From assembly GCA_020445785.1 (NCBI GenBank), contig JAGRFZ010000017.1, positions 51,741 to 98,428 of the forward strand: a stretch of 46,688 nt of DNA, in the 5' to 3' direction. Position 1 is the stretch's first letter; each line of letters begins with the position of its first letter. The position numbers and the translations under genes are program-made. Shown one piece after another: positions 1 to 46,688 of the stretch. The notes below the pieces were generated by a model, which was given only the letters and a program-made list of their open reading frames with translations, was not told where the DNA came from and did not search any database. This DNA is from Rhodocyclaceae bacterium (GTDB lineage Bacteria > Pseudomonadota > Gammaproteobacteria > Burkholderiales > Rhodocyclaceae).

Positions 1-755
1 GTCGGTGACCAGCGAGACGGTGACGGGCGTGTCGCCTAGGCCCGCGTCGTTGGCCAGAACGGAAGTGGCTGCCGTATCGAGGGCGGTGGCCGTTCCGCCT
101 TCGGCAACGGTGATCGCGTCGGCGTTGGCCACCGGCGTGGCGTCACTCACCGGCGTGATCGTGATGCTGACCGTCGCGTCCGAGGTCTCGCCGTCGTTGT
201 CGGTCACCCGATAGGTGAAGCTGTCGCTGAAGTTCTCGGTGCCGTCGTGGGTGTAGCTGAAGGTGCCGTCGGCGTTGAGCGTCAGCGAACCGAACGACAC
301 GTCGGTGACGAGAGAGACGGTGACCGGCGTATCGCCCAGGCCCGCGTCGTTCGCCAGCACCGAGGTGGCGGCGCTGTCGAGCGAGGTGGCCGTGCCGCCT
401 TCGGCCACGGTGATGGAATCGGCGTTGGCGACCGGGGTCTGATCGCTGACCGGCGTGATCGTGATGCTGACCGTGGCATCCGAGGTCTCGCCATCGTTGT
501 CGGTCACCCGATAGGTGAAGCTGTCGCTGAAGTTCTCGGTGCCGTCGTGGGTGTAGGTGAATGTGCCGTCGGCATTGAGCGTCAGCGAACCGAACGACAC
601 GTCGGTGACAAGAGAGACGGTGACCGGCGTATCGCCCAGGCCCGCGTCGTTCGCCAGCACCGAGGTGGCGGCGCTGTCGAGCGAGGTGGCCGTGCCGCCT
701 TCGGCCACGGTGATCGCGTCGGCGTTCGCCACCGGTGTTGCGGTGCTGCCCGGGT
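1..755 (-). repeat. 300-bp tandem repeats inside the giant protein gene
   Basis: The same sequence recurs at 1, 301 and 601 with a period of exactly 300 bases (100 codons). Bases 301-600 and 601-715 are nearly identical, and bases 181-240 and 481-540 differ at only one or a few positions. Similarity ends at about 720-755, so this is the N-terminal edge of an array that continues beyond the window. Each encoded unit contains ANADxITVAEGGTATxLD and ends with a TFTYTHDGTENFSDSFTYRV-type segment, the pattern of bacterial cadherin-like or VCBS-type repeats. DNA-level identity implies recent duplication or gene conversion. Confidence 0.92.
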
Positions 756-3700
756 CGACCGTGATGTTGACGGTCCCCGTGCTCGAATTGGCCATCACTG
801 CGACTTCGCTGTCGACCAGCGCCGAGTCGTAGATGCGCAACGAGTCAAGAGCACCGCCGTAGTAGCGATCGACATCGAGGTCCTGACGGCTACCCACATA
901 AAGGTCGCCAGTCGGATTGACGCCGCCGGTACCACGGGTAGCGTCGCTCATCTTCAGATCGCCGTCGAGGTATACCTTGATGCCGCCCGCATCTACTGTC
1001 GCGGTATAGGTATGCCACTGGCCATCGCCGACAATGGACGAGATGTCGAACTGTAGGGCAAAGTTATCGAGCGAATCGTCACCGTCGCGGATCACCGTCC
1101 GAAGGACATTGGGATCGGAGGGGTGCGATGCTTCATTGACGAAGACATTGACGCTATTGAAGCCGCTGACATTGCCATGGCTGTACAGATACTGGAACAG
1201 GCCACCCGAGTTGTCGTCGAGCTTGAAATCGAAGGAGATCGTGAATTCGGCGCCGTAAGTGATATCGGGGATCTGCACATAGTCACCCGACTCGTTGAAC
1301 GACAAGCCGTTGCCGATCGATCCAGCGACCGTCGTCGTGCCGTTCAGCGTGCCGTCGGAGCTCCCGACACCATCGGTCGCAGTTCCGTCCAGGTTCCAGT
1401 AGTGCGACAGCGTGGCGTTGGCGTCGGCGTCGACGATGACATAGTCGAAGCTGTCGCCCCCGGTGTAGCCGGGATCCGGCGTGTAGGTGAGCGTACCGTC
1501 ACCGTTGTCCACCACGGCACCGTTGGTCGGCTGTGTGAACTCGACCAACGTAACGGCGCCGCCTTGCGAAGCGACATCGTTCGACGTCGGGTCAAAGACC
1601 AGGGGCGTGTCTTCCAGGGTCGACAGAAAATCATCCGTCGCGGACATCGGCGGGTTCGCGGCGGCAACGTCGATCGTCATCGTGTTTGCCACCGCTTCGG
1701 TGTCCTGCCCTCCGTTTGCCGTGCCACCGTCGTCCTGCACGCGGAACGTGAAGCTCGCCAGCGACGCCCCGCTGGTGCCTGCAGGCGGTTCATAGGTCAG
1801 CAATCCGAGGTCGATGTCTCCGGCATCGATCCAGTTGCCGGCGGCGAAGCTAGCGCCATTCCAGAGCAACTGGCCCTGGGCAGGTAGCGTGTCGATCCAT
1901 ACCCGCAGCAGATTGTCGCCATCGACATCGCCGAATCCGAAATCGGCTACGGCAAGCGTGTAGGCTGTGTCCTCGATGGCAGAGATCGTATTCGCCGAAC
2001 CAGATGGTGCGTCGTTCACGCCCGTGATGTTGACAGTGGTACTGCCCAGTGCCTGCAGCGCGCCACCGCTGCCTTGAGCCCCGCTGTTGCCGTCGTCGAA
2101 AGTCCAGTCGATCTGTACGCTGGCGGGCGGTGCGTCGCTGCCGTTGGCATAGGTGATCTGGCGCAGGACGTTGTCGACATCGGCAGATGTCGGAACCTCG
2201 CCATTGCCGTCGGTGAAGACAATCGCCAGTTGCCCCGACGTGCCCGTCGTGTCGAACGTGGCGATGACTTGTCCGTTCTTCACGAGGTTGGCAGCGGCCA
2301 GCGAGATGCCGTTGCCGTCGCTGAAGCCAAACGTGTCGTCTGCATCCGCGCCGCCGTTTCGCGCGAGGGTCAGGCTGGCGCCTGCATAGTTGCCATCGCC
2401 ACCGTTCAGGGCGTCGAGTTCGGCGTCGCTGACATCGACGTTGGCGTCCAGCACGACGGCCGCCCCCCCTTCGACGAATGTCGGGTTGCCATCGAGCGTG
2501 ACACCGAAACTCGGCGCGGAATTGGTATCGGCTACGTCTTCGACCGCGATCGTCAACACTTCGCTATAGCTGCTCACCCCCGAATCGGTCACGCGGACAG
2601 TCACCGTGTGCGACGTGCTGGTCTCGTAGTCCAGTAGCGAACCGTCTGCGACGGTGATGACACCGGTGTTCGCATCGATCGCGAAGCGGCCCCCAGCATC
2701 GTCGGTCAGATCGAAGGTATGGGTATCTCCGACATCCGCATCGAAGACGCCGGTCACATCGGCGACGCGGGTTCCGTTGGCCGAATTCTCCGGCACCGAA
2801 GCGCTACCGGTCGTGACCAAACGCATCACGATGCCGGTCGCGTCACCATCGACGTTATCGCTCTGCCACACGGCAATGACCTGCCCGGATGCGGTCACCG
2901 CAGCCTCCGGCTTCTTCTGATCACCGGCCGTCGTCTGGTTGACCACCACCTCGCCATCGATCTTGTTGCCGCCGGCGTCGAAGCGCTGGGCGAGAATGGC
3001 GGTACCGCCGCCGTCGCCCGAATCCGATTCCCAGACGACGACGAAGCCGTCGTCCGACGCGGTCACCGTCGATTCGTAGCGTGCCGCCGAGGCCGTCGTG
3101 TTGACCTGGAACTCGCTGACCACGACCGCGCCGCCGGCGTCATAGACAGTCGCCTTCAGTGCGCCAGCGTCATCATAGGTCACGACGAAGCCGCCACTGG
3201 CGAGTGCCGCGACGTCCGCGACGTTGTCGCCGCCGGGGAGCAGCAGCGCCGAGCGTGCGCTGCCATCCGCGTTCATGACCCGTGCCGAAACTGCCGTCGT
3301 GGTGCCGTCGTGGGTCCGCCAGACGGCGACGAAACCACCATCGTCGAGCTTGGCCAGCTCCACCTGCGCGCCGAACAGTCCCGTGCCGGAGGCGAGAGAG
3401 CCGACCGTGAATTGCGCGCCTACCGTGCTCCCCGCCAGGTCGAAGCGTTGACCGACGACTTCGTAGGTGCTGCCCGCCGTCTCGTTTGCCCAAACCGCGA
3501 CGAACTCGCTGTCGCTCAAGGCCAGCACGGCCGGCTGGTAGCCTTCATTGTCCCCATCGGCGCCGGGACTCACCTGGAATTCCGCCGTCGCTGGCGTGCC
3601 ATCGGCATTGAACACCCGGGCCTCGGTCCAGGCCCGCACGCCCGAGGTCTGATCCTGCCAGGCGACGACGAAGCCACCATCGCCGAAGGTCGTGACCGAC

Positions 3701-6700
3701 GGATTGGTCTCGGCGTCGCCCACTTCGCCGGTGACGAGGAAGTCGGCGATACGTACGCTGCCGTCCGCGTTGTAGACCTTGGCGTAGATGTTGTAGTTGT
3801 CGGCTGGCGTATTGGAGACCCAGGTCACGATGTAGCCACCGTCGGCGAGGGCGGCGATCGCCGGATCGATCTGGTCGGTCGTCGTGTAGGTATTGACGTC
3901 GATCTCGCTCCCGGCGTCCGAGTCGAACACGATGTCGGACGGCACAGCGTTGGCCACCACCACGGCCGCGAACTCCGACGAATCGGTGAAACTGACGTAG
4001 CTGCTGTCGCTCTTCGTCGCCGTGGCGCTTATGTAGGCACCCGCCGGAACACTCGCCGCAAGCGTGGTGTCGATGGTCGCATTGCCGGCGCCATCGGTGG
4101 CGACATTGGCGAATCCGAGGTAGGTCTGGCCCTCGCCGTGACCGGTGCCGTCCGCGCTGGCGTTGGCGAAGAACTCGATCCGGTAGTGGCTGTTCGCGTC
4201 GGAGTTCAAGGTGCCGGCGATGGTGATCTGCGTGCTGCCGTCGGTGGCGACCGACGCCAGCACCGGGAAGTTCTGACCGTTGTTGCTACCGGTGTCGGCG
4301 TCGCCGCCATCGTTGGTACTGAGCCCTTGCGCACCGATATCGATGCCTTGCTCGGTATTGTCGTAGATCCGGTTGCCGAGAACTGCGTTGCCGGTGCCGC
4401 TATTGACTCGGACGCCGTCCCATGCGCTGTTGGCGATCACGTTGCCGGAGCCCGGCGCCGTGCCGCCGACGACGTTGTTCGACGCGCTGCTGGAAAAATA
4501 CACGCCGGCTCTCGAGTTGGCGACTGCACCGGTGCCCGACGCATCCACGCCGATGTAGTTGCCGATGACGATGTTGCCGCTGGCCGTCGCGTCGATGATA
4601 CTGATGCCGTAGGTATTGCCGCCGATGACGTTGCGCTCGGCCGGCGTGCTGCCACCAATCGTGTTGTTGGCGCCGGCAACAGCGATGCCCTCGCCGCCGT
4701 TGGCTTCGCCGGCACCCAGATCGGTGCCGCCGGCGCCAAAGCTGCCGATGTAGTTGCCGACGATGGCGTGGTTGTCCGAACCCGCCTGGATGTTGATGGC
4801 CGAGCCGGAGAAATCGCGCAGCACGAAGCCACGAATGGTGCTGCCATCGGCCGTTGCAGTCAGGTCGAAGGCGGTGGCGGCGAGTTGGTTGGCATCGATG
4901 ATGATCCGCGGCGTACCCGAATAGCCCGGCTGAGTCCAGGCGTCGAGAACGACGCCTTCGGTGATCTGGGGCAGCGCCGACGACAGCGAGATCGTCTGCG
5001 TTCCACTGCCGATTGCGAATTCGATGGTGTCGGCGCCGCCGCTGGCGTTGGCGTCGAGGATCGCCTGGCGCAGCGAGCCGCTGCCACTGTCGTTGGTATT
5101 GGTGACGACGAAGGTCTGCGGTGCGGGCGGGACGTATTCGTAAGCGCCGATATCCGGGTTGGCGTCGCGGGTCACGCCGCGCTGGTCGACGGTCTGTGTC
5201 GAACCCGTGGCGGCACCGTAGGCGGCGCTCGAGGTCGTGATCGCATGCACATGGGTGCCGCCATCCGCGGTCAGTGTGGCCGCGATGCCGCCGTCGGAGC
5301 CGGTCGTGTCGGTGCCGGCCAGGCCGGTCACGCCGATGGCATTCTCGATGATGTTGTAGCCGCCGCTGACGATCGCGCCGTCGATGTCCTGCTCGGGGTT
5401 CGGTGCACTGTTGTTGGCGCCGATGCTGTAGCGCATGTTGACGGTGGCGCCGTTCGAGAACAGCCCGCCGCCGCCACCGATGTTGGAAATCGAGTTGTTG
5501 GCGATCGTCACGTGCTCTAGGTTCAGCGTGCCGGCCAGCGCCTCGATGCCGGCGCCATTGAATTCCGCCGTGTTGCCGCTGATCGTGACGTTGATCAGCG
5601 TCGTGGTGCCGCCATTGACCGACAGCGCACCACCGTTCGTGGCGGAGTTGTTGATCAGCGCCGAATTGGTCAGGGTCGCCGCGCCGCCATCGATGTAGAC
5701 CGCGCCGCCATCCGCGTTGGTCACCGCCAGGTTGTCGAACACGACATTGGTCGCGCTCAGGATGCCCGTGCTGTAGACGCCGCCGCCGGGAATGTTGGTC
5801 GTGTTGGCGTCGGCGACGGTCAGGTCGGCGAGCGTCAGCAAACCGCCGCCCTTGACGTCGAAGATCCGGTCGCTGATCCCGGCGCCGCTGATCGTCGTCG
5901 AGCCAGCGCCGGCGCCCTGGATCGTGATGTCGCGGGTGATGTCCAGGTCACCGGTGGTGGCGGCATCCTCGAACTGGCCGGTGACCGACAGCGTATGGGT
6001 ACCCGAGCCGAGCGTGATGGATACCGGATCGATCGTGTTGTTGGCCGCGATCACCGCCTCGCGCAGCGAGATGTTGCCATCCGTGCCCCGGTTGGCGAGC
6101 AGCCAGCTCACCGTGTGCGTGGCGTTGCCGGCCACCACCCCGGCATCGTTGTTGTCGGTGATGGTGGTGACCGTCACGTCGACGCTCACCCCGGTGTAGC
6201 TGTAGAGCTCGCTGATGTCGCCGGCGCCGAGCGCGCGGTCGTAGATCCGCACGTCGTCCACCAACCCATCGTAGTCGCCGCTGGAAGCACTGCTCGCGCC
6301 GAATCGCAGCGGCTCACTGCTGCTGGCATCGCCGATGGCGGTCGTATCGGTCGCTGCCGAGGCGCCGTCGATGAACAGCTCGAAGTTGTCGCCCGAGCGC
6401 ACCGCGGTGAACAGATGCCAGTTGCTGTCGAGCGGCGCAGCCGTCCAAAAAGTGGTCGAACCGCCGCTGCCGGTGACGAACCAGTTGATGTCGCCGAAGC
6501 TGTCGGTGAACACGACGAAGCCGTCGCTGCCGGCCGATTGGCCCACCAGACGGACCTGGCTACTCGGCGTCTGCGCGCTGTTGAACCAGAACGACACCGA
6601 GAAGTCCCCGGAAAGGTCGTAGGCCGCGCTGTCCGGCACCTCCACCCGGTCGAAATCGCCGCCGAAGTTCAGTGCGCCGGAGCCGACGCGGCCGGCAACC

Positions 6701-7467
6701 CAGGTCGGCCCGCTAAGCAGCGTACCGTCGTTGCCTGTGGCGCTCGAATCGCCGGCGATGGTACCGCTGCCCTCGTCGAAGGTGAAGTGGCCGACCAGGC
6801 CGGTGGTAATGTCTAGCAGGCCCGACCAGGCCTGCACGGCGGAGATCGAGAACAACTGGGGTGAAGCGACTTCCCCCACCCGAAATTCGAGGTCCCAGTC
6901 GCCGCCCAGCGTGGCCGCGCCGGTAAGGTCGTCGGAGGCGGCCACGTCGGCGCCGGTGAGTGCGGCCAAGTCGCGAACGAAGGCCTGCCCGGCCTCGTCT
7001 TCGGCCACATCGCAGCCATAGATCAGGAGGTCGGCGTCGGTGCCGAGCGCGTCGCCCCAGGCGGCGATCTCGGTGCTGCGCGATGCCAGGGTGGCGTCGT
7101 CGAGGTCGACCGAGCCGAGCGCGAGGCGACCGTTGCCTCCATGGGTAAAGAGGTGGATCGCGGATACGTCACGGTACTGGGCGAGTGCATTGCCGATCTG
7201 ATCGATGCCGTCCCCGTCGGGCTCGAGCATCACGATCTCGAGCGTACGCCCCCCCCCTTCTTCCGCCTGCAGTGCAGCCAGCAGGCCACCCACGTTTTCG
7301 AGGCCGGCATCGACGAAAGCGACCTCGATCGCCCCATCCTGCTCTTGGTCGCGATGGTGGGCCACCAGCGCCGAGTCGATGCCGGCATGGGGCGCCAGGT
7401 CGGCCGAGAACAGCACCCGTGCCTCGAGCTCCTCGGCGGCCAACGTTCGCCTTGCTCGCACCGCCAT
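1..7467 (-). CDS. Giant DUF4347/LamG/cadherin-like repeat surface or secreted protein (3' end outside window)
   Basis: The frame is open from an ATG at 7467 to the left edge (2489 codons seen, stop not in window). GGAGGTG lies 3-4 bases before the ATG. There is no classical signal peptide. Residues 10-23 read AAEELEARVLFSAD, resembling the LEPR-XLL motif at the N-terminus of very large exported proteins. A DUF4347-like domain covers about 46-196 (HLFTHGGNGRLALG near 105, LIYGCD near 147). Then come a LamG-type domain (about 220-412), two right-handed beta-helix stretches with SLREA/SLRQA motifs (about 426-780 and 790-1045), a beta-propeller-like region (about 1180-1530), a cadherin-like domain (about 1553-1643), Ig/cadherin-like modules, a second LamG (about 2005-2235), and 100-residue repeats from about 2240 onward. 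It is last in a five-gene operon of export-type genes, so it is probably their cargo. Role is likely adhesion or matrix, which is inference. Whether the C-terminus carries an RTX or type I signal cannot be seen. Confidence 0.9.
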   Translation of the reverse strand, partial: MAVRARRTLAAEELEARVLFSADLAPHAGIDSALVAHHRDQEQDGAIEVAFVDAGLENVGGLLAALQAEEGGGRTLEIVMLEPDGDGIDQIGNALAQYRDVSAIHLFTHGGNGRLALGSVDLDDATLASRSTEIAAWGDALGTDADLLIYGCDVAEDEAGQAFVRDLAALTGADVAASDDLTGAATLGGDWDLEFRVGEVASPQLFSISAVQAWSGLLDITTGLVGHFTFDEGSGTIAGDSSATGNDGTLLSGPTWVAGRVGSGALNFGGDFDRVEVPDSAAYDLSGDFSVSFWFNSAQTPSSQVRLVGQSAGSDGFVVFTDSFGDINWFVTGSGGSTTFWTAAPLDSNWHLFTAVRSGDNFELFIDGASAATDTTAIGDASSSEPLRFGASSASSGDYDGLVDDVRIYDRALGAGDISELYSYTGVSVDVTVTTITDNNDAGVVAGNATHTVSWLLANRGTDGNISLREAVIAANNTIDPVSITLGSGTHTLSVTGQFEDAATTGDLDITRDITIQGAGAGSTTISGAGISDRIFDVKGGGLLTLADLTVADANTTNIPGGGVYSTGILSATNVVFDNLAVTNADGGAVYIDGGAATLTNSALINNSATNGGALSVNGGTTTLINVTISGNTAEFNGAGIEALAGTLNLEHVTIANNSISNIGGGGGLFSNGATVNMRYSIGANNSAPNPEQDIDGAIVSGGYNIIENAIGVTGLAGTDTTGSDGGIAATLTADGGTHVHAITTSSAAYGAATGSTQTVDQRGVTRDANPDIGAYEYVPPAPQTFVVTNTNDSGSGSLRQAILDANASGGADTIEFAIGSGTQTISLSSALPQITEGVVLDAWTQPGYSGTPRIIIDANQLAATAFDLTATADGSTIRGFVLRDFSGSAINIQAGSDNHAIVGNYIGSFGAGGTDLGAGEANGGEGIAVAGANNTIGGSTPAERNVIGGNTYGISIIDATASGNIVIGNYIGVDASGTGAVANSRAGVYFSSSASNNVVGGTAPGSGNVIANSAWDGVRVNSGTGNAVLGNRIYDNTEQGIDIGAQGLSTNDGGDADTGSNNGQNFPVLASVATDGSTQITIAGTLNSDANSHYRIEFFANASADGTGHGEGQTYLGFANVATDGAGNATIDTTLAASVPAGAYISATATKSDSSYVSFTDSSEFAAVVVANAVPSDIVFDSDAGSEIDVNTYTTTDQIDPAIAALADGGYIVTWVSNTPADNYNIYAKVYNADGSVRIADFLVTGEVGDAETNPSVTTFGDGGFVVAWQDQTSGVRAWTEARVFNADGTPATAEFQVSPGADGDNEGYQPAVLALSDSEFVAVWANETAGSTYEVVGQRFDLAGSTVGAQFTVGSLASGTGLFGAQVELAKLDDGGFVAVWRTHDGTTTAVSARVMNADGSARSALLLPGGDNVADVAALASGGFVVTYDDAGALKATVYDAGGAVVVSEFQVNTTASAARYESTVTASDDGFVVVWESDSGDGGGTAILAQRFDAGGNKIDGEVVVNQTTAGDQKKPEAAVTASGQVIAVWQSDNVDGDATGIVMRLVTTGSASVPENSANGTRVADVTGVFDADVGDTHTFDLTDDAGGRFAIDANTGVITVADGSLLDYETSTSHTVTVRVTDSGVSSYSEVLTIAVEDVADTNSAPSFGVTLDGNPTFVEGGAAVVLDANVDVSDAELDALNGGDGNYAGASLTLARNGGADADDTFGFSDGNGISLAAANLVKNGQVIATFDTTGTSGQLAIVFTDGNGEVPTSADVDNVLRQITYANGSDAPPASVQIDWTFDDGNSGAQGSGGALQALGSTTVNITGVNDAPSGSANTISAIEDTAYTLAVADFGFGDVDGDNLLRVWIDTLPAQGQLLWNGASFAAGNWIDAGDIDLGLLTYEPPAGTSGASLASFTFRVQDDGGTANGGQDTEAVANTMTIDVAAANPPMSATDDFLSTLEDTPLVFDPTSNDVASQGGAVTLVEFTQPTNGAVVDNGDGTLTYTPDPGYTGGDSFDYVIVDADANATLSHYWNLDGTATDGVGSSDGTLNGTTTVAGSIGNGLSFNESGDYVQIPDITYGAEFTISFDFKLDDNSGGLFQYLYSHGNVSGFNSVNVFVNEASHPSDPNVLRTVIRDGDDSLDNFALQFDISSIVGDGQWHTYTATVDAGGIKVYLDGDLKMSDATRGTGGVNPTGDLYVGSRQDLDVDRYYGGALDSLRIYDSALVDSEVAVMANSSTGTVNITVDPGSTATPVANADAITVAEGGTATSLDSAATSVLANDAGLGDTPVTVSLVTDVSFGSLTLNADGTFTYTHDGTENFSDSFTYRVTDNDGETSDATVSITITPVSDQTPVANADSITVAEGGTATSLDSAATSVLANDAGLGDTPVTVSLVTDVSFGSLTLNADGTFSYTHDGTENFSDSFTYRVTDNDGETSDATVSITITPVSDATPVANADAITVAEGGTATALDTAATSVLANDAGLGDTPVTVSLVTD

Positions 7468-7469
7468 CG

Positions 7470-8378
7470 TCACCTCCGCGCCGGCAGGCCGGTCAGCTTG
7501 AGATCGACGTTCAGACCGCTACGGCGCAGGCCCCGCAGATCGCCGGCCGATTCGGGCTCGATCGCGGATCGCTCGTCGAATGCGACCCGGCAGCGCGCAC
7601 CGGCAGGAACACCGCCATCTCGGTTGTCCACCGCGAGGCGGACCCGGAAGGTATTGCTGGCCGGGTCGACGATCGGATCCACCAGCCGCACCGTGGCCTG
7701 AACCGCACGCATCCCCGGCAGGTCCGGCAAAACGGTTGCAGGCATGCCCGGCCGGATGCTGCCGAAGCGGGCCGCCGGCACCACGACCTCGACGCGCAAT
7801 CGGTCGATCGATGCCAATCGCAGCAGCGGCCGATCCTCGACCCGCTCCCCCGGCTGAACCATGCGGTCCACGACGACGCCGTCGAACGGCGCCTTGAGCA
7901 CGCGTTGGTGGAGCTGGGCACGGGCCAGCCGTGCCTCACTGCCAAAGACCTGAAGTTGCTCCCGACTCTGGTCCACCTGTTGCTCGGCAACCTTGAGTTC
8001 GGCCCGCGCCTGGTCCAGTGCCTGATTCGAGATGAACTTCTTGCGGTAAAGATCCTGCGAGCGCGCGAATTGGCTGCGGGCGAGCTCGAGACCGGCCTCC
8101 GCCGCTCGCAATTCGGCGGCAACCCGAGCACGCCGCTGGGCCACCTCGAGGCTCGCCTGCTCGACCCGCGACTGCAGTACGGCCAGCACCTGATCCTTGC
8201 TGACCCGATCACCGCGGTCGACCAGCACCGATTCGACCACGCCGACGACCGGCGTGCCGATATCCGCCTGCTGCTCGGGCATGATCAGGCAGCCCAGCGG
8301 CACCGCAGCAGCCGTGCCGACCGTGGCGGCCCAGACGATGGCGAAGCTCAAGAGTCTGTCGAATACGCGAGGAATCAC
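7470..8378 (-). CDS. HlyD/RND-type periplasmic adaptor (membrane fusion) protein
   Basis: 302 residues from a GTG at 8378 that overlaps the TGA of the SecA-like gene (GTGA), so translation is probably coupled. The longer open frame upstream is only the shadow of the SecA-like gene. An N-terminal hydrophobic stretch (about 8-27) would anchor the protein in the inner membrane. Next come a lipoyl-like half motif (GVVESVLVDRGDRVSKDQVL), a long alpha-helical hairpin rich in Ala, Gln, Arg and Glu (about 55-140), the second lipoyl half (LKAPFDGVVVDRMVQPGERV) and a beta-barrel segment (VEVVVPAARFGSIRPGMPA). This is the usual adaptor order. Its stop lies 2 bases before the start of the giant protein gene. 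No transporter or outer-membrane partner of the usual kind is adjacent. Assignment to the adaptor superfamily is firm; the substrate is inferred from the operon. Confidence 0.88.
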   Translation of the reverse strand: MIPRVFDRLLSFAIVWAATVGTAAAVPLGCLIMPEQQADIGTPVVGVVESVLVDRGDRVSKDQVLAVLQSRVEQASLEVAQRRARVAAELRAAEAGLELARSQFARSQDLYRKKFISNQALDQARAELKVAEQQVDQSREQLQVFGSEARLARAQLHQRVLKAPFDGVVVDRMVQPGERVEDRPLLRLASIDRLRVEVVVPAARFGSIRPGMPATVLPDLPGMRAVQATVRLVDPIVDPASNTFRVRLAVDNRDGGVPAGARCRVAFDERSAIEPESAGDLRGLRRSGLNVDLKLTGLPARR

Positions 8379-10270
8379 TGTTCCCTGTTTCCAATGGCAA
8401 AATGCTCGTCCCACTCGGTATCCCGGGCCAGCAGACGCGCGCGGTCCCGCGCCGACCGGCGTTCGCTCGCGAACTGGTGGCAAGCCAACACGAATCGAGC
8501 GGTGTGCGCGGCGATCGGCGCCATGCGTGCGCCCAGCAGCGTGGAACACAATCTCATTAACGGCAGCCGATTCCCATTCATGAGACCGGCCACCAGCCAT
8601 TGCTCGAAGCTGCCGGGGTCGCCCTGGCGGGCACAGCGGCCCGCCAACTGGCGGTCGAGGCGTCGACTCGGATTGCACTGCAAGCTCAGCACATGCAGGC
8701 CGCCGCTCCGTAGTGTCTCGGCGCCGAGGCGAATGTCGGTGCCGCGGCCTGCCATGTTGGTGGCGACCGTGACCCGGCCGGCCTCGCCCGCATGGGCAAT
8801 GACGGCAGCCTCTTCGCGGCTCTGGTCGGCGTTCAGCAGGCTGTGCTCGATCGCTGCCCGTCGGAGCATCGCCGACACCGAGCGGCTGGCCTGGACCGAA
8901 TCGGTACCGATCAGGATCGCCCGACGCGCCCCCACGAGGGTCGAGACACGAGCCACCAGCGCCTGCGCGAGTTGCGACTCGTCGGCCAGCAGGCGTGTCG
9001 GCAGAATCCGCCGGCGGTCGGGATGGTGGGTCGCCACGCGCATCAAGCGCACGCCGTAACACCTGGCAAGCTCGCGCCCCACCTCGGACAGCGTACCGCT
9101 CATGCCCGCTATCGTCCGGTAGCGGGGAAAGAAGCGCTGATAGGTGGTCTGCGCCAGGGTGTCGGCTTCGGCCGGCGGGCGCAGCCCTTCCTTGAGGGCA
9201 ATCAACGCGTGCAGTCCGCGCGACCAGATACGGCCCTCGGCGATGCGCCCACTGACCGGATCGACGATGCAGACTTCGCCGTCCCGTACCACGTAGTCGC
9301 GGTCACGATGATAGAGATGCCTGGCCGTCAGCCCCATTTCGACACATTCGGCCAGGTGGCGCTCGCTCAGCCATCGGCCCGGGGCCGCACCCAGCCGCGT
9401 GCGCCCGGCGTCGCTGAGGCGTGCCGCGCGTTGCGCGCGGTCGAGCCGAAAATGCTCGTCTTCGACCAGATCCCCAGCAAGACGCCAAGCCTGCCACCAG
9501 CGACTGCGGCTGTCCGCGTCGCGCCGCTCGGCCGACAGGATCAGGGGAACGCTGGCTTCGTCGATCAGCACGCTGTCGGCCTCGTCCACGAAGACGACGT
9601 CGAGTGCCGGCAATACCGGCTCCGCATCGCCCGGCCGAACCAGCCGACGCGCACTGGCGTCGAGGCTATCCGCCTCCGGGTGACCGGCCGCGCGGTCCCT
9701 CAGCCAGTCGAACACCACCGTGCGGGCGCAGGCATAGACCACATCGGCCCGATAGGCCTTGCGCCGCTCCGCCGGCGTGTCGGATTCATGGGCGGCAGCG
9801 ACACGAAGCCCCAAGGACTCGTAGAGCGGCTTCAGCCACTCGGCGTCGCGACCGACCAGATACTCGTTGGCGGTGATCACATGCACCCGGCGCCCGGCCA
9901 GGGCGCTTACCGCGGCCGCCAGCCCCGCCACCAACGTCTTGCCTTCGCCAGTCGCCATCTCCACCAGTTGGCCGTCGATCATCATCAGCGCCGCGAGCCA
10001 TTGGCCATCGAACGGAGAGATCCCGAGTTGCTCGCGGCAATGCCGATCGACCAGCGCGCAGGCTTCGACCCTGCGTGCCCCCTGCAGCCCGAAAAGCCGC
10101 AGTCGCGCGCGCCATTCACGATCGGCGCTCGCTTCACCACGCCAGCGGCGGACGCGCGCCAACTCCCGCCGATAATGGGCACGCCGCAGCCATTGCAGCA
10201 CGCCCGGGCCAGACTTCGATTTCTGGTGCTGCGGTGATCGCGGGCGCTGGCTGAGGGCTACCGAACCCAC
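8375..10270 (-). CDS. SecA-like preprotein translocase ATPase, short paralogue
   Basis: About 631 residues from a GTG at 10270 preceded by AAGGGG; a later GTG at 10201 is the alternative. The open frame extends further upstream, but that part is the shadow of the M50 gene. SecA hallmarks are clear: Walker A MATGEGKT, Walker B VVFVDEADSVLIDEASVPLI, a preprotein-crosslinking-type segment (DYVVRDGEVCIVDPVSGRI), AGMSGTL, the NMAGRGTDIRLG motif and a degenerate arginine-finger region GRCARQGDPGS, where SecA normally has GRSGRQGDPGS. Only about 80 residues follow NBD2, so most of the helical scaffold/wing and the C-terminal zinc-binding tail of housekeeping SecA (about 900 residues) are missing. 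It sits between two adaptor-type genes and the giant protein. I infer an accessory ATPase that drives or primes export of that protein. It is not the housekeeping secA. Confidence 0.9.
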   Translation of the reverse strand: MGSVALSQRPRSPQHQKSKSGPGVLQWLRRAHYRRELARVRRWRGEASADREWRARLRLFGLQGARRVEACALVDRHCREQLGISPFDGQWLAALMMIDGQLVEMATGEGKTLVAGLAAAVSALAGRRVHVITANEYLVGRDAEWLKPLYESLGLRVAAAHESDTPAERRKAYRADVVYACARTVVFDWLRDRAAGHPEADSLDASARRLVRPGDAEPVLPALDVVFVDEADSVLIDEASVPLILSAERRDADSRSRWWQAWRLAGDLVEDEHFRLDRAQRAARLSDAGRTRLGAAPGRWLSERHLAECVEMGLTARHLYHRDRDYVVRDGEVCIVDPVSGRIAEGRIWSRGLHALIALKEGLRPPAEADTLAQTTYQRFFPRYRTIAGMSGTLSEVGRELARCYGVRLMRVATHHPDRRRILPTRLLADESQLAQALVARVSTLVGARRAILIGTDSVQASRSVSAMLRRAAIEHSLLNADQSREEAAVIAHAGEAGRVTVATNMAGRGTDIRLGAETLRSGGLHVLSLQCNPSRRLDRQLAGRCARQGDPGSFEQWLVAGLMNGNRLPLMRLCSTLLGARMAPIAAHTARFVLACHQFASERRSARDRARLLARDTEWDEHFAIGNREQ

Positions 10271-12417
10271 GCTGCCCCTTCGGGTTCGAAATGGCTCAGC
10301 AGAAGCTGCCGAAGCCGCCGCCAGAGCTGTAGCGCGATGCTGGCGTCGCTGTGCTCGAAACGCACCTCGGCCCGCCCGCCGGAGAATTCGCCGACATGCC
10401 CCGGCAGGCGCAGGTCCACCCAGACGACGGCCTGCAGGGTCGTCAAGCCCTCGTCGTCGGCGACATCGACGCCCAGCACACCACCGGCCGCATCGCCGAG
10501 CGCGGCCGAAGGCAGGCGCATGCTGGCGGCCGGAACCTGGCCCAGCAACTCGGCCTGCAGGGGGTTGCCCGGTGCATCGGCGAGCCGGACCTGAATGCCC
10601 TGCAGATCCGCCAGCAAGGCCGCGTCGGCATGGGGCAATGCCGTGCGCACCCGGCTGGGCTCGCCATCGAAGACCATGCCGAAGGCCTCTCCCCGCGGCA
10701 GGAAGCGTCCGGCGAGATCGGCCTCGCGCGGAATCACCAGGCGGCCGCTGCGGGCGGCCCGGACCGTGAGCAGCCGAACCTGTTCGTTGACTCGGGCGAT
10801 CTCCCGCTGCAAGGAAACCAAGCGCTGGTCGATGATCGCGGCCCGCGCGGGGTCGCTGCGCAGATGGCGAAACCACTCGATCTCGAGCCCTTCGCGTTCA
10901 CGCGCGAGTTCCTGGCGCCGCGTCAGCAGTTGATCGTCACGCAGCCGAGCGACAATAGTGCCGGCTTCGACCCGGTCCCCGTCATGGCGTGCGAGCGCGT
11001 CGACGAAGCCCTCGGTACCGACACGCAGGCGGGCATCGTCGGGCAGCCAAACGACCCCCTGGGCCACGGTCACGTGGGGCACCTGGACCGCAACCAGGCC
11101 CAGCGGGAGGACGATCGCGAGCACCCCCGCCAGCAGCCGCGCACGCCAGCGGCTGGCCTCGGGCAGGCGTTCGTCGAGCAAGGCCTTGGAGGCGTTGAAG
11201 GCGGGTGTCAACAACAGGGACCAACCGAACCACGCCGCGGCCGCGAAGGCCAGCAGCGGCGCACGCCCCCCCAGCCAGAGGACGATGCCGCCGCACAGAC
11301 CGAGCCGATACAGCCAGGAGAGCGGCTGGTAGGCGACCAACCAGGGAAGTTCGCCCCGAGCTGCCATCAGCGGATCTGCGGCATTCAAGCCCAACAGGTG
11401 CCGGCGCAGGCCTTCGAGCCACCAGCGCCGCGAGCGGGTGGAAAGGTTCGGCAGATCGAGCGCGTCGACGAGCACGTAGTAGCCGTCGAATCGGAGCAAC
11501 GGATTGCCGTTGACCAACAGCGTGGACACTGCCGCCACCAGCATCACCACCGCGGACGCGTCCCGCACCAGACCCGGCTCCACCAGGCTCCATAGCAGCA
11601 ATGCCAGCGCCGCCAGCAGCAGCTCGGCGAGGATGCCGGCCGAGGAAACTGCCAGGCGCTGGTATCCGTGCCGGAATCCATTCGCGGCGGAGGCGTCGAC
11701 GAAGGGCACCGGCATCAGCACCAGCAGCGACACGCCCCACTCCCGGACCTCGCCGCCCCAGCGTCGCACCGCGAGGCCGTGGGCCAGTTCGTGCAGTAGC
11801 TTGACCGGTGGATAGATCAACCACGTCATCCACAGCAGGTTGCTGCCCCGTGACATTCGGGCAAGATGCGCCGACAAGGCATCGATCTGCAGCAGCGCGG
11901 CCATCAGCGCGACCGCGAGCGCGGCCGTGCACAGCCACAGGCCTGCCGCACTGAACAGGATTCGACCGAGCGGCGCCAGGCGACGCAATACGGCAGACGG
12001 ATCGCCGAGCCGCACCCGGAAGAACAGGGGGTTGAGTTCGCCGATACGCCGTCGGCGTTCGCGCTTGTTGCGACGCTCGAACACACTGCCGATGTCCGGG
12101 CGGCGATCGAAGCTCAACAGCCCGCTTTCCTGCAGCCGCACCATCAGACGCAACAATGCTTCCTGCGCCGGCAAGGACTCGCCGGCCTTACCAGCGAGAT
12201 GGTCCCATACCGCCTGGGCCGTCCTGTGACCGTCGCAACGGCCGATGAATGCGTAGGCGTCGGCGCCGAGACGAACCGCCCGATCGCTGGCTTCGTCGAT
12301 CAGCAGGTACCAGTCTTCGCCGCGGTAGCGCTGACGCTGTACCCGGATGTTGGCCCGCAGGCGTGGCTTGAGGGCCGCGACCCGATACCACATCGGGCTG
12401 AACAGCGTTTCCGTCAC
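10258..12417 (-). CDS. PqqD-like / M50 (site-2 protease-like) / HlyD fusion membrane protein
   Basis: 719 residues from a GTG at 12417. The ribosome-binding site GGGGAGG lies in the last codons of the upstream gene, which stops 3 bases earlier. The N-terminus (about 25-115) looks like a PqqD-type winged-helix domain (WYLLIDEASDRAVRLGADAY). A multi-pass membrane core follows with the zinc-protease motif HELAH at 209-213 and the second M50 motif NGNPLLRFDGYYVLVDAL at 303-320, where D311 is the likely third ligand. After more membrane segments (to about 450) comes a HlyD-like part with lipoyl half-motifs around a short helical hairpin. This architecture is known from putative peptide zinc metalloprotease proteins next to secretion and RiPP loci. 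It probably processes or hands over a client at the membrane. Its 3' end overlaps the SecA-like start by 13 bases. Protease activity is predicted from intact motifs only. Confidence 0.88.
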   Translation of the reverse strand: MTETLFSPMWYRVAALKPRLRANIRVQRQRYRGEDWYLLIDEASDRAVRLGADAYAFIGRCDGHRTAQAVWDHLAGKAGESLPAQEALLRLMVRLQESGLLSFDRRPDIGSVFERRNKRERRRRIGELNPLFFRVRLGDPSAVLRRLAPLGRILFSAAGLWLCTAALAVALMAALLQIDALSAHLARMSRGSNLLWMTWLIYPPVKLLHELAHGLAVRRWGGEVREWGVSLLVLMPVPFVDASAANGFRHGYQRLAVSSAGILAELLLAALALLLWSLVEPGLVRDASAVVMLVAAVSTLLVNGNPLLRFDGYYVLVDALDLPNLSTRSRRWWLEGLRRHLLGLNAADPLMAARGELPWLVAYQPLSWLYRLGLCGGIVLWLGGRAPLLAFAAAAWFGWSLLLTPAFNASKALLDERLPEASRWRARLLAGVLAIVLPLGLVAVQVPHVTVAQGVVWLPDDARLRVGTEGFVDALARHDGDRVEAGTIVARLRDDQLLTRRQELAREREGLEIEWFRHLRSDPARAAIIDQRLVSLQREIARVNEQVRLLTVRAARSGRLVIPREADLAGRFLPRGEAFGMVFDGEPSRVRTALPHADAALLADLQGIQVRLADAPGNPLQAELLGQVPAASMRLPSAALGDAAGGVLGVDVADDEGLTTLQAVVWVDLRLPGHVGEFSGGRAEVRFEHSDASIALQLWRRLRQLLLSHFEPEGAAWVR

Positions 12418-12420
12418 GGC

Positions 12421-13857
12421 TCAGCCTCCCCAGCGCCACCACAGCATGCCCAGTCGCTCCGTGAGCCAGCGCCAACCGGCTACCAGCACCGGCGCCCGAC
12501 CCACGGACACGCGTGCCACGCCCTGCAATCCGGGCCGCAGGCCGCCGCTGTCGCCGATCAGCTCGCCTTCCACACGAAACACGTTGGCGCCCTCGGAAAC
12601 CGCCGCCATCGGCGTCATCCGCACGATGCGCAGGGGATGCTGGCGATCGGGGTCGGCGCTGAGCACCATGGTCGCCGCCTGCCCCACCTTGACCCGACCC
12701 ACGTCGCGCTCGTCCACCTCCAGCGCCACGCGGTAGCCGCCGGCCGGAGCGATCGTCAGCAATACTTCGCCGCGACTCACCGGCGCGCCCTGCAACTGGC
12801 TGATGTCGCCGGCGATCACCACCCCGTCCATGCCGGCGACGATGCGGGTTCGCTCCAGCATCCGGCGCGCCAGTCCGAGCCGCGCACGGGCCTCCTCCGC
12901 TCGCGACATGCTCACCATCATCTCGCTGCGTTCGGAGCGCGCCAGCGACGCCATGTAGGCACTTTCGTGCTGTGCCAACTCGCTCTCCCAACGCTGCGCC
13001 TCGAGCCGGAGGTCCTGCGCGGCCAGTTCGATCAGCACCTGATCGGCGCGCACCTCGTCGCCCGGACGCACCCGCACCGTTTCGATGAAGCCCTCGATCG
13101 GGGCCACCACCGCGCGTTCGATCGACCCTTCGAGCCGGCTTCGCGCGCTGACATGCTGCGCGACCGGAACCAGTGCGCCCACCAGCAGCGCCACCACGAC
13201 CAGCGCCATTGCCCAGCGTGCACCCCGCCCGTCCTCGCTCGCCAGGCGTGGCTTGACCCCCGCCAGATACTCGCGCAGGCGCTGCAGCCCGCTACGTTCC
13301 TGCAGCCGCAACAGCCACAGCACCGGGCCGATCAGATCCACCAACTTTTCCATCGGCTGGGTGGTCAACGGCGTGATCGACGAGGTCTCGCTCCATTCGC
13401 AGCACACGGCACCGAGGCTCTCGCCGCGTACCCGCAAAGGCACGGTCTGGACAACCCCGCCCAGGTGGCTCCGCAAGCGGCGGTGGGCCGCCAGGATGCT
13501 CGGGCGCGACTGCGCCGGCTCCGGCAGCTGAAGCCCGCAGCCCTGCTGCGCGCACTCGTCCATGGCGTCCGCGATGTCGCCGCCGATGGTGCCTGCGAAC
13601 TCCGTTTCGCCGCCATGCGACACCGCAACCACCTGGATCAAGCCACCCTCGACGACACCCAACGAGACTCGGTCGCAGCCCAGCGACAGGGCCACCTCGG
13701 TAACGAACGCCATCGCCGCCGGCTGGAAGCGCTCCTGTGCGAGCGCGGCAGCCTGCGCCTTCAGCGCCAACACGGCAAAGTCGGGCCCCGCGCCGGCCTC
13801 GTGCGTCGACGCAGACTCTGCCGGCGATCTCGGAGGGGAAGCGATGGCAAGGTCCAC
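12421..13857 (-). CDS. GAF-domain HlyD-type membrane adaptor
   Basis: 478 residues if it starts at the GTG at 13857 (VDLAIASPPRSP). The frame stays open to 14052, but the extra N-terminus looks non-coding. No strong ribosome-binding site is visible, so the start is uncertain. The first 45-165 residues form a GAF-like sensor domain (CDRVSLGVVEGGLIQVVAVS, then VPLRVRGESLGAVCCEW). A helix, one transmembrane segment (ALVVVALLVGALVPVA) and a HlyD-type adaptor follow (APIEGFIETVRVRPGDEV, a coiled hairpin, then the second lipoyl half GMDGVVIAGDIS). Topology would place the GAF domain in the cytoplasm and the adaptor in the periplasm. As first gene of the operon it could couple a cytoplasmic signal to export. 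Ligand and partner are unknown. Confidence 0.85.
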   Translation of the reverse strand: MDLAIASPPRSPAESASTHEAGAGPDFAVLALKAQAAALAQERFQPAAMAFVTEVALSLGCDRVSLGVVEGGLIQVVAVSHGGETEFAGTIGGDIADAMDECAQQGCGLQLPEPAQSRPSILAAHRRLRSHLGGVVQTVPLRVRGESLGAVCCEWSETSSITPLTTQPMEKLVDLIGPVLWLLRLQERSGLQRLREYLAGVKPRLASEDGRGARWAMALVVVALLVGALVPVAQHVSARSRLEGSIERAVVAPIEGFIETVRVRPGDEVRADQVLIELAAQDLRLEAQRWESELAQHESAYMASLARSERSEMMVSMSRAEEARARLGLARRMLERTRIVAGMDGVVIAGDISQLQGAPVSRGEVLLTIAPAGGYRVALEVDERDVGRVKVGQAATMVLSADPDRQHPLRIVRMTPMAAVSEGANVFRVEGELIGDSGGLRPGLQGVARVSVGRAPVLVAGWRWLTERLGMLWWRWGG

Positions 13858-14166
13858 GGGGTCTCTCGGTGACTGGAATTCAAGGAATGACTGATGTACG
13901 GCCGTCGCTTCCCCGACTTGAGCCACGCACGTGCCTGCACTGCGCAATCGCTCACGCCGCAACCGGGATTGGCAACTCGGTGTCACCGACCGTATGCGTT
14001 GGATTTCGTCGTGTTTGCGACAAATCGTCGTACGGATTCCGTCATTGCACAAAGCGGTCGGCGACAGTGCCGGGCGAATCTGACCGCAATCCCTGGACTG
14101 CCACGGTCTGGAGGATCTGGCATCCGGATTGCGTGATCGCCGGCAAACCGCTTCGGAGAGTGCCCC
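13858..14166. other. Intergenic region between the export operon and nifV
   Basis: This 309-base divergent gap must hold the promoter of the minus-strand five-gene operon and that of nifV. The nifV side has a good sigma-54 match (listed separately). I searched for a NifA-type TGT-N10-ACA upstream site and found none; TGTTTGCGACA at about 14012-14022 has the right half-sites but only 5 bases between them. No convincing sigma-70 boxes were found for the minus-strand operon, and no believable small gene is seen. Confidence 0.5.
14118..14133 (+). promoter_or_regulatory. Putative sigma-54 (RpoN) promoter of nifV
   Basis: TGGCATCCGGATTGCG matches the -24/-12 consensus TGGCAC-N5-TTGC with one substitution. 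The invariant GG (14119-14120) and GC (14131-14132) are separated by exactly 10 bases. Transcription would begin near 14144, 23 bases before the TTG start of nifV. Sigma-54 control with NifA is the rule for nif genes, which supports the call. No NifA upstream element was found, so the activator is unknown. Confidence 0.6.
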
Positions 14167-15327
14167 TTGAACTCGGTCACCATCAACGACACCACCCTGC
14201 GGGACGGCGAACAGACCGCGGGCGTCGCATTCTCCGCCGATGAAAAGATCGCCATCGCACGAGCCCTCGCCAGAGCTGGCGTGCCGGAAATGGAAATCGG
14301 CATTCCGGCAATGGGTGCACTCGAGCAGGAAGTGATCCGCGCGATCGTTGCGGAACGGCTACCCGCCGCGACGATGGTGTGGGGCCGACTGTGCGCCGAG
14401 GACATCGGCCAAGCGCGGAATTGCGGCGCCGATCTGGTCAACCTGTCGATTCCCGCATCCGATCGCCAGATCGGCAGCAAGCTGGGAAAGAATCGCGCAT
14501 GGGTGCTGGCGACCATTTCCCGCTTGCTGCCATTGGCGATGGATACGGGTGCTCAGGTCTGCCTCGGCTGTGAAGACGCCTCCCGGGCCGATCCGCAGAT
14601 GCTGTTCCGCATGATCGAACGGGCCGAACGCGCGGGGGCAAAACGCGTGCGCATCGCCGATACCCTGGGGGTGCTCGATCCGTTCACGACCCATCGACTG
14701 ATCGCGGCTTGCCGCGCCCGGAGCGATCTCGAAATCGAAATGCACGCCCATGACGACCTCGGCCTCGCGACCGCCAACACGTTGGCCGCCGCACTCGCCG
14801 GCGCGAGCCACATCAACACCACGATCAACGGTCTCGGGGAACGCGCCGGAAACGCCCCACTGGAAGAGGTGGTGGTTGCCTTGCGCCAACTCCACGCCAT
14901 CGACACCGGCGTCTCCTTCGCCGCGCTGTCACCGCTTTCACACCTCGTCAGCGAAGCGTCCGGGCGCCCGATCGCGGCCAACAAGAGCATCGTCGGCAGC
15001 GGCGTGTTCACCCATGAGGCCGGGATTCACGTCGATGGCCTCGGCAAGAACCCGCACAACTATCAGGCGCTCGACCCAATTTTGCTCGGCCGCGAGCACG
15101 CCATCGTGCTCGGCAAGCATTCGGGCACCGCCGCGGTACAGAGGGCATTTCGGGAGATGGGCATCGAGCTCGGCGCAAGCGAAGCTGGGCAACTGCTCGG
15201 CGAGATCCGCAGGTTCGCGATGGCTGCCAAGCGCGCGCCCGATGCGAACGAACTCGGCCTCCTGTACCGTCGCCTCGCCGGACCGCGGCTCCGGACGGCG
15301 AACGCCACCGCACCGACCGCGCCTTGA
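14167..15327 (+). CDS. nifV: Homocitrate synthase NifV
   Basis: 386 residues from a TTG start with GGAGAG about 6 bases upstream. The enzyme condenses acetyl-CoA with 2-oxoglutarate to give homocitrate, the organic ligand of the nitrogenase FeMo-cofactor. The HMGL-like signature NDTTLRDGEQTAGVAF (7-22) is intact, with R12, D13 and E15. The second signature HAHDDLGLATANTLAA and the metal/CoA region NGLGERAGNAPLEEVV follow, with HEAGIHVDG in the C-terminal part. Length fits NifV rather than the longer isopropylmalate synthases. No other nif gene is in the window, so the nitrogenase genes must be elsewhere if present. Alternatives are a lysine-pathway homocitrate synthase or a 2-isopropylmalate-type enzyme; the close NifV-like sequence and the sigma-54 promoter argue against these. 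Confidence 0.88.
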   Translation: MNSVTINDTTLRDGEQTAGVAFSADEKIAIARALARAGVPEMEIGIPAMGALEQEVIRAIVAERLPAATMVWGRLCAEDIGQARNCGADLVNLSIPASDRQIGSKLGKNRAWVLATISRLLPLAMDTGAQVCLGCEDASRADPQMLFRMIERAERAGAKRVRIADTLGVLDPFTTHRLIAACRARSDLEIEMHAHDDLGLATANTLAAALAGASHINTTINGLGERAGNAPLEEVVVALRQLHAIDTGVSFAALSPLSHLVSEASGRPIAANKSIVGSGVFTHEAGIHVDGLGKNPHNYQALDPILLGREHAIVLGKHSGTAAVQRAFREMGIELGASEAGQLLGEIRRFAMAAKRAPDANELGLLYRRLAGPRLRTANATAPTAP

Positions 15328-15572
15328 ACCGCCGCCCAGGTCGCGGTTCGCCGGCCGTCCGCGGCACTGGACGACCTCGCCCGACCACCGCCGGCCGTGC
15401 GGCCTGCGACACGCCCGGCGTCAGCTCTTACCCCGCGTCCGAGGACGCGCCCCACGCGGAGCCGTGCAACGCCATCCCCGCTGGATAGACCATCTTCTTG
15501 TGGTCCACGCAGCGGTACTACCGATTACTCCCGGTAGTCCACCCAAGACGACTTGCAGAAGCCCTTGATCTG

Positions 15573-15598
15573 AAAAAACAAAAGGCCCCGTAGGGCCT
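15573..15598 (-). terminator. Rho-independent terminator of tRNA-Ser
   Basis: On the minus strand AGGCCC-TACG-GGGCCT (15598 to 15583) is followed by a T-rich run TTTGTTTTTT. It lies 11 bases after the tRNA 3' end. Between nifV (ends 15327) and this hairpin nothing further is recognised. Confidence 0.8.
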
Positions 15599-15605
15599 CT
15601 GTCTG

Positions 15606-15699
<94 letters not shown>

Positions 15700-15854
15700 C
15701 TTCGGCTCGAAAACCGAAGCCGCGCATTATACCGTCGTCGCGGGGCTTGTATACCCCCGAACGGGCCAATCCTGCACGCCTGTAGAGATACCGCCGCGTG
15801 CTCAGGCCGCCACCGCTCATTGGTCGGCACCGCTCGGGCCCGCGGAGGGTTGGA

Positions 15855-16223
15855 TCAGGCCGCGTCCTTCTTCTGCAGGCGCGGCAGCAATTCGTCGTAG
15901 GCCCTGACCGCCTCGGCGGCATACATCAGCGTCGGGCCACCGCCCATGTAGGTGCAAACCGCCAGCGTTTCCATCAACTGCTCACGGGTCACGCCCATCC
16001 GGACCAAGGCCTTGACGTGGAAACCGATGCAGGCATCGCAACGCGAGGAAACGCCGATCGCCAGTGCGATCAACTCCTTGTGCAGAGCCGACAGGCTCCC
16101 TGCCTTCATCGACGCCTTGGCGAGATGGCCGAAGGCCTGCATGGCCTCCGGTACCTCGCGACGCATTTCGTCGAGGCCCGCCGCGACATCGGTTGTAATC
16201 TGAACGAATGATTTGCCTTCCAT
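15855..16223 (-). CDS. Carboxymuconolactone decarboxylase/AhpD-family protein
   Basis: 122 residues from the ATG at 16223, which has GGGAGG 5 bases upstream; the frame extends further but that part is untranslated leader. The family fold is all-helical and oligomeric. The redox motif RCDACIGFHVK carries C62, C65 and H69, the AhpD-type CxxC with a helper histidine. This suggests a peroxidase-like or thiol-disulfide role instead of true decarboxylase activity. It stands alone, with an AT-rich stretch (16240-16275) upstream that probably carries its promoter. The exact substrate is unknown. Confidence 0.85.
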   Translation of the reverse strand: MEGKSFVQITTDVAAGLDEMRREVPEAMQAFGHLAKASMKAGSLSALHKELIALAIGVSSRCDACIGFHVKALVRMGVTREQLMETLAVCTYMGGGPTLMYAAEAVRAYDELLPRLQKKDAA

Positions 16224-16334
16224 GACGCCTCCCAAGCCGGACAATAAATAAGTGTTCTCTAATTTACCATATTTTGGTGACATCGGCGGCACCCTAGGGT
16301 ATCAATTCGTTCCCGACCGCATGGAATAGCGATC

Positions 16335-19087
<2,753 letters not shown>

Positions 19088-19261
19088 CTACCTGCTCGGC
19101 GGGCCCGCCTGAACGTGGCGTCCGGGACGACGATAGACGCGGGCAATCGAAATGTCGTCTGGATGATGGAAACTTTTTCCGCAAGCTGCGATCTTTGAGC
19201 CATAGTTAGAGTCTTCAGAGGTGCCGCAATAGATGGCGCCCGACACATCCGGAGGAGAACC

Positions 19262-19525
19262 ATGCTTTCGATCAGAGACTGCCTGGACTATTGCGACCTC
19301 ACCGACGACGAAGTCGCGCTGATCGCCGAACACGAAGACATCCCCGACGCCGCCGCCGCGCAAATCGCCTGCGGTCTGGTCCAGACCCCCGAAGGCGTCC
19401 TGATCCTGACCCGCTGCCTCACCGACATGGTCGATCGCGCCGAACGCCGCGGCGATCGCGAAAAGGCAGAGCGGGCACGTCTGGTCTTTGCCCGCTTCCA
19501 GAAAGATCACCCGCCCGTCCACTGA
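19262..19525 (+). CDS. Small acidic cysteine-containing protein of unknown function
   Basis: 87 residues with a strong GGAGGAG 5 bases before the ATG, so it is very likely translated. The sequence begins MLSIRDCLDYCDLTDDE and has four cysteines (7, 11, 37, 52), a predicted helical body and a charged C-terminus (ERRGDREKAERARLVF). No signal peptide or membrane segment is seen. It is opposite in direction to serS and rarA and ends 22 bases from the rarA stop. I do not recognise a characterised family. A metal- or redox-linked role is possible only because of the C-x3-C pair. Confidence 0.75.
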   Translation: MLSIRDCLDYCDLTDDEVALIAEHEDIPDAAAAQIACGLVQTPEGVLILTRCLTDMVDRAERRGDREKAERARLVFARFQKDHPPVH

Positions 19526-19547
19526 ATCGGCGTCGGCTGATCACCAG

Positions 19548-20891
19548 CTAGCGGTCCTCGCTGCGCGCCCCCGGCTCGGCTCGCTGCAGCCAGGCCTCGT
19601 CGAGCGCTCGAAGCCTGGCGAGCTTTTCGGCGATGCGTGTTTCGAGACCGCGCGCGACCGGGCGATACCAGCCCGGCCGGCGGTCGATGCCGTCCGGCAG
19701 ATAGTGCTCGCCTGCCGCGTAGCCTTCGGGCTCGTCGTGCGCATAGCGATAGGCCTTACCGTGGCCGAGGCCCTTCATCAGGCGCGTCGGCGCATTGCGC
19801 AGATGCAGCGGTACGGGCAAGGAACCATGATCGGCCGCGGCCTTGCGCGCGGCCTTGTACGCGACATAGACGGCATTCGATTTGGCGGCGCAGGCCAGGA
19901 AGACAGCGGCTTCTGCCAACGCCAATTCCCCTTCGGGGCTACCTAGCCGATCGTAGGCGGCACAGGCATTCAGGCTGATCTCGAGCGCCCGCGGATCGGC
20001 CAGTCCGATGTCTTCGCTGGCCATCCGCACCAGCCGACGCCCGAGGTAATGGGGATCCACGCCGCCCTCGAGCATCCGGCACAGCCAATAGAGGGCGGCA
20101 TCCGGGTCGGAGCCACGAATCGACTTGTGCAGTGCCGAAATCTGGTCGTAGAAGGCGTCTCCGCCCTTGTCGAATCGCTGCAGGCTGCGGGCCAGCACCT
20201 GGTCGACGAATGGCGGGCCGATCTCGTCGACCCTCGATGCCTTGGCCGCGTCGAGCAATTGCTCGACCAGATTGAGCAGCCGGCGGCCGTCTCCATCCGA
20301 GAATCCACACAGCCGGGAGATCGCGTCGTCGTCGATGCGCAGTGTGGCCCCGAGCCGCTCCTGCGCTCGCCTCAGCAACACGCGAAGGTCGGCCTCCGCC
20401 AGCGCGTGCAGCACATAAACGCTCGCCCGGGACAGCAGGGCCGAATTGACCTCGAACGACGGGTTCTCGGTGGTCGCGCCGATGAAGGTCAGCACCCCCT
20501 GTTCGACGAACGGCAGGAAGGCGTCCTGCTGCGCCTTGTTGAAGCGATGAACCTCATCGACGAACAGCACCGTCGCGCGTCCGTGCTCGCGCGCTTGTTG
20601 CGCCCGGGCTACCGCCTCACGGATGTCCTTGACACCCGAAAAAACCGCGGACAGGGCCTGGAATTCCGCATCGACGGCGCCGGCCATCAATCGCGCCAGG
20701 GTCGTCTTGCCGACACCGGGCGGTCCCCACAGGATCATCGAGTGCAGCTTTCCGGCCTCGAACGCCAAGCGCAGGGGCTTGCCTTCGCCCAACAGATGCG
20801 CCTGGCCGATGACCTCGTCGATGTGCTTCGGACGCAAGCGTTCGGCCAACGGCACCAGCGCGGTCCGGTCGTTGTCGAACAGGCCGCTCAG
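19548..20891 (-). CDS. rarA: Replication-associated recombination protein A (RarA/MgsA), AAA+ ATPase
   Basis: The core protein is unmistakable: [17 protein letters not shown] near the start, Walker [13 protein letters not shown], Walker [17 protein letters not shown], sensor-1 [12 protein letters not shown], and the C-terminal tetramerisation part ([15 protein letters not shown], then [20 protein letters not shown]). RarA acts at stalled replication forks with RecA and SSB. The start is unusual. The family normally begins near SGLFDNDR, and here the codon at 20891 is CTG with GGGAGG 8 bases upstream, giving 447 residues as in E. coli. The canonical alternatives are a TTG at 20978 or a GTG within that extension, which would add up to 29 residues. 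lolA lies 169 bases upstream. Confidence 0.93.
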
Positions 20892-21060
20892 TGGACTACC
20901 CTCCCGTCGCTGCGTGACATGGACGGGCCGGCTTTGCACAGCCAGCCCGTTCGGCGGGCACGAAGCCGTGCTTCGCAAACTCCCCGTCTCAGTTCCGAGG
21001 GAGGACGAGCGTCCCCCTCGGCGGGGCGTGCGGGGGCGCTCGGCGAAGGCAACGCCGAGT
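20892..21060. repeat. Hairpin-rich lolA-rarA spacer
   Basis: Within 169 bases there are at least three inverted repeats: CTCGGCG/CGCCGAG (21039-21059) just after the lolA stop, a longer stem with one bulge at 20995-21021 (CCGAGGGAGGAC/GTCCCCCTCGG), and CGAAGC/GCTTCG near 20961-20975. None is followed by a T-run, so they are not ordinary terminators. They may tune mRNA stability between lolA and rarA or be a degenerate intergenic repeat element. Confidence 0.5.
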
Positions 21061-21693
21061 TCATTCTCCGATCACGTCGGCGCCGGCGGGCGGCACGAAG
21101 TGGAACAGATTGGCGTCGAGGGAAGGATTGCGCTCGAAGCGCTCGAAGCGCAATTCGGTCTGCTGCCCGAAGCTGTCGCGAATCACCATGGCCTGCAGGG
21201 CGTCGCCGTCGAAGCCCAGCTCCATTTCGGTGAATGGGCTGTCGGCTGCCTTGGGGCGGGCCAAGACCCAGTCCAGTCCGTCATGGCTGCCGTTGTCGGC
21301 GACATCGAAATTTCGCGTCAGCGCCCCCTCCCCCGCCAGGATCGCGGCCGGCGTCGCTCCCAGGGCATCGCCCAGGGGCTTGACCGTGACCTGGTTCAGA
21401 TCACGATCGTAGGACCACAGGCGTTTCCCGTCCCCCACCAGACGCTGCGGGTACGGCTCGGTATAGACCCACAGGAAGCGCCCCGGTCTTGCGAACGCGA
21501 ATTCTCCGGCCGAACGCTGGGGTCGCCGGCCCGAGCGCGATGCCACCCGTTGGGTGAAGCTGCCCTGCCCGGACTGCACCTCGGCCAGGAAGCGATCGAG
21601 CCGCGACAACACATTAGCGGCCGACGACAAGGTCGGCGTGACGAAACTCGCCAGCGCCAGCGACAATCCGGCCAGAAAACGAATGGGCTTCAC
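21061..21693 (-). CDS. lolA: Outer-membrane lipoprotein carrier protein LolA
   Basis: 210 residues with a cleavable signal peptide ([17 protein letters not shown], cleavage after SSAA). LolA takes mature lipoproteins from LolCDE and carries them across the periplasm to LolB. The mature part has the typical early segment [19 protein letters not shown] and [21 protein letters not shown], followed by [19 protein letters not shown]. The start overlaps the ftsK stop by 4 bases (ATGA), as in many proteobacteria, so the two are probably co-translated. Confidence 0.95.
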
Positions 21694-23981
21694 TCGGACT
21701 CCCTTGCAGGTACCAGCACTTCGCGATTGCCGCTGCCGCCGGCGGCCGACACCAGACCGGCGCGTTCCATCTGCTCGATCAGACGGGCAGCCCGGTTGTA
21801 ACCGATCCGAAGATGGCGCTGGACCAGAGAAATCGAAGGCCGGCGGGTCTTGAGCACGACTTCGACGGCCTGATCGTAGAGCGGGTCCGATTCTTCACCG
21901 CCGCCGCCCGACTCGCCCCCGGCCAAGGCACCGCCATCGTCCTCGGGCGCCGACAATATGCCCTCCACGTAGTCGGGCTCGCCATGTTGCTTGAGGTGAT
22001 CGACCACCTTGTGCACCTCCTCGTCGGCAACGAAGGCCCCATGCACGCGCACCGGCAGCCCGGTGCCTGGCGGCAGATAGAGCATGTCGCCCATGCCCAG
22101 CAGGGTCTCGGCCCCCATCTGGTCCAGAATGGTGCGCGAGTCGATCTTGCTCGACACCTGGAACGCGATCCGGGTCGGGATGTTCGCCTTGATCAGGCCG
22201 GTGATGACATCCACCGACGGGCGCTGGGTGGCGAGAATCAGGTGGATGCCGGCGGCGCGGGCCTTTTGCGCCAGGCGCGCGATCAATTCCTCGACCTTCT
22301 TGCCCACCACCATCATCAGGTCCGCAAACTCGTCGACCACGACGACGATGTGGGGCAGGTGCTCGAGGGGTTCCGGGCTTTCGGGCGTGATCGAGAATGG
22401 GTTGGTCAGCGGCTTGCCGGCCTTTTCGGCTTCCGCCACCTGGCGATTGAAGCCGGCAAGGTTGCGCACCCCGACCGCGGCCATCAGCTTGTAGCGTTTC
22501 TCCATTTCGGCGACGCACCAATTGAGCGCGTGCCCGGCATGCTTCATGTCGGTGACGACCGGGGCCAACAGGTGCGGAATACCTTCGTACACCGACAGCT
22601 CGAGCATCTTCGGATCCACCAGGATCAGACGCACTCGTTCCGGTTCGGACTTGTAGAGCAAGGACAGGATCATCGCGTTCACGCCGACCGACTTGCCCGA
22701 GCCCGTGGTGCCCGCCACCAGCAGGTGGGGCATCTTCGCGAGGTCCGCAACCATCGGATGACCGCCGATGTCCTTGCCGAGAGCGACCGTCAGCGCGGAA
22801 TGCATGTCCTGGTAGGCCTTGGAGGCGACGATCTCGGACAGGCGCACGGTCTGGCGCCGAGGGTTGGGCAGCTCGAGCGCCATGCACGACTTTCCGGGAA
22901 CGGTCTCGATCACGCGCACCGAGATCAGCGACAGTGCGCGCGCCAGGTCCTTCGCCAGGTTCACCACCTGGCTGCCCTTGACGCCGGTGGCCGGCTCGAT
23001 TTCGTAGCGGGTGATCACCGGCCCCGGATAGGCGGCCAGCACCTTGACCTCGACACCGAAGTCGGCGAGCTTGGTCTCGATCAGCCGCGACGTGAACTCA
23101 AGCGACTCGGCACTCGGCGGTTCGACGTCGCGCGAGGCCGGATCGAGTAGCGATACCGGCGGAATCGCGCCGTCGGGCAGGTCGGCGAATAGCGTGCGCT
23201 GGCGCTCCTTCTCGATCCGTTCGGATCTCGGCACCTCGACGATCGCCGGTTCGATGCGCACCGGCGCAGGCTTGTTCTCCTCGTTGCGGCGCCGCCGGGA
23301 CTGCACCACGGCTTCACGCTTGACCGCGATCTCGCGCCCGGCGCGCCGGTCTCGCCAGGCCGCGACCGACGTGGCCAGCGATTGCCACAGCGACTCGAGC
23401 CAGCCGCCGATCTGCTCGGCCGCCGCCACCCAGGAGATCCCGGTAAACAAACTGACGCCGGCGGCCACCAGGGTCAACAGGATTACGGTTCCGCCGGTGA
23501 ATCCAAGGTATTGCATGACGACACGCCCGACCTCGGAGCCGATCAGGCCGCCGGCGGAAAGTGGCAGATCTGCCTGCATGCTGTAGAAACGCATGGCTTC
23601 GAGCGCGCTGCTGGCAACCACCGTCAGCACGAATCCGGCACCGACGATGAGAACCGACCGGCGATCGGTCCGGCCCGGATTGCGCAGGCGACGGTACCCC
23701 CACAACAGGCCCAGACCGAGGAACAACACCCACCACCAGGCCGACACGCCGAACAGGTAGAGCATCAGATCGGACAGCCAGGCGCCGAATCGGCCCCCCG
23801 GATTGGCGACCCGCTCCACCGCCGCAGCGTGCGACCAGCCCGGATCGGACTTGCTGTAGCCGAGCAACACCATCGCCACGTAGACGCCGAACAGGCCGAA
23901 CAGCAGCCAGCGCGTCTCTTGCAGACGTGCGGCAATCTTGTCCGGTAAAGGCTGGGAACGGGATGAAGCGGAAGGCAGCAT
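21690..23981 (-). CDS. ftsK: DNA translocase FtsK
   Basis: 763 residues, at the short end for FtsK because the Pro/Gln-rich linker is brief. The N-terminus carries about four or five membrane helices (to about 200) that tether it to the division septum. The motor has Walker [13 protein letters not shown], Walker [15 protein letters not shown] and [19 protein letters not shown]. The C-terminal gamma winged helix ([20 protein letters not shown]) recognises KOPS sites and activates XerCD at dif. It heads the ftsK-lolA-rarA unit. Confidence 0.96.
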
Positions 23982-24073
23982 TGGCGGGCGCCAGCGCGAG
24001 ACTGTGAATCTGGCCCCGATTATATGCGATCGCGCCGGCGGGTCATGACGACCGGCCGGGCCGATACACGCAC

Positions 24074-24745
24074 TTACAGCTCGTTGATACGCTGGCGCAA
24101 CACGATACCGCGGTCGCTTTCCTCGATCAGCCCCTGGACGCCGAGATCCTTCATGACCCGGCTGACCATCTCGCGCGAGGCGCCGATCATCTTGGCGATG
24201 TCCTGCTTGGAGATCTTCCGTACGACGATCTGTTCACCGTCCACGTCTTCGGCCATCTCCAGCAGCAGTCGCGCGACGCGCCCGTAGACGTCCATCAGCG
24301 CAAGGCTTTCGATCTTGCGATCCGCATTGCGCAGGCGCTCGGCGAGGTTGCACATGATCCGCCAGGCAATTTCGAAATTGTCCTGCATCATGCGACGGAA
24401 GTCGTTCTTGGCGATCATCACGACATCGACCGGCGACACGGCGACGACCGACGCCGAGCGCGGCTGCTCGTCGAAGATGCCCATCTCGCCGAACAATTCG
24501 CCCTGACCCAGCATCGTCAGGATCACCTCTCGCCCGTCCTCGTCACTGACCAGGACCTTGAGGGTGCCGGTCAGCACGAAATAGACGTAGTCGGCCCGAT
24601 CCCCCGCGTGCACCACCGCATGTCCGCGCGGCACCCGCCGCATCATGGCGTGCTGAGCGACCACCGCAAGCCGGTCGTCGCCGAGGCCGTTGAACAGCGG
24701 GAAGGTTTTCAGGGCAATCGTCGAAACGGCATTCGAAACGTTCAT
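24074..24745 (-). CDS. Crp/Fnr-family transcriptional regulator (CRP-like)
   Basis: 223 residues from the ATG at 24745 with GGAG upstream; the longer open frame is not needed. The N-terminal cyclic-nucleotide-binding beta-roll (about 20-130) includes [21 protein letters not shown], very like the phosphate-binding cassette of CRP (E and R-S-A present). A long dimer helix and a winged HTH follow ([21 protein letters not shown]). There are no FNR-type cysteines, so this is not an oxygen sensor. It is likely a cAMP-responsive or CRP-like global regulator as found in betaproteobacteria; the ligand is not proven. Confidence 0.88.
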
Positions 24746-26121
<1,376 letters not shown>

Positions 26122-26128
26122 AACAGCT

Positions 26129-27178
26129 GTGGGCAAGCGCGCCCGAGCCCGCCCCGGCAGGCCCGCCGCGCCCGAACCCGTCGCGAACCGACCCTTCGCC
26201 GACCTCAAGGCTGCGGTAGCGACTACGGCCGCGGCGGGTCACGCAGCCCGAGGCGCTTCGCACTCCGAAGACACCATGCCGGATGCGGTCGCCGACGATG
26301 AGGCCGCCGTGTTCCGACGCGAAATGCGCGGAACCCAGCGCCTGCGCGACGACAACCGGCGCGTGCTGGAGCGTCCCAAGCCGCCACCGATGCCCCGCCC
26401 GCGGGACGACGAAGAGGGGCCCGCAACCCCGCAAGCGAACGGCCGCCAACGTAGCCCCCACACCGATGCCGAGTTGTTCGCCGAGGCGATGCAGGGCGTA
26501 CAACGATTGCCGAACAGCGACCGCGTGGATCTGCCGCCGCCATCTCGCTTCCCGCGGCCTGCCGAATCCACCCGTCCGACACGACTCGAAACACAACCGC
26601 CCGACCAGGCGGCAACGGCCGAAGCGCTGCTCGACTGGGCCCATGCCGGCGCTACGCCGCTCAAACGCAGCGAACGTGCCGACTTGGCACGACCGAAACC
26701 GGCACCACTGCCCCTCCAGAGTGTGCGTGACGAGGCATCGGTATTGCGGGAGTCGATCGAAACGCCACTGAGCTTCGAAGATCGCCTCGATATCGGAGAC
26801 GAAGCGGTATTCTTGCGCAACGGCCTACCGAGACGCGTACTGAACGACCTGCGCCGCGGCCGCTGGGTCGTGCAGCAACAACTCGACCTGCACGGCATGA
26901 CTCGCGACGAGGCCCGACTGGCGCTGGCGGAATTCCTCGCACGCTGCCTGCGGGAAGGTCGCCGCTGCGTTCGCCTGATCCACGGCAAGGGACTCGGCTC
27001 CCCCGGCGGCGTAGGCATTCTCAAGCAGTTGTCGCGTGGTTGGCTGGCCCAGCGCGAAGAAATTCTGGCGTTCTGTCAGGCGCTGCCACACCAAGGGGGC
27101 AGCGGGGCCCTGCTGATCCTGCTACGGGCGGGCAACGCCATGCAGCCGGCCGGCCGCAGGCGCGGGCCGCCGGCCTGA
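26129..27178 (+). CDS. Smr-domain protein with repeated N-terminal motif
   Basis: 349 residues from a GTG 7 bases after trxB. The C-terminal Smr domain (about 252-333) has LDLHG (252-256) and the HGKG loop (285-288), followed by a typical GGSGALLILLR end; such domains bind or nick nucleic acids. The preceding PLSFEDRLDIGDEAVFLRNG region is conserved in bacterial Smr proteins. The N-terminal part is long: a motif of the form x-(F/L)-x3-(M/A)-x-G-x3-L-x3-(D/E)R-x2-L followed by Pro-rich sequence appears near 61-90, 116-145 and 167-195. Most relatives have one such copy. Partner and substrate are unknown. Confidence 0.9.
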   Translation: MGKRARARPGRPAAPEPVANRPFADLKAAVATTAAAGHAARGASHSEDTMPDAVADDEAAVFRREMRGTQRLRDDNRRVLERPKPPPMPRPRDDEEGPATPQANGRQRSPHTDAELFAEAMQGVQRLPNSDRVDLPPPSRFPRPAESTRPTRLETQPPDQAATAEALLDWAHAGATPLKRSERADLARPKPAPLPLQSVRDEASVLRESIETPLSFEDRLDIGDEAVFLRNGLPRRVLNDLRRGRWVVQQQLDLHGMTRDEARLALAEFLARCLREGRRCVRLIHGKGLGSPGGVGILKQLSRGWLAQREEILAFCQALPHQGGSGALLILLRAGNAMQPAGRRRGPPA

Positions 27179-27188
27179 CCACAGCACG

Positions 27189-29179
<1,991 letters not shown>

Positions 29180-29360
29180 AAGCCTTCTACTATACCCGGT
29201 CACCGAGCGGCCTTCAGCGAAGCACGCTGCACTCGCCAAGGCCGAATATTACCCACAGATGCTGTGGGTACGGCTGTGCACAAGCGGTGGATTCCTGTCC
29301 GCGCGCCCCGGCCCGACCGGGATCGATCGCGCTGACCGATTTCGTGGCACACGCCAATGC

Positions 29361-30506
29361 ATGGACAATGGCCCGACCATGGCATCACCCGTCCAATTCG
29401 AACTCCACGACCACATCGACGGCATCGACGCGGGCGCCTGGGATGCGCTCGGCGACGGACATCCCGCCACCAGTCACGTCTTTCTGCGCGCGCTCGAAGC
29501 GAGCGGCTGCGTTGCCGGAGACAGCGGCTGGCTGCCACGGCACTTGATCGGGCGGAGCGAGGGCAAGGTGGTCGCGGCCGTGCCGCTGTACCTGAAGACG
29601 CACTCCTACGGCGAGTATGTATTCGACTGGGCCTGGGCGGACGCCTACCATCAGCACGGCCTCGAGTACTATCCCAAATGGCTGGTGGCCTCGCCGTTCA
29701 GCCCGCTGCCGGGCACCCGCATTCTTGCCCGAAGCCCCCAGACGCAGCTCGCCGCGATCGAGGCTTTGCGTTCGCTCGCGGCGGAGAGCGGCCTGTCCTC
29801 GATGCACGTGCTGTTTTGCACGGCGACCGAGGCCCAATCCCTGGCGAGCGCCGGCATGCTGCTGCGCGAAGGCGTCCAGTTCCACTGGATTCATCGCGGC
29901 GAGCGCGATTTCGCAGCCTTCTTGGCGCGCCTGAACCACGACAAGCGAAAGAAGATCCGGCAGGAGCGCCGCAAGCTGGAAGCGCTGGGGCTCGACTACC
30001 GTTGGCACGACGGCACTTCGGCCGCCGCCGCCGACTGGGACTTCTTTCTGGGCTGTTACGAAGACACCTACGCGGCCCACCGATCGACGCCCTACCTCAA
30101 CCGGGATTTCTTCGATCGCATCGCCAGCGACGCACCGAACCGGATGCGCCTGCTGATCGCGTCGCGTGGCGGCCAGCCGCTGGCCAGCGCGTATTTCCTG
30201 GTCGCGAATGGCGCCCTCTACGGTCGCTACTGGGGGGCGAGGGAGTCCGTGCCCGGCCTGCATTTCGAACTGTGCTATTACCAGCCGATCGAGTATTGCC
30301 TCGCGCACGGGCTTCGCCGCATGGAGGGCGGGGCCCAGGGTGAGCACAAGATGGCTCGCGGACTCGAGCCGATCACCACCTACTCGGCCCACTGGATCGC
30401 CGACCGCCGCTTCCACGACGCCCTGCAGCGACACTTGGCCCTCGAGGGCCGTCACGTCGACGCGTATCGCGGCGAACTCGAGCGGCGCACGCCGTTTCGC
30501 CGCTGA
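29361..30506 (+). CDS. FemAB/DUF482-like (GNAT-superfamily) acyltransferase
   Basis: 381 residues from the ATG at 29361; the frame opens earlier at 29052, but that part overlaps nadE. An ATG at 29379 is equally possible, and no clear ribosome-binding site helps. The family signature is seen in HVFLRALEASGC, YLKTHSYGEYVFDWAWADAY, RLNHDKRKKIRQERRK and YYQPIEYCLAHGLRRMEGGAQGEHKMARG. The fold is the double GNAT of FemAB-type enzymes that attach amino acids to peptidoglycan or other acceptors. The true substrate of this widespread proteobacterial family is unknown to me. It ends just before the ppa terminator. Confidence 0.85.
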   Translation: MDNGPTMASPVQFELHDHIDGIDAGAWDALGDGHPATSHVFLRALEASGCVAGDSGWLPRHLIGRSEGKVVAAVPLYLKTHSYGEYVFDWAWADAYHQHGLEYYPKWLVASPFSPLPGTRILARSPQTQLAAIEALRSLAAESGLSSMHVLFCTATEAQSLASAGMLLREGVQFHWIHRGERDFAAFLARLNHDKRKKIRQERRKLEALGLDYRWHDGTSAAAADWDFFLGCYEDTYAAHRSTPYLNRDFFDRIASDAPNRMRLLIASRGGQPLASAYFLVANGALYGRYWGARESVPGLHFELCYYQPIEYCLAHGLRRMEGGAQGEHKMARGLEPITTYSAHWIADRRFHDALQRHLALEGRHVDAYRGELERRTPFRR

Positions 30507-30507
30507 C

Positions 30508-30534
30508 AAAAAAACGGGCTCCCGAAGGAGCCCG
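30508..30534 (-). terminator. Rho-independent terminator of ppa
   Basis: On the minus strand CGGGCTCC-TTCG-GGAGCCCG is followed by TTTTTTT. The 8-bp perfect stem with a stable TTCG loop lies 22 bases after the ppa stop, in the tail-to-tail gap with the FemAB-like gene. Confidence 0.9.
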
Positions 30535-30556
30535 CCGAATGCCCGTACGCCGTGCC

Positions 30557-31084
30557 TTACTTCTTGGCGTTCTCGATGCCGGTGACGATCTCCTGGCAAG
30601 CCTCATCCACGTCACCCCAGCCCACGACCTTGACCCACTTGCCCGGCTCCAGATCCTTGTAGTGCTCGAAGAAGTGCGAAATCTGCTTGAGCAGAAGTTC
30701 CGGCAGGTCGTCGCAGGATTTCACGGTCTCGTAGAGCGGTGTCAACTTGGTCACCGGTACTGCCACCACCTTCGCGTCCTCGCCGCCCTCGTCCTGCATC
30801 TTGAGGATTCCGACCGGGCGGCAGCGGATGACGACCCCCGGCTGCAGCGGGAAAGGCGTGACCACCAACACGTCCACCGGATCGCCGTCGCCGGCGACGG
30901 TATGGGGCACATAGCCGTAGTTGCATGGATAGCGCATGGTCGTGCCCATGAAGCGGTCAACGAACACGGCCCCGCTGTCCTTGTCCACTTCGAACTTGAT
31001 CGGATCGCCCTGGGCGGAGATCTCGATGATCACGTTGATGTCGTTCGGTACGTCCTTTCCTGCCGATACGAGGTCGAAACCCAT
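30557..31084 (-). CDS. ppa: Inorganic pyrophosphatase (family I)
   Basis: 175 residues. The signature DGDPVDVLV with metal-binding aspartates, [13 protein letters not shown] and the C-terminal [11 protein letters not shown] are typical of soluble bacterial Ppa, which hydrolyses PPi and pulls biosynthetic reactions forward. GGGAGGAA lies before the ATG and a TATAAT -10 box at 31111-31116 on the minus strand gives a leader of about 20 bases. Confidence 0.96.
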
Positions 31085-31110
31085 GATTTCCTCCCTTTGA
31101 AAGTCCGCAA

Positions 31111-31116
31111 ATTATA
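31111..31116 (-). promoter_or_regulatory. -10 box of ppa
   Basis: TATAAT on the minus strand, 27 bases before the ppa start codon. The -35 region is weak (CTGGCC-like), so confidence rests on the perfect -10. Confidence 0.55.
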
Positions 31117-31202
31117 AGAGGGTTTGCCGACCCGGCCAGTACCAATTGCGTCGGCGGACCCGCGGGCCGCCGAACACCGGTGAGTGGGCTGCCGGCGCGG
31201 GC

Positions 31203-31208
31203 TATAAT
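31203..31208 (+). promoter_or_regulatory. -10 box of the riboswitch-tonB transcript
   Basis: A perfect TATAAT 12 bases before the first paired base of the cobalamin riboswitch, placing the transcription start near 31215. The -35 region (GTGAGT near 31180) is weak. Confidence 0.6.
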
Positions 31209-31220
31209 CAAGCATCCAAT

Positions 31221-31334
31221 CCGGTCAGGTGCCCGCCGGCTATCGGCGGGTGAAACGGGAAACAGGTGCGAAGCCTGTGCTGCCCCCGCAACGGTATGCG
31301 CGACCCGCGCAAGCCCGGAGACCGGCCTGACCGG
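31221..31334 (+). ncRNA. Cobalamin (B12) riboswitch aptamer
   Basis: The conserved core is present: GAAACGGGAA, then GGTGCGAAGCC, GCTGCCCCCGCAACGGTA, and the B12 box AAGCCCGGAGACCGGCCTG. The closing helix P1 is a perfect 9-bp pairing between CCGGTCAGG (31221-31229) and CCTGACCGG (31326-31334). Between the aptamer and the tonB start, GGCGGC (31355-31360) can pair with GCCGCC (31393-31398) close to the GGGAG ribosome-binding site. No T-run follows, so control is probably at translation. Adenosylcobalamin or a related corrinoid would repress the downstream genes. Confidence 0.93.
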
Positions 31335-31425
31335 CCTACGACTGCACCGCGGGTGGCGGCTGACAGCGCATTCGCTGCGCTCGGCCCTGTGCGCCGCCCC
31401 GGCAGGTAAGCAGGGAGCAGGGCTC

Positions 31426-32226
31426 TTGGCCGAATGCACGCTTCGATGGCAACGGTGGACGTCCATATTGGGCCGCGGCACGGCGCTGGCAGTCGTCGCC
31501 GGCTGCCATCTGGCCGCGGTTGCGGCGATCGCGAGCTACGGCTCGCGCACCGTGCCACCGATCGAAAGCCGGCCAGTGCTGGTCGCGCTGCTGCTGCCCC
31601 CCGAAGCCCCCCGCCGGGAACCCGCCATACCGATACCGCAGCCCGTCCAAGCCGAGGCGCCACCGCCGCGGCCGAAGCCGCCACCGGTAACAACGGCGTA
31701 TCGTACACTGCGAGCTGCCGAGCCGCTTCCTCGCACGATGCCGCGGCGCCAGATCCCTCGCCCGGCCAAAGCGCCGGCCATGGCGCCTGCGCCGGCTCGA
31801 AAACCGCCACCGGCCCGGGCCTCGGCATCAATGTCGGCACCGATCCGCGAGCTTCCGCCCACTGCGGAACCGGAATCGGCGGAAATCGCGATGCGCCACC
31901 AGCCCGAAGCACCGCCCCTTGCCGTCGCGCCCGAACCCGAGCGTTCGCCAGCGGTCTTCGACGCGGCATACCTCGGCAATCCGCCTCCGCGATACCCTCT
32001 CGCTTCGCGCCGCAGGGGAGAGGAAGGTAGGGTGCTGTTGCTGGTCCAGGTCGGCGAAACGGGCCGGGTGACCGCTGTCGAAGTATCGCAATCGAGCGGA
32101 TCGGGCCGCCTGGACCGGGCCGCACGCGAAGCCGTGCGCGCCTGGCGCTTCGAACCGGCTAGACGCGGTAGCATCGCGGTCGCGGCAGCCGTCGAGGTGC
32201 CGATCGTTTTTCGGCTGGAGAACTGA
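31426..32226 (+). CDS. tonB: TonB-type energy transducer
   Basis: 266 residues from a TTG at 31426 with GGGAG about 8 bases upstream; the open frame starts at 31180 but that part is the riboswitch. A single N-terminal membrane anchor (about 18-38, ALAVVAGCHLAAVAAIASY) is followed by a long Pro-rich periplasmic linker (about 55-165) with XP repeats. The C-terminal TonB domain (about 180-266) includes PPPRYPLASRRRGEEGRVLL and AAREAVRAWRFEPARR. It spans the periplasm to power TonB-dependent outer-membrane receptors. exbB starts on the base after its stop. The B12 riboswitch in its leader points to corrinoid uptake, though no receptor gene is in the window. Confidence 0.9.
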   Translation: MAECTLRWQRWTSILGRGTALAVVAGCHLAAVAAIASYGSRTVPPIESRPVLVALLLPPEAPRREPAIPIPQPVQAEAPPPRPKPPPVTTAYRTLRAAEPLPRTMPRRQIPRPAKAPAMAPAPARKPPPARASASMSAPIRELPPTAEPESAEIAMRHQPEAPPLAVAPEPERSPAVFDAAYLGNPPPRYPLASRRRGEEGRVLLLVQVGETGRVTAVEVSQSSGSGRLDRAAREAVRAWRFEPARRGSIAVAAAVEVPIVFRLEN

Positions 32227-32943
32227 ATGCTTCTGGAAAACACCGGCCTCGCCCAGATGTGGGCCGAGGCCGACGCAATCTCGCGCAGCGTCGCCGTCCT
32301 GCTGCTGGTGATGTCGATCACCAGTTGGTATCTCATCGTCGGCCGCCTGCTGCGCGCACTGTCCCGCGGTCGCGACCGCCAGGCGGTCGATCGCTTCTGG
32401 GCGGCAGGCGATTTCGCGGAAGGACTAGAGCGGCTCGCCGCAGCGGGCTCGGCCAGCAATTTCAACCACCTGGCGAGTGGCGCGGCAAACGCGGCCGCCC
32501 ATTACGATCAGCACCGGGCCGACACCCTCGCCAGCCACATGGAGCGCGGCGAGTTCCTGACCCGCGCCATGCGCCAATCGATCGCCACAAGCACCGCGCG
32601 GATCGAATCGGGGCTGACGGTGCTCGCCTCGATCGGTTCGACCGCGCCCTTCATCGGGCTGTTCGGTACCGTATGGGGCATCTACCACGCACTGCTGAAG
32701 ATCTCGGCCACCGGGTCGGCCACGCTCGACAAGGTCGCGGGGCCGGTCGGCGAGGCACTCATCATGACCGCCGCGGGCCTCTTCGTGGCGATACCGGCGG
32801 TGATCGCCTACAACGCCTCGGTGCGCGCCAACCGCCTCGAACTGGCCGCGCTCGACGCCTTCGCTCACGATCTGCACGCCTATCTGACGACCGGCGCGCG
32901 GGTCCAGACGCAACGCCCCCAGAGGCCGGCGGAGGCCGCCTGA
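32227..32943 (+). CDS. exbB: ExbB proton channel subunit (MotA/TolQ/ExbB family)
   Basis: 238 residues with three membrane segments (about 15-40, 130-155 and 175-200). The conserved region LTVLASIGSTAPFIGLFGTVWGIYHAL and the later EALIMTAAGLFVAIPAVIAYN are typical. With ExbD it uses the proton motive force to energise TonB. It is placed directly between tonB and exbD, with no gap to tonB and one base to exbD. Confidence 0.95.
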   Translation: MLLENTGLAQMWAEADAISRSVAVLLLVMSITSWYLIVGRLLRALSRGRDRQAVDRFWAAGDFAEGLERLAAAGSASNFNHLASGAANAAAHYDQHRADTLASHMERGEFLTRAMRQSIATSTARIESGLTVLASIGSTAPFIGLFGTVWGIYHALLKISATGSATLDKVAGPVGEALIMTAAGLFVAIPAVIAYNASVRANRLELAALDAFAHDLHAYLTTGARVQTQRPQRPAEAA

Positions 32944-32944
32944 G

Positions 32945-33367
32945 ATGGCGTTCGGCGACTTCAACCAGGGCCCCGGCGGCGCTCCGATGAGCGAAATCAA
33001 CACCACACCGCTGGTGGACGTGATGCTGGTGCTGTTGATCATCTTCATGGTGACCGCACCGCTGATGACCCAGAGCATCGGTGTCGATCTGCCGCAGGCC
33101 GAGGCCGTCGAACCACAGGAGGACGCCCCCAAAGTATCCCTCGCGATCGACGCCGACGGCCGCATCCGATGGGATCAGGAGGAACTCGACGGCGCCCAGC
33201 TCAAGGCTCGGATGATCGCAGCGGCAGCCGAAATTCCCCAACCCGAACTACATCTGCATGCCGACCGCAAGACCAGTTACGAACATGTGGCCCGGGTGCT
33301 CGGCGCAGCACGCGCCGCGGGGCTCGAGCGGGTCGGATTCGTGACCTTGCCCGAAGCGGGCCAATGA
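32945..33367 (+). CDS. exbD: ExbD biopolymer transport protein
   Basis: 140 residues with one membrane helix near 21-42 (VDVMLVLLIIFMVTAPL), which carries the essential aspartate of the family (INTTPLVDVMLV), and a periplasmic C-terminal domain. It completes the tonB-exbB-exbD unit, whose expression should follow the upstream riboswitch. It converges on copZ with a 34-base gap that shows no clear terminator. Confidence 0.95.
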   Translation: MAFGDFNQGPGGAPMSEINTTPLVDVMLVLLIIFMVTAPLMTQSIGVDLPQAEAVEPQEDAPKVSLAIDADGRIRWDQEELDGAQLKARMIAAAAEIPQPELHLHADRKTSYEHVARVLGAARAAGLERVGFVTLPEAGQ

Positions 33368-33401
33368 GCGGCAACGAAGCAACTTGCGGCTTGACGGCCG
33401 C

Positions 33402-33608
33402 TCATAGCGCGTCGAAACCAGCCTCTTCGACGGCACCACGGAGCTGATCCAGGGCCACCTTGCCGGCATCGAAACGCACGTGCGCCTCGCCGTCTTCGAG
33501 GGATACCTCGACCTGCGCCACACCCGGCTGCGCCTGCAGGACGCCGGTGACATTGCGCACGCAGCCCTGGCAGCTCATGCCGCCGACCTTGATCACCACA
33601 TCTTCCAT
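33402..33608 (-). CDS. copZ: Heavy-metal-associated (HMA) copper chaperone CopZ-like
   Basis: 68 residues forming one HMA domain with the metal-binding motif GMSCQGC near residues 10-16. It would bind Cu(I) and hand it to the ATPase encoded one base upstream (copA stop at 33610). It is the last gene of the hemN-SafE-copA-copZ series on this strand. Confidence 0.9.
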   Translation of the reverse strand: MEDVVIKVGGMSCQGCVRNVTGVLQAQPGVAQVEVSLEDGEAHVRFDAGKVALDQLRGAVEEAGFDAL

Positions 33609-33609
33609 A

Positions 33610-36006
33610 TCACACCCCCTTGTCGCGCCCGCGTGCGCTCTGCGGTCGCCAGCGCTTGAGCAGCAGCGAATTGCTCACCACCGACACCGAACTCATCGCC
33701 ATCGCTGCGGCCGCAATCACCGGATTGAGCATGCCCGCGGCCGCCAGCGGTATGCCGAGTACGTTGTAGATGAATGCGAAGAACAGATTCTGCCGGATCT
33801 TGCCGAGGGTTGCCCGGGAGAGTTCGACCGCGTCGGCAACCCCGCCGAGGTCGTTGCGCACCAGGGTCACATCGGCTGCGGCGACCGCCACGTCGGTGCC
33901 TGTGCCGATCGCGAAAGACACGTCTGCGGCAGCCAGCGCCGGCGCGTCGTTGATGCCGTCACCGGCCATGCCGACGAGGCCTTCGCCGGCGAGCGCCCGC
34001 ACGACTTCGGCCTTGCCGTTTGGCAGCACACCGGCGCGCACCGCATCGATGCCGCACGATTCGGCGACCGCGTGGGCAGTGCGCGGATTGTCGCCGGTCA
34101 GCATCACCACGCGGACGCCCAATTCGTGCAGGCGCGAGAGCGCGGCCGGCGTTCCCTCGCGTACCCGATCGGCAACACCGATCAGACCGGCCGGCTCACC
34201 GTCGACCGCGACTGCTGCGAGGCTGCGACCCTGGTGCGCCAGACGCGCCGCCAGATCATCGTCGTTCCAGCCAGCAAAGGCCGGGGCGCCGACCCGCACC
34301 ATGCGCCCGCCGACCCGCCCCTCGACGCCCTGCCCCGCGGTCACGCGAATCTCGCCCGCGCGCGGGACCTGTTCGCCGGCGGCCCGCTTGACGGCATCGG
34401 CCAGGGGGTGTGAACTGCCCTGCTCGACCGCCGCCGCCAATGCGAGCAGGCCATCGCGATCGAAACCGGAACGTGCATGCACATCGACCACGGCCGGATG
34501 CCCTTCGGTCAATGTTCCGGTCTTGTCCACCGCCAGCACCCGCAGTCGCTCGGCCAGTTCGAGGGCTTCGGCGTTCCGCACCAGGACGCCGTGACGGGCG
34601 CCCTGACCTGTGCCCACCATGATTGCCGTCGGCGTGGCCAGTCCGAGCGCACAGGGACAGGCGATCACGAGCACGGCGACCGCATGGATCAGTGCCTGCT
34701 GCAGTTCGGCGCCCGCGAGCCACCAGCCGGCAAAGGTCAGTGCCGCAATCGCGACCACGGCCGGCACGAACACAGCCGATACTCGGTCGGCCAGCCGCTG
34801 CACCGGCGCCTTCGAACCCTGTGCCTGCTCGACCATGCGGACGATGGCGGCGAGCATGGTGCGACTGCCGACCCCCGTCGCGCGGCAGCGCAACAGACCG
34901 CTGCCGTTGATCGTCGCAGCAAAGACCGCGTCGCCGGCGCGCTTGACCACCGGCAGACTCTCACCGGTCAGCATCGACTCGTCGACACCGGAGTCACCCT
35001 CGACCACCTCGCCGTCCACCGGCACCGCATCGCCGGGCCGCACGACGAAGTCGCTGCCCGGCTCGAGCCGAGACACCGGCACCTCGACGAAGCGGCCCTC
35101 CTGCTCGATCCACGCATTCGCGGGCTGGAGGCGCAGCAAGGCCTCGATCGCCGCCCCGGTGCGCGCCTTGGCGCGGGCCTCCAGCAGCTTGCCGAGCAGA
35201 ACCAGGGTGATGATCGAAGCGGACGCTTCAAAGTAGACATGCAGGTGGGCCAGCCCGGCCAGGGTGACGACCGCGCTGAACGACCACGCGATACTGGTGC
35301 CGAGCGCGACCAGAACGTCCATGTTGGCCGATCCGCCGGCCAGCGATGCCCACGCGCCACGATAGAAGCGCCAGCCGATCCAGAACTGGACCGGCGTCGC
35401 CAGCACCATCTGCAGCCAGCGCGGGATCAAGTCGTGCGTTGCGCCGTCGCCGAGCAGGCCGAACATCGCCGGCATCTGCGCAAGCAAGGGAAGTGACAGT
35501 GCTGCGGCGAACCAGAAGCGTCTCAGTTCGCGCCGATACTCCGCCTCTCGGCGCGCCTTTTCGGCTGCGTGGGCCGCTTCGCCGACCTCGCTGGCCTGAA
35601 AGCCGGCACGCTCGATGGCGGAGATCAGGTCCGGCACGGCGTCGAGTCCGGGCGCGTATCGCAGATGCGCTCGCTCGGTGGCGAGGTTCACGGTTGCACG
35701 GACCCCGGGCCGACGATTCAACACCTTCTCGAGCCGGGTCGAACAAGCGGCGCAGGTCATGCCTTGTATCGAGAATTCGACCTCCTGCTCCGGCACCTCG
35801 AATCCGGCACCACGGATCTTGTCCACGACATCGACCGGGTCGGTGTCGGACGCCACCTCGACGCGGGCGTGCTCGGTCGCGAGATTGACTTGGGCATGCA
35901 CGCCGGGCATGCGATTGAGCACCCGCTCGATGCGGGTGGCACAAGCGGCACAGGTCATGCCGGCGACGGGCAGGTCGAGGACGCGGGCAGCTTCGTCAGA
36001 TTTCAT
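33610..36006 (-). CDS. copA: Cu(I)-translocating P1B-type ATPase CopA
   Basis: 798 residues. Two N-terminal HMA domains carry GMTCAAC (C19/C22 and C85/C88). The membrane metal site CPC is at 450-452 (VIACPCALG), the phosphorylated aspartate is in DKTGT (D494), and the final helices have FIYNVLG and [10 protein letters not shown], the YN and MxxSS residues of Cu(I)-type pumps. The two-HMA, CopA1-like form suggests copper export for tolerance. The position near hemN, fnr and the cco cluster leaves open a role in feeding copper to the oxidase; no separate ccoI or ccoS is in the window. Confidence 0.95.
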
Positions 36007-36108
36007 TCGTGCGGCGCAACAACAGGTCGTGCAGATTTTGGCACGGTCGCCGCGATTGCGTTCCGTCGAGTTCCTCGGCGGCCCCCCGAGCCACAGCTCC
36101 GAGGTCGC

Positions 36109-36816
36109 TCAGACGGCGCAGACCACGCCACCCCAAAGCTTCTCGCCAAGGTTGGTGGCGTTGACCAGGCCGAACACGCCGAAGCCGAGCACCGTCGCGC
36201 CGGCCACCGCACGTACCAGGCGGTGGCGAGTGATGTCGCGCAGGCGCTTGAGCAGCATGCCGGCCAACAGCAGGTTGGGCAAGGTACCGAGCCCGAACGC
36301 CAGCATGAGACCGCCACCACGCCACGCCGAGCCGGTCACCAGCGCGGTCGCCAGCACGCCATAGACCATGCCGCAGGGGAGGAATCCCCATAGCAGTCCC
36401 AGCGGGAACGCCTGACCGACCGATCGCGCCGGCAGGTAGCGCCGGGTAAGCGGCTGGATGCGTTGCCACAAGCGACCGCCGAAGCGCTCGATCGGCGCCA
36501 TCCAGCGGGTCAGACCGGTCAGGTAGAGCCCCAGCGCGATCAGCATCAGGTTGGCGACGACATAGAGGGCGATCTGTACCGGCAGCACGCCGTTCATCAG
36601 CATGCCGACCGATCCGAGCGCACCGAGTAGCGTGCCCGCCAGCGTGTAGCTGCCGATGCGGCCGAAATTGTAGGCCAGGTGCAGCGGCCATTGGCGGGCC
36701 CGGTCCCCGGGCATCCGCACGCTGAGCGCACTGACGATGCCTCCGCACATGCCTGCGCAATGGGCGCCGCCGAGCAGGCCGATCAGGAATGCGGCGATGT
36801 ATCCGGTTTCAGGCAT
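36109..36816 (-). CDS. SafE/DsbD-type transmembrane protein of cco clusters
   Basis: 235 residues with about six membrane helices. The N-terminus has AHCAGMCGG (about 18-26), the hallmark of the TauE/SafE-DsbD_2 family that accompanies cbb3 oxidase assembly genes, and a second motif GFLPCGMVYG in mid-protein. Genes of this type regularly lie between ccoI/copA and hemN. A role in copper or thiol handling during oxidase biogenesis is inferred from that context. It starts 57 bases after the hemN stop and is 102 bases before copA. Confidence 0.85.
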   Translation of the reverse strand: MPETGYIAAFLIGLLGGAHCAGMCGGIVSALSVRMPGDRARQWPLHLAYNFGRIGSYTLAGTLLGALGSVGMLMNGVLPVQIALYVVANLMLIALGLYLTGLTRWMAPIERFGGRLWQRIQPLTRRYLPARSVGQAFPLGLLWGFLPCGMVYGVLATALVTGSAWRGGGLMLAFGLGTLPNLLLAGMLLKRLRDITRHRLVRAVAGATVLGFGVFGLVNATNLGEKLWGGVVCAV

Positions 36817-36873
36817 GTGCGAGGGCGCGGCTGCCGGTCGCGGGACGGGCAGCGGCGGCAGGGACGATCCGCT

Positions 36874-38262
36874 TCAGATGACCTTGGAGTAGCGAGTGCG
36901 CTCGCGATCGGCACGAATGTACTTGTCGAACACCATCGCGATGCCGCGCACCAACAAGCGCCCCGGTGGCAGCACACTGATCCATTGGTCGTCGACCCGC
37001 ACCAGGCCGGCTTCCTCCATCTCCCGGAGATCGGCGATCTCCTCGGCGAAGTACTGCTGGAAATCGATCAGATGCGAGATCTGGATCGACTCGATCGAGA
37101 TCTCGAAATGGCACATCAGGGCCTGGATGATGGAACGACGCAGCAGGTCGTCGGAATTCAGCTCGATGCCCCGCAGCACCGGCAACTCGTCACGATCGAG
37201 CACATCGTAGTACTCGTCCAGGGTCTTGACGTTCTGAGCATAGCTGGGACCCACCATGCCGATCGCGGACACGCCGAAGGCGAGCAGGTCGCACTCGGCG
37301 TGGGTCGAATAGCCTTGGAAGTTGCGGTGGAGCCGCCCCTGACGCTGGGCCACCGTGAGTTCGTCGTCGGGCTTCGCGAAATGGTCCATGCCGATGTACA
37401 CGTAACCGGCTTCGGTCAGCCGCCGAATCGCCAGCTGCAGGATCTGCAGCTTGGTGTCGGCACTCGGCATATCGGCCGTGTTGATCCGCCGCTGGGGCTT
37501 GAACAGACCCGGCAGGTGCGCGTAGCTGTAGAGCGAAATGCGATCCGGCGAGAGTTCGAGCACCTGCTCGAGGCTGTGGTTGAAGCTGATCACGTTCTGC
37601 TTCGGCAGGCCATAGATCAGGTCCATGCTGATCGATTTGAAGCCGAGCTGCCTGGCCGAGTCGAGCACCAGCCGGGTCTCGTCGAAGCTCTGGATTCGAT
37701 TGACGGCCTGCTGCACATCGATGTTGAAATCCTGCACGCCGATGCTCATTCGGTTGAAGCCCACGTCGGACAGCAACGCGACCGTGTCGAAATCGACTTT
37801 GCGCGGATCCACCTCGATCGAGTACTCGCCGTTCGGCACCAGCGTGAAGTGGCGGTTAACGGTATCCATCAGCTGGCGCATTTCGTCGTGCGACAGGAAG
37901 GTGGGCGTGCCGCCTCCCAGGTGCAGTTGCAGCACTTCCCGGCCACCATCGAGTGCAGCGGCCTGCATCGAGACTTCCTTGTCCAGGTACTTCAGGTACT
38001 TGGCGGAGCGCCCGTGGTCCTTGGTGATGATCTTGTTGCAGGCGCAGTAGTAGCAGATCGTGTTGCAGAATGGGATGTGGAAGTATAATGACAGCGGCCG
38101 GTTGATCCCCCCGACCGTGCGCTTGCCGAGCCAATGGCGGTAGGCTTCGGCATTGAACGCCTCGACGAAACGGTCGGCCGTCGGATACGACGTGTAGCGC
38201 GGCCCGTTGACATCGAAGCGGCGAATCAACTGGGGATCGAAAACGATATCTTTGTTGCTCAT
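36874..38262 (-). CDS. hemN: Oxygen-independent coproporphyrinogen III dehydrogenase HemN
   Basis: 462 residues from the ATG at 38262 with AGGA 6 bases upstream. The radical SAM cluster CNTICYYCAC gives C66, C70 and C73, with C75 following as in E. coli HemN. GGGTPTFLS is the glycine motif. It forms protoporphyrinogen IX for heme synthesis when oxygen is scarce, which fits the FNR box 55 bases upstream. It heads the hemN-SafE-copA-copZ series. Confidence 0.96.
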   Translation of the reverse strand: MSNKDIVFDPQLIRRFDVNGPRYTSYPTADRFVEAFNAEAYRHWLGKRTVGGINRPLSLYFHIPFCNTICYYCACNKIITKDHGRSAKYLKYLDKEVSMQAAALDGGREVLQLHLGGGTPTFLSHDEMRQLMDTVNRHFTLVPNGEYSIEVDPRKVDFDTVALLSDVGFNRMSIGVQDFNIDVQQAVNRIQSFDETRLVLDSARQLGFKSISMDLIYGLPKQNVISFNHSLEQVLELSPDRISLYSYAHLPGLFKPQRRINTADMPSADTKLQILQLAIRRLTEAGYVYIGMDHFAKPDDELTVAQRQGRLHRNFQGYSTHAECDLLAFGVSAIGMVGPSYAQNVKTLDEYYDVLDRDELPVLRGIELNSDDLLRRSIIQALMCHFEISIESIQISHLIDFQQYFAEEIADLREMEEAGLVRVDDQWISVLPPGRLLVRGIAMVFDKYIRADRERTRYSKVI

Positions 38263-38316
38263 GGTCATCCTGCACAATTGCCGGGGCTACCTTCTCAGAA
38301 AGACTTCCGGCAAGGG

Positions 38317-38330
38317 TTGACGTGGATCAA
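38317..38330. promoter_or_regulatory. FNR/ANR box between hemN and fnr
   Basis: TTGACGTGGATCAA matches TTGAT-N4-ATCAA with one change. Its centre is 61 bases from the hemN start and 48 from the fnr start. TACGAT (38336-38341) is a possible fnr -10, which would put the box over the fnr core promoter and suggest autorepression. For hemN the spacing fits activation from about -41 with a leader near 20 bases, although its -10 is poor. Confidence 0.8.
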
Positions 38331-38371
38331 ACCGATACGATCCCAGCGGATCGGAAAGGAGCGGAGACAGC

Positions 38372-39115
38372 GTGCAAATGAAAGCGACGGCAATCACGCC
38401 GACCGGCCTGAAAGCCGTCTGCTCTCAGTGTAATCTGCGAGAGCTCTGCTTGCCATTTGGCCTGACGGGCGAAGAGATCGATCGGCTCGACGAACTCGTG
38501 GCCGGGCGCCGAAAAGTTCGCCGGCAGCATCATCTTTACAGCGCCGGGGCGCCCTTCGAGGCAATCTATGCGATCCGCGCCGGATCGTTCAAGACCGACG
38601 TACTGCTCGAGGACGGTCGCGAGCAGGTGACCGGCTTCCAGATGACGGGCGAGATCCTGGGCCTCGACGGCATCAGCTCCGAAACCCATTCCTGCAACGC
38701 CACGGCGCTGGAGGACAGCGAGGTCTGCGTCATCCCCTTCGGCCAGCTCGAGGAGTTGTCGCGCCAGGTGGAATCGCTCCAGCACCAGTTCCACAAGGTG
38801 ATGAGTCGCGAGATCGTACGCGACCATGGCGTCATGATGCTCCTCGGCTCGATGCGTGCCGAGGAGCGGCTGGCGGCCTTTCTGCTCAATCTGTCCAAGC
38901 GTTTCATGGCGCGGGGCTATTCGCCGGCCGAGTTCCATCTGCGCATGACGCGGGACGAAATCGGCTCCTACCTCGGCCTCAAGCTCGAGACCGTGTCGCG
39001 AGCCTTTTCGAAGTTCCAGGATGAAGGGCTGGTCGCAGTGCACCAGAAACACATCCGAATCATCGACCTCGAGGGCCTGCGCAGACTCTTGACCCACTGC
39101 GCCAAGCAGACTTAG
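38372..39115 (+). CDS. fnr: FNR/ANR-type oxygen-sensing transcriptional regulator
   Basis: 247 residues from a GTG at 38372 (GGAG 5 bases upstream); an ATG two codons later is possible. The [4Fe-4S] ligands are C17, C20 and C26 in CSQCNLRELC plus C108 (THSCNA). The effector-like beta-roll, dimer helix and winged HTH follow, with recognition residues E206, S209 and R210 in LETVSRAF, matching E-x2-SR of FNR. It activates micro-aerobic genes such as hemN and the cco operon. It lies between hemN and phaC with its own FNR box upstream. Confidence 0.96.
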   Translation: MQMKATAITPTGLKAVCSQCNLRELCLPFGLTGEEIDRLDELVAGRRKVRRQHHLYSAGAPFEAIYAIRAGSFKTDVLLEDGREQVTGFQMTGEILGLDGISSETHSCNATALEDSEVCVIPFGQLEELSRQVESLQHQFHKVMSREIVRDHGVMMLLGSMRAEERLAAFLLNLSKRFMARGYSPAEFHLRMTRDEIGSYLGLKLETVSRAFSKFQDEGLVAVHQKHIRIIDLEGLRRLLTHCAKQT

Positions 39116-39255
39116 CGCGCCGCCGCGCTCCAACGAGCGCCAAACGGGCGGGCCGAGACGGGATTGATCGGTCGAATCCGGCGCACAGCCGAACGACGCA
39201 ATCGGAATCCGGCCGCGAGGCGGCACCCCGCTCCACCACACACGAGCGATGGTAA

Positions 39256-41007
39256 TCAGCGTTCGTGGACATAGCGCCCGGGCGCATCGTCGAGGGCCGG
39301 AAATTTATCGCCGGCAACCGCTGGCGCATCGACCAGCGGGCCACAACGCGGCTTCAGCCACGCCATCCAGTCGCCCCACCAACTGCCCGCCTCTCGTGTT
39401 CCGCGGTGATGCCAAGCTTCGTGCGAATCGCCGGCCTTGACCTCCGCCGCCACGTATTCGCGCTTGGGGGGTCGCGTCGGCGGATTGACGATTCCGAGGA
39501 TGTGGCCGGAGCTGGAGAGCACGTATCGGCGTGGACATCCGAGCAGATCCATGATGCGAAAGGTCTGCTGCCACGGCGCGATGTGATCGTCCTCGGCACC
39601 AACCGCGTACAGCGGCTGGCGAATACAACCGAGATCGATTCGCTCGCCGGCAATCTGCAGATCATTGGCCCGCACCAGCCGATTGTTCAGGTAGAGCTCT
39701 TCGAGATACCAGGAGTGCATTCGCGCCGGCATTCGTGTGGTATCCATGTTCCAGTAGAGCACGTCGAAGGCCGGGGGCTTCTCGCCGTACAGCCAGCCAT
39801 GCACGACGTAGTGCCAGATCAGGCTGTTGGAGCGCAGCAGCCGGAAGGAGGCAGCCATCTCCTTGCCGTCGAGATAGCCCTGTCGAGCCATGTTCTCGGT
39901 CAGGTAACGCACGGCCTGCGGATCGATGAAGACCTCGATGTCGCCGGGCCTGTGGAAATCGACCAGCGTCGCGAACAGCGTCCAGTCGGCGATCGGCATC
40001 CGTTCCTGGCCAAAATGACGGTTGGCCCAGGCCATGAACATGGCCAGCGCGGTTCCGCCGATGCAATAGCCCACCGCGTGCACTTGCGGCGCGCCGGACA
40101 GTTCCCGCGCGACCCGCACGATCTCACCGACGCCGTCGATCAAATAGTCTTCGAAGCCGGTGTCGGCCATCGTCGCGTCGGGGTTCTTCCAACTGGTGAT
40201 GTAGACGTCCAATCCCTGGTCGAGCAGATACCGCACCATGCTCTTCTTCGGCTTGAGATCGAGGATGTAGAACTTGTTGATCCACGGCGTGACGATGACC
40301 ACCGGCTCTCGCAACACCCGGGGCTGGGTGGGTTCGTAGTGGATCACCTCGAGCAGGCGATTGCGGAAGACGACCTTCCCCGGCGTGGTCGCAAGATTGT
40401 CGCCGACCGAAAAATCCGCCGGATCGGCCAGCCGGACCGATCCTGCCTTGAGATCGTCGAGGAAGTTGGAGAACCCGAGGCGCAGCGACTCCCCGCCCGT
40501 CTCGACCGCCATGCGCAAGGCGACCGGATTGGTGAACAGGAAATTGCTCGGTGCCACGGCATTGAGCCAAGTACGCCACCAGAACGCCGCCCGGCGACGC
40601 TCCCGCGCCGACATTCCCGGCGTCTCGAACAGCATGTCCTGCACGCTGCGGGTGAGCATCAGGTAGGCATCCTTGATCAGGTCCCAGTGAACCTGGCTGC
40701 GCCATACCGGATCGGAGAACCGCTTGTCGTCGCGATGGGGCACGACCGGCTCCGAACTCTGCAGGCCCAGGCTGCGCAGCATCATGTGACGCTGCAGCGC
40801 AACACCCTGGTCCAAAAGCTTCATGGCCGCGGCGGTCAGCTCGAGCGGGTGCGCGAGCCACGCCAACTGCGCATGGATCAGAGGCATCGCGACGCCGATC
40901 GGATCCATGGCACCTTCGAAGGCCTTGCCCGCCTGCCCCATCGACTGCCAGCCGGCAGTGAATGCACCACTGTGCGCCCCGTTTCCCCAATGAGCCTGCA
41001 TTACCAT
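39256..41007 (-). CDS. phaC: Class I poly(3-hydroxyalkanoate) synthase PhaC
   Basis: 583 residues from the ATG at 41007 with AGGAG 7 bases upstream; the GTG two codons earlier sits too close to that site. The lipase-like box GYCIGG carries the nucleophile C315. The partners are the Asp in GAEDDHIAPW and the His in SSGHILGIVNPP. PWINKFYILDL and FVIT-like core motifs are present. The enzyme polymerises 3-hydroxyacyl-CoA into storage granules. No phaA, phaB or phasin gene is adjacent. Its place between fnr and an FNR-controlled stress gene suggests a link to oxygen limitation, which is inference. Confidence 0.95.
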   Translation of the reverse strand: MVMQAHWGNGAHSGAFTAGWQSMGQAGKAFEGAMDPIGVAMPLIHAQLAWLAHPLELTAAAMKLLDQGVALQRHMMLRSLGLQSSEPVVPHRDDKRFSDPVWRSQVHWDLIKDAYLMLTRSVQDMLFETPGMSARERRRAAFWWRTWLNAVAPSNFLFTNPVALRMAVETGGESLRLGFSNFLDDLKAGSVRLADPADFSVGDNLATTPGKVVFRNRLLEVIHYEPTQPRVLREPVVIVTPWINKFYILDLKPKKSMVRYLLDQGLDVYITSWKNPDATMADTGFEDYLIDGVGEIVRVARELSGAPQVHAVGYCIGGTALAMFMAWANRHFGQERMPIADWTLFATLVDFHRPGDIEVFIDPQAVRYLTENMARQGYLDGKEMAASFRLLRSNSLIWHYVVHGWLYGEKPPAFDVLYWNMDTTRMPARMHSWYLEELYLNNRLVRANDLQIAGERIDLGCIRQPLYAVGAEDDHIAPWQQTFRIMDLLGCPRRYVLSSSGHILGIVNPPTRPPKREYVAAEVKAGDSHEAWHHRGTREAGSWWGDWMAWLKPRCGPLVDAPAVAGDKFPALDDAPGRYVHER

Positions 41008-41118
41008 CGTCACTCTCCTGCATCGTGCCTACACTACGCCGGCCTCGCTCGAAGAAGGTCGGGTCCAGAGCAATTGTCGCGAAAATCGGCCAGCCAGGCG
41101 GTACCGCCGGCGCGATGT

Positions 41119-41132
41119 TTGATACCGGTCAA
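41119..41132 (+). promoter_or_regulatory. FNR box upstream of the universal stress protein gene
   Basis: TTGATACCGGTCAA matches TTGAT-N4-ATCAA with one change. Its centre is about 41-44 bases before the start predicted from the -10 TATAAT at 41157-41162, the classic class II activator position. FNR/ANR activation of usp genes is known in other bacteria. Confidence 0.82.
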
Positions 41133-41156
41133 ACCACGGCCACGGTGCGTGACGCA

Positions 41157-41162
41157 TATAAT
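41157..41162 (+). promoter_or_regulatory. -10 box of the universal stress protein gene
   Basis: A perfect TATAAT with transcription expected near 41168, leaving a leader of about 27 bases that contains the AGGAG ribosome-binding site. There is no good -35, as expected for an FNR-activated promoter. Confidence 0.7.
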
Positions 41163-41194
41163 GGACACCTCGGGTTCATAGCCAGGAGCATGCC

Positions 41195-41638
41195 ATGTTC
41201 AAGAACATTCTCGTGCCCACAGATGGCTCCGATCTGTCGAACGGCACCGTGCGCAGGGCGATATCCTTTGCAAGCGAAGCCGGCGCTCAGGTCGTGTTCT
41301 TCTATGCCCAACCGGACTTTCCGATGCCGATCTATGGTGAGGGCGCCCTCATCGATCCGACGACACCCGAACAGTTTGCGCAGGCGTCCGAAGCCGAAGC
41401 CAAGGCGATTCTCGATCAGGCGCGCTCCTTGGCTGAGGGCGCCGGGGTGCAGGTCATCACCGACACCACCGTCAACGAGATTCCGTACGAAGCCATCATC
41501 GATGCCGCAGACCGGCATGGATGCGACCTGATCTTCATGGCCTCGCACGGCCGTCGGGGTTTGGCCAGCCTGCTGCTGGGCAGCGAGACCCAGAAAGTGC
41601 TGACCCACAGCAAGATCCCGGTGCTGGTGTACCGCTGA
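41195..41638 (+). CDS. Universal stress protein (UspA family)
   Basis: 147 residues with AGGAG 6 bases before the ATG. The N-terminus MFKNILVPTDGSDLSNGTVRRA and the C-terminal nucleotide-binding pattern GRRGLASLLLGSETQKVLTHSKIPVLVYR (G-2x-G-9x-G-S/T type) are diagnostic for ATP-binding Usp proteins. A class II FNR site upstream predicts induction at low oxygen. It converges on a small membrane-protein gene. Confidence 0.93.
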   Translation: MFKNILVPTDGSDLSNGTVRRAISFASEAGAQVVFFYAQPDFPMPIYGEGALIDPTTPEQFAQASEAEAKAILDQARSLAEGAGVQVITDTTVNEIPYEAIIDAADRHGCDLIFMASHGRRGLASLLLGSETQKVLTHSKIPVLVYR

Positions 41639-41659
41639 TTCACGCCTCCGGCGCCGTGA

Positions 41660-41694
41660 CTGGCCACCGCCGCCACTGGCGGCCGCGTGGCCAG
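41660..41694. terminator. Strong hairpin between convergent usp and small membrane-protein genes
   Basis: Outer arms CTGGCCAC/GTGGCCAG (8 bp) enclose an inner stem GCCGCC/GGCGGC with loop ACT. It sits 22 bases after both stops (41638 and 41717), a position suited to bidirectional transcript ends. No T-run follows on either strand, so termination may be inefficient or Rho-assisted. Confidence 0.5.
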
Positions 41695-41716
41695 CGGCCC
41701 CACATGGCACCGTGCA

Positions 41717-41968
41717 TCATGACTCGTGGAAGCGCTCCGGGTGATTGATCTGCTCGGAGCCGCGCTGGAAGAATACGGTGGTCAGACTCGACGCGGCGCA
41801 GATCAACCAGAAGCCGAAGAAGCCGATCGAATAGGTCGCGATTTCCGAGACCCGGACCGGCTCGCCGAAGAAGTACAACTCCTGCGGATTGATGATCGTA
41901 AAGAACACGATTTCGGCCAGTCCGGCCACGAGGAAGGAAGGCCACAGCACTTCGATCGTTTTTTTCAT
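41717..41968 (-). CDS. Small two-helix membrane protein of the cco neighbourhood
   Basis: 83 residues from the ATG at 41968 with AGGAGT upstream; the longer frame to 42103 is rejected because the extension is Arg-rich and lacks a start signal. Two membrane helices are evident (about 8-27, PSFLVAGLAEIVFFTIINP, and 42-62, IGFFGFWLICAASSL). The C-terminus is polar. It has the same direction as the cco genes and lies 238 bases after fixH. I do not recognise a characterised family; an auxiliary respiratory role is only suggested by position. Confidence 0.75.
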   Translation of the reverse strand: MKKTIEVLWPSFLVAGLAEIVFFTIINPQELYFFGEPVRVSEIATYSIGFFGFWLICAASSLTTVFFQRGSEQINHPERFHES

Positions 41969-42206
41969 TTGGTGACTCCTGTTGAGCGTTTGACGTGCGC
42001 CCGGCTGCCTGCGCCCGCGCGCACCCCGGTATCGATCCACCGATCGCCACGGCACGGATGCTTCGCGGGCGGCATGCTCGCCGCGCCTCGGCCGATTGGT
42101 CAATTTGGCGCTTCGTCCCTCTGAACCAGACCGATGGTGTACGGTCGCGAACGGCCGCCGCCGGCACTGCCCGGTGCGGTGGCTGCAGTGACCGCCTCGG
42201 CGCAGT

Positions 42207-42716
42207 TCATGACCCGGACAACTCGCTCTCTATACGAATGGTCGATTCCTCCGGCAAGTGTGCAGAACCGTTCATCCTCCAACTGCGAAACTCATCCTCG
42301 AGTCGGACTTGCCAGCGACCGGCACTCGGGTACTGCATCTGCCCAGCGTACATGTCTCCCTGACGGGTCAGCAGCACCTCCTGGTCCTCCCCCGACCGAG
42401 TCGGATGTACCAGGGTCAGGACGACCCGCTCCGGAAGCGGGGCCGCCGCGAGGGAATCGAGCCGGGCGCGGACCGAACCACCGCCCAGTTCGATGACGGC
42501 CACCAACGCCATCGCGCGTGCGCGTTCTTCCCGCGCAATGGTCTGGTTGATGGCGAGCCCCTGCTTGTAATAGTCGTCGGCCACCAGGCCATCGCTGGTC
42601 CGGGTGGCGATCACGATCGTCGCAATTCCGCCAAGGATGGCCGCGGCGGGCAGCGAAATCACCAGCCAGACCAGCTTTTCACGATACCAGGGGCGGCGCT
42701 GATTCGACTCCTGCAT
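42207..42716 (-). CDS. ccoH: FixH/CcoH-family oxidase assembly protein
   Basis: 169 residues with one N-terminal membrane helix (about 16-38, LVWLVISLPAAAILGGIATIV) and the family sequence VADDYYKQGLAINQTIARE, followed by a beta-rich periplasmic domain. CcoH/FixH helps assemble cbb3 oxidase. It starts 10 bases after the ccoG stop, the usual order. Confidence 0.9.
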   Translation of the reverse strand: MQESNQRRPWYREKLVWLVISLPAAAILGGIATIVIATRTSDGLVADDYYKQGLAINQTIAREERARAMALVAVIELGGGSVRARLDSLAAAPLPERVVLTLVHPTRSGEDQEVLLTRQGDMYAGQMQYPSAGRWQVRLEDEFRSWRMNGSAHLPEESTIRIESELSGS

Positions 42717-42726
42717 GGTGGGATCC

Positions 42727-44157
42727 TCAACGCGGCATGATGAAGGTGGTGTGCTCCTTCACCCGGACCTTGGCATCATCGAGGGCCTGAACCACGACAT
42801 GAATGCCATGCGATCCCGGCTCCACCGCACCATAGGGAATCTGCGCCTGGATCGTGACCGCCTGGGTCGTCGCCGGACCGATTTCGATGGTCTCCGGCCC
42901 GACCATCCGAAGCCCTTCACCACCCTCGAGCGTCAGCGCAAAACTTCGCGGTGCCTCGGTCATGTTCATCACCTGCAGACGATAGGCATTTTCGATGTAG
43001 CCGTCGGCCACTTCCCGCGCAAGGCTGGCGCGATCGCGGATGATGTCGACGCGCAACGGCGAACGGGTCGCGAGGCCCCATACGAAGGCCAGGGTCACCA
43101 CGCCGAGAATCGCACCATAGACCAGCGTACGCGGACGCATCACGTGGGCGAGAATCTCCTTCATGCCCCAGTGTTTCTTGACCGCATTCTCGGTCGAATA
43201 GCGGATCAAGCCTCTGGGGTAGTTCATCTTGTCCATCACCTGGTCGCAGGCGTCGATGCAAGCAGCGCAACCGATGCACTCGTACTGCATTCCGTCGCGG
43301 ATGTCGATCCCGGTCGGGCACACCTGGACACAGATGCCGCAGTCTACGCAGTCGCCCTTGTTCAGCGCGCGAGGATCGACACCCTTCTTGCGCGCGCCCC
43401 TCGGCTCGCCGCGCTCATCGTCGTAGGTAATGACGAGTGTATCCGGGTCGAACATCACACCTTGAAATCGCGCATACGGACACATGTACTTGCAGACTTG
43501 CTCGCGCATGACCCCGGCCATCAGGTACGTGAAGCTCGAGTAGAACAGGATCCAGAACAACTCCCACGGCCCGAAGCTGAAGGAAAGTGCCGACTGAACC
43601 AATTCCCGGATTGGCGTGAAGTAGCCGACGAAGGTGAAACCGGTCCACAGCGACAGTGCGATCCACGCAGCGTACTTGAGCCCCTTGACCCGTGCCTTGC
43701 GTCCGCTCATGTCGGACTTGTCGAGCTTCATGCGCTTGTTGCGGTCACCCTCGATCTTCTGTTCGATCCACATGAAGATTTCGGTGTACACGGTCTGGGG
43801 ACAGGCATAGCCGCACCACAGCCGGCCGGCGATCGCGGTGAAGAAGAACAGTGCGTAGGCGGAGATGATCAACAGGATCGCCAGGAAAAACACATCCTGC
43901 GGCCAGAATACCCAACCGAAGATATAGAACTTCCGCTCGACGAGATGGAAGAGCACCGCCTGGCGCCCGTTCCATGGGATCCAGCACAAGCCATAGAAGA
44001 GCAACTGGGTAAACCATACGAGCCCCCAGCGCCATTTGGCGAACAGGCCGGAGACCGCACGCACGTAGACCTTCTGCCGGACGGCGTAGAGACTTTCTTC
44101 TTGGGTCGGGGCTGCCGCCTGGCCTTGCGCCTCGCGGCTTGTGGCTTGATCGGACAT
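42727..44157 (-). CDS. ccoG: CcoG/FixG/RdxA ferredoxin-like cbb3 assembly protein
   Basis: 476 residues. Several N-terminal membrane helices carry GRLWCGYACPQTV (C115, C119) and CKYMCPYARFQ (C222, C226). A di-cluster ferredoxin domain follows with C270, C273, C276, C280 and C294, C297, C300, C304, and then an Ig-like C-terminal periplasmic domain. CcoG is linked to Cu(II) reduction during cbb3 maturation. The ATG lacks a clear ribosome-binding site. A TATAAT (minus strand, 44182-44187) 25-30 bases upstream suggests its own promoter. Confidence 0.95.
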   Translation of the reverse strand: MSDQATSREAQGQAAAPTQEESLYAVRQKVYVRAVSGLFAKWRWGLVWFTQLLFYGLCWIPWNGRQAVLFHLVERKFYIFGWVFWPQDVFFLAILLIISAYALFFFTAIAGRLWCGYACPQTVYTEIFMWIEQKIEGDRNKRMKLDKSDMSGRKARVKGLKYAAWIALSLWTGFTFVGYFTPIRELVQSALSFSFGPWELFWILFYSSFTYLMAGVMREQVCKYMCPYARFQGVMFDPDTLVITYDDERGEPRGARKKGVDPRALNKGDCVDCGICVQVCPTGIDIRDGMQYECIGCAACIDACDQVMDKMNYPRGLIRYSTENAVKKHWGMKEILAHVMRPRTLVYGAILGVVTLAFVWGLATRSPLRVDIIRDRASLAREVADGYIENAYRLQVMNMTEAPRSFALTLEGGEGLRMVGPETIEIGPATTQAVTIQAQIPYGAVEPGSHGIHVVVQALDDAKVRVKEHTTFIMPR

Positions 44158-44181
44158 AATAGTTATATTCGCATATTCTGA

Positions 44182-44187
44182 ATTATA
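44182..44187 (-). promoter_or_regulatory. Possible -10 box of ccoG
   Basis: TATAAT on the minus strand in an AT-rich 40-base stretch that stands out from the GC-rich surroundings, 25 bases before the ccoG start codon. No FNR box was seen next to it. Confidence 0.45.
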
Positions 44188-44199
44188 TTGGCCAAATTA

Positions 44200-44219
44200 C
44201 CCCGGGGCACGCCCCGGGG
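44200..44219. repeat. GC-rich double palindrome between ccoP and ccoG
   Basis: CCCCGGGG occurs twice (44200-44207 and 44212-44219) separated by CACG. The copies can pair with each other as a perfect 8-bp stem. The element lies 35 bases after the ccoP stop and may stabilise or end the ccoNOQP transcript; there is no proper T-run. Confidence 0.5.
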
Positions 44220-44253
44220 CACGGTCGAGCGGGCATCGCTCGCTGATAGCGCG

Positions 44254-45168
44254 TTACTTGTTCGACAGGCTGTAGACGTAGGCCGCCAGCAAATGAACCT
44301 TGGCATCACCAAGGAATTCCTCGAACGCAGGCATGCGGTTTTGACGGCCGTTCGAGATGGTCTCGATGATCGTCGCCTCGCTCGAACCATAGAGCCAGGT
44401 CTTGTCCGCCAAGTTCGGCGCCCCGATCGCTTGATTGCCCGTCGCATCGGCACCATGGCATGCCGCGCAAGTCGTCGCAAACTGCTCCGCGCCCTGCTGC
44501 GCGCGAGCCGAATCATGCGCCAGGCCCGACAGCGAACGCACGTAGTTGGCCAGGTTCTTCGCACCTTCTGCCCCGACCACCGGGCCAAACGGAGGCATCA
44601 TCCCCTGCCGGCCGCCCAGGATCGTCGCCTTGATCGTTTCCGGCGCACCACCATAGAGCCAGTCCTCGTCCGTCAGATTCGGGAAGCCCTTCGCACCCCG
44701 TGCGTCGGACCCATGGCACTGGGCACAATAGGTCAAGAACATCCGCTGCCCCATTGCATTGGCTTCCGGATCGGCCGCAACCGCCTGCAGATCCTGCGCC
44801 TGATACTTCGCGAAGATCGGACCATACCGATCCTCGGCCGCCTTCATCTCACGCGCATATTGGCTGTTTTCGCCGTGGGCCGAACTCCAGCCGAACACGC
44901 CCTTGGTGTTGCCGAAGCCCGGAAACACGACCATGTAGGCAATCGCGAAAAAGATCGTGATCCAGAATAGGTACATCCACCAGCGCGGCAAGGGGTTGTT
45001 GTACTCGCACAAAGTCTCGTCCCAGACGTGACCGTGGAGCTTGGCCTCGCCGCTTTCCGACTTCTCTCCCTTCATGTTCGAAGCCAGCACGAACACGCAG
45101 AAGAGCAGACTCAGGGCGACCAACACCATCACCCACATATTCCAGAAACCGCTAACAAAGTCAGCCAT
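44254..45168 (-). CDS. ccoP: Cytochrome c oxidase cbb3-type subunit III (di-heme)
   Basis: 304 residues from the ATG at 45168 (GGAAGGA upstream); the longer frame is rejected. Two membrane helices (about 9-30 and 62-84) precede two c-type heme sites, CAQCH (148-152) and CAACH (234-238), with Met ligands expected near 190/191 and 279. It receives electrons from cytochrome c and passes them to CcoO/CcoN. Its start overlaps the ccoQ stop by 8 bases. Confidence 0.97.
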   Translation of the reverse strand: MADFVSGFWNMWVMVLVALSLLFCVFVLASNMKGEKSESGEAKLHGHVWDETLCEYNNPLPRWWMYLFWITIFFAIAYMVVFPGFGNTKGVFGWSSAHGENSQYAREMKAAEDRYGPIFAKYQAQDLQAVAADPEANAMGQRMFLTYCAQCHGSDARGAKGFPNLTDEDWLYGGAPETIKATILGGRQGMMPPFGPVVGAEGAKNLANYVRSLSGLAHDSARAQQGAEQFATTCAACHGADATGNQAIGAPNLADKTWLYGSSEATIIETISNGRQNRMPAFEEFLGDAKVHLLAAYVYSLSNK

Positions 45169-45349
45169 TTTTCCTTCCTTCCTTGCGATGTCCGACGTCA
45201 CCGTCGGCCATGTCTTCATCTGCGAAAGGCAGTTGCGCCGCCTCGTCGAATCCCTTCTTGGCCCGGCCGCTGTACGCCCACGCCACGATACCCAGGAAGC
45301 ACAGCAGTCCGAGCACGGTCAGCATCGAACGAAAGTCGTTGATATCCAC
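45161..45349 (-). CDS. ccoQ: Cbb3-type cytochrome oxidase subunit IV
   Basis: 62 residues with one membrane helix (about 9-27, LTVLGLLCFLGIVAWAY) followed by the typical polar tail SGRAKKGFDEAAQLPFADED. CcoQ stabilises the complex. It sits between ccoO (16 bases upstream) and ccoP (8-base overlap). Confidence 0.95.
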   Translation of the reverse strand: MDINDFRSMLTVLGLLCFLGIVAWAYSGRAKKGFDEAAQLPFADEDMADGDVGHRKEGRKNG

Positions 45350-45365
45350 GGCGCAATCACCACCC

Positions 45366-45977
45366 TCACTGAACGCGCTTCAGCGCTGTACCGAGGCCTT
45401 GCAGGTAGGCCACCACCGCATCGAGCTCGGACTTGCCCGCGACCGCATCGTTGGCCGCGGCAATCTGCTCGTCGGTGTAGGGCACGCCGACCTTGCGCAA
45501 GGCCTCCATCCGCGCCGCGACGTCGGTATCCAGCGTCCTTTCCAGCCACGGAAATGCCGGCATGTTGGACTCGGGCACGACGTCGCGCGGGTTGATCAGG
45601 TGCACGCGATGCCATTCGTCGGAGTAACGCCCGCCGACCCGGTGCAGATCGGGACCCGTGCGCTTCGAACCCCACTGAAACGGGTGGTCGTAGACAAACT
45701 CGCCAGCGACCGAATAGTGGCCGTAGCGTTCGGTCTCGGCGCGGAACGGCCGAATCATCTGCGAATGGCAGTTGTAGCAGCCCTCTCGAACGTAGACATC
45801 GCGACCGGCCAGCTGCAGCGCATCGTAAGGCTTGAGGCCTTCGACCGGAGTCGTCGTCGACTTCTGGAAGAACAGCGGCACGATCTCCACCAGACCGCCC
45901 ACGCTGACCGTCAGCAGCGTCAGCACGATCATCCAGCCGACACTCTTCTCGATAAATTCGTGTTTGCTTTGAGCCAT
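45366..45977 (-). CDS. ccoO: Cytochrome c oxidase cbb3-type subunit II (mono-heme)
   Basis: 203 residues. One N-terminal membrane anchor (about 15-36) precedes the heme c motif CYNCH (67-71), [27 protein letters not shown] and the axial Met region [10 protein letters not shown]. It lies 16 bases after ccoN. Confidence 0.97.
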
Positions 45978-45993
45978 TTTGTTCCTCTCCCGA

Positions 45994-46688
45994 TCAGGCG
46001 TGAGCCGCGGCCGGAGCGACCACCGGCGCGTCGTAGGCCTGACGGCCCGAGATCGTCTTCAGCATGTTGTAGAACATGATGAACATGCCGCCGAGGAACA
46101 ATACGCCGCCGAGCAAGCGGATCGACCAGAACGGATAGCTGGCCTTCACCGATTCGACGAAGGAGTAGGTCAGCGTGCCGTCGGGGTTGGTCGCGCGCCA
46201 CATCAGGCCCTGCATGACGCCGGCGATCCACATCGAGGCGATGTAGAGCACCACGCCGATGGTGGCCACCCAGAAGTGGGTCGTAATCAACTTGGTCGAA
46301 TACATCTCGGTCTTTCCGTACATCCGCGGCAACAGGTAGTAGATCGAGCCGATCGACACCATCGCGACCCAACCGAGCGCGCCGGAATGCACGTGACCGA
46401 CGGTCCAGTCGGTGTAGTGCGACAGGGCATTGACGGTTTTCACCGACATCATCGGACCTTCGAAGGTCGACATGCCGTAGAACGACAACGAGGTGATCAG
46501 GAACTTCAGGATCGGATCGGTGCGCAGCTTATGCCAGGCGCCCGACAGGGTCATGATGCCGTTGATCATGCCGCCCCAACTGGGCGCCAGCAGGATCAGC
46601 GAGAAGACCATGCCGACCGACTGGGTCCAGTCCGGCAATGCCGTGTAGTGCAGGTGGTGCGGACCCGCCCACATGTAGGTGAAGATCA
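45994..46688 (-). CDS. ccoN: Cbb3-type cytochrome oxidase subunit I, C-terminal part (5' end outside window)
   Basis: About 231 C-terminal residues are visible; the frame runs through the right edge and the start lies outside. The conserved segment [15 protein letters not shown] contains histidines for the low-spin heme b and the heme b3/CuB site, and [18 protein letters not shown] precedes it. Several membrane helices follow. CcoN is the catalytic core that reduces oxygen at high affinity and pumps protons. Confidence 0.97.

Follow-up and report, generated by a model that had tools for sequence, protein, structure and literature searches.

Four genes, encoding a GAF-HlyD adaptor, an RRE/PqqD-M50-HlyD fusion (M50-HlyD), a short SecA and a further HlyD-type adaptor, form a conserved operon that accompanies giant proteins with an N-terminal LEPR motif, some of them among the largest in bacteria. 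Sequence comparisons indicate that the cassette is probably a dedicated envelope-spanning export machine for these giants. The best reading is an ABC-free exporter, similar to a type I secretion system (T1SS) and addressed by the LEPR leader; that export occurs, which channel crosses the inner membrane and what M50 cuts are inferences. The genes were noticed in a stretch of 46,688 nucleotides from a Rhodocyclaceae bacterium (the window), where an earlier note had proposed an undescribed system of these gene kinds serving a giant protein. The core of that proposal stands, with corrections on the absence of TolC, on the strictest partner of the giants and on DUF4347 as mark of the client. No published description of such a system was found in the part of the literature searched.

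All five genes of the window operon lie on the minus strand, at the positions first assigned to them. The GAF-HlyD adaptor (12421 to 13857, 478 aa) consists of an N-terminal GAF-like domain, one hydrophobic segment identified by eye and an HlyD barrel-sandwich domain. A gap of 3 bases separates it from M50-HlyD (10258 to 12417, 719 aa), which was assigned from NCBIfam, profile comparison with the PDB and a structure model. The short SecA (8375 to 10270, 631 aa) overlaps M50-HlyD by 13 bases, if GTG 10270 is the start, and the periplasmic adaptor HlyD (7470 to 8378, 302 aa; TIGR01730 RND_mfp above its cut-off) by 4 bases. The giant starts at ATG 7467, after a gap of 2 bases, or at GTG 7473, with an overlap of 4 bases. 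The five-gene operon is real, and the genes share a strand as described, but with that start codon the gaps and overlaps of 2-4 bases originally reported would not extend to the M50-HlyD/SecA junction. Within the window the giant is represented by its 5′ part (1 to 7467, 2,489 aa), with DUF4347, LamG and cadherin repeats. It runs past the window through an assembly gap of 124 N, which the window start directly follows, and continues with cadherin and Big repeats to a C-terminal hydrophobic segment at its end. A PAS-GGDEF gene comes directly after, overlapping by 4 bases.

Pfam and NCBIfam agree on HlyD, SecA (NBD1, PPXD and NBD2) and DUF4347 (6814 to 7323, minus strand; PF14252, E 6.8e-52) in the window. 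The gene kinds first assigned are confirmed, GAF and M50 mainly through relatives. In the window GAF-HlyD matches Pfam HlyD_D23 at E 3e-17 and GAF at E 4e-3, the latter below cut-off, and M50-HlyD matches Pfam M50 at E 5e-4, again below the Pfam cut-off. At E <= 0.01, with the window copies included, GAF is present in nine and HlyD in all of 10 GAF-HlyD proteins, and M50 in 10 of 11 M50-HlyD proteins.

The cassette recurs in many proteobacterial groups, in Desulfobulbaceae and in Nitrospira. Among those that carry it are methylotrophs, marine bacteria and two genera familiar in activated sludge, Zoogloea and Accumulibacter. Eighty named loci were found through M50-HlyD, being the best 80 of at least 588 relatives; among those testable, GAF-HlyD lies upstream of M50-HlyD in 70 of 71, short SecA downstream in 69 of 72, and HlyD is present in 51 of 56. 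Genes were detected by six-frame HMM searches, as longest-ORF picking misses genes on GC-rich DNA. The earlier note had offered to give up its proposal should the linkage not recur elsewhere; it recurs in many genera.

What do the giants have in common? Their shared N-terminal motif is LEPRxL[LYF]SAD, that of the NCBIfam model LEPR-8K (NF012209). The window giant carries LEARVLFSAD (7399 to 7428, minus strand) in its N-terminal region, the only match to the degenerate motif pattern in its assembly; NF012209 has no match in this genome at E <= 0.01, whilst giants of relatives do match. The motif is found in 19 of 21 giants downstream of the cassette and in 2 of 162 control ORFs from the same loci, the remaining two giants carrying CEPRILYSAD and LESRVLYSTD. 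The LEPR leaders show no evident hydrophobic signal peptide, in agreement with what had been said of the window giant: the strongest hydrophobic window is below 1.6 in 38 of 39 leaders over a span from 30 residues ahead of the motif start to 45 beyond it, where true protein starts may differ. These 39 were chosen by a regular expression (L068, L106 and L165 were dropped), and because that expression constrains several positions, conservation can be read only from those it leaves free. By eye the C-termini are of at least three types, some with a hydrophobic segment, and the shared element found is N-terminal. The groupings used here for leader motif, C-termini and variants are our own.

DUF4347 was discarded as the defining client feature: of the named loci (best 80 of at least 588 relatives), 50 were testable and 13 of these have it, and 4 of 18 DUF4347 genomes are without M50-HlyD. 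On sequence grounds the client appears better defined by the LEPR motif, with DUF4347 marking a subclass. A same-strand ORF of at least 1,000 aa occurs in only 37 of 66 testable loci of the same best 80 of at least 588. The papers naming the LEPR-XLL / LEPR-8K domain, in the parts consulted, attach no function to it, and the pairing of domain and cassette appears to be new as far as the literature searched extends.

LEPR giants without an evident Sec signal peptide are found almost only in M50-HlyD genomes, and pairs on one contig are nearly always close. Among the matches listed for a phylum sample of 299 genomes, M50-HlyD is present in 47 of 49 LEPR genomes against 38 of 250 others, LEPR in 2 of 214 genomes lacking M50-HlyD (Fisher 9e-29) and, by genus, M50-HlyD in 28 of 29 LEPR genera (Fisher 2.5e-18). 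No LEPR-8K match is among those listed for 38 of the 85 M50-HlyD genomes, some of which show the variant motifs LEPRMMFDGA and LENRIVLDAA. Since LEPR-8K misses variant motifs, that of the window genome included, the pairing counts are lower bounds. Among listed matches, 72 LEPR frames of at least 300 aa were retained of 76 (four dropped); 35 are on the same contig as a listed M50-HlyD, 32 of them within 12 kb. LEPR-8K is also found in 44 of 50 genomes from the named loci (best 80 of at least 588 relatives), a set picked by eye, mostly for longer contigs, that overlaps the other samples (L085 is a G090 contig) and so is not independent; two of the six misses (L079, L086) show a variant motif beside the cassette.

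In a class sample of 185 genomes, short SecA is present in 12, all with M50-HlyD, and LEPR-8K in 10 of these 12 against 5 of 173 others. Only 12 of 24 M50-HlyD genomes have the short SecA; in the remaining 12 every SecA frame is either as long as the housekeeping enzyme or a cut piece, or, in G060, there is a divergent copy. Short SecA is also absent from G210 and G235. Genomes such as G162, G119, G056 and G112 combine HlyD, GAF-HlyD and M50-HlyD with housekeeping SecA only, and in some others with M50-HlyD and no short SecA (G116, G177) no GAF-HlyD or HlyD neighbour was recognised. Genome samples were drawn by tool, with at most six candidates scored per genome in the class sample and three in the phylum sample. 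By these counts M50-HlyD accompanies the giants more strictly than SecA does. Of the co-occurrence that the earlier note proposed to look for, the linkage of M50-HlyD, GAF-HlyD and short SecA is borne out.

The catalytic residues of both enzymes are conserved. In M50-HlyD (structure model pLDDT 89) His209, Glu210, His213 and Asp311 are invariant in 55 sequences, so that the HExxH motif (HELAH, residues 209-213; 11779 to 11793, minus strand) and the second zinc-ligand motif of an M50 metalloprotease are present. The N-domain (residues 16-107; 12097 to 12372, minus strand) resembles leader-peptide-binding RRE/PqqD domains in sequence and predicted structure. It has the PqqD-like fold or sequence by which such domains are recognised, the M50-HlyD profile matching PqqD (PDB code 3g2b) at E 2e-4, although in fold comparison a non-RRE enzyme domain scores equally. 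Comparison of the whole fold was filled by HlyD-domain matches and so covers that domain. RRE domains bind the leader peptides of RiPPs, and this one is a candidate reader of the LEPR leader; M50-HlyD may receive or cut the client. Might the protein instead belong to a RiPP-like peptide maturation or export pathway, the giants adjoining it for some other reason? The RRE/PqqD-like domain would suit such a role, and the best NCBIfam model is the daptide HExxH protease NF041824 (E 1.9e-44). The score of 152.3 bits is, however, about half the curated cut-off of 300, and the pairing with LEPR in 28 of 29 genera (among the matches listed), together with closeness on the contig, renders this reading very improbable.

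The short SecA comprises NBD1, the PPXD clamp, NBD2 and the start of the scaffold helix (Pfam, profile and model), and has the domains that mark the SecA ATPase superfamily, with conserved Walker residues. The G-E-G-K of its Walker A motif (GEGKT; 9935 to 9949, minus strand) and Asp229/Glu230 are invariant in 50 sequences. The profile alignment stops at residue 608 of Bacillus subtilis SecA, and the model aligns to residues 14-614 of 3jv2 and 6itc, with an rmsd of 3.2 over 583 residues of the SecY-engaged SecA (6itc). Both ATPase domains and the clamp are kept; what is missing amounts to about the final quarter to third of SecA, the helical wing and two-helix finger included. Such a loss could mark a decayed, functionless copy, but the ATPase residues are invariant and the truncation is common to 44 short SecA sequences that form one group, split 100/100 from 15 housekeeping SecA sequences, making decay scarcely credible; a SecA pseudogene was rejected on this single truncated group. 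The tree, drawn from every second row of A6, A2 and eight further loci, is unrooted, leaves out SecA2 and includes one very long branch (L133).

The short SecA may supply the energy for export. It could alternatively be an accessory motor on ordinary SecYEG, as in SecA2-only systems, bringing the giant as far as the inner membrane or the periplasm, with HlyD and TolC acting in a second step and M50-HlyD merely trimming or releasing. The retained clamp and ATPase domains, the alignment with 6itc, the single SecY in 11 of 12 short-SecA genomes (none was found in G081), the M50-HlyD genomes lacking short SecA and the C-terminal hydrophobic segment of some giants are all consistent with this route. 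Yet the leaders have no evident hydrophobic core, the finger is missing, and the fusion of HlyD modules to GAF and M50 suggests a single connected machine; we consider two steps unlikely. Mycobacterium tuberculosis SecA2 lacks the wing but has the finger, and we know of no SecA without a two-helix finger that drives translocation.

The cassette encodes three HlyD-type proteins, the family of T1SS periplasmic adaptors, and no inner-membrane channel. The statement that ABC and TolC genes are lacking holds at the window locus; in several relatives TolC-type genes lie in or beside the operon. PF02321 (TolC-type) was found in 10 of 10 picked neighbour genes of relatives, and in L039. Within 8 kb, among 44 testable named loci from the best 80 of at least 588 relatives, an OEP is present in five, an ABC ATPase (sought by motif only, Walker A plus LSGG) in three and a GGDEF-domain gene of any kind in nine; no ABC ATPase was seen inside the cassette in these 44. 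One gene run on a Methylosinus plasmid encodes an 8,847-aa LEPR giant, DUF3467, two adaptors, M50-HlyD, SecA and a type-I TolC (TIGR01844 above cut-off), with no ABC transporter among the listed genes. Of 116 fetched loci scanned, 22 (L036 and L085 being one contig) have a small DUF3467 gene immediately upstream of GAF-HlyD, as do both plasmids; a 23rd match (L064) is weak and away from the cassette. No solved relative of DUF3467 was found (best E 0.32); a SecB-like chaperone is one idea.

For the largest bacterial proteins, most knowledge of export concerns ABC-driven type I systems, and LapD/LapG control LapA. By analogy, the giants might leave through a conventional type I ABC exporter whose genes lie elsewhere, the cassette only controlling or releasing them. 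The adaptors and TolC are T1SS-like, GGDEF-domain genes lie near nine of the 44 loci, and T1SS cargoes above 8,000 aa are possible according to the part of a review consulted (PMC8277102). Against this stand the scarcity of ABC motifs (three of 44 nearby, none in the cassette), the complete plasmid set with TolC and no ABC exporter, and the N-terminal position of the conserved signal, and we regard it as improbable. The label of an ordinary T1SS was dropped for want of an ABC exporter in the cassette.

For the ABC-free exporter we propose the following. The cytoplasmic RRE domain of M50-HlyD would bind the LEPR leader in the way such domains bind those of RiPPs, and so dock the giant at the inner membrane. 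Having no finger of its own, the short SecA would push the chain through SecYEG or another channel, to which the membrane part of M50-HlyD may contribute; in relatives without short SecA the housekeeping enzyme would push instead. The HlyD modules of the three proteins would connect the inner-membrane complex with a TolC-type channel, and the giant would reach the surface N-terminus first. M50 could cut close to L-S-A-D in the leader or, where a giant has one, at the C-terminal hydrophobic anchor, causing release, whilst GAF, with GGDEF in some loci, may couple export to a cytoplasmic signal. That all this amounts to a new class of secretion system, ABC-independent and trans-envelope, with an RRE-M50-HlyD receptor reading the LEPR leader and, in many species, a fingerless SecA driving giants N-terminus first through HlyD-TolC, is a tentative view to which we give slightly less than an even chance.

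The gene set is widespread, contains no ABC exporter and tracks giants whose open frames beside it reach about 15,000 codons; it offers the LEPR-XLL domain a defined partner. If the proposal is true, that domain is an address label and single chains as long as about 15,000 residues are carried. It becomes testable whether a minimal SecA can function without a finger, whether RRE-type domains address large proteins besides small peptides, and what role a site-2 protease has within a secretion complex. In activated-sludge, methylotroph and marine carriers such giants may shape flocs and biofilms.

With T1SS (HlyB/HlyD/TolC, or LapBCE-like for giant adhesins) the cassette shares HlyD-type adaptors, very large repeat-rich proteins and, in Methylosinus, a type-I TolC. 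It differs in having no ABC exporter and in many cases a SecA-type ATPase, in its N-terminal conserved signal and in the joining of GAF and RRE-M50 to adaptors. Accessory Sec systems (SecA2 with or without SecY2) likewise have a second SecA-type ATPase near a presumed client, with the clamp and both nucleotide-binding domains. The cassette SecA, however, stops before the two-helix finger, whereas solved SecA2 chains (6sxh, 4uaq) extend well past the aligned part, and it is set beside HlyD and TolC. A SecA2/SecY2-type system was excluded, no second SecY being found in the 12 short-SecA genomes; action on SecYEG in the SecA2-only manner was kept as a less probable alternative. Daptide and epipeptide (YydH/LiaK) membrane metalloproteases and RRE-guided RiPP pathways share the PqqD/RRE plus M50 architecture; the cassette protein adds a C-terminal HlyD module, is partnered by a giant and scores well below the daptide cut-off. 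The closest likeness of the giants is to LEPR-XLL / LEPR-8K, whose motif is their own.

The cassette and the giant form a run of five genes on the minus strand, starting at 13857. On the basis of Pfam and NCBIfam domains these encode, in order, a GAF-HlyD protein (478 aa), a protein combining RRE/PqqD, M50 and HlyD domains (M50-HlyD, 719 aa), a short SecA that ends before the two-helix finger (631 aa), an HlyD protein (302 aa) and the giant, whose gene runs through the left edge of the window so that 2,489 aa fall within it. A 124-base run of N immediately precedes the window start and the two parts of the giant on either side of this gap were read separately. Beyond the gap are cadherin and Big repeats, and at the end of the protein a hydrophobic stretch and an acidic tail. 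The end of the giant overlaps by 4 bases a minus-strand PAS-GGDEF gene with a GGEEF motif (L004 13871-15406, a fetched locus, outside the window). Plus-strand genes with CBS, DUF1538 and DUF2254 domains follow farther on, and five more ORFs scanned beyond the giant's end include neither an ABC nor a TolC gene. At the other end of the operon a homocitrate synthase-like gene (14167-15327, plus strand, HMGL and HCS_D2 domains) is transcribed away from the cassette, followed by tRNA-Ser at 15610-15699.

Does the arrangement recur? In the class sample of 185 genomes, 26 give a SecA match at E ≤ 1e-80. Twelve of these, including the window's own, carry a short SecA (E < 1e-90) whose open frame measures 647 to 840 aa; in the remainder the frame is of the usual housekeeping size, 872 to 955 aa, except for one cut by a contig end. 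The window's genome has both forms. M50-HlyD is present in all 11 other short-SecA genomes and adjoins SecA in ten; in G081 the genes are divided between two contigs (L034, L131), SecA being separate from GAF-HlyD, M50-HlyD, HlyD and a DUF4347 giant.

Scanning the M50-HlyD alignment against one genome per species gave at least 588 relatives, of which the best 80 were kept as named loci. The hosts among these best 80 include Zoogloea, Accumulibacter, Methylobacterium, Thioclava, Marinobacterium, Dyella, Massilia, Desulfobulbaceae, Desulfomicrobium, Nitrospira and others, many being metagenome assemblies. Counting only loci with sufficient flanking DNA, GAF-HlyD lies upstream of M50-HlyD in 70 of 71, the short SecA downstream in 69 of 72 (it is absent from L064, L082 and L091) and HlyD is present in 51 of 56. 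An ORF of at least 1,000 aa on the same strand occurs in 37/66 and DUF4347 in 13/50. Within 8 kb of the cassette, a TolC-type outer-membrane protein (OEP) is encoded in 5/44 testable loci, SapC in 4/44, a GGDEF-domain gene of any kind in 9/44 and an ABC ATPase motif in 3/44. The SapC-family gene at L038 12596-13315 was confirmed by PF07277, and a profile built from it places relatives near the cassettes of L134, L136, L145, L148, L062, L081, L092, L111 and L118. A small DUF3467 gene stands directly upstream of GAF-HlyD at L171 13744-14064, L170 13753-14094 and 22 more loci, often those whose giant lies upstream.

M50-HlyD is the constant partner and the short SecA a frequent addition, because there are loci and genomes that have the former without the latter. 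In the class sample 12 genomes have M50-HlyD without the short SecA; with the exception of G060, their SecA frames are only of housekeeping length or cut pieces, and most of their M50-HlyD proteins are more distantly related. G060 encodes a very divergent SecA-like protein of 571 aa (L133 6598-8313) adjoining a distant M50-HlyD, and this forms the longest branch in the SecA tree. Nine such loci were read, together with L141, L142, L143, L146 and L147 irrespective of SecA elsewhere in their genomes. GAF-HlyD was recognised in six of the nine (L124, L125, L127, L128, L130, L133) and HlyD in five; neither was recognised at L126, L129 or L132, the last a cut locus. Gene order is variable and the giants begin LEPRMMFDGA, LEPRVMFDGA, LEPRFMFDGA or LENRIVLDAA. 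All five OEP candidates picked from these loci match PF02321. At L140 (G412), GAF-HlyD, M50-HlyD, HlyD and a DUF4347 giant occur with no SecA between them, and in the genome of L064 (G198) contig C152 bears a short SecA and a LEPR frame.

The giants share a motif near the N-terminus, E-x-[LF]-E-P-R-x-L-[LYF]-S-A-D, which is that of the NCBIfam model LEPR-8K (NF012209). We aligned 39 leaders: that of the window's giant, those of 19 of 21 giants downstream of a cassette, and 19 from 20 stretches of sequence surrounding LEPR-8K matches. The leaders were chosen with a loose expression, so the E, R and hydrophobic positions are partly fixed by the search; at the free positions the E two before the motif is found in 92%, P in 77%, S in 97% and D in 95%. 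The two downstream giants outside the expression read CEPRILYSAD and LESRVLYSTD; as a control, it was applied to 162 ORFs of the same loci and matched 2. The strongest 17-residue hydrophobic window of the leaders averages 1.07 and reaches 1.6 in only one of 39 (1.64); a Sec signal peptide is therefore not evident. The motif of the window's giant, LEARVLFSAD, is missed by LEPR-8K. When the assembly is searched with a degenerate form of the motif, this is the only match, and reversing the pattern gives none.

The LEPR giants pair with M50-HlyD across genomes. In the phylum sample of 299 genomes M50-HlyD occurs in 85, LEPR-8K in 49 and both in 47 (Fisher p 9e-29); the two LEPR-8K genomes without M50-HlyD are G504, with a 64-aa frame, and G437, 86% complete. 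At genus level M50-HlyD is present in 28 of the 29 genera with LEPR, as opposed to 44 of 154 overall (p 2.5e-18). Counting against the pairing are 38 M50-HlyD genomes with no LEPR-8K match. In the class sample M50-HlyD is found in 24 genomes, LEPR-8K in 15 and both in 13; 14 of the 18 genomes with DUF4347 also have M50-HlyD, and the 12 short-SecA genomes include 12 with M50-HlyD and ten with LEPR-8K. Among 50 genomes chosen from named loci, 44 have LEPR-8K matches. Several can occur in one genome (eight in G210, six in G203 and five in G232, counting LEPR-8K only). In G107, where M50-HlyD gives one match, the cassette and a second LEPR frame are about 610 kb apart, a spacing compatible with a label that acts in trans. 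Position was compared for the 72 LEPR frames of the phylum sample that reach 300 aa. A listed M50-HlyD is found on the contig of 35 of them and within 12 kb of 32 of those 35, among which the longest open frame has 15,251 codons. The longest LEPR frame observed, 19,427 codons (G289:C115), has no M50-HlyD on its contig among the matches listed.

Two plasmids carry these genes, one of them as a complete set. Methylosinus sp. C49, the host of the complete one, and Methylobacterium brachythecii are laboratory strains with the set. On pMSC49a of Methylosinus sp. C49 (NZ_AP022333, L171) the order is giant (8,847 aa, leader LEPRVLLNAD), DUF3467, adaptor (629 aa, RND_mfp above cut-off), PqqD-M50-HlyD, SecA (L171 18222-20138, 638 aa, scoring 597 bits against a SecA model whose cut-off is 814), a second adaptor identified from the annotation and TolC, scoring above the type-I cut-off. 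The public annotation calls the SecA-family protein a "prepilin peptidase". On plasmid pDSM107133_a of Pseudosulfitobacter the giant has 12,737 aa (leader FEPRVLLSAD) and is accompanied by DUF3467, an adaptor, the PqqD protein and SecA; the genes that come next serve sugar use, a sugar ABC transporter among them.

The gene pairing, the motif and the folds mark the limit of what is established. The best-supported reading is that the RRE domain of M50-HlyD would catch the leader, SecA would drive the giant across the inner membrane, HlyD-TolC would carry it to the outside and M50 would process it. The least secure part of this reading is the inner-membrane channel. SecYEG is favoured because a single SecY occurs in 11 of 12 genomes and genomes without the short SecA exist; the missing finger of the short SecA and leaders in which no hydrophobic signal is evident speak for a different channel. 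A hydrophobic segment near the C-terminus, which would suit tethering and then release by M50, occurs in five giants, the window's and those of L034, L050 (peak 1.48), L052 (called by motif only) and L140. It is absent from most other C-termini inspected, including the DUF4347 giants of L124 and L141. By eye, two further C-terminal motifs recur among giants that lack a membrane anchor, an AGLAGW-like one (e.g. the upstream giants of L085, L097, L115 and L120) and W[LV]xDF[LV] near the end (e.g. the upstream giants of L093, L105, L111 and L035).

We found no description of such a system in searches of open-licence papers, and an account may exist elsewhere. LEPR-XLL is mentioned in passing for an RTX-domain giant of about 8,000 residues from Vibrio (PMC10868602) and for a Baikal transcript (PMC9611531). 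The abstract of a review covering tripartite and type I systems names ABC, RND and MFS transporters as the energised inner-membrane part (PMC8277102).
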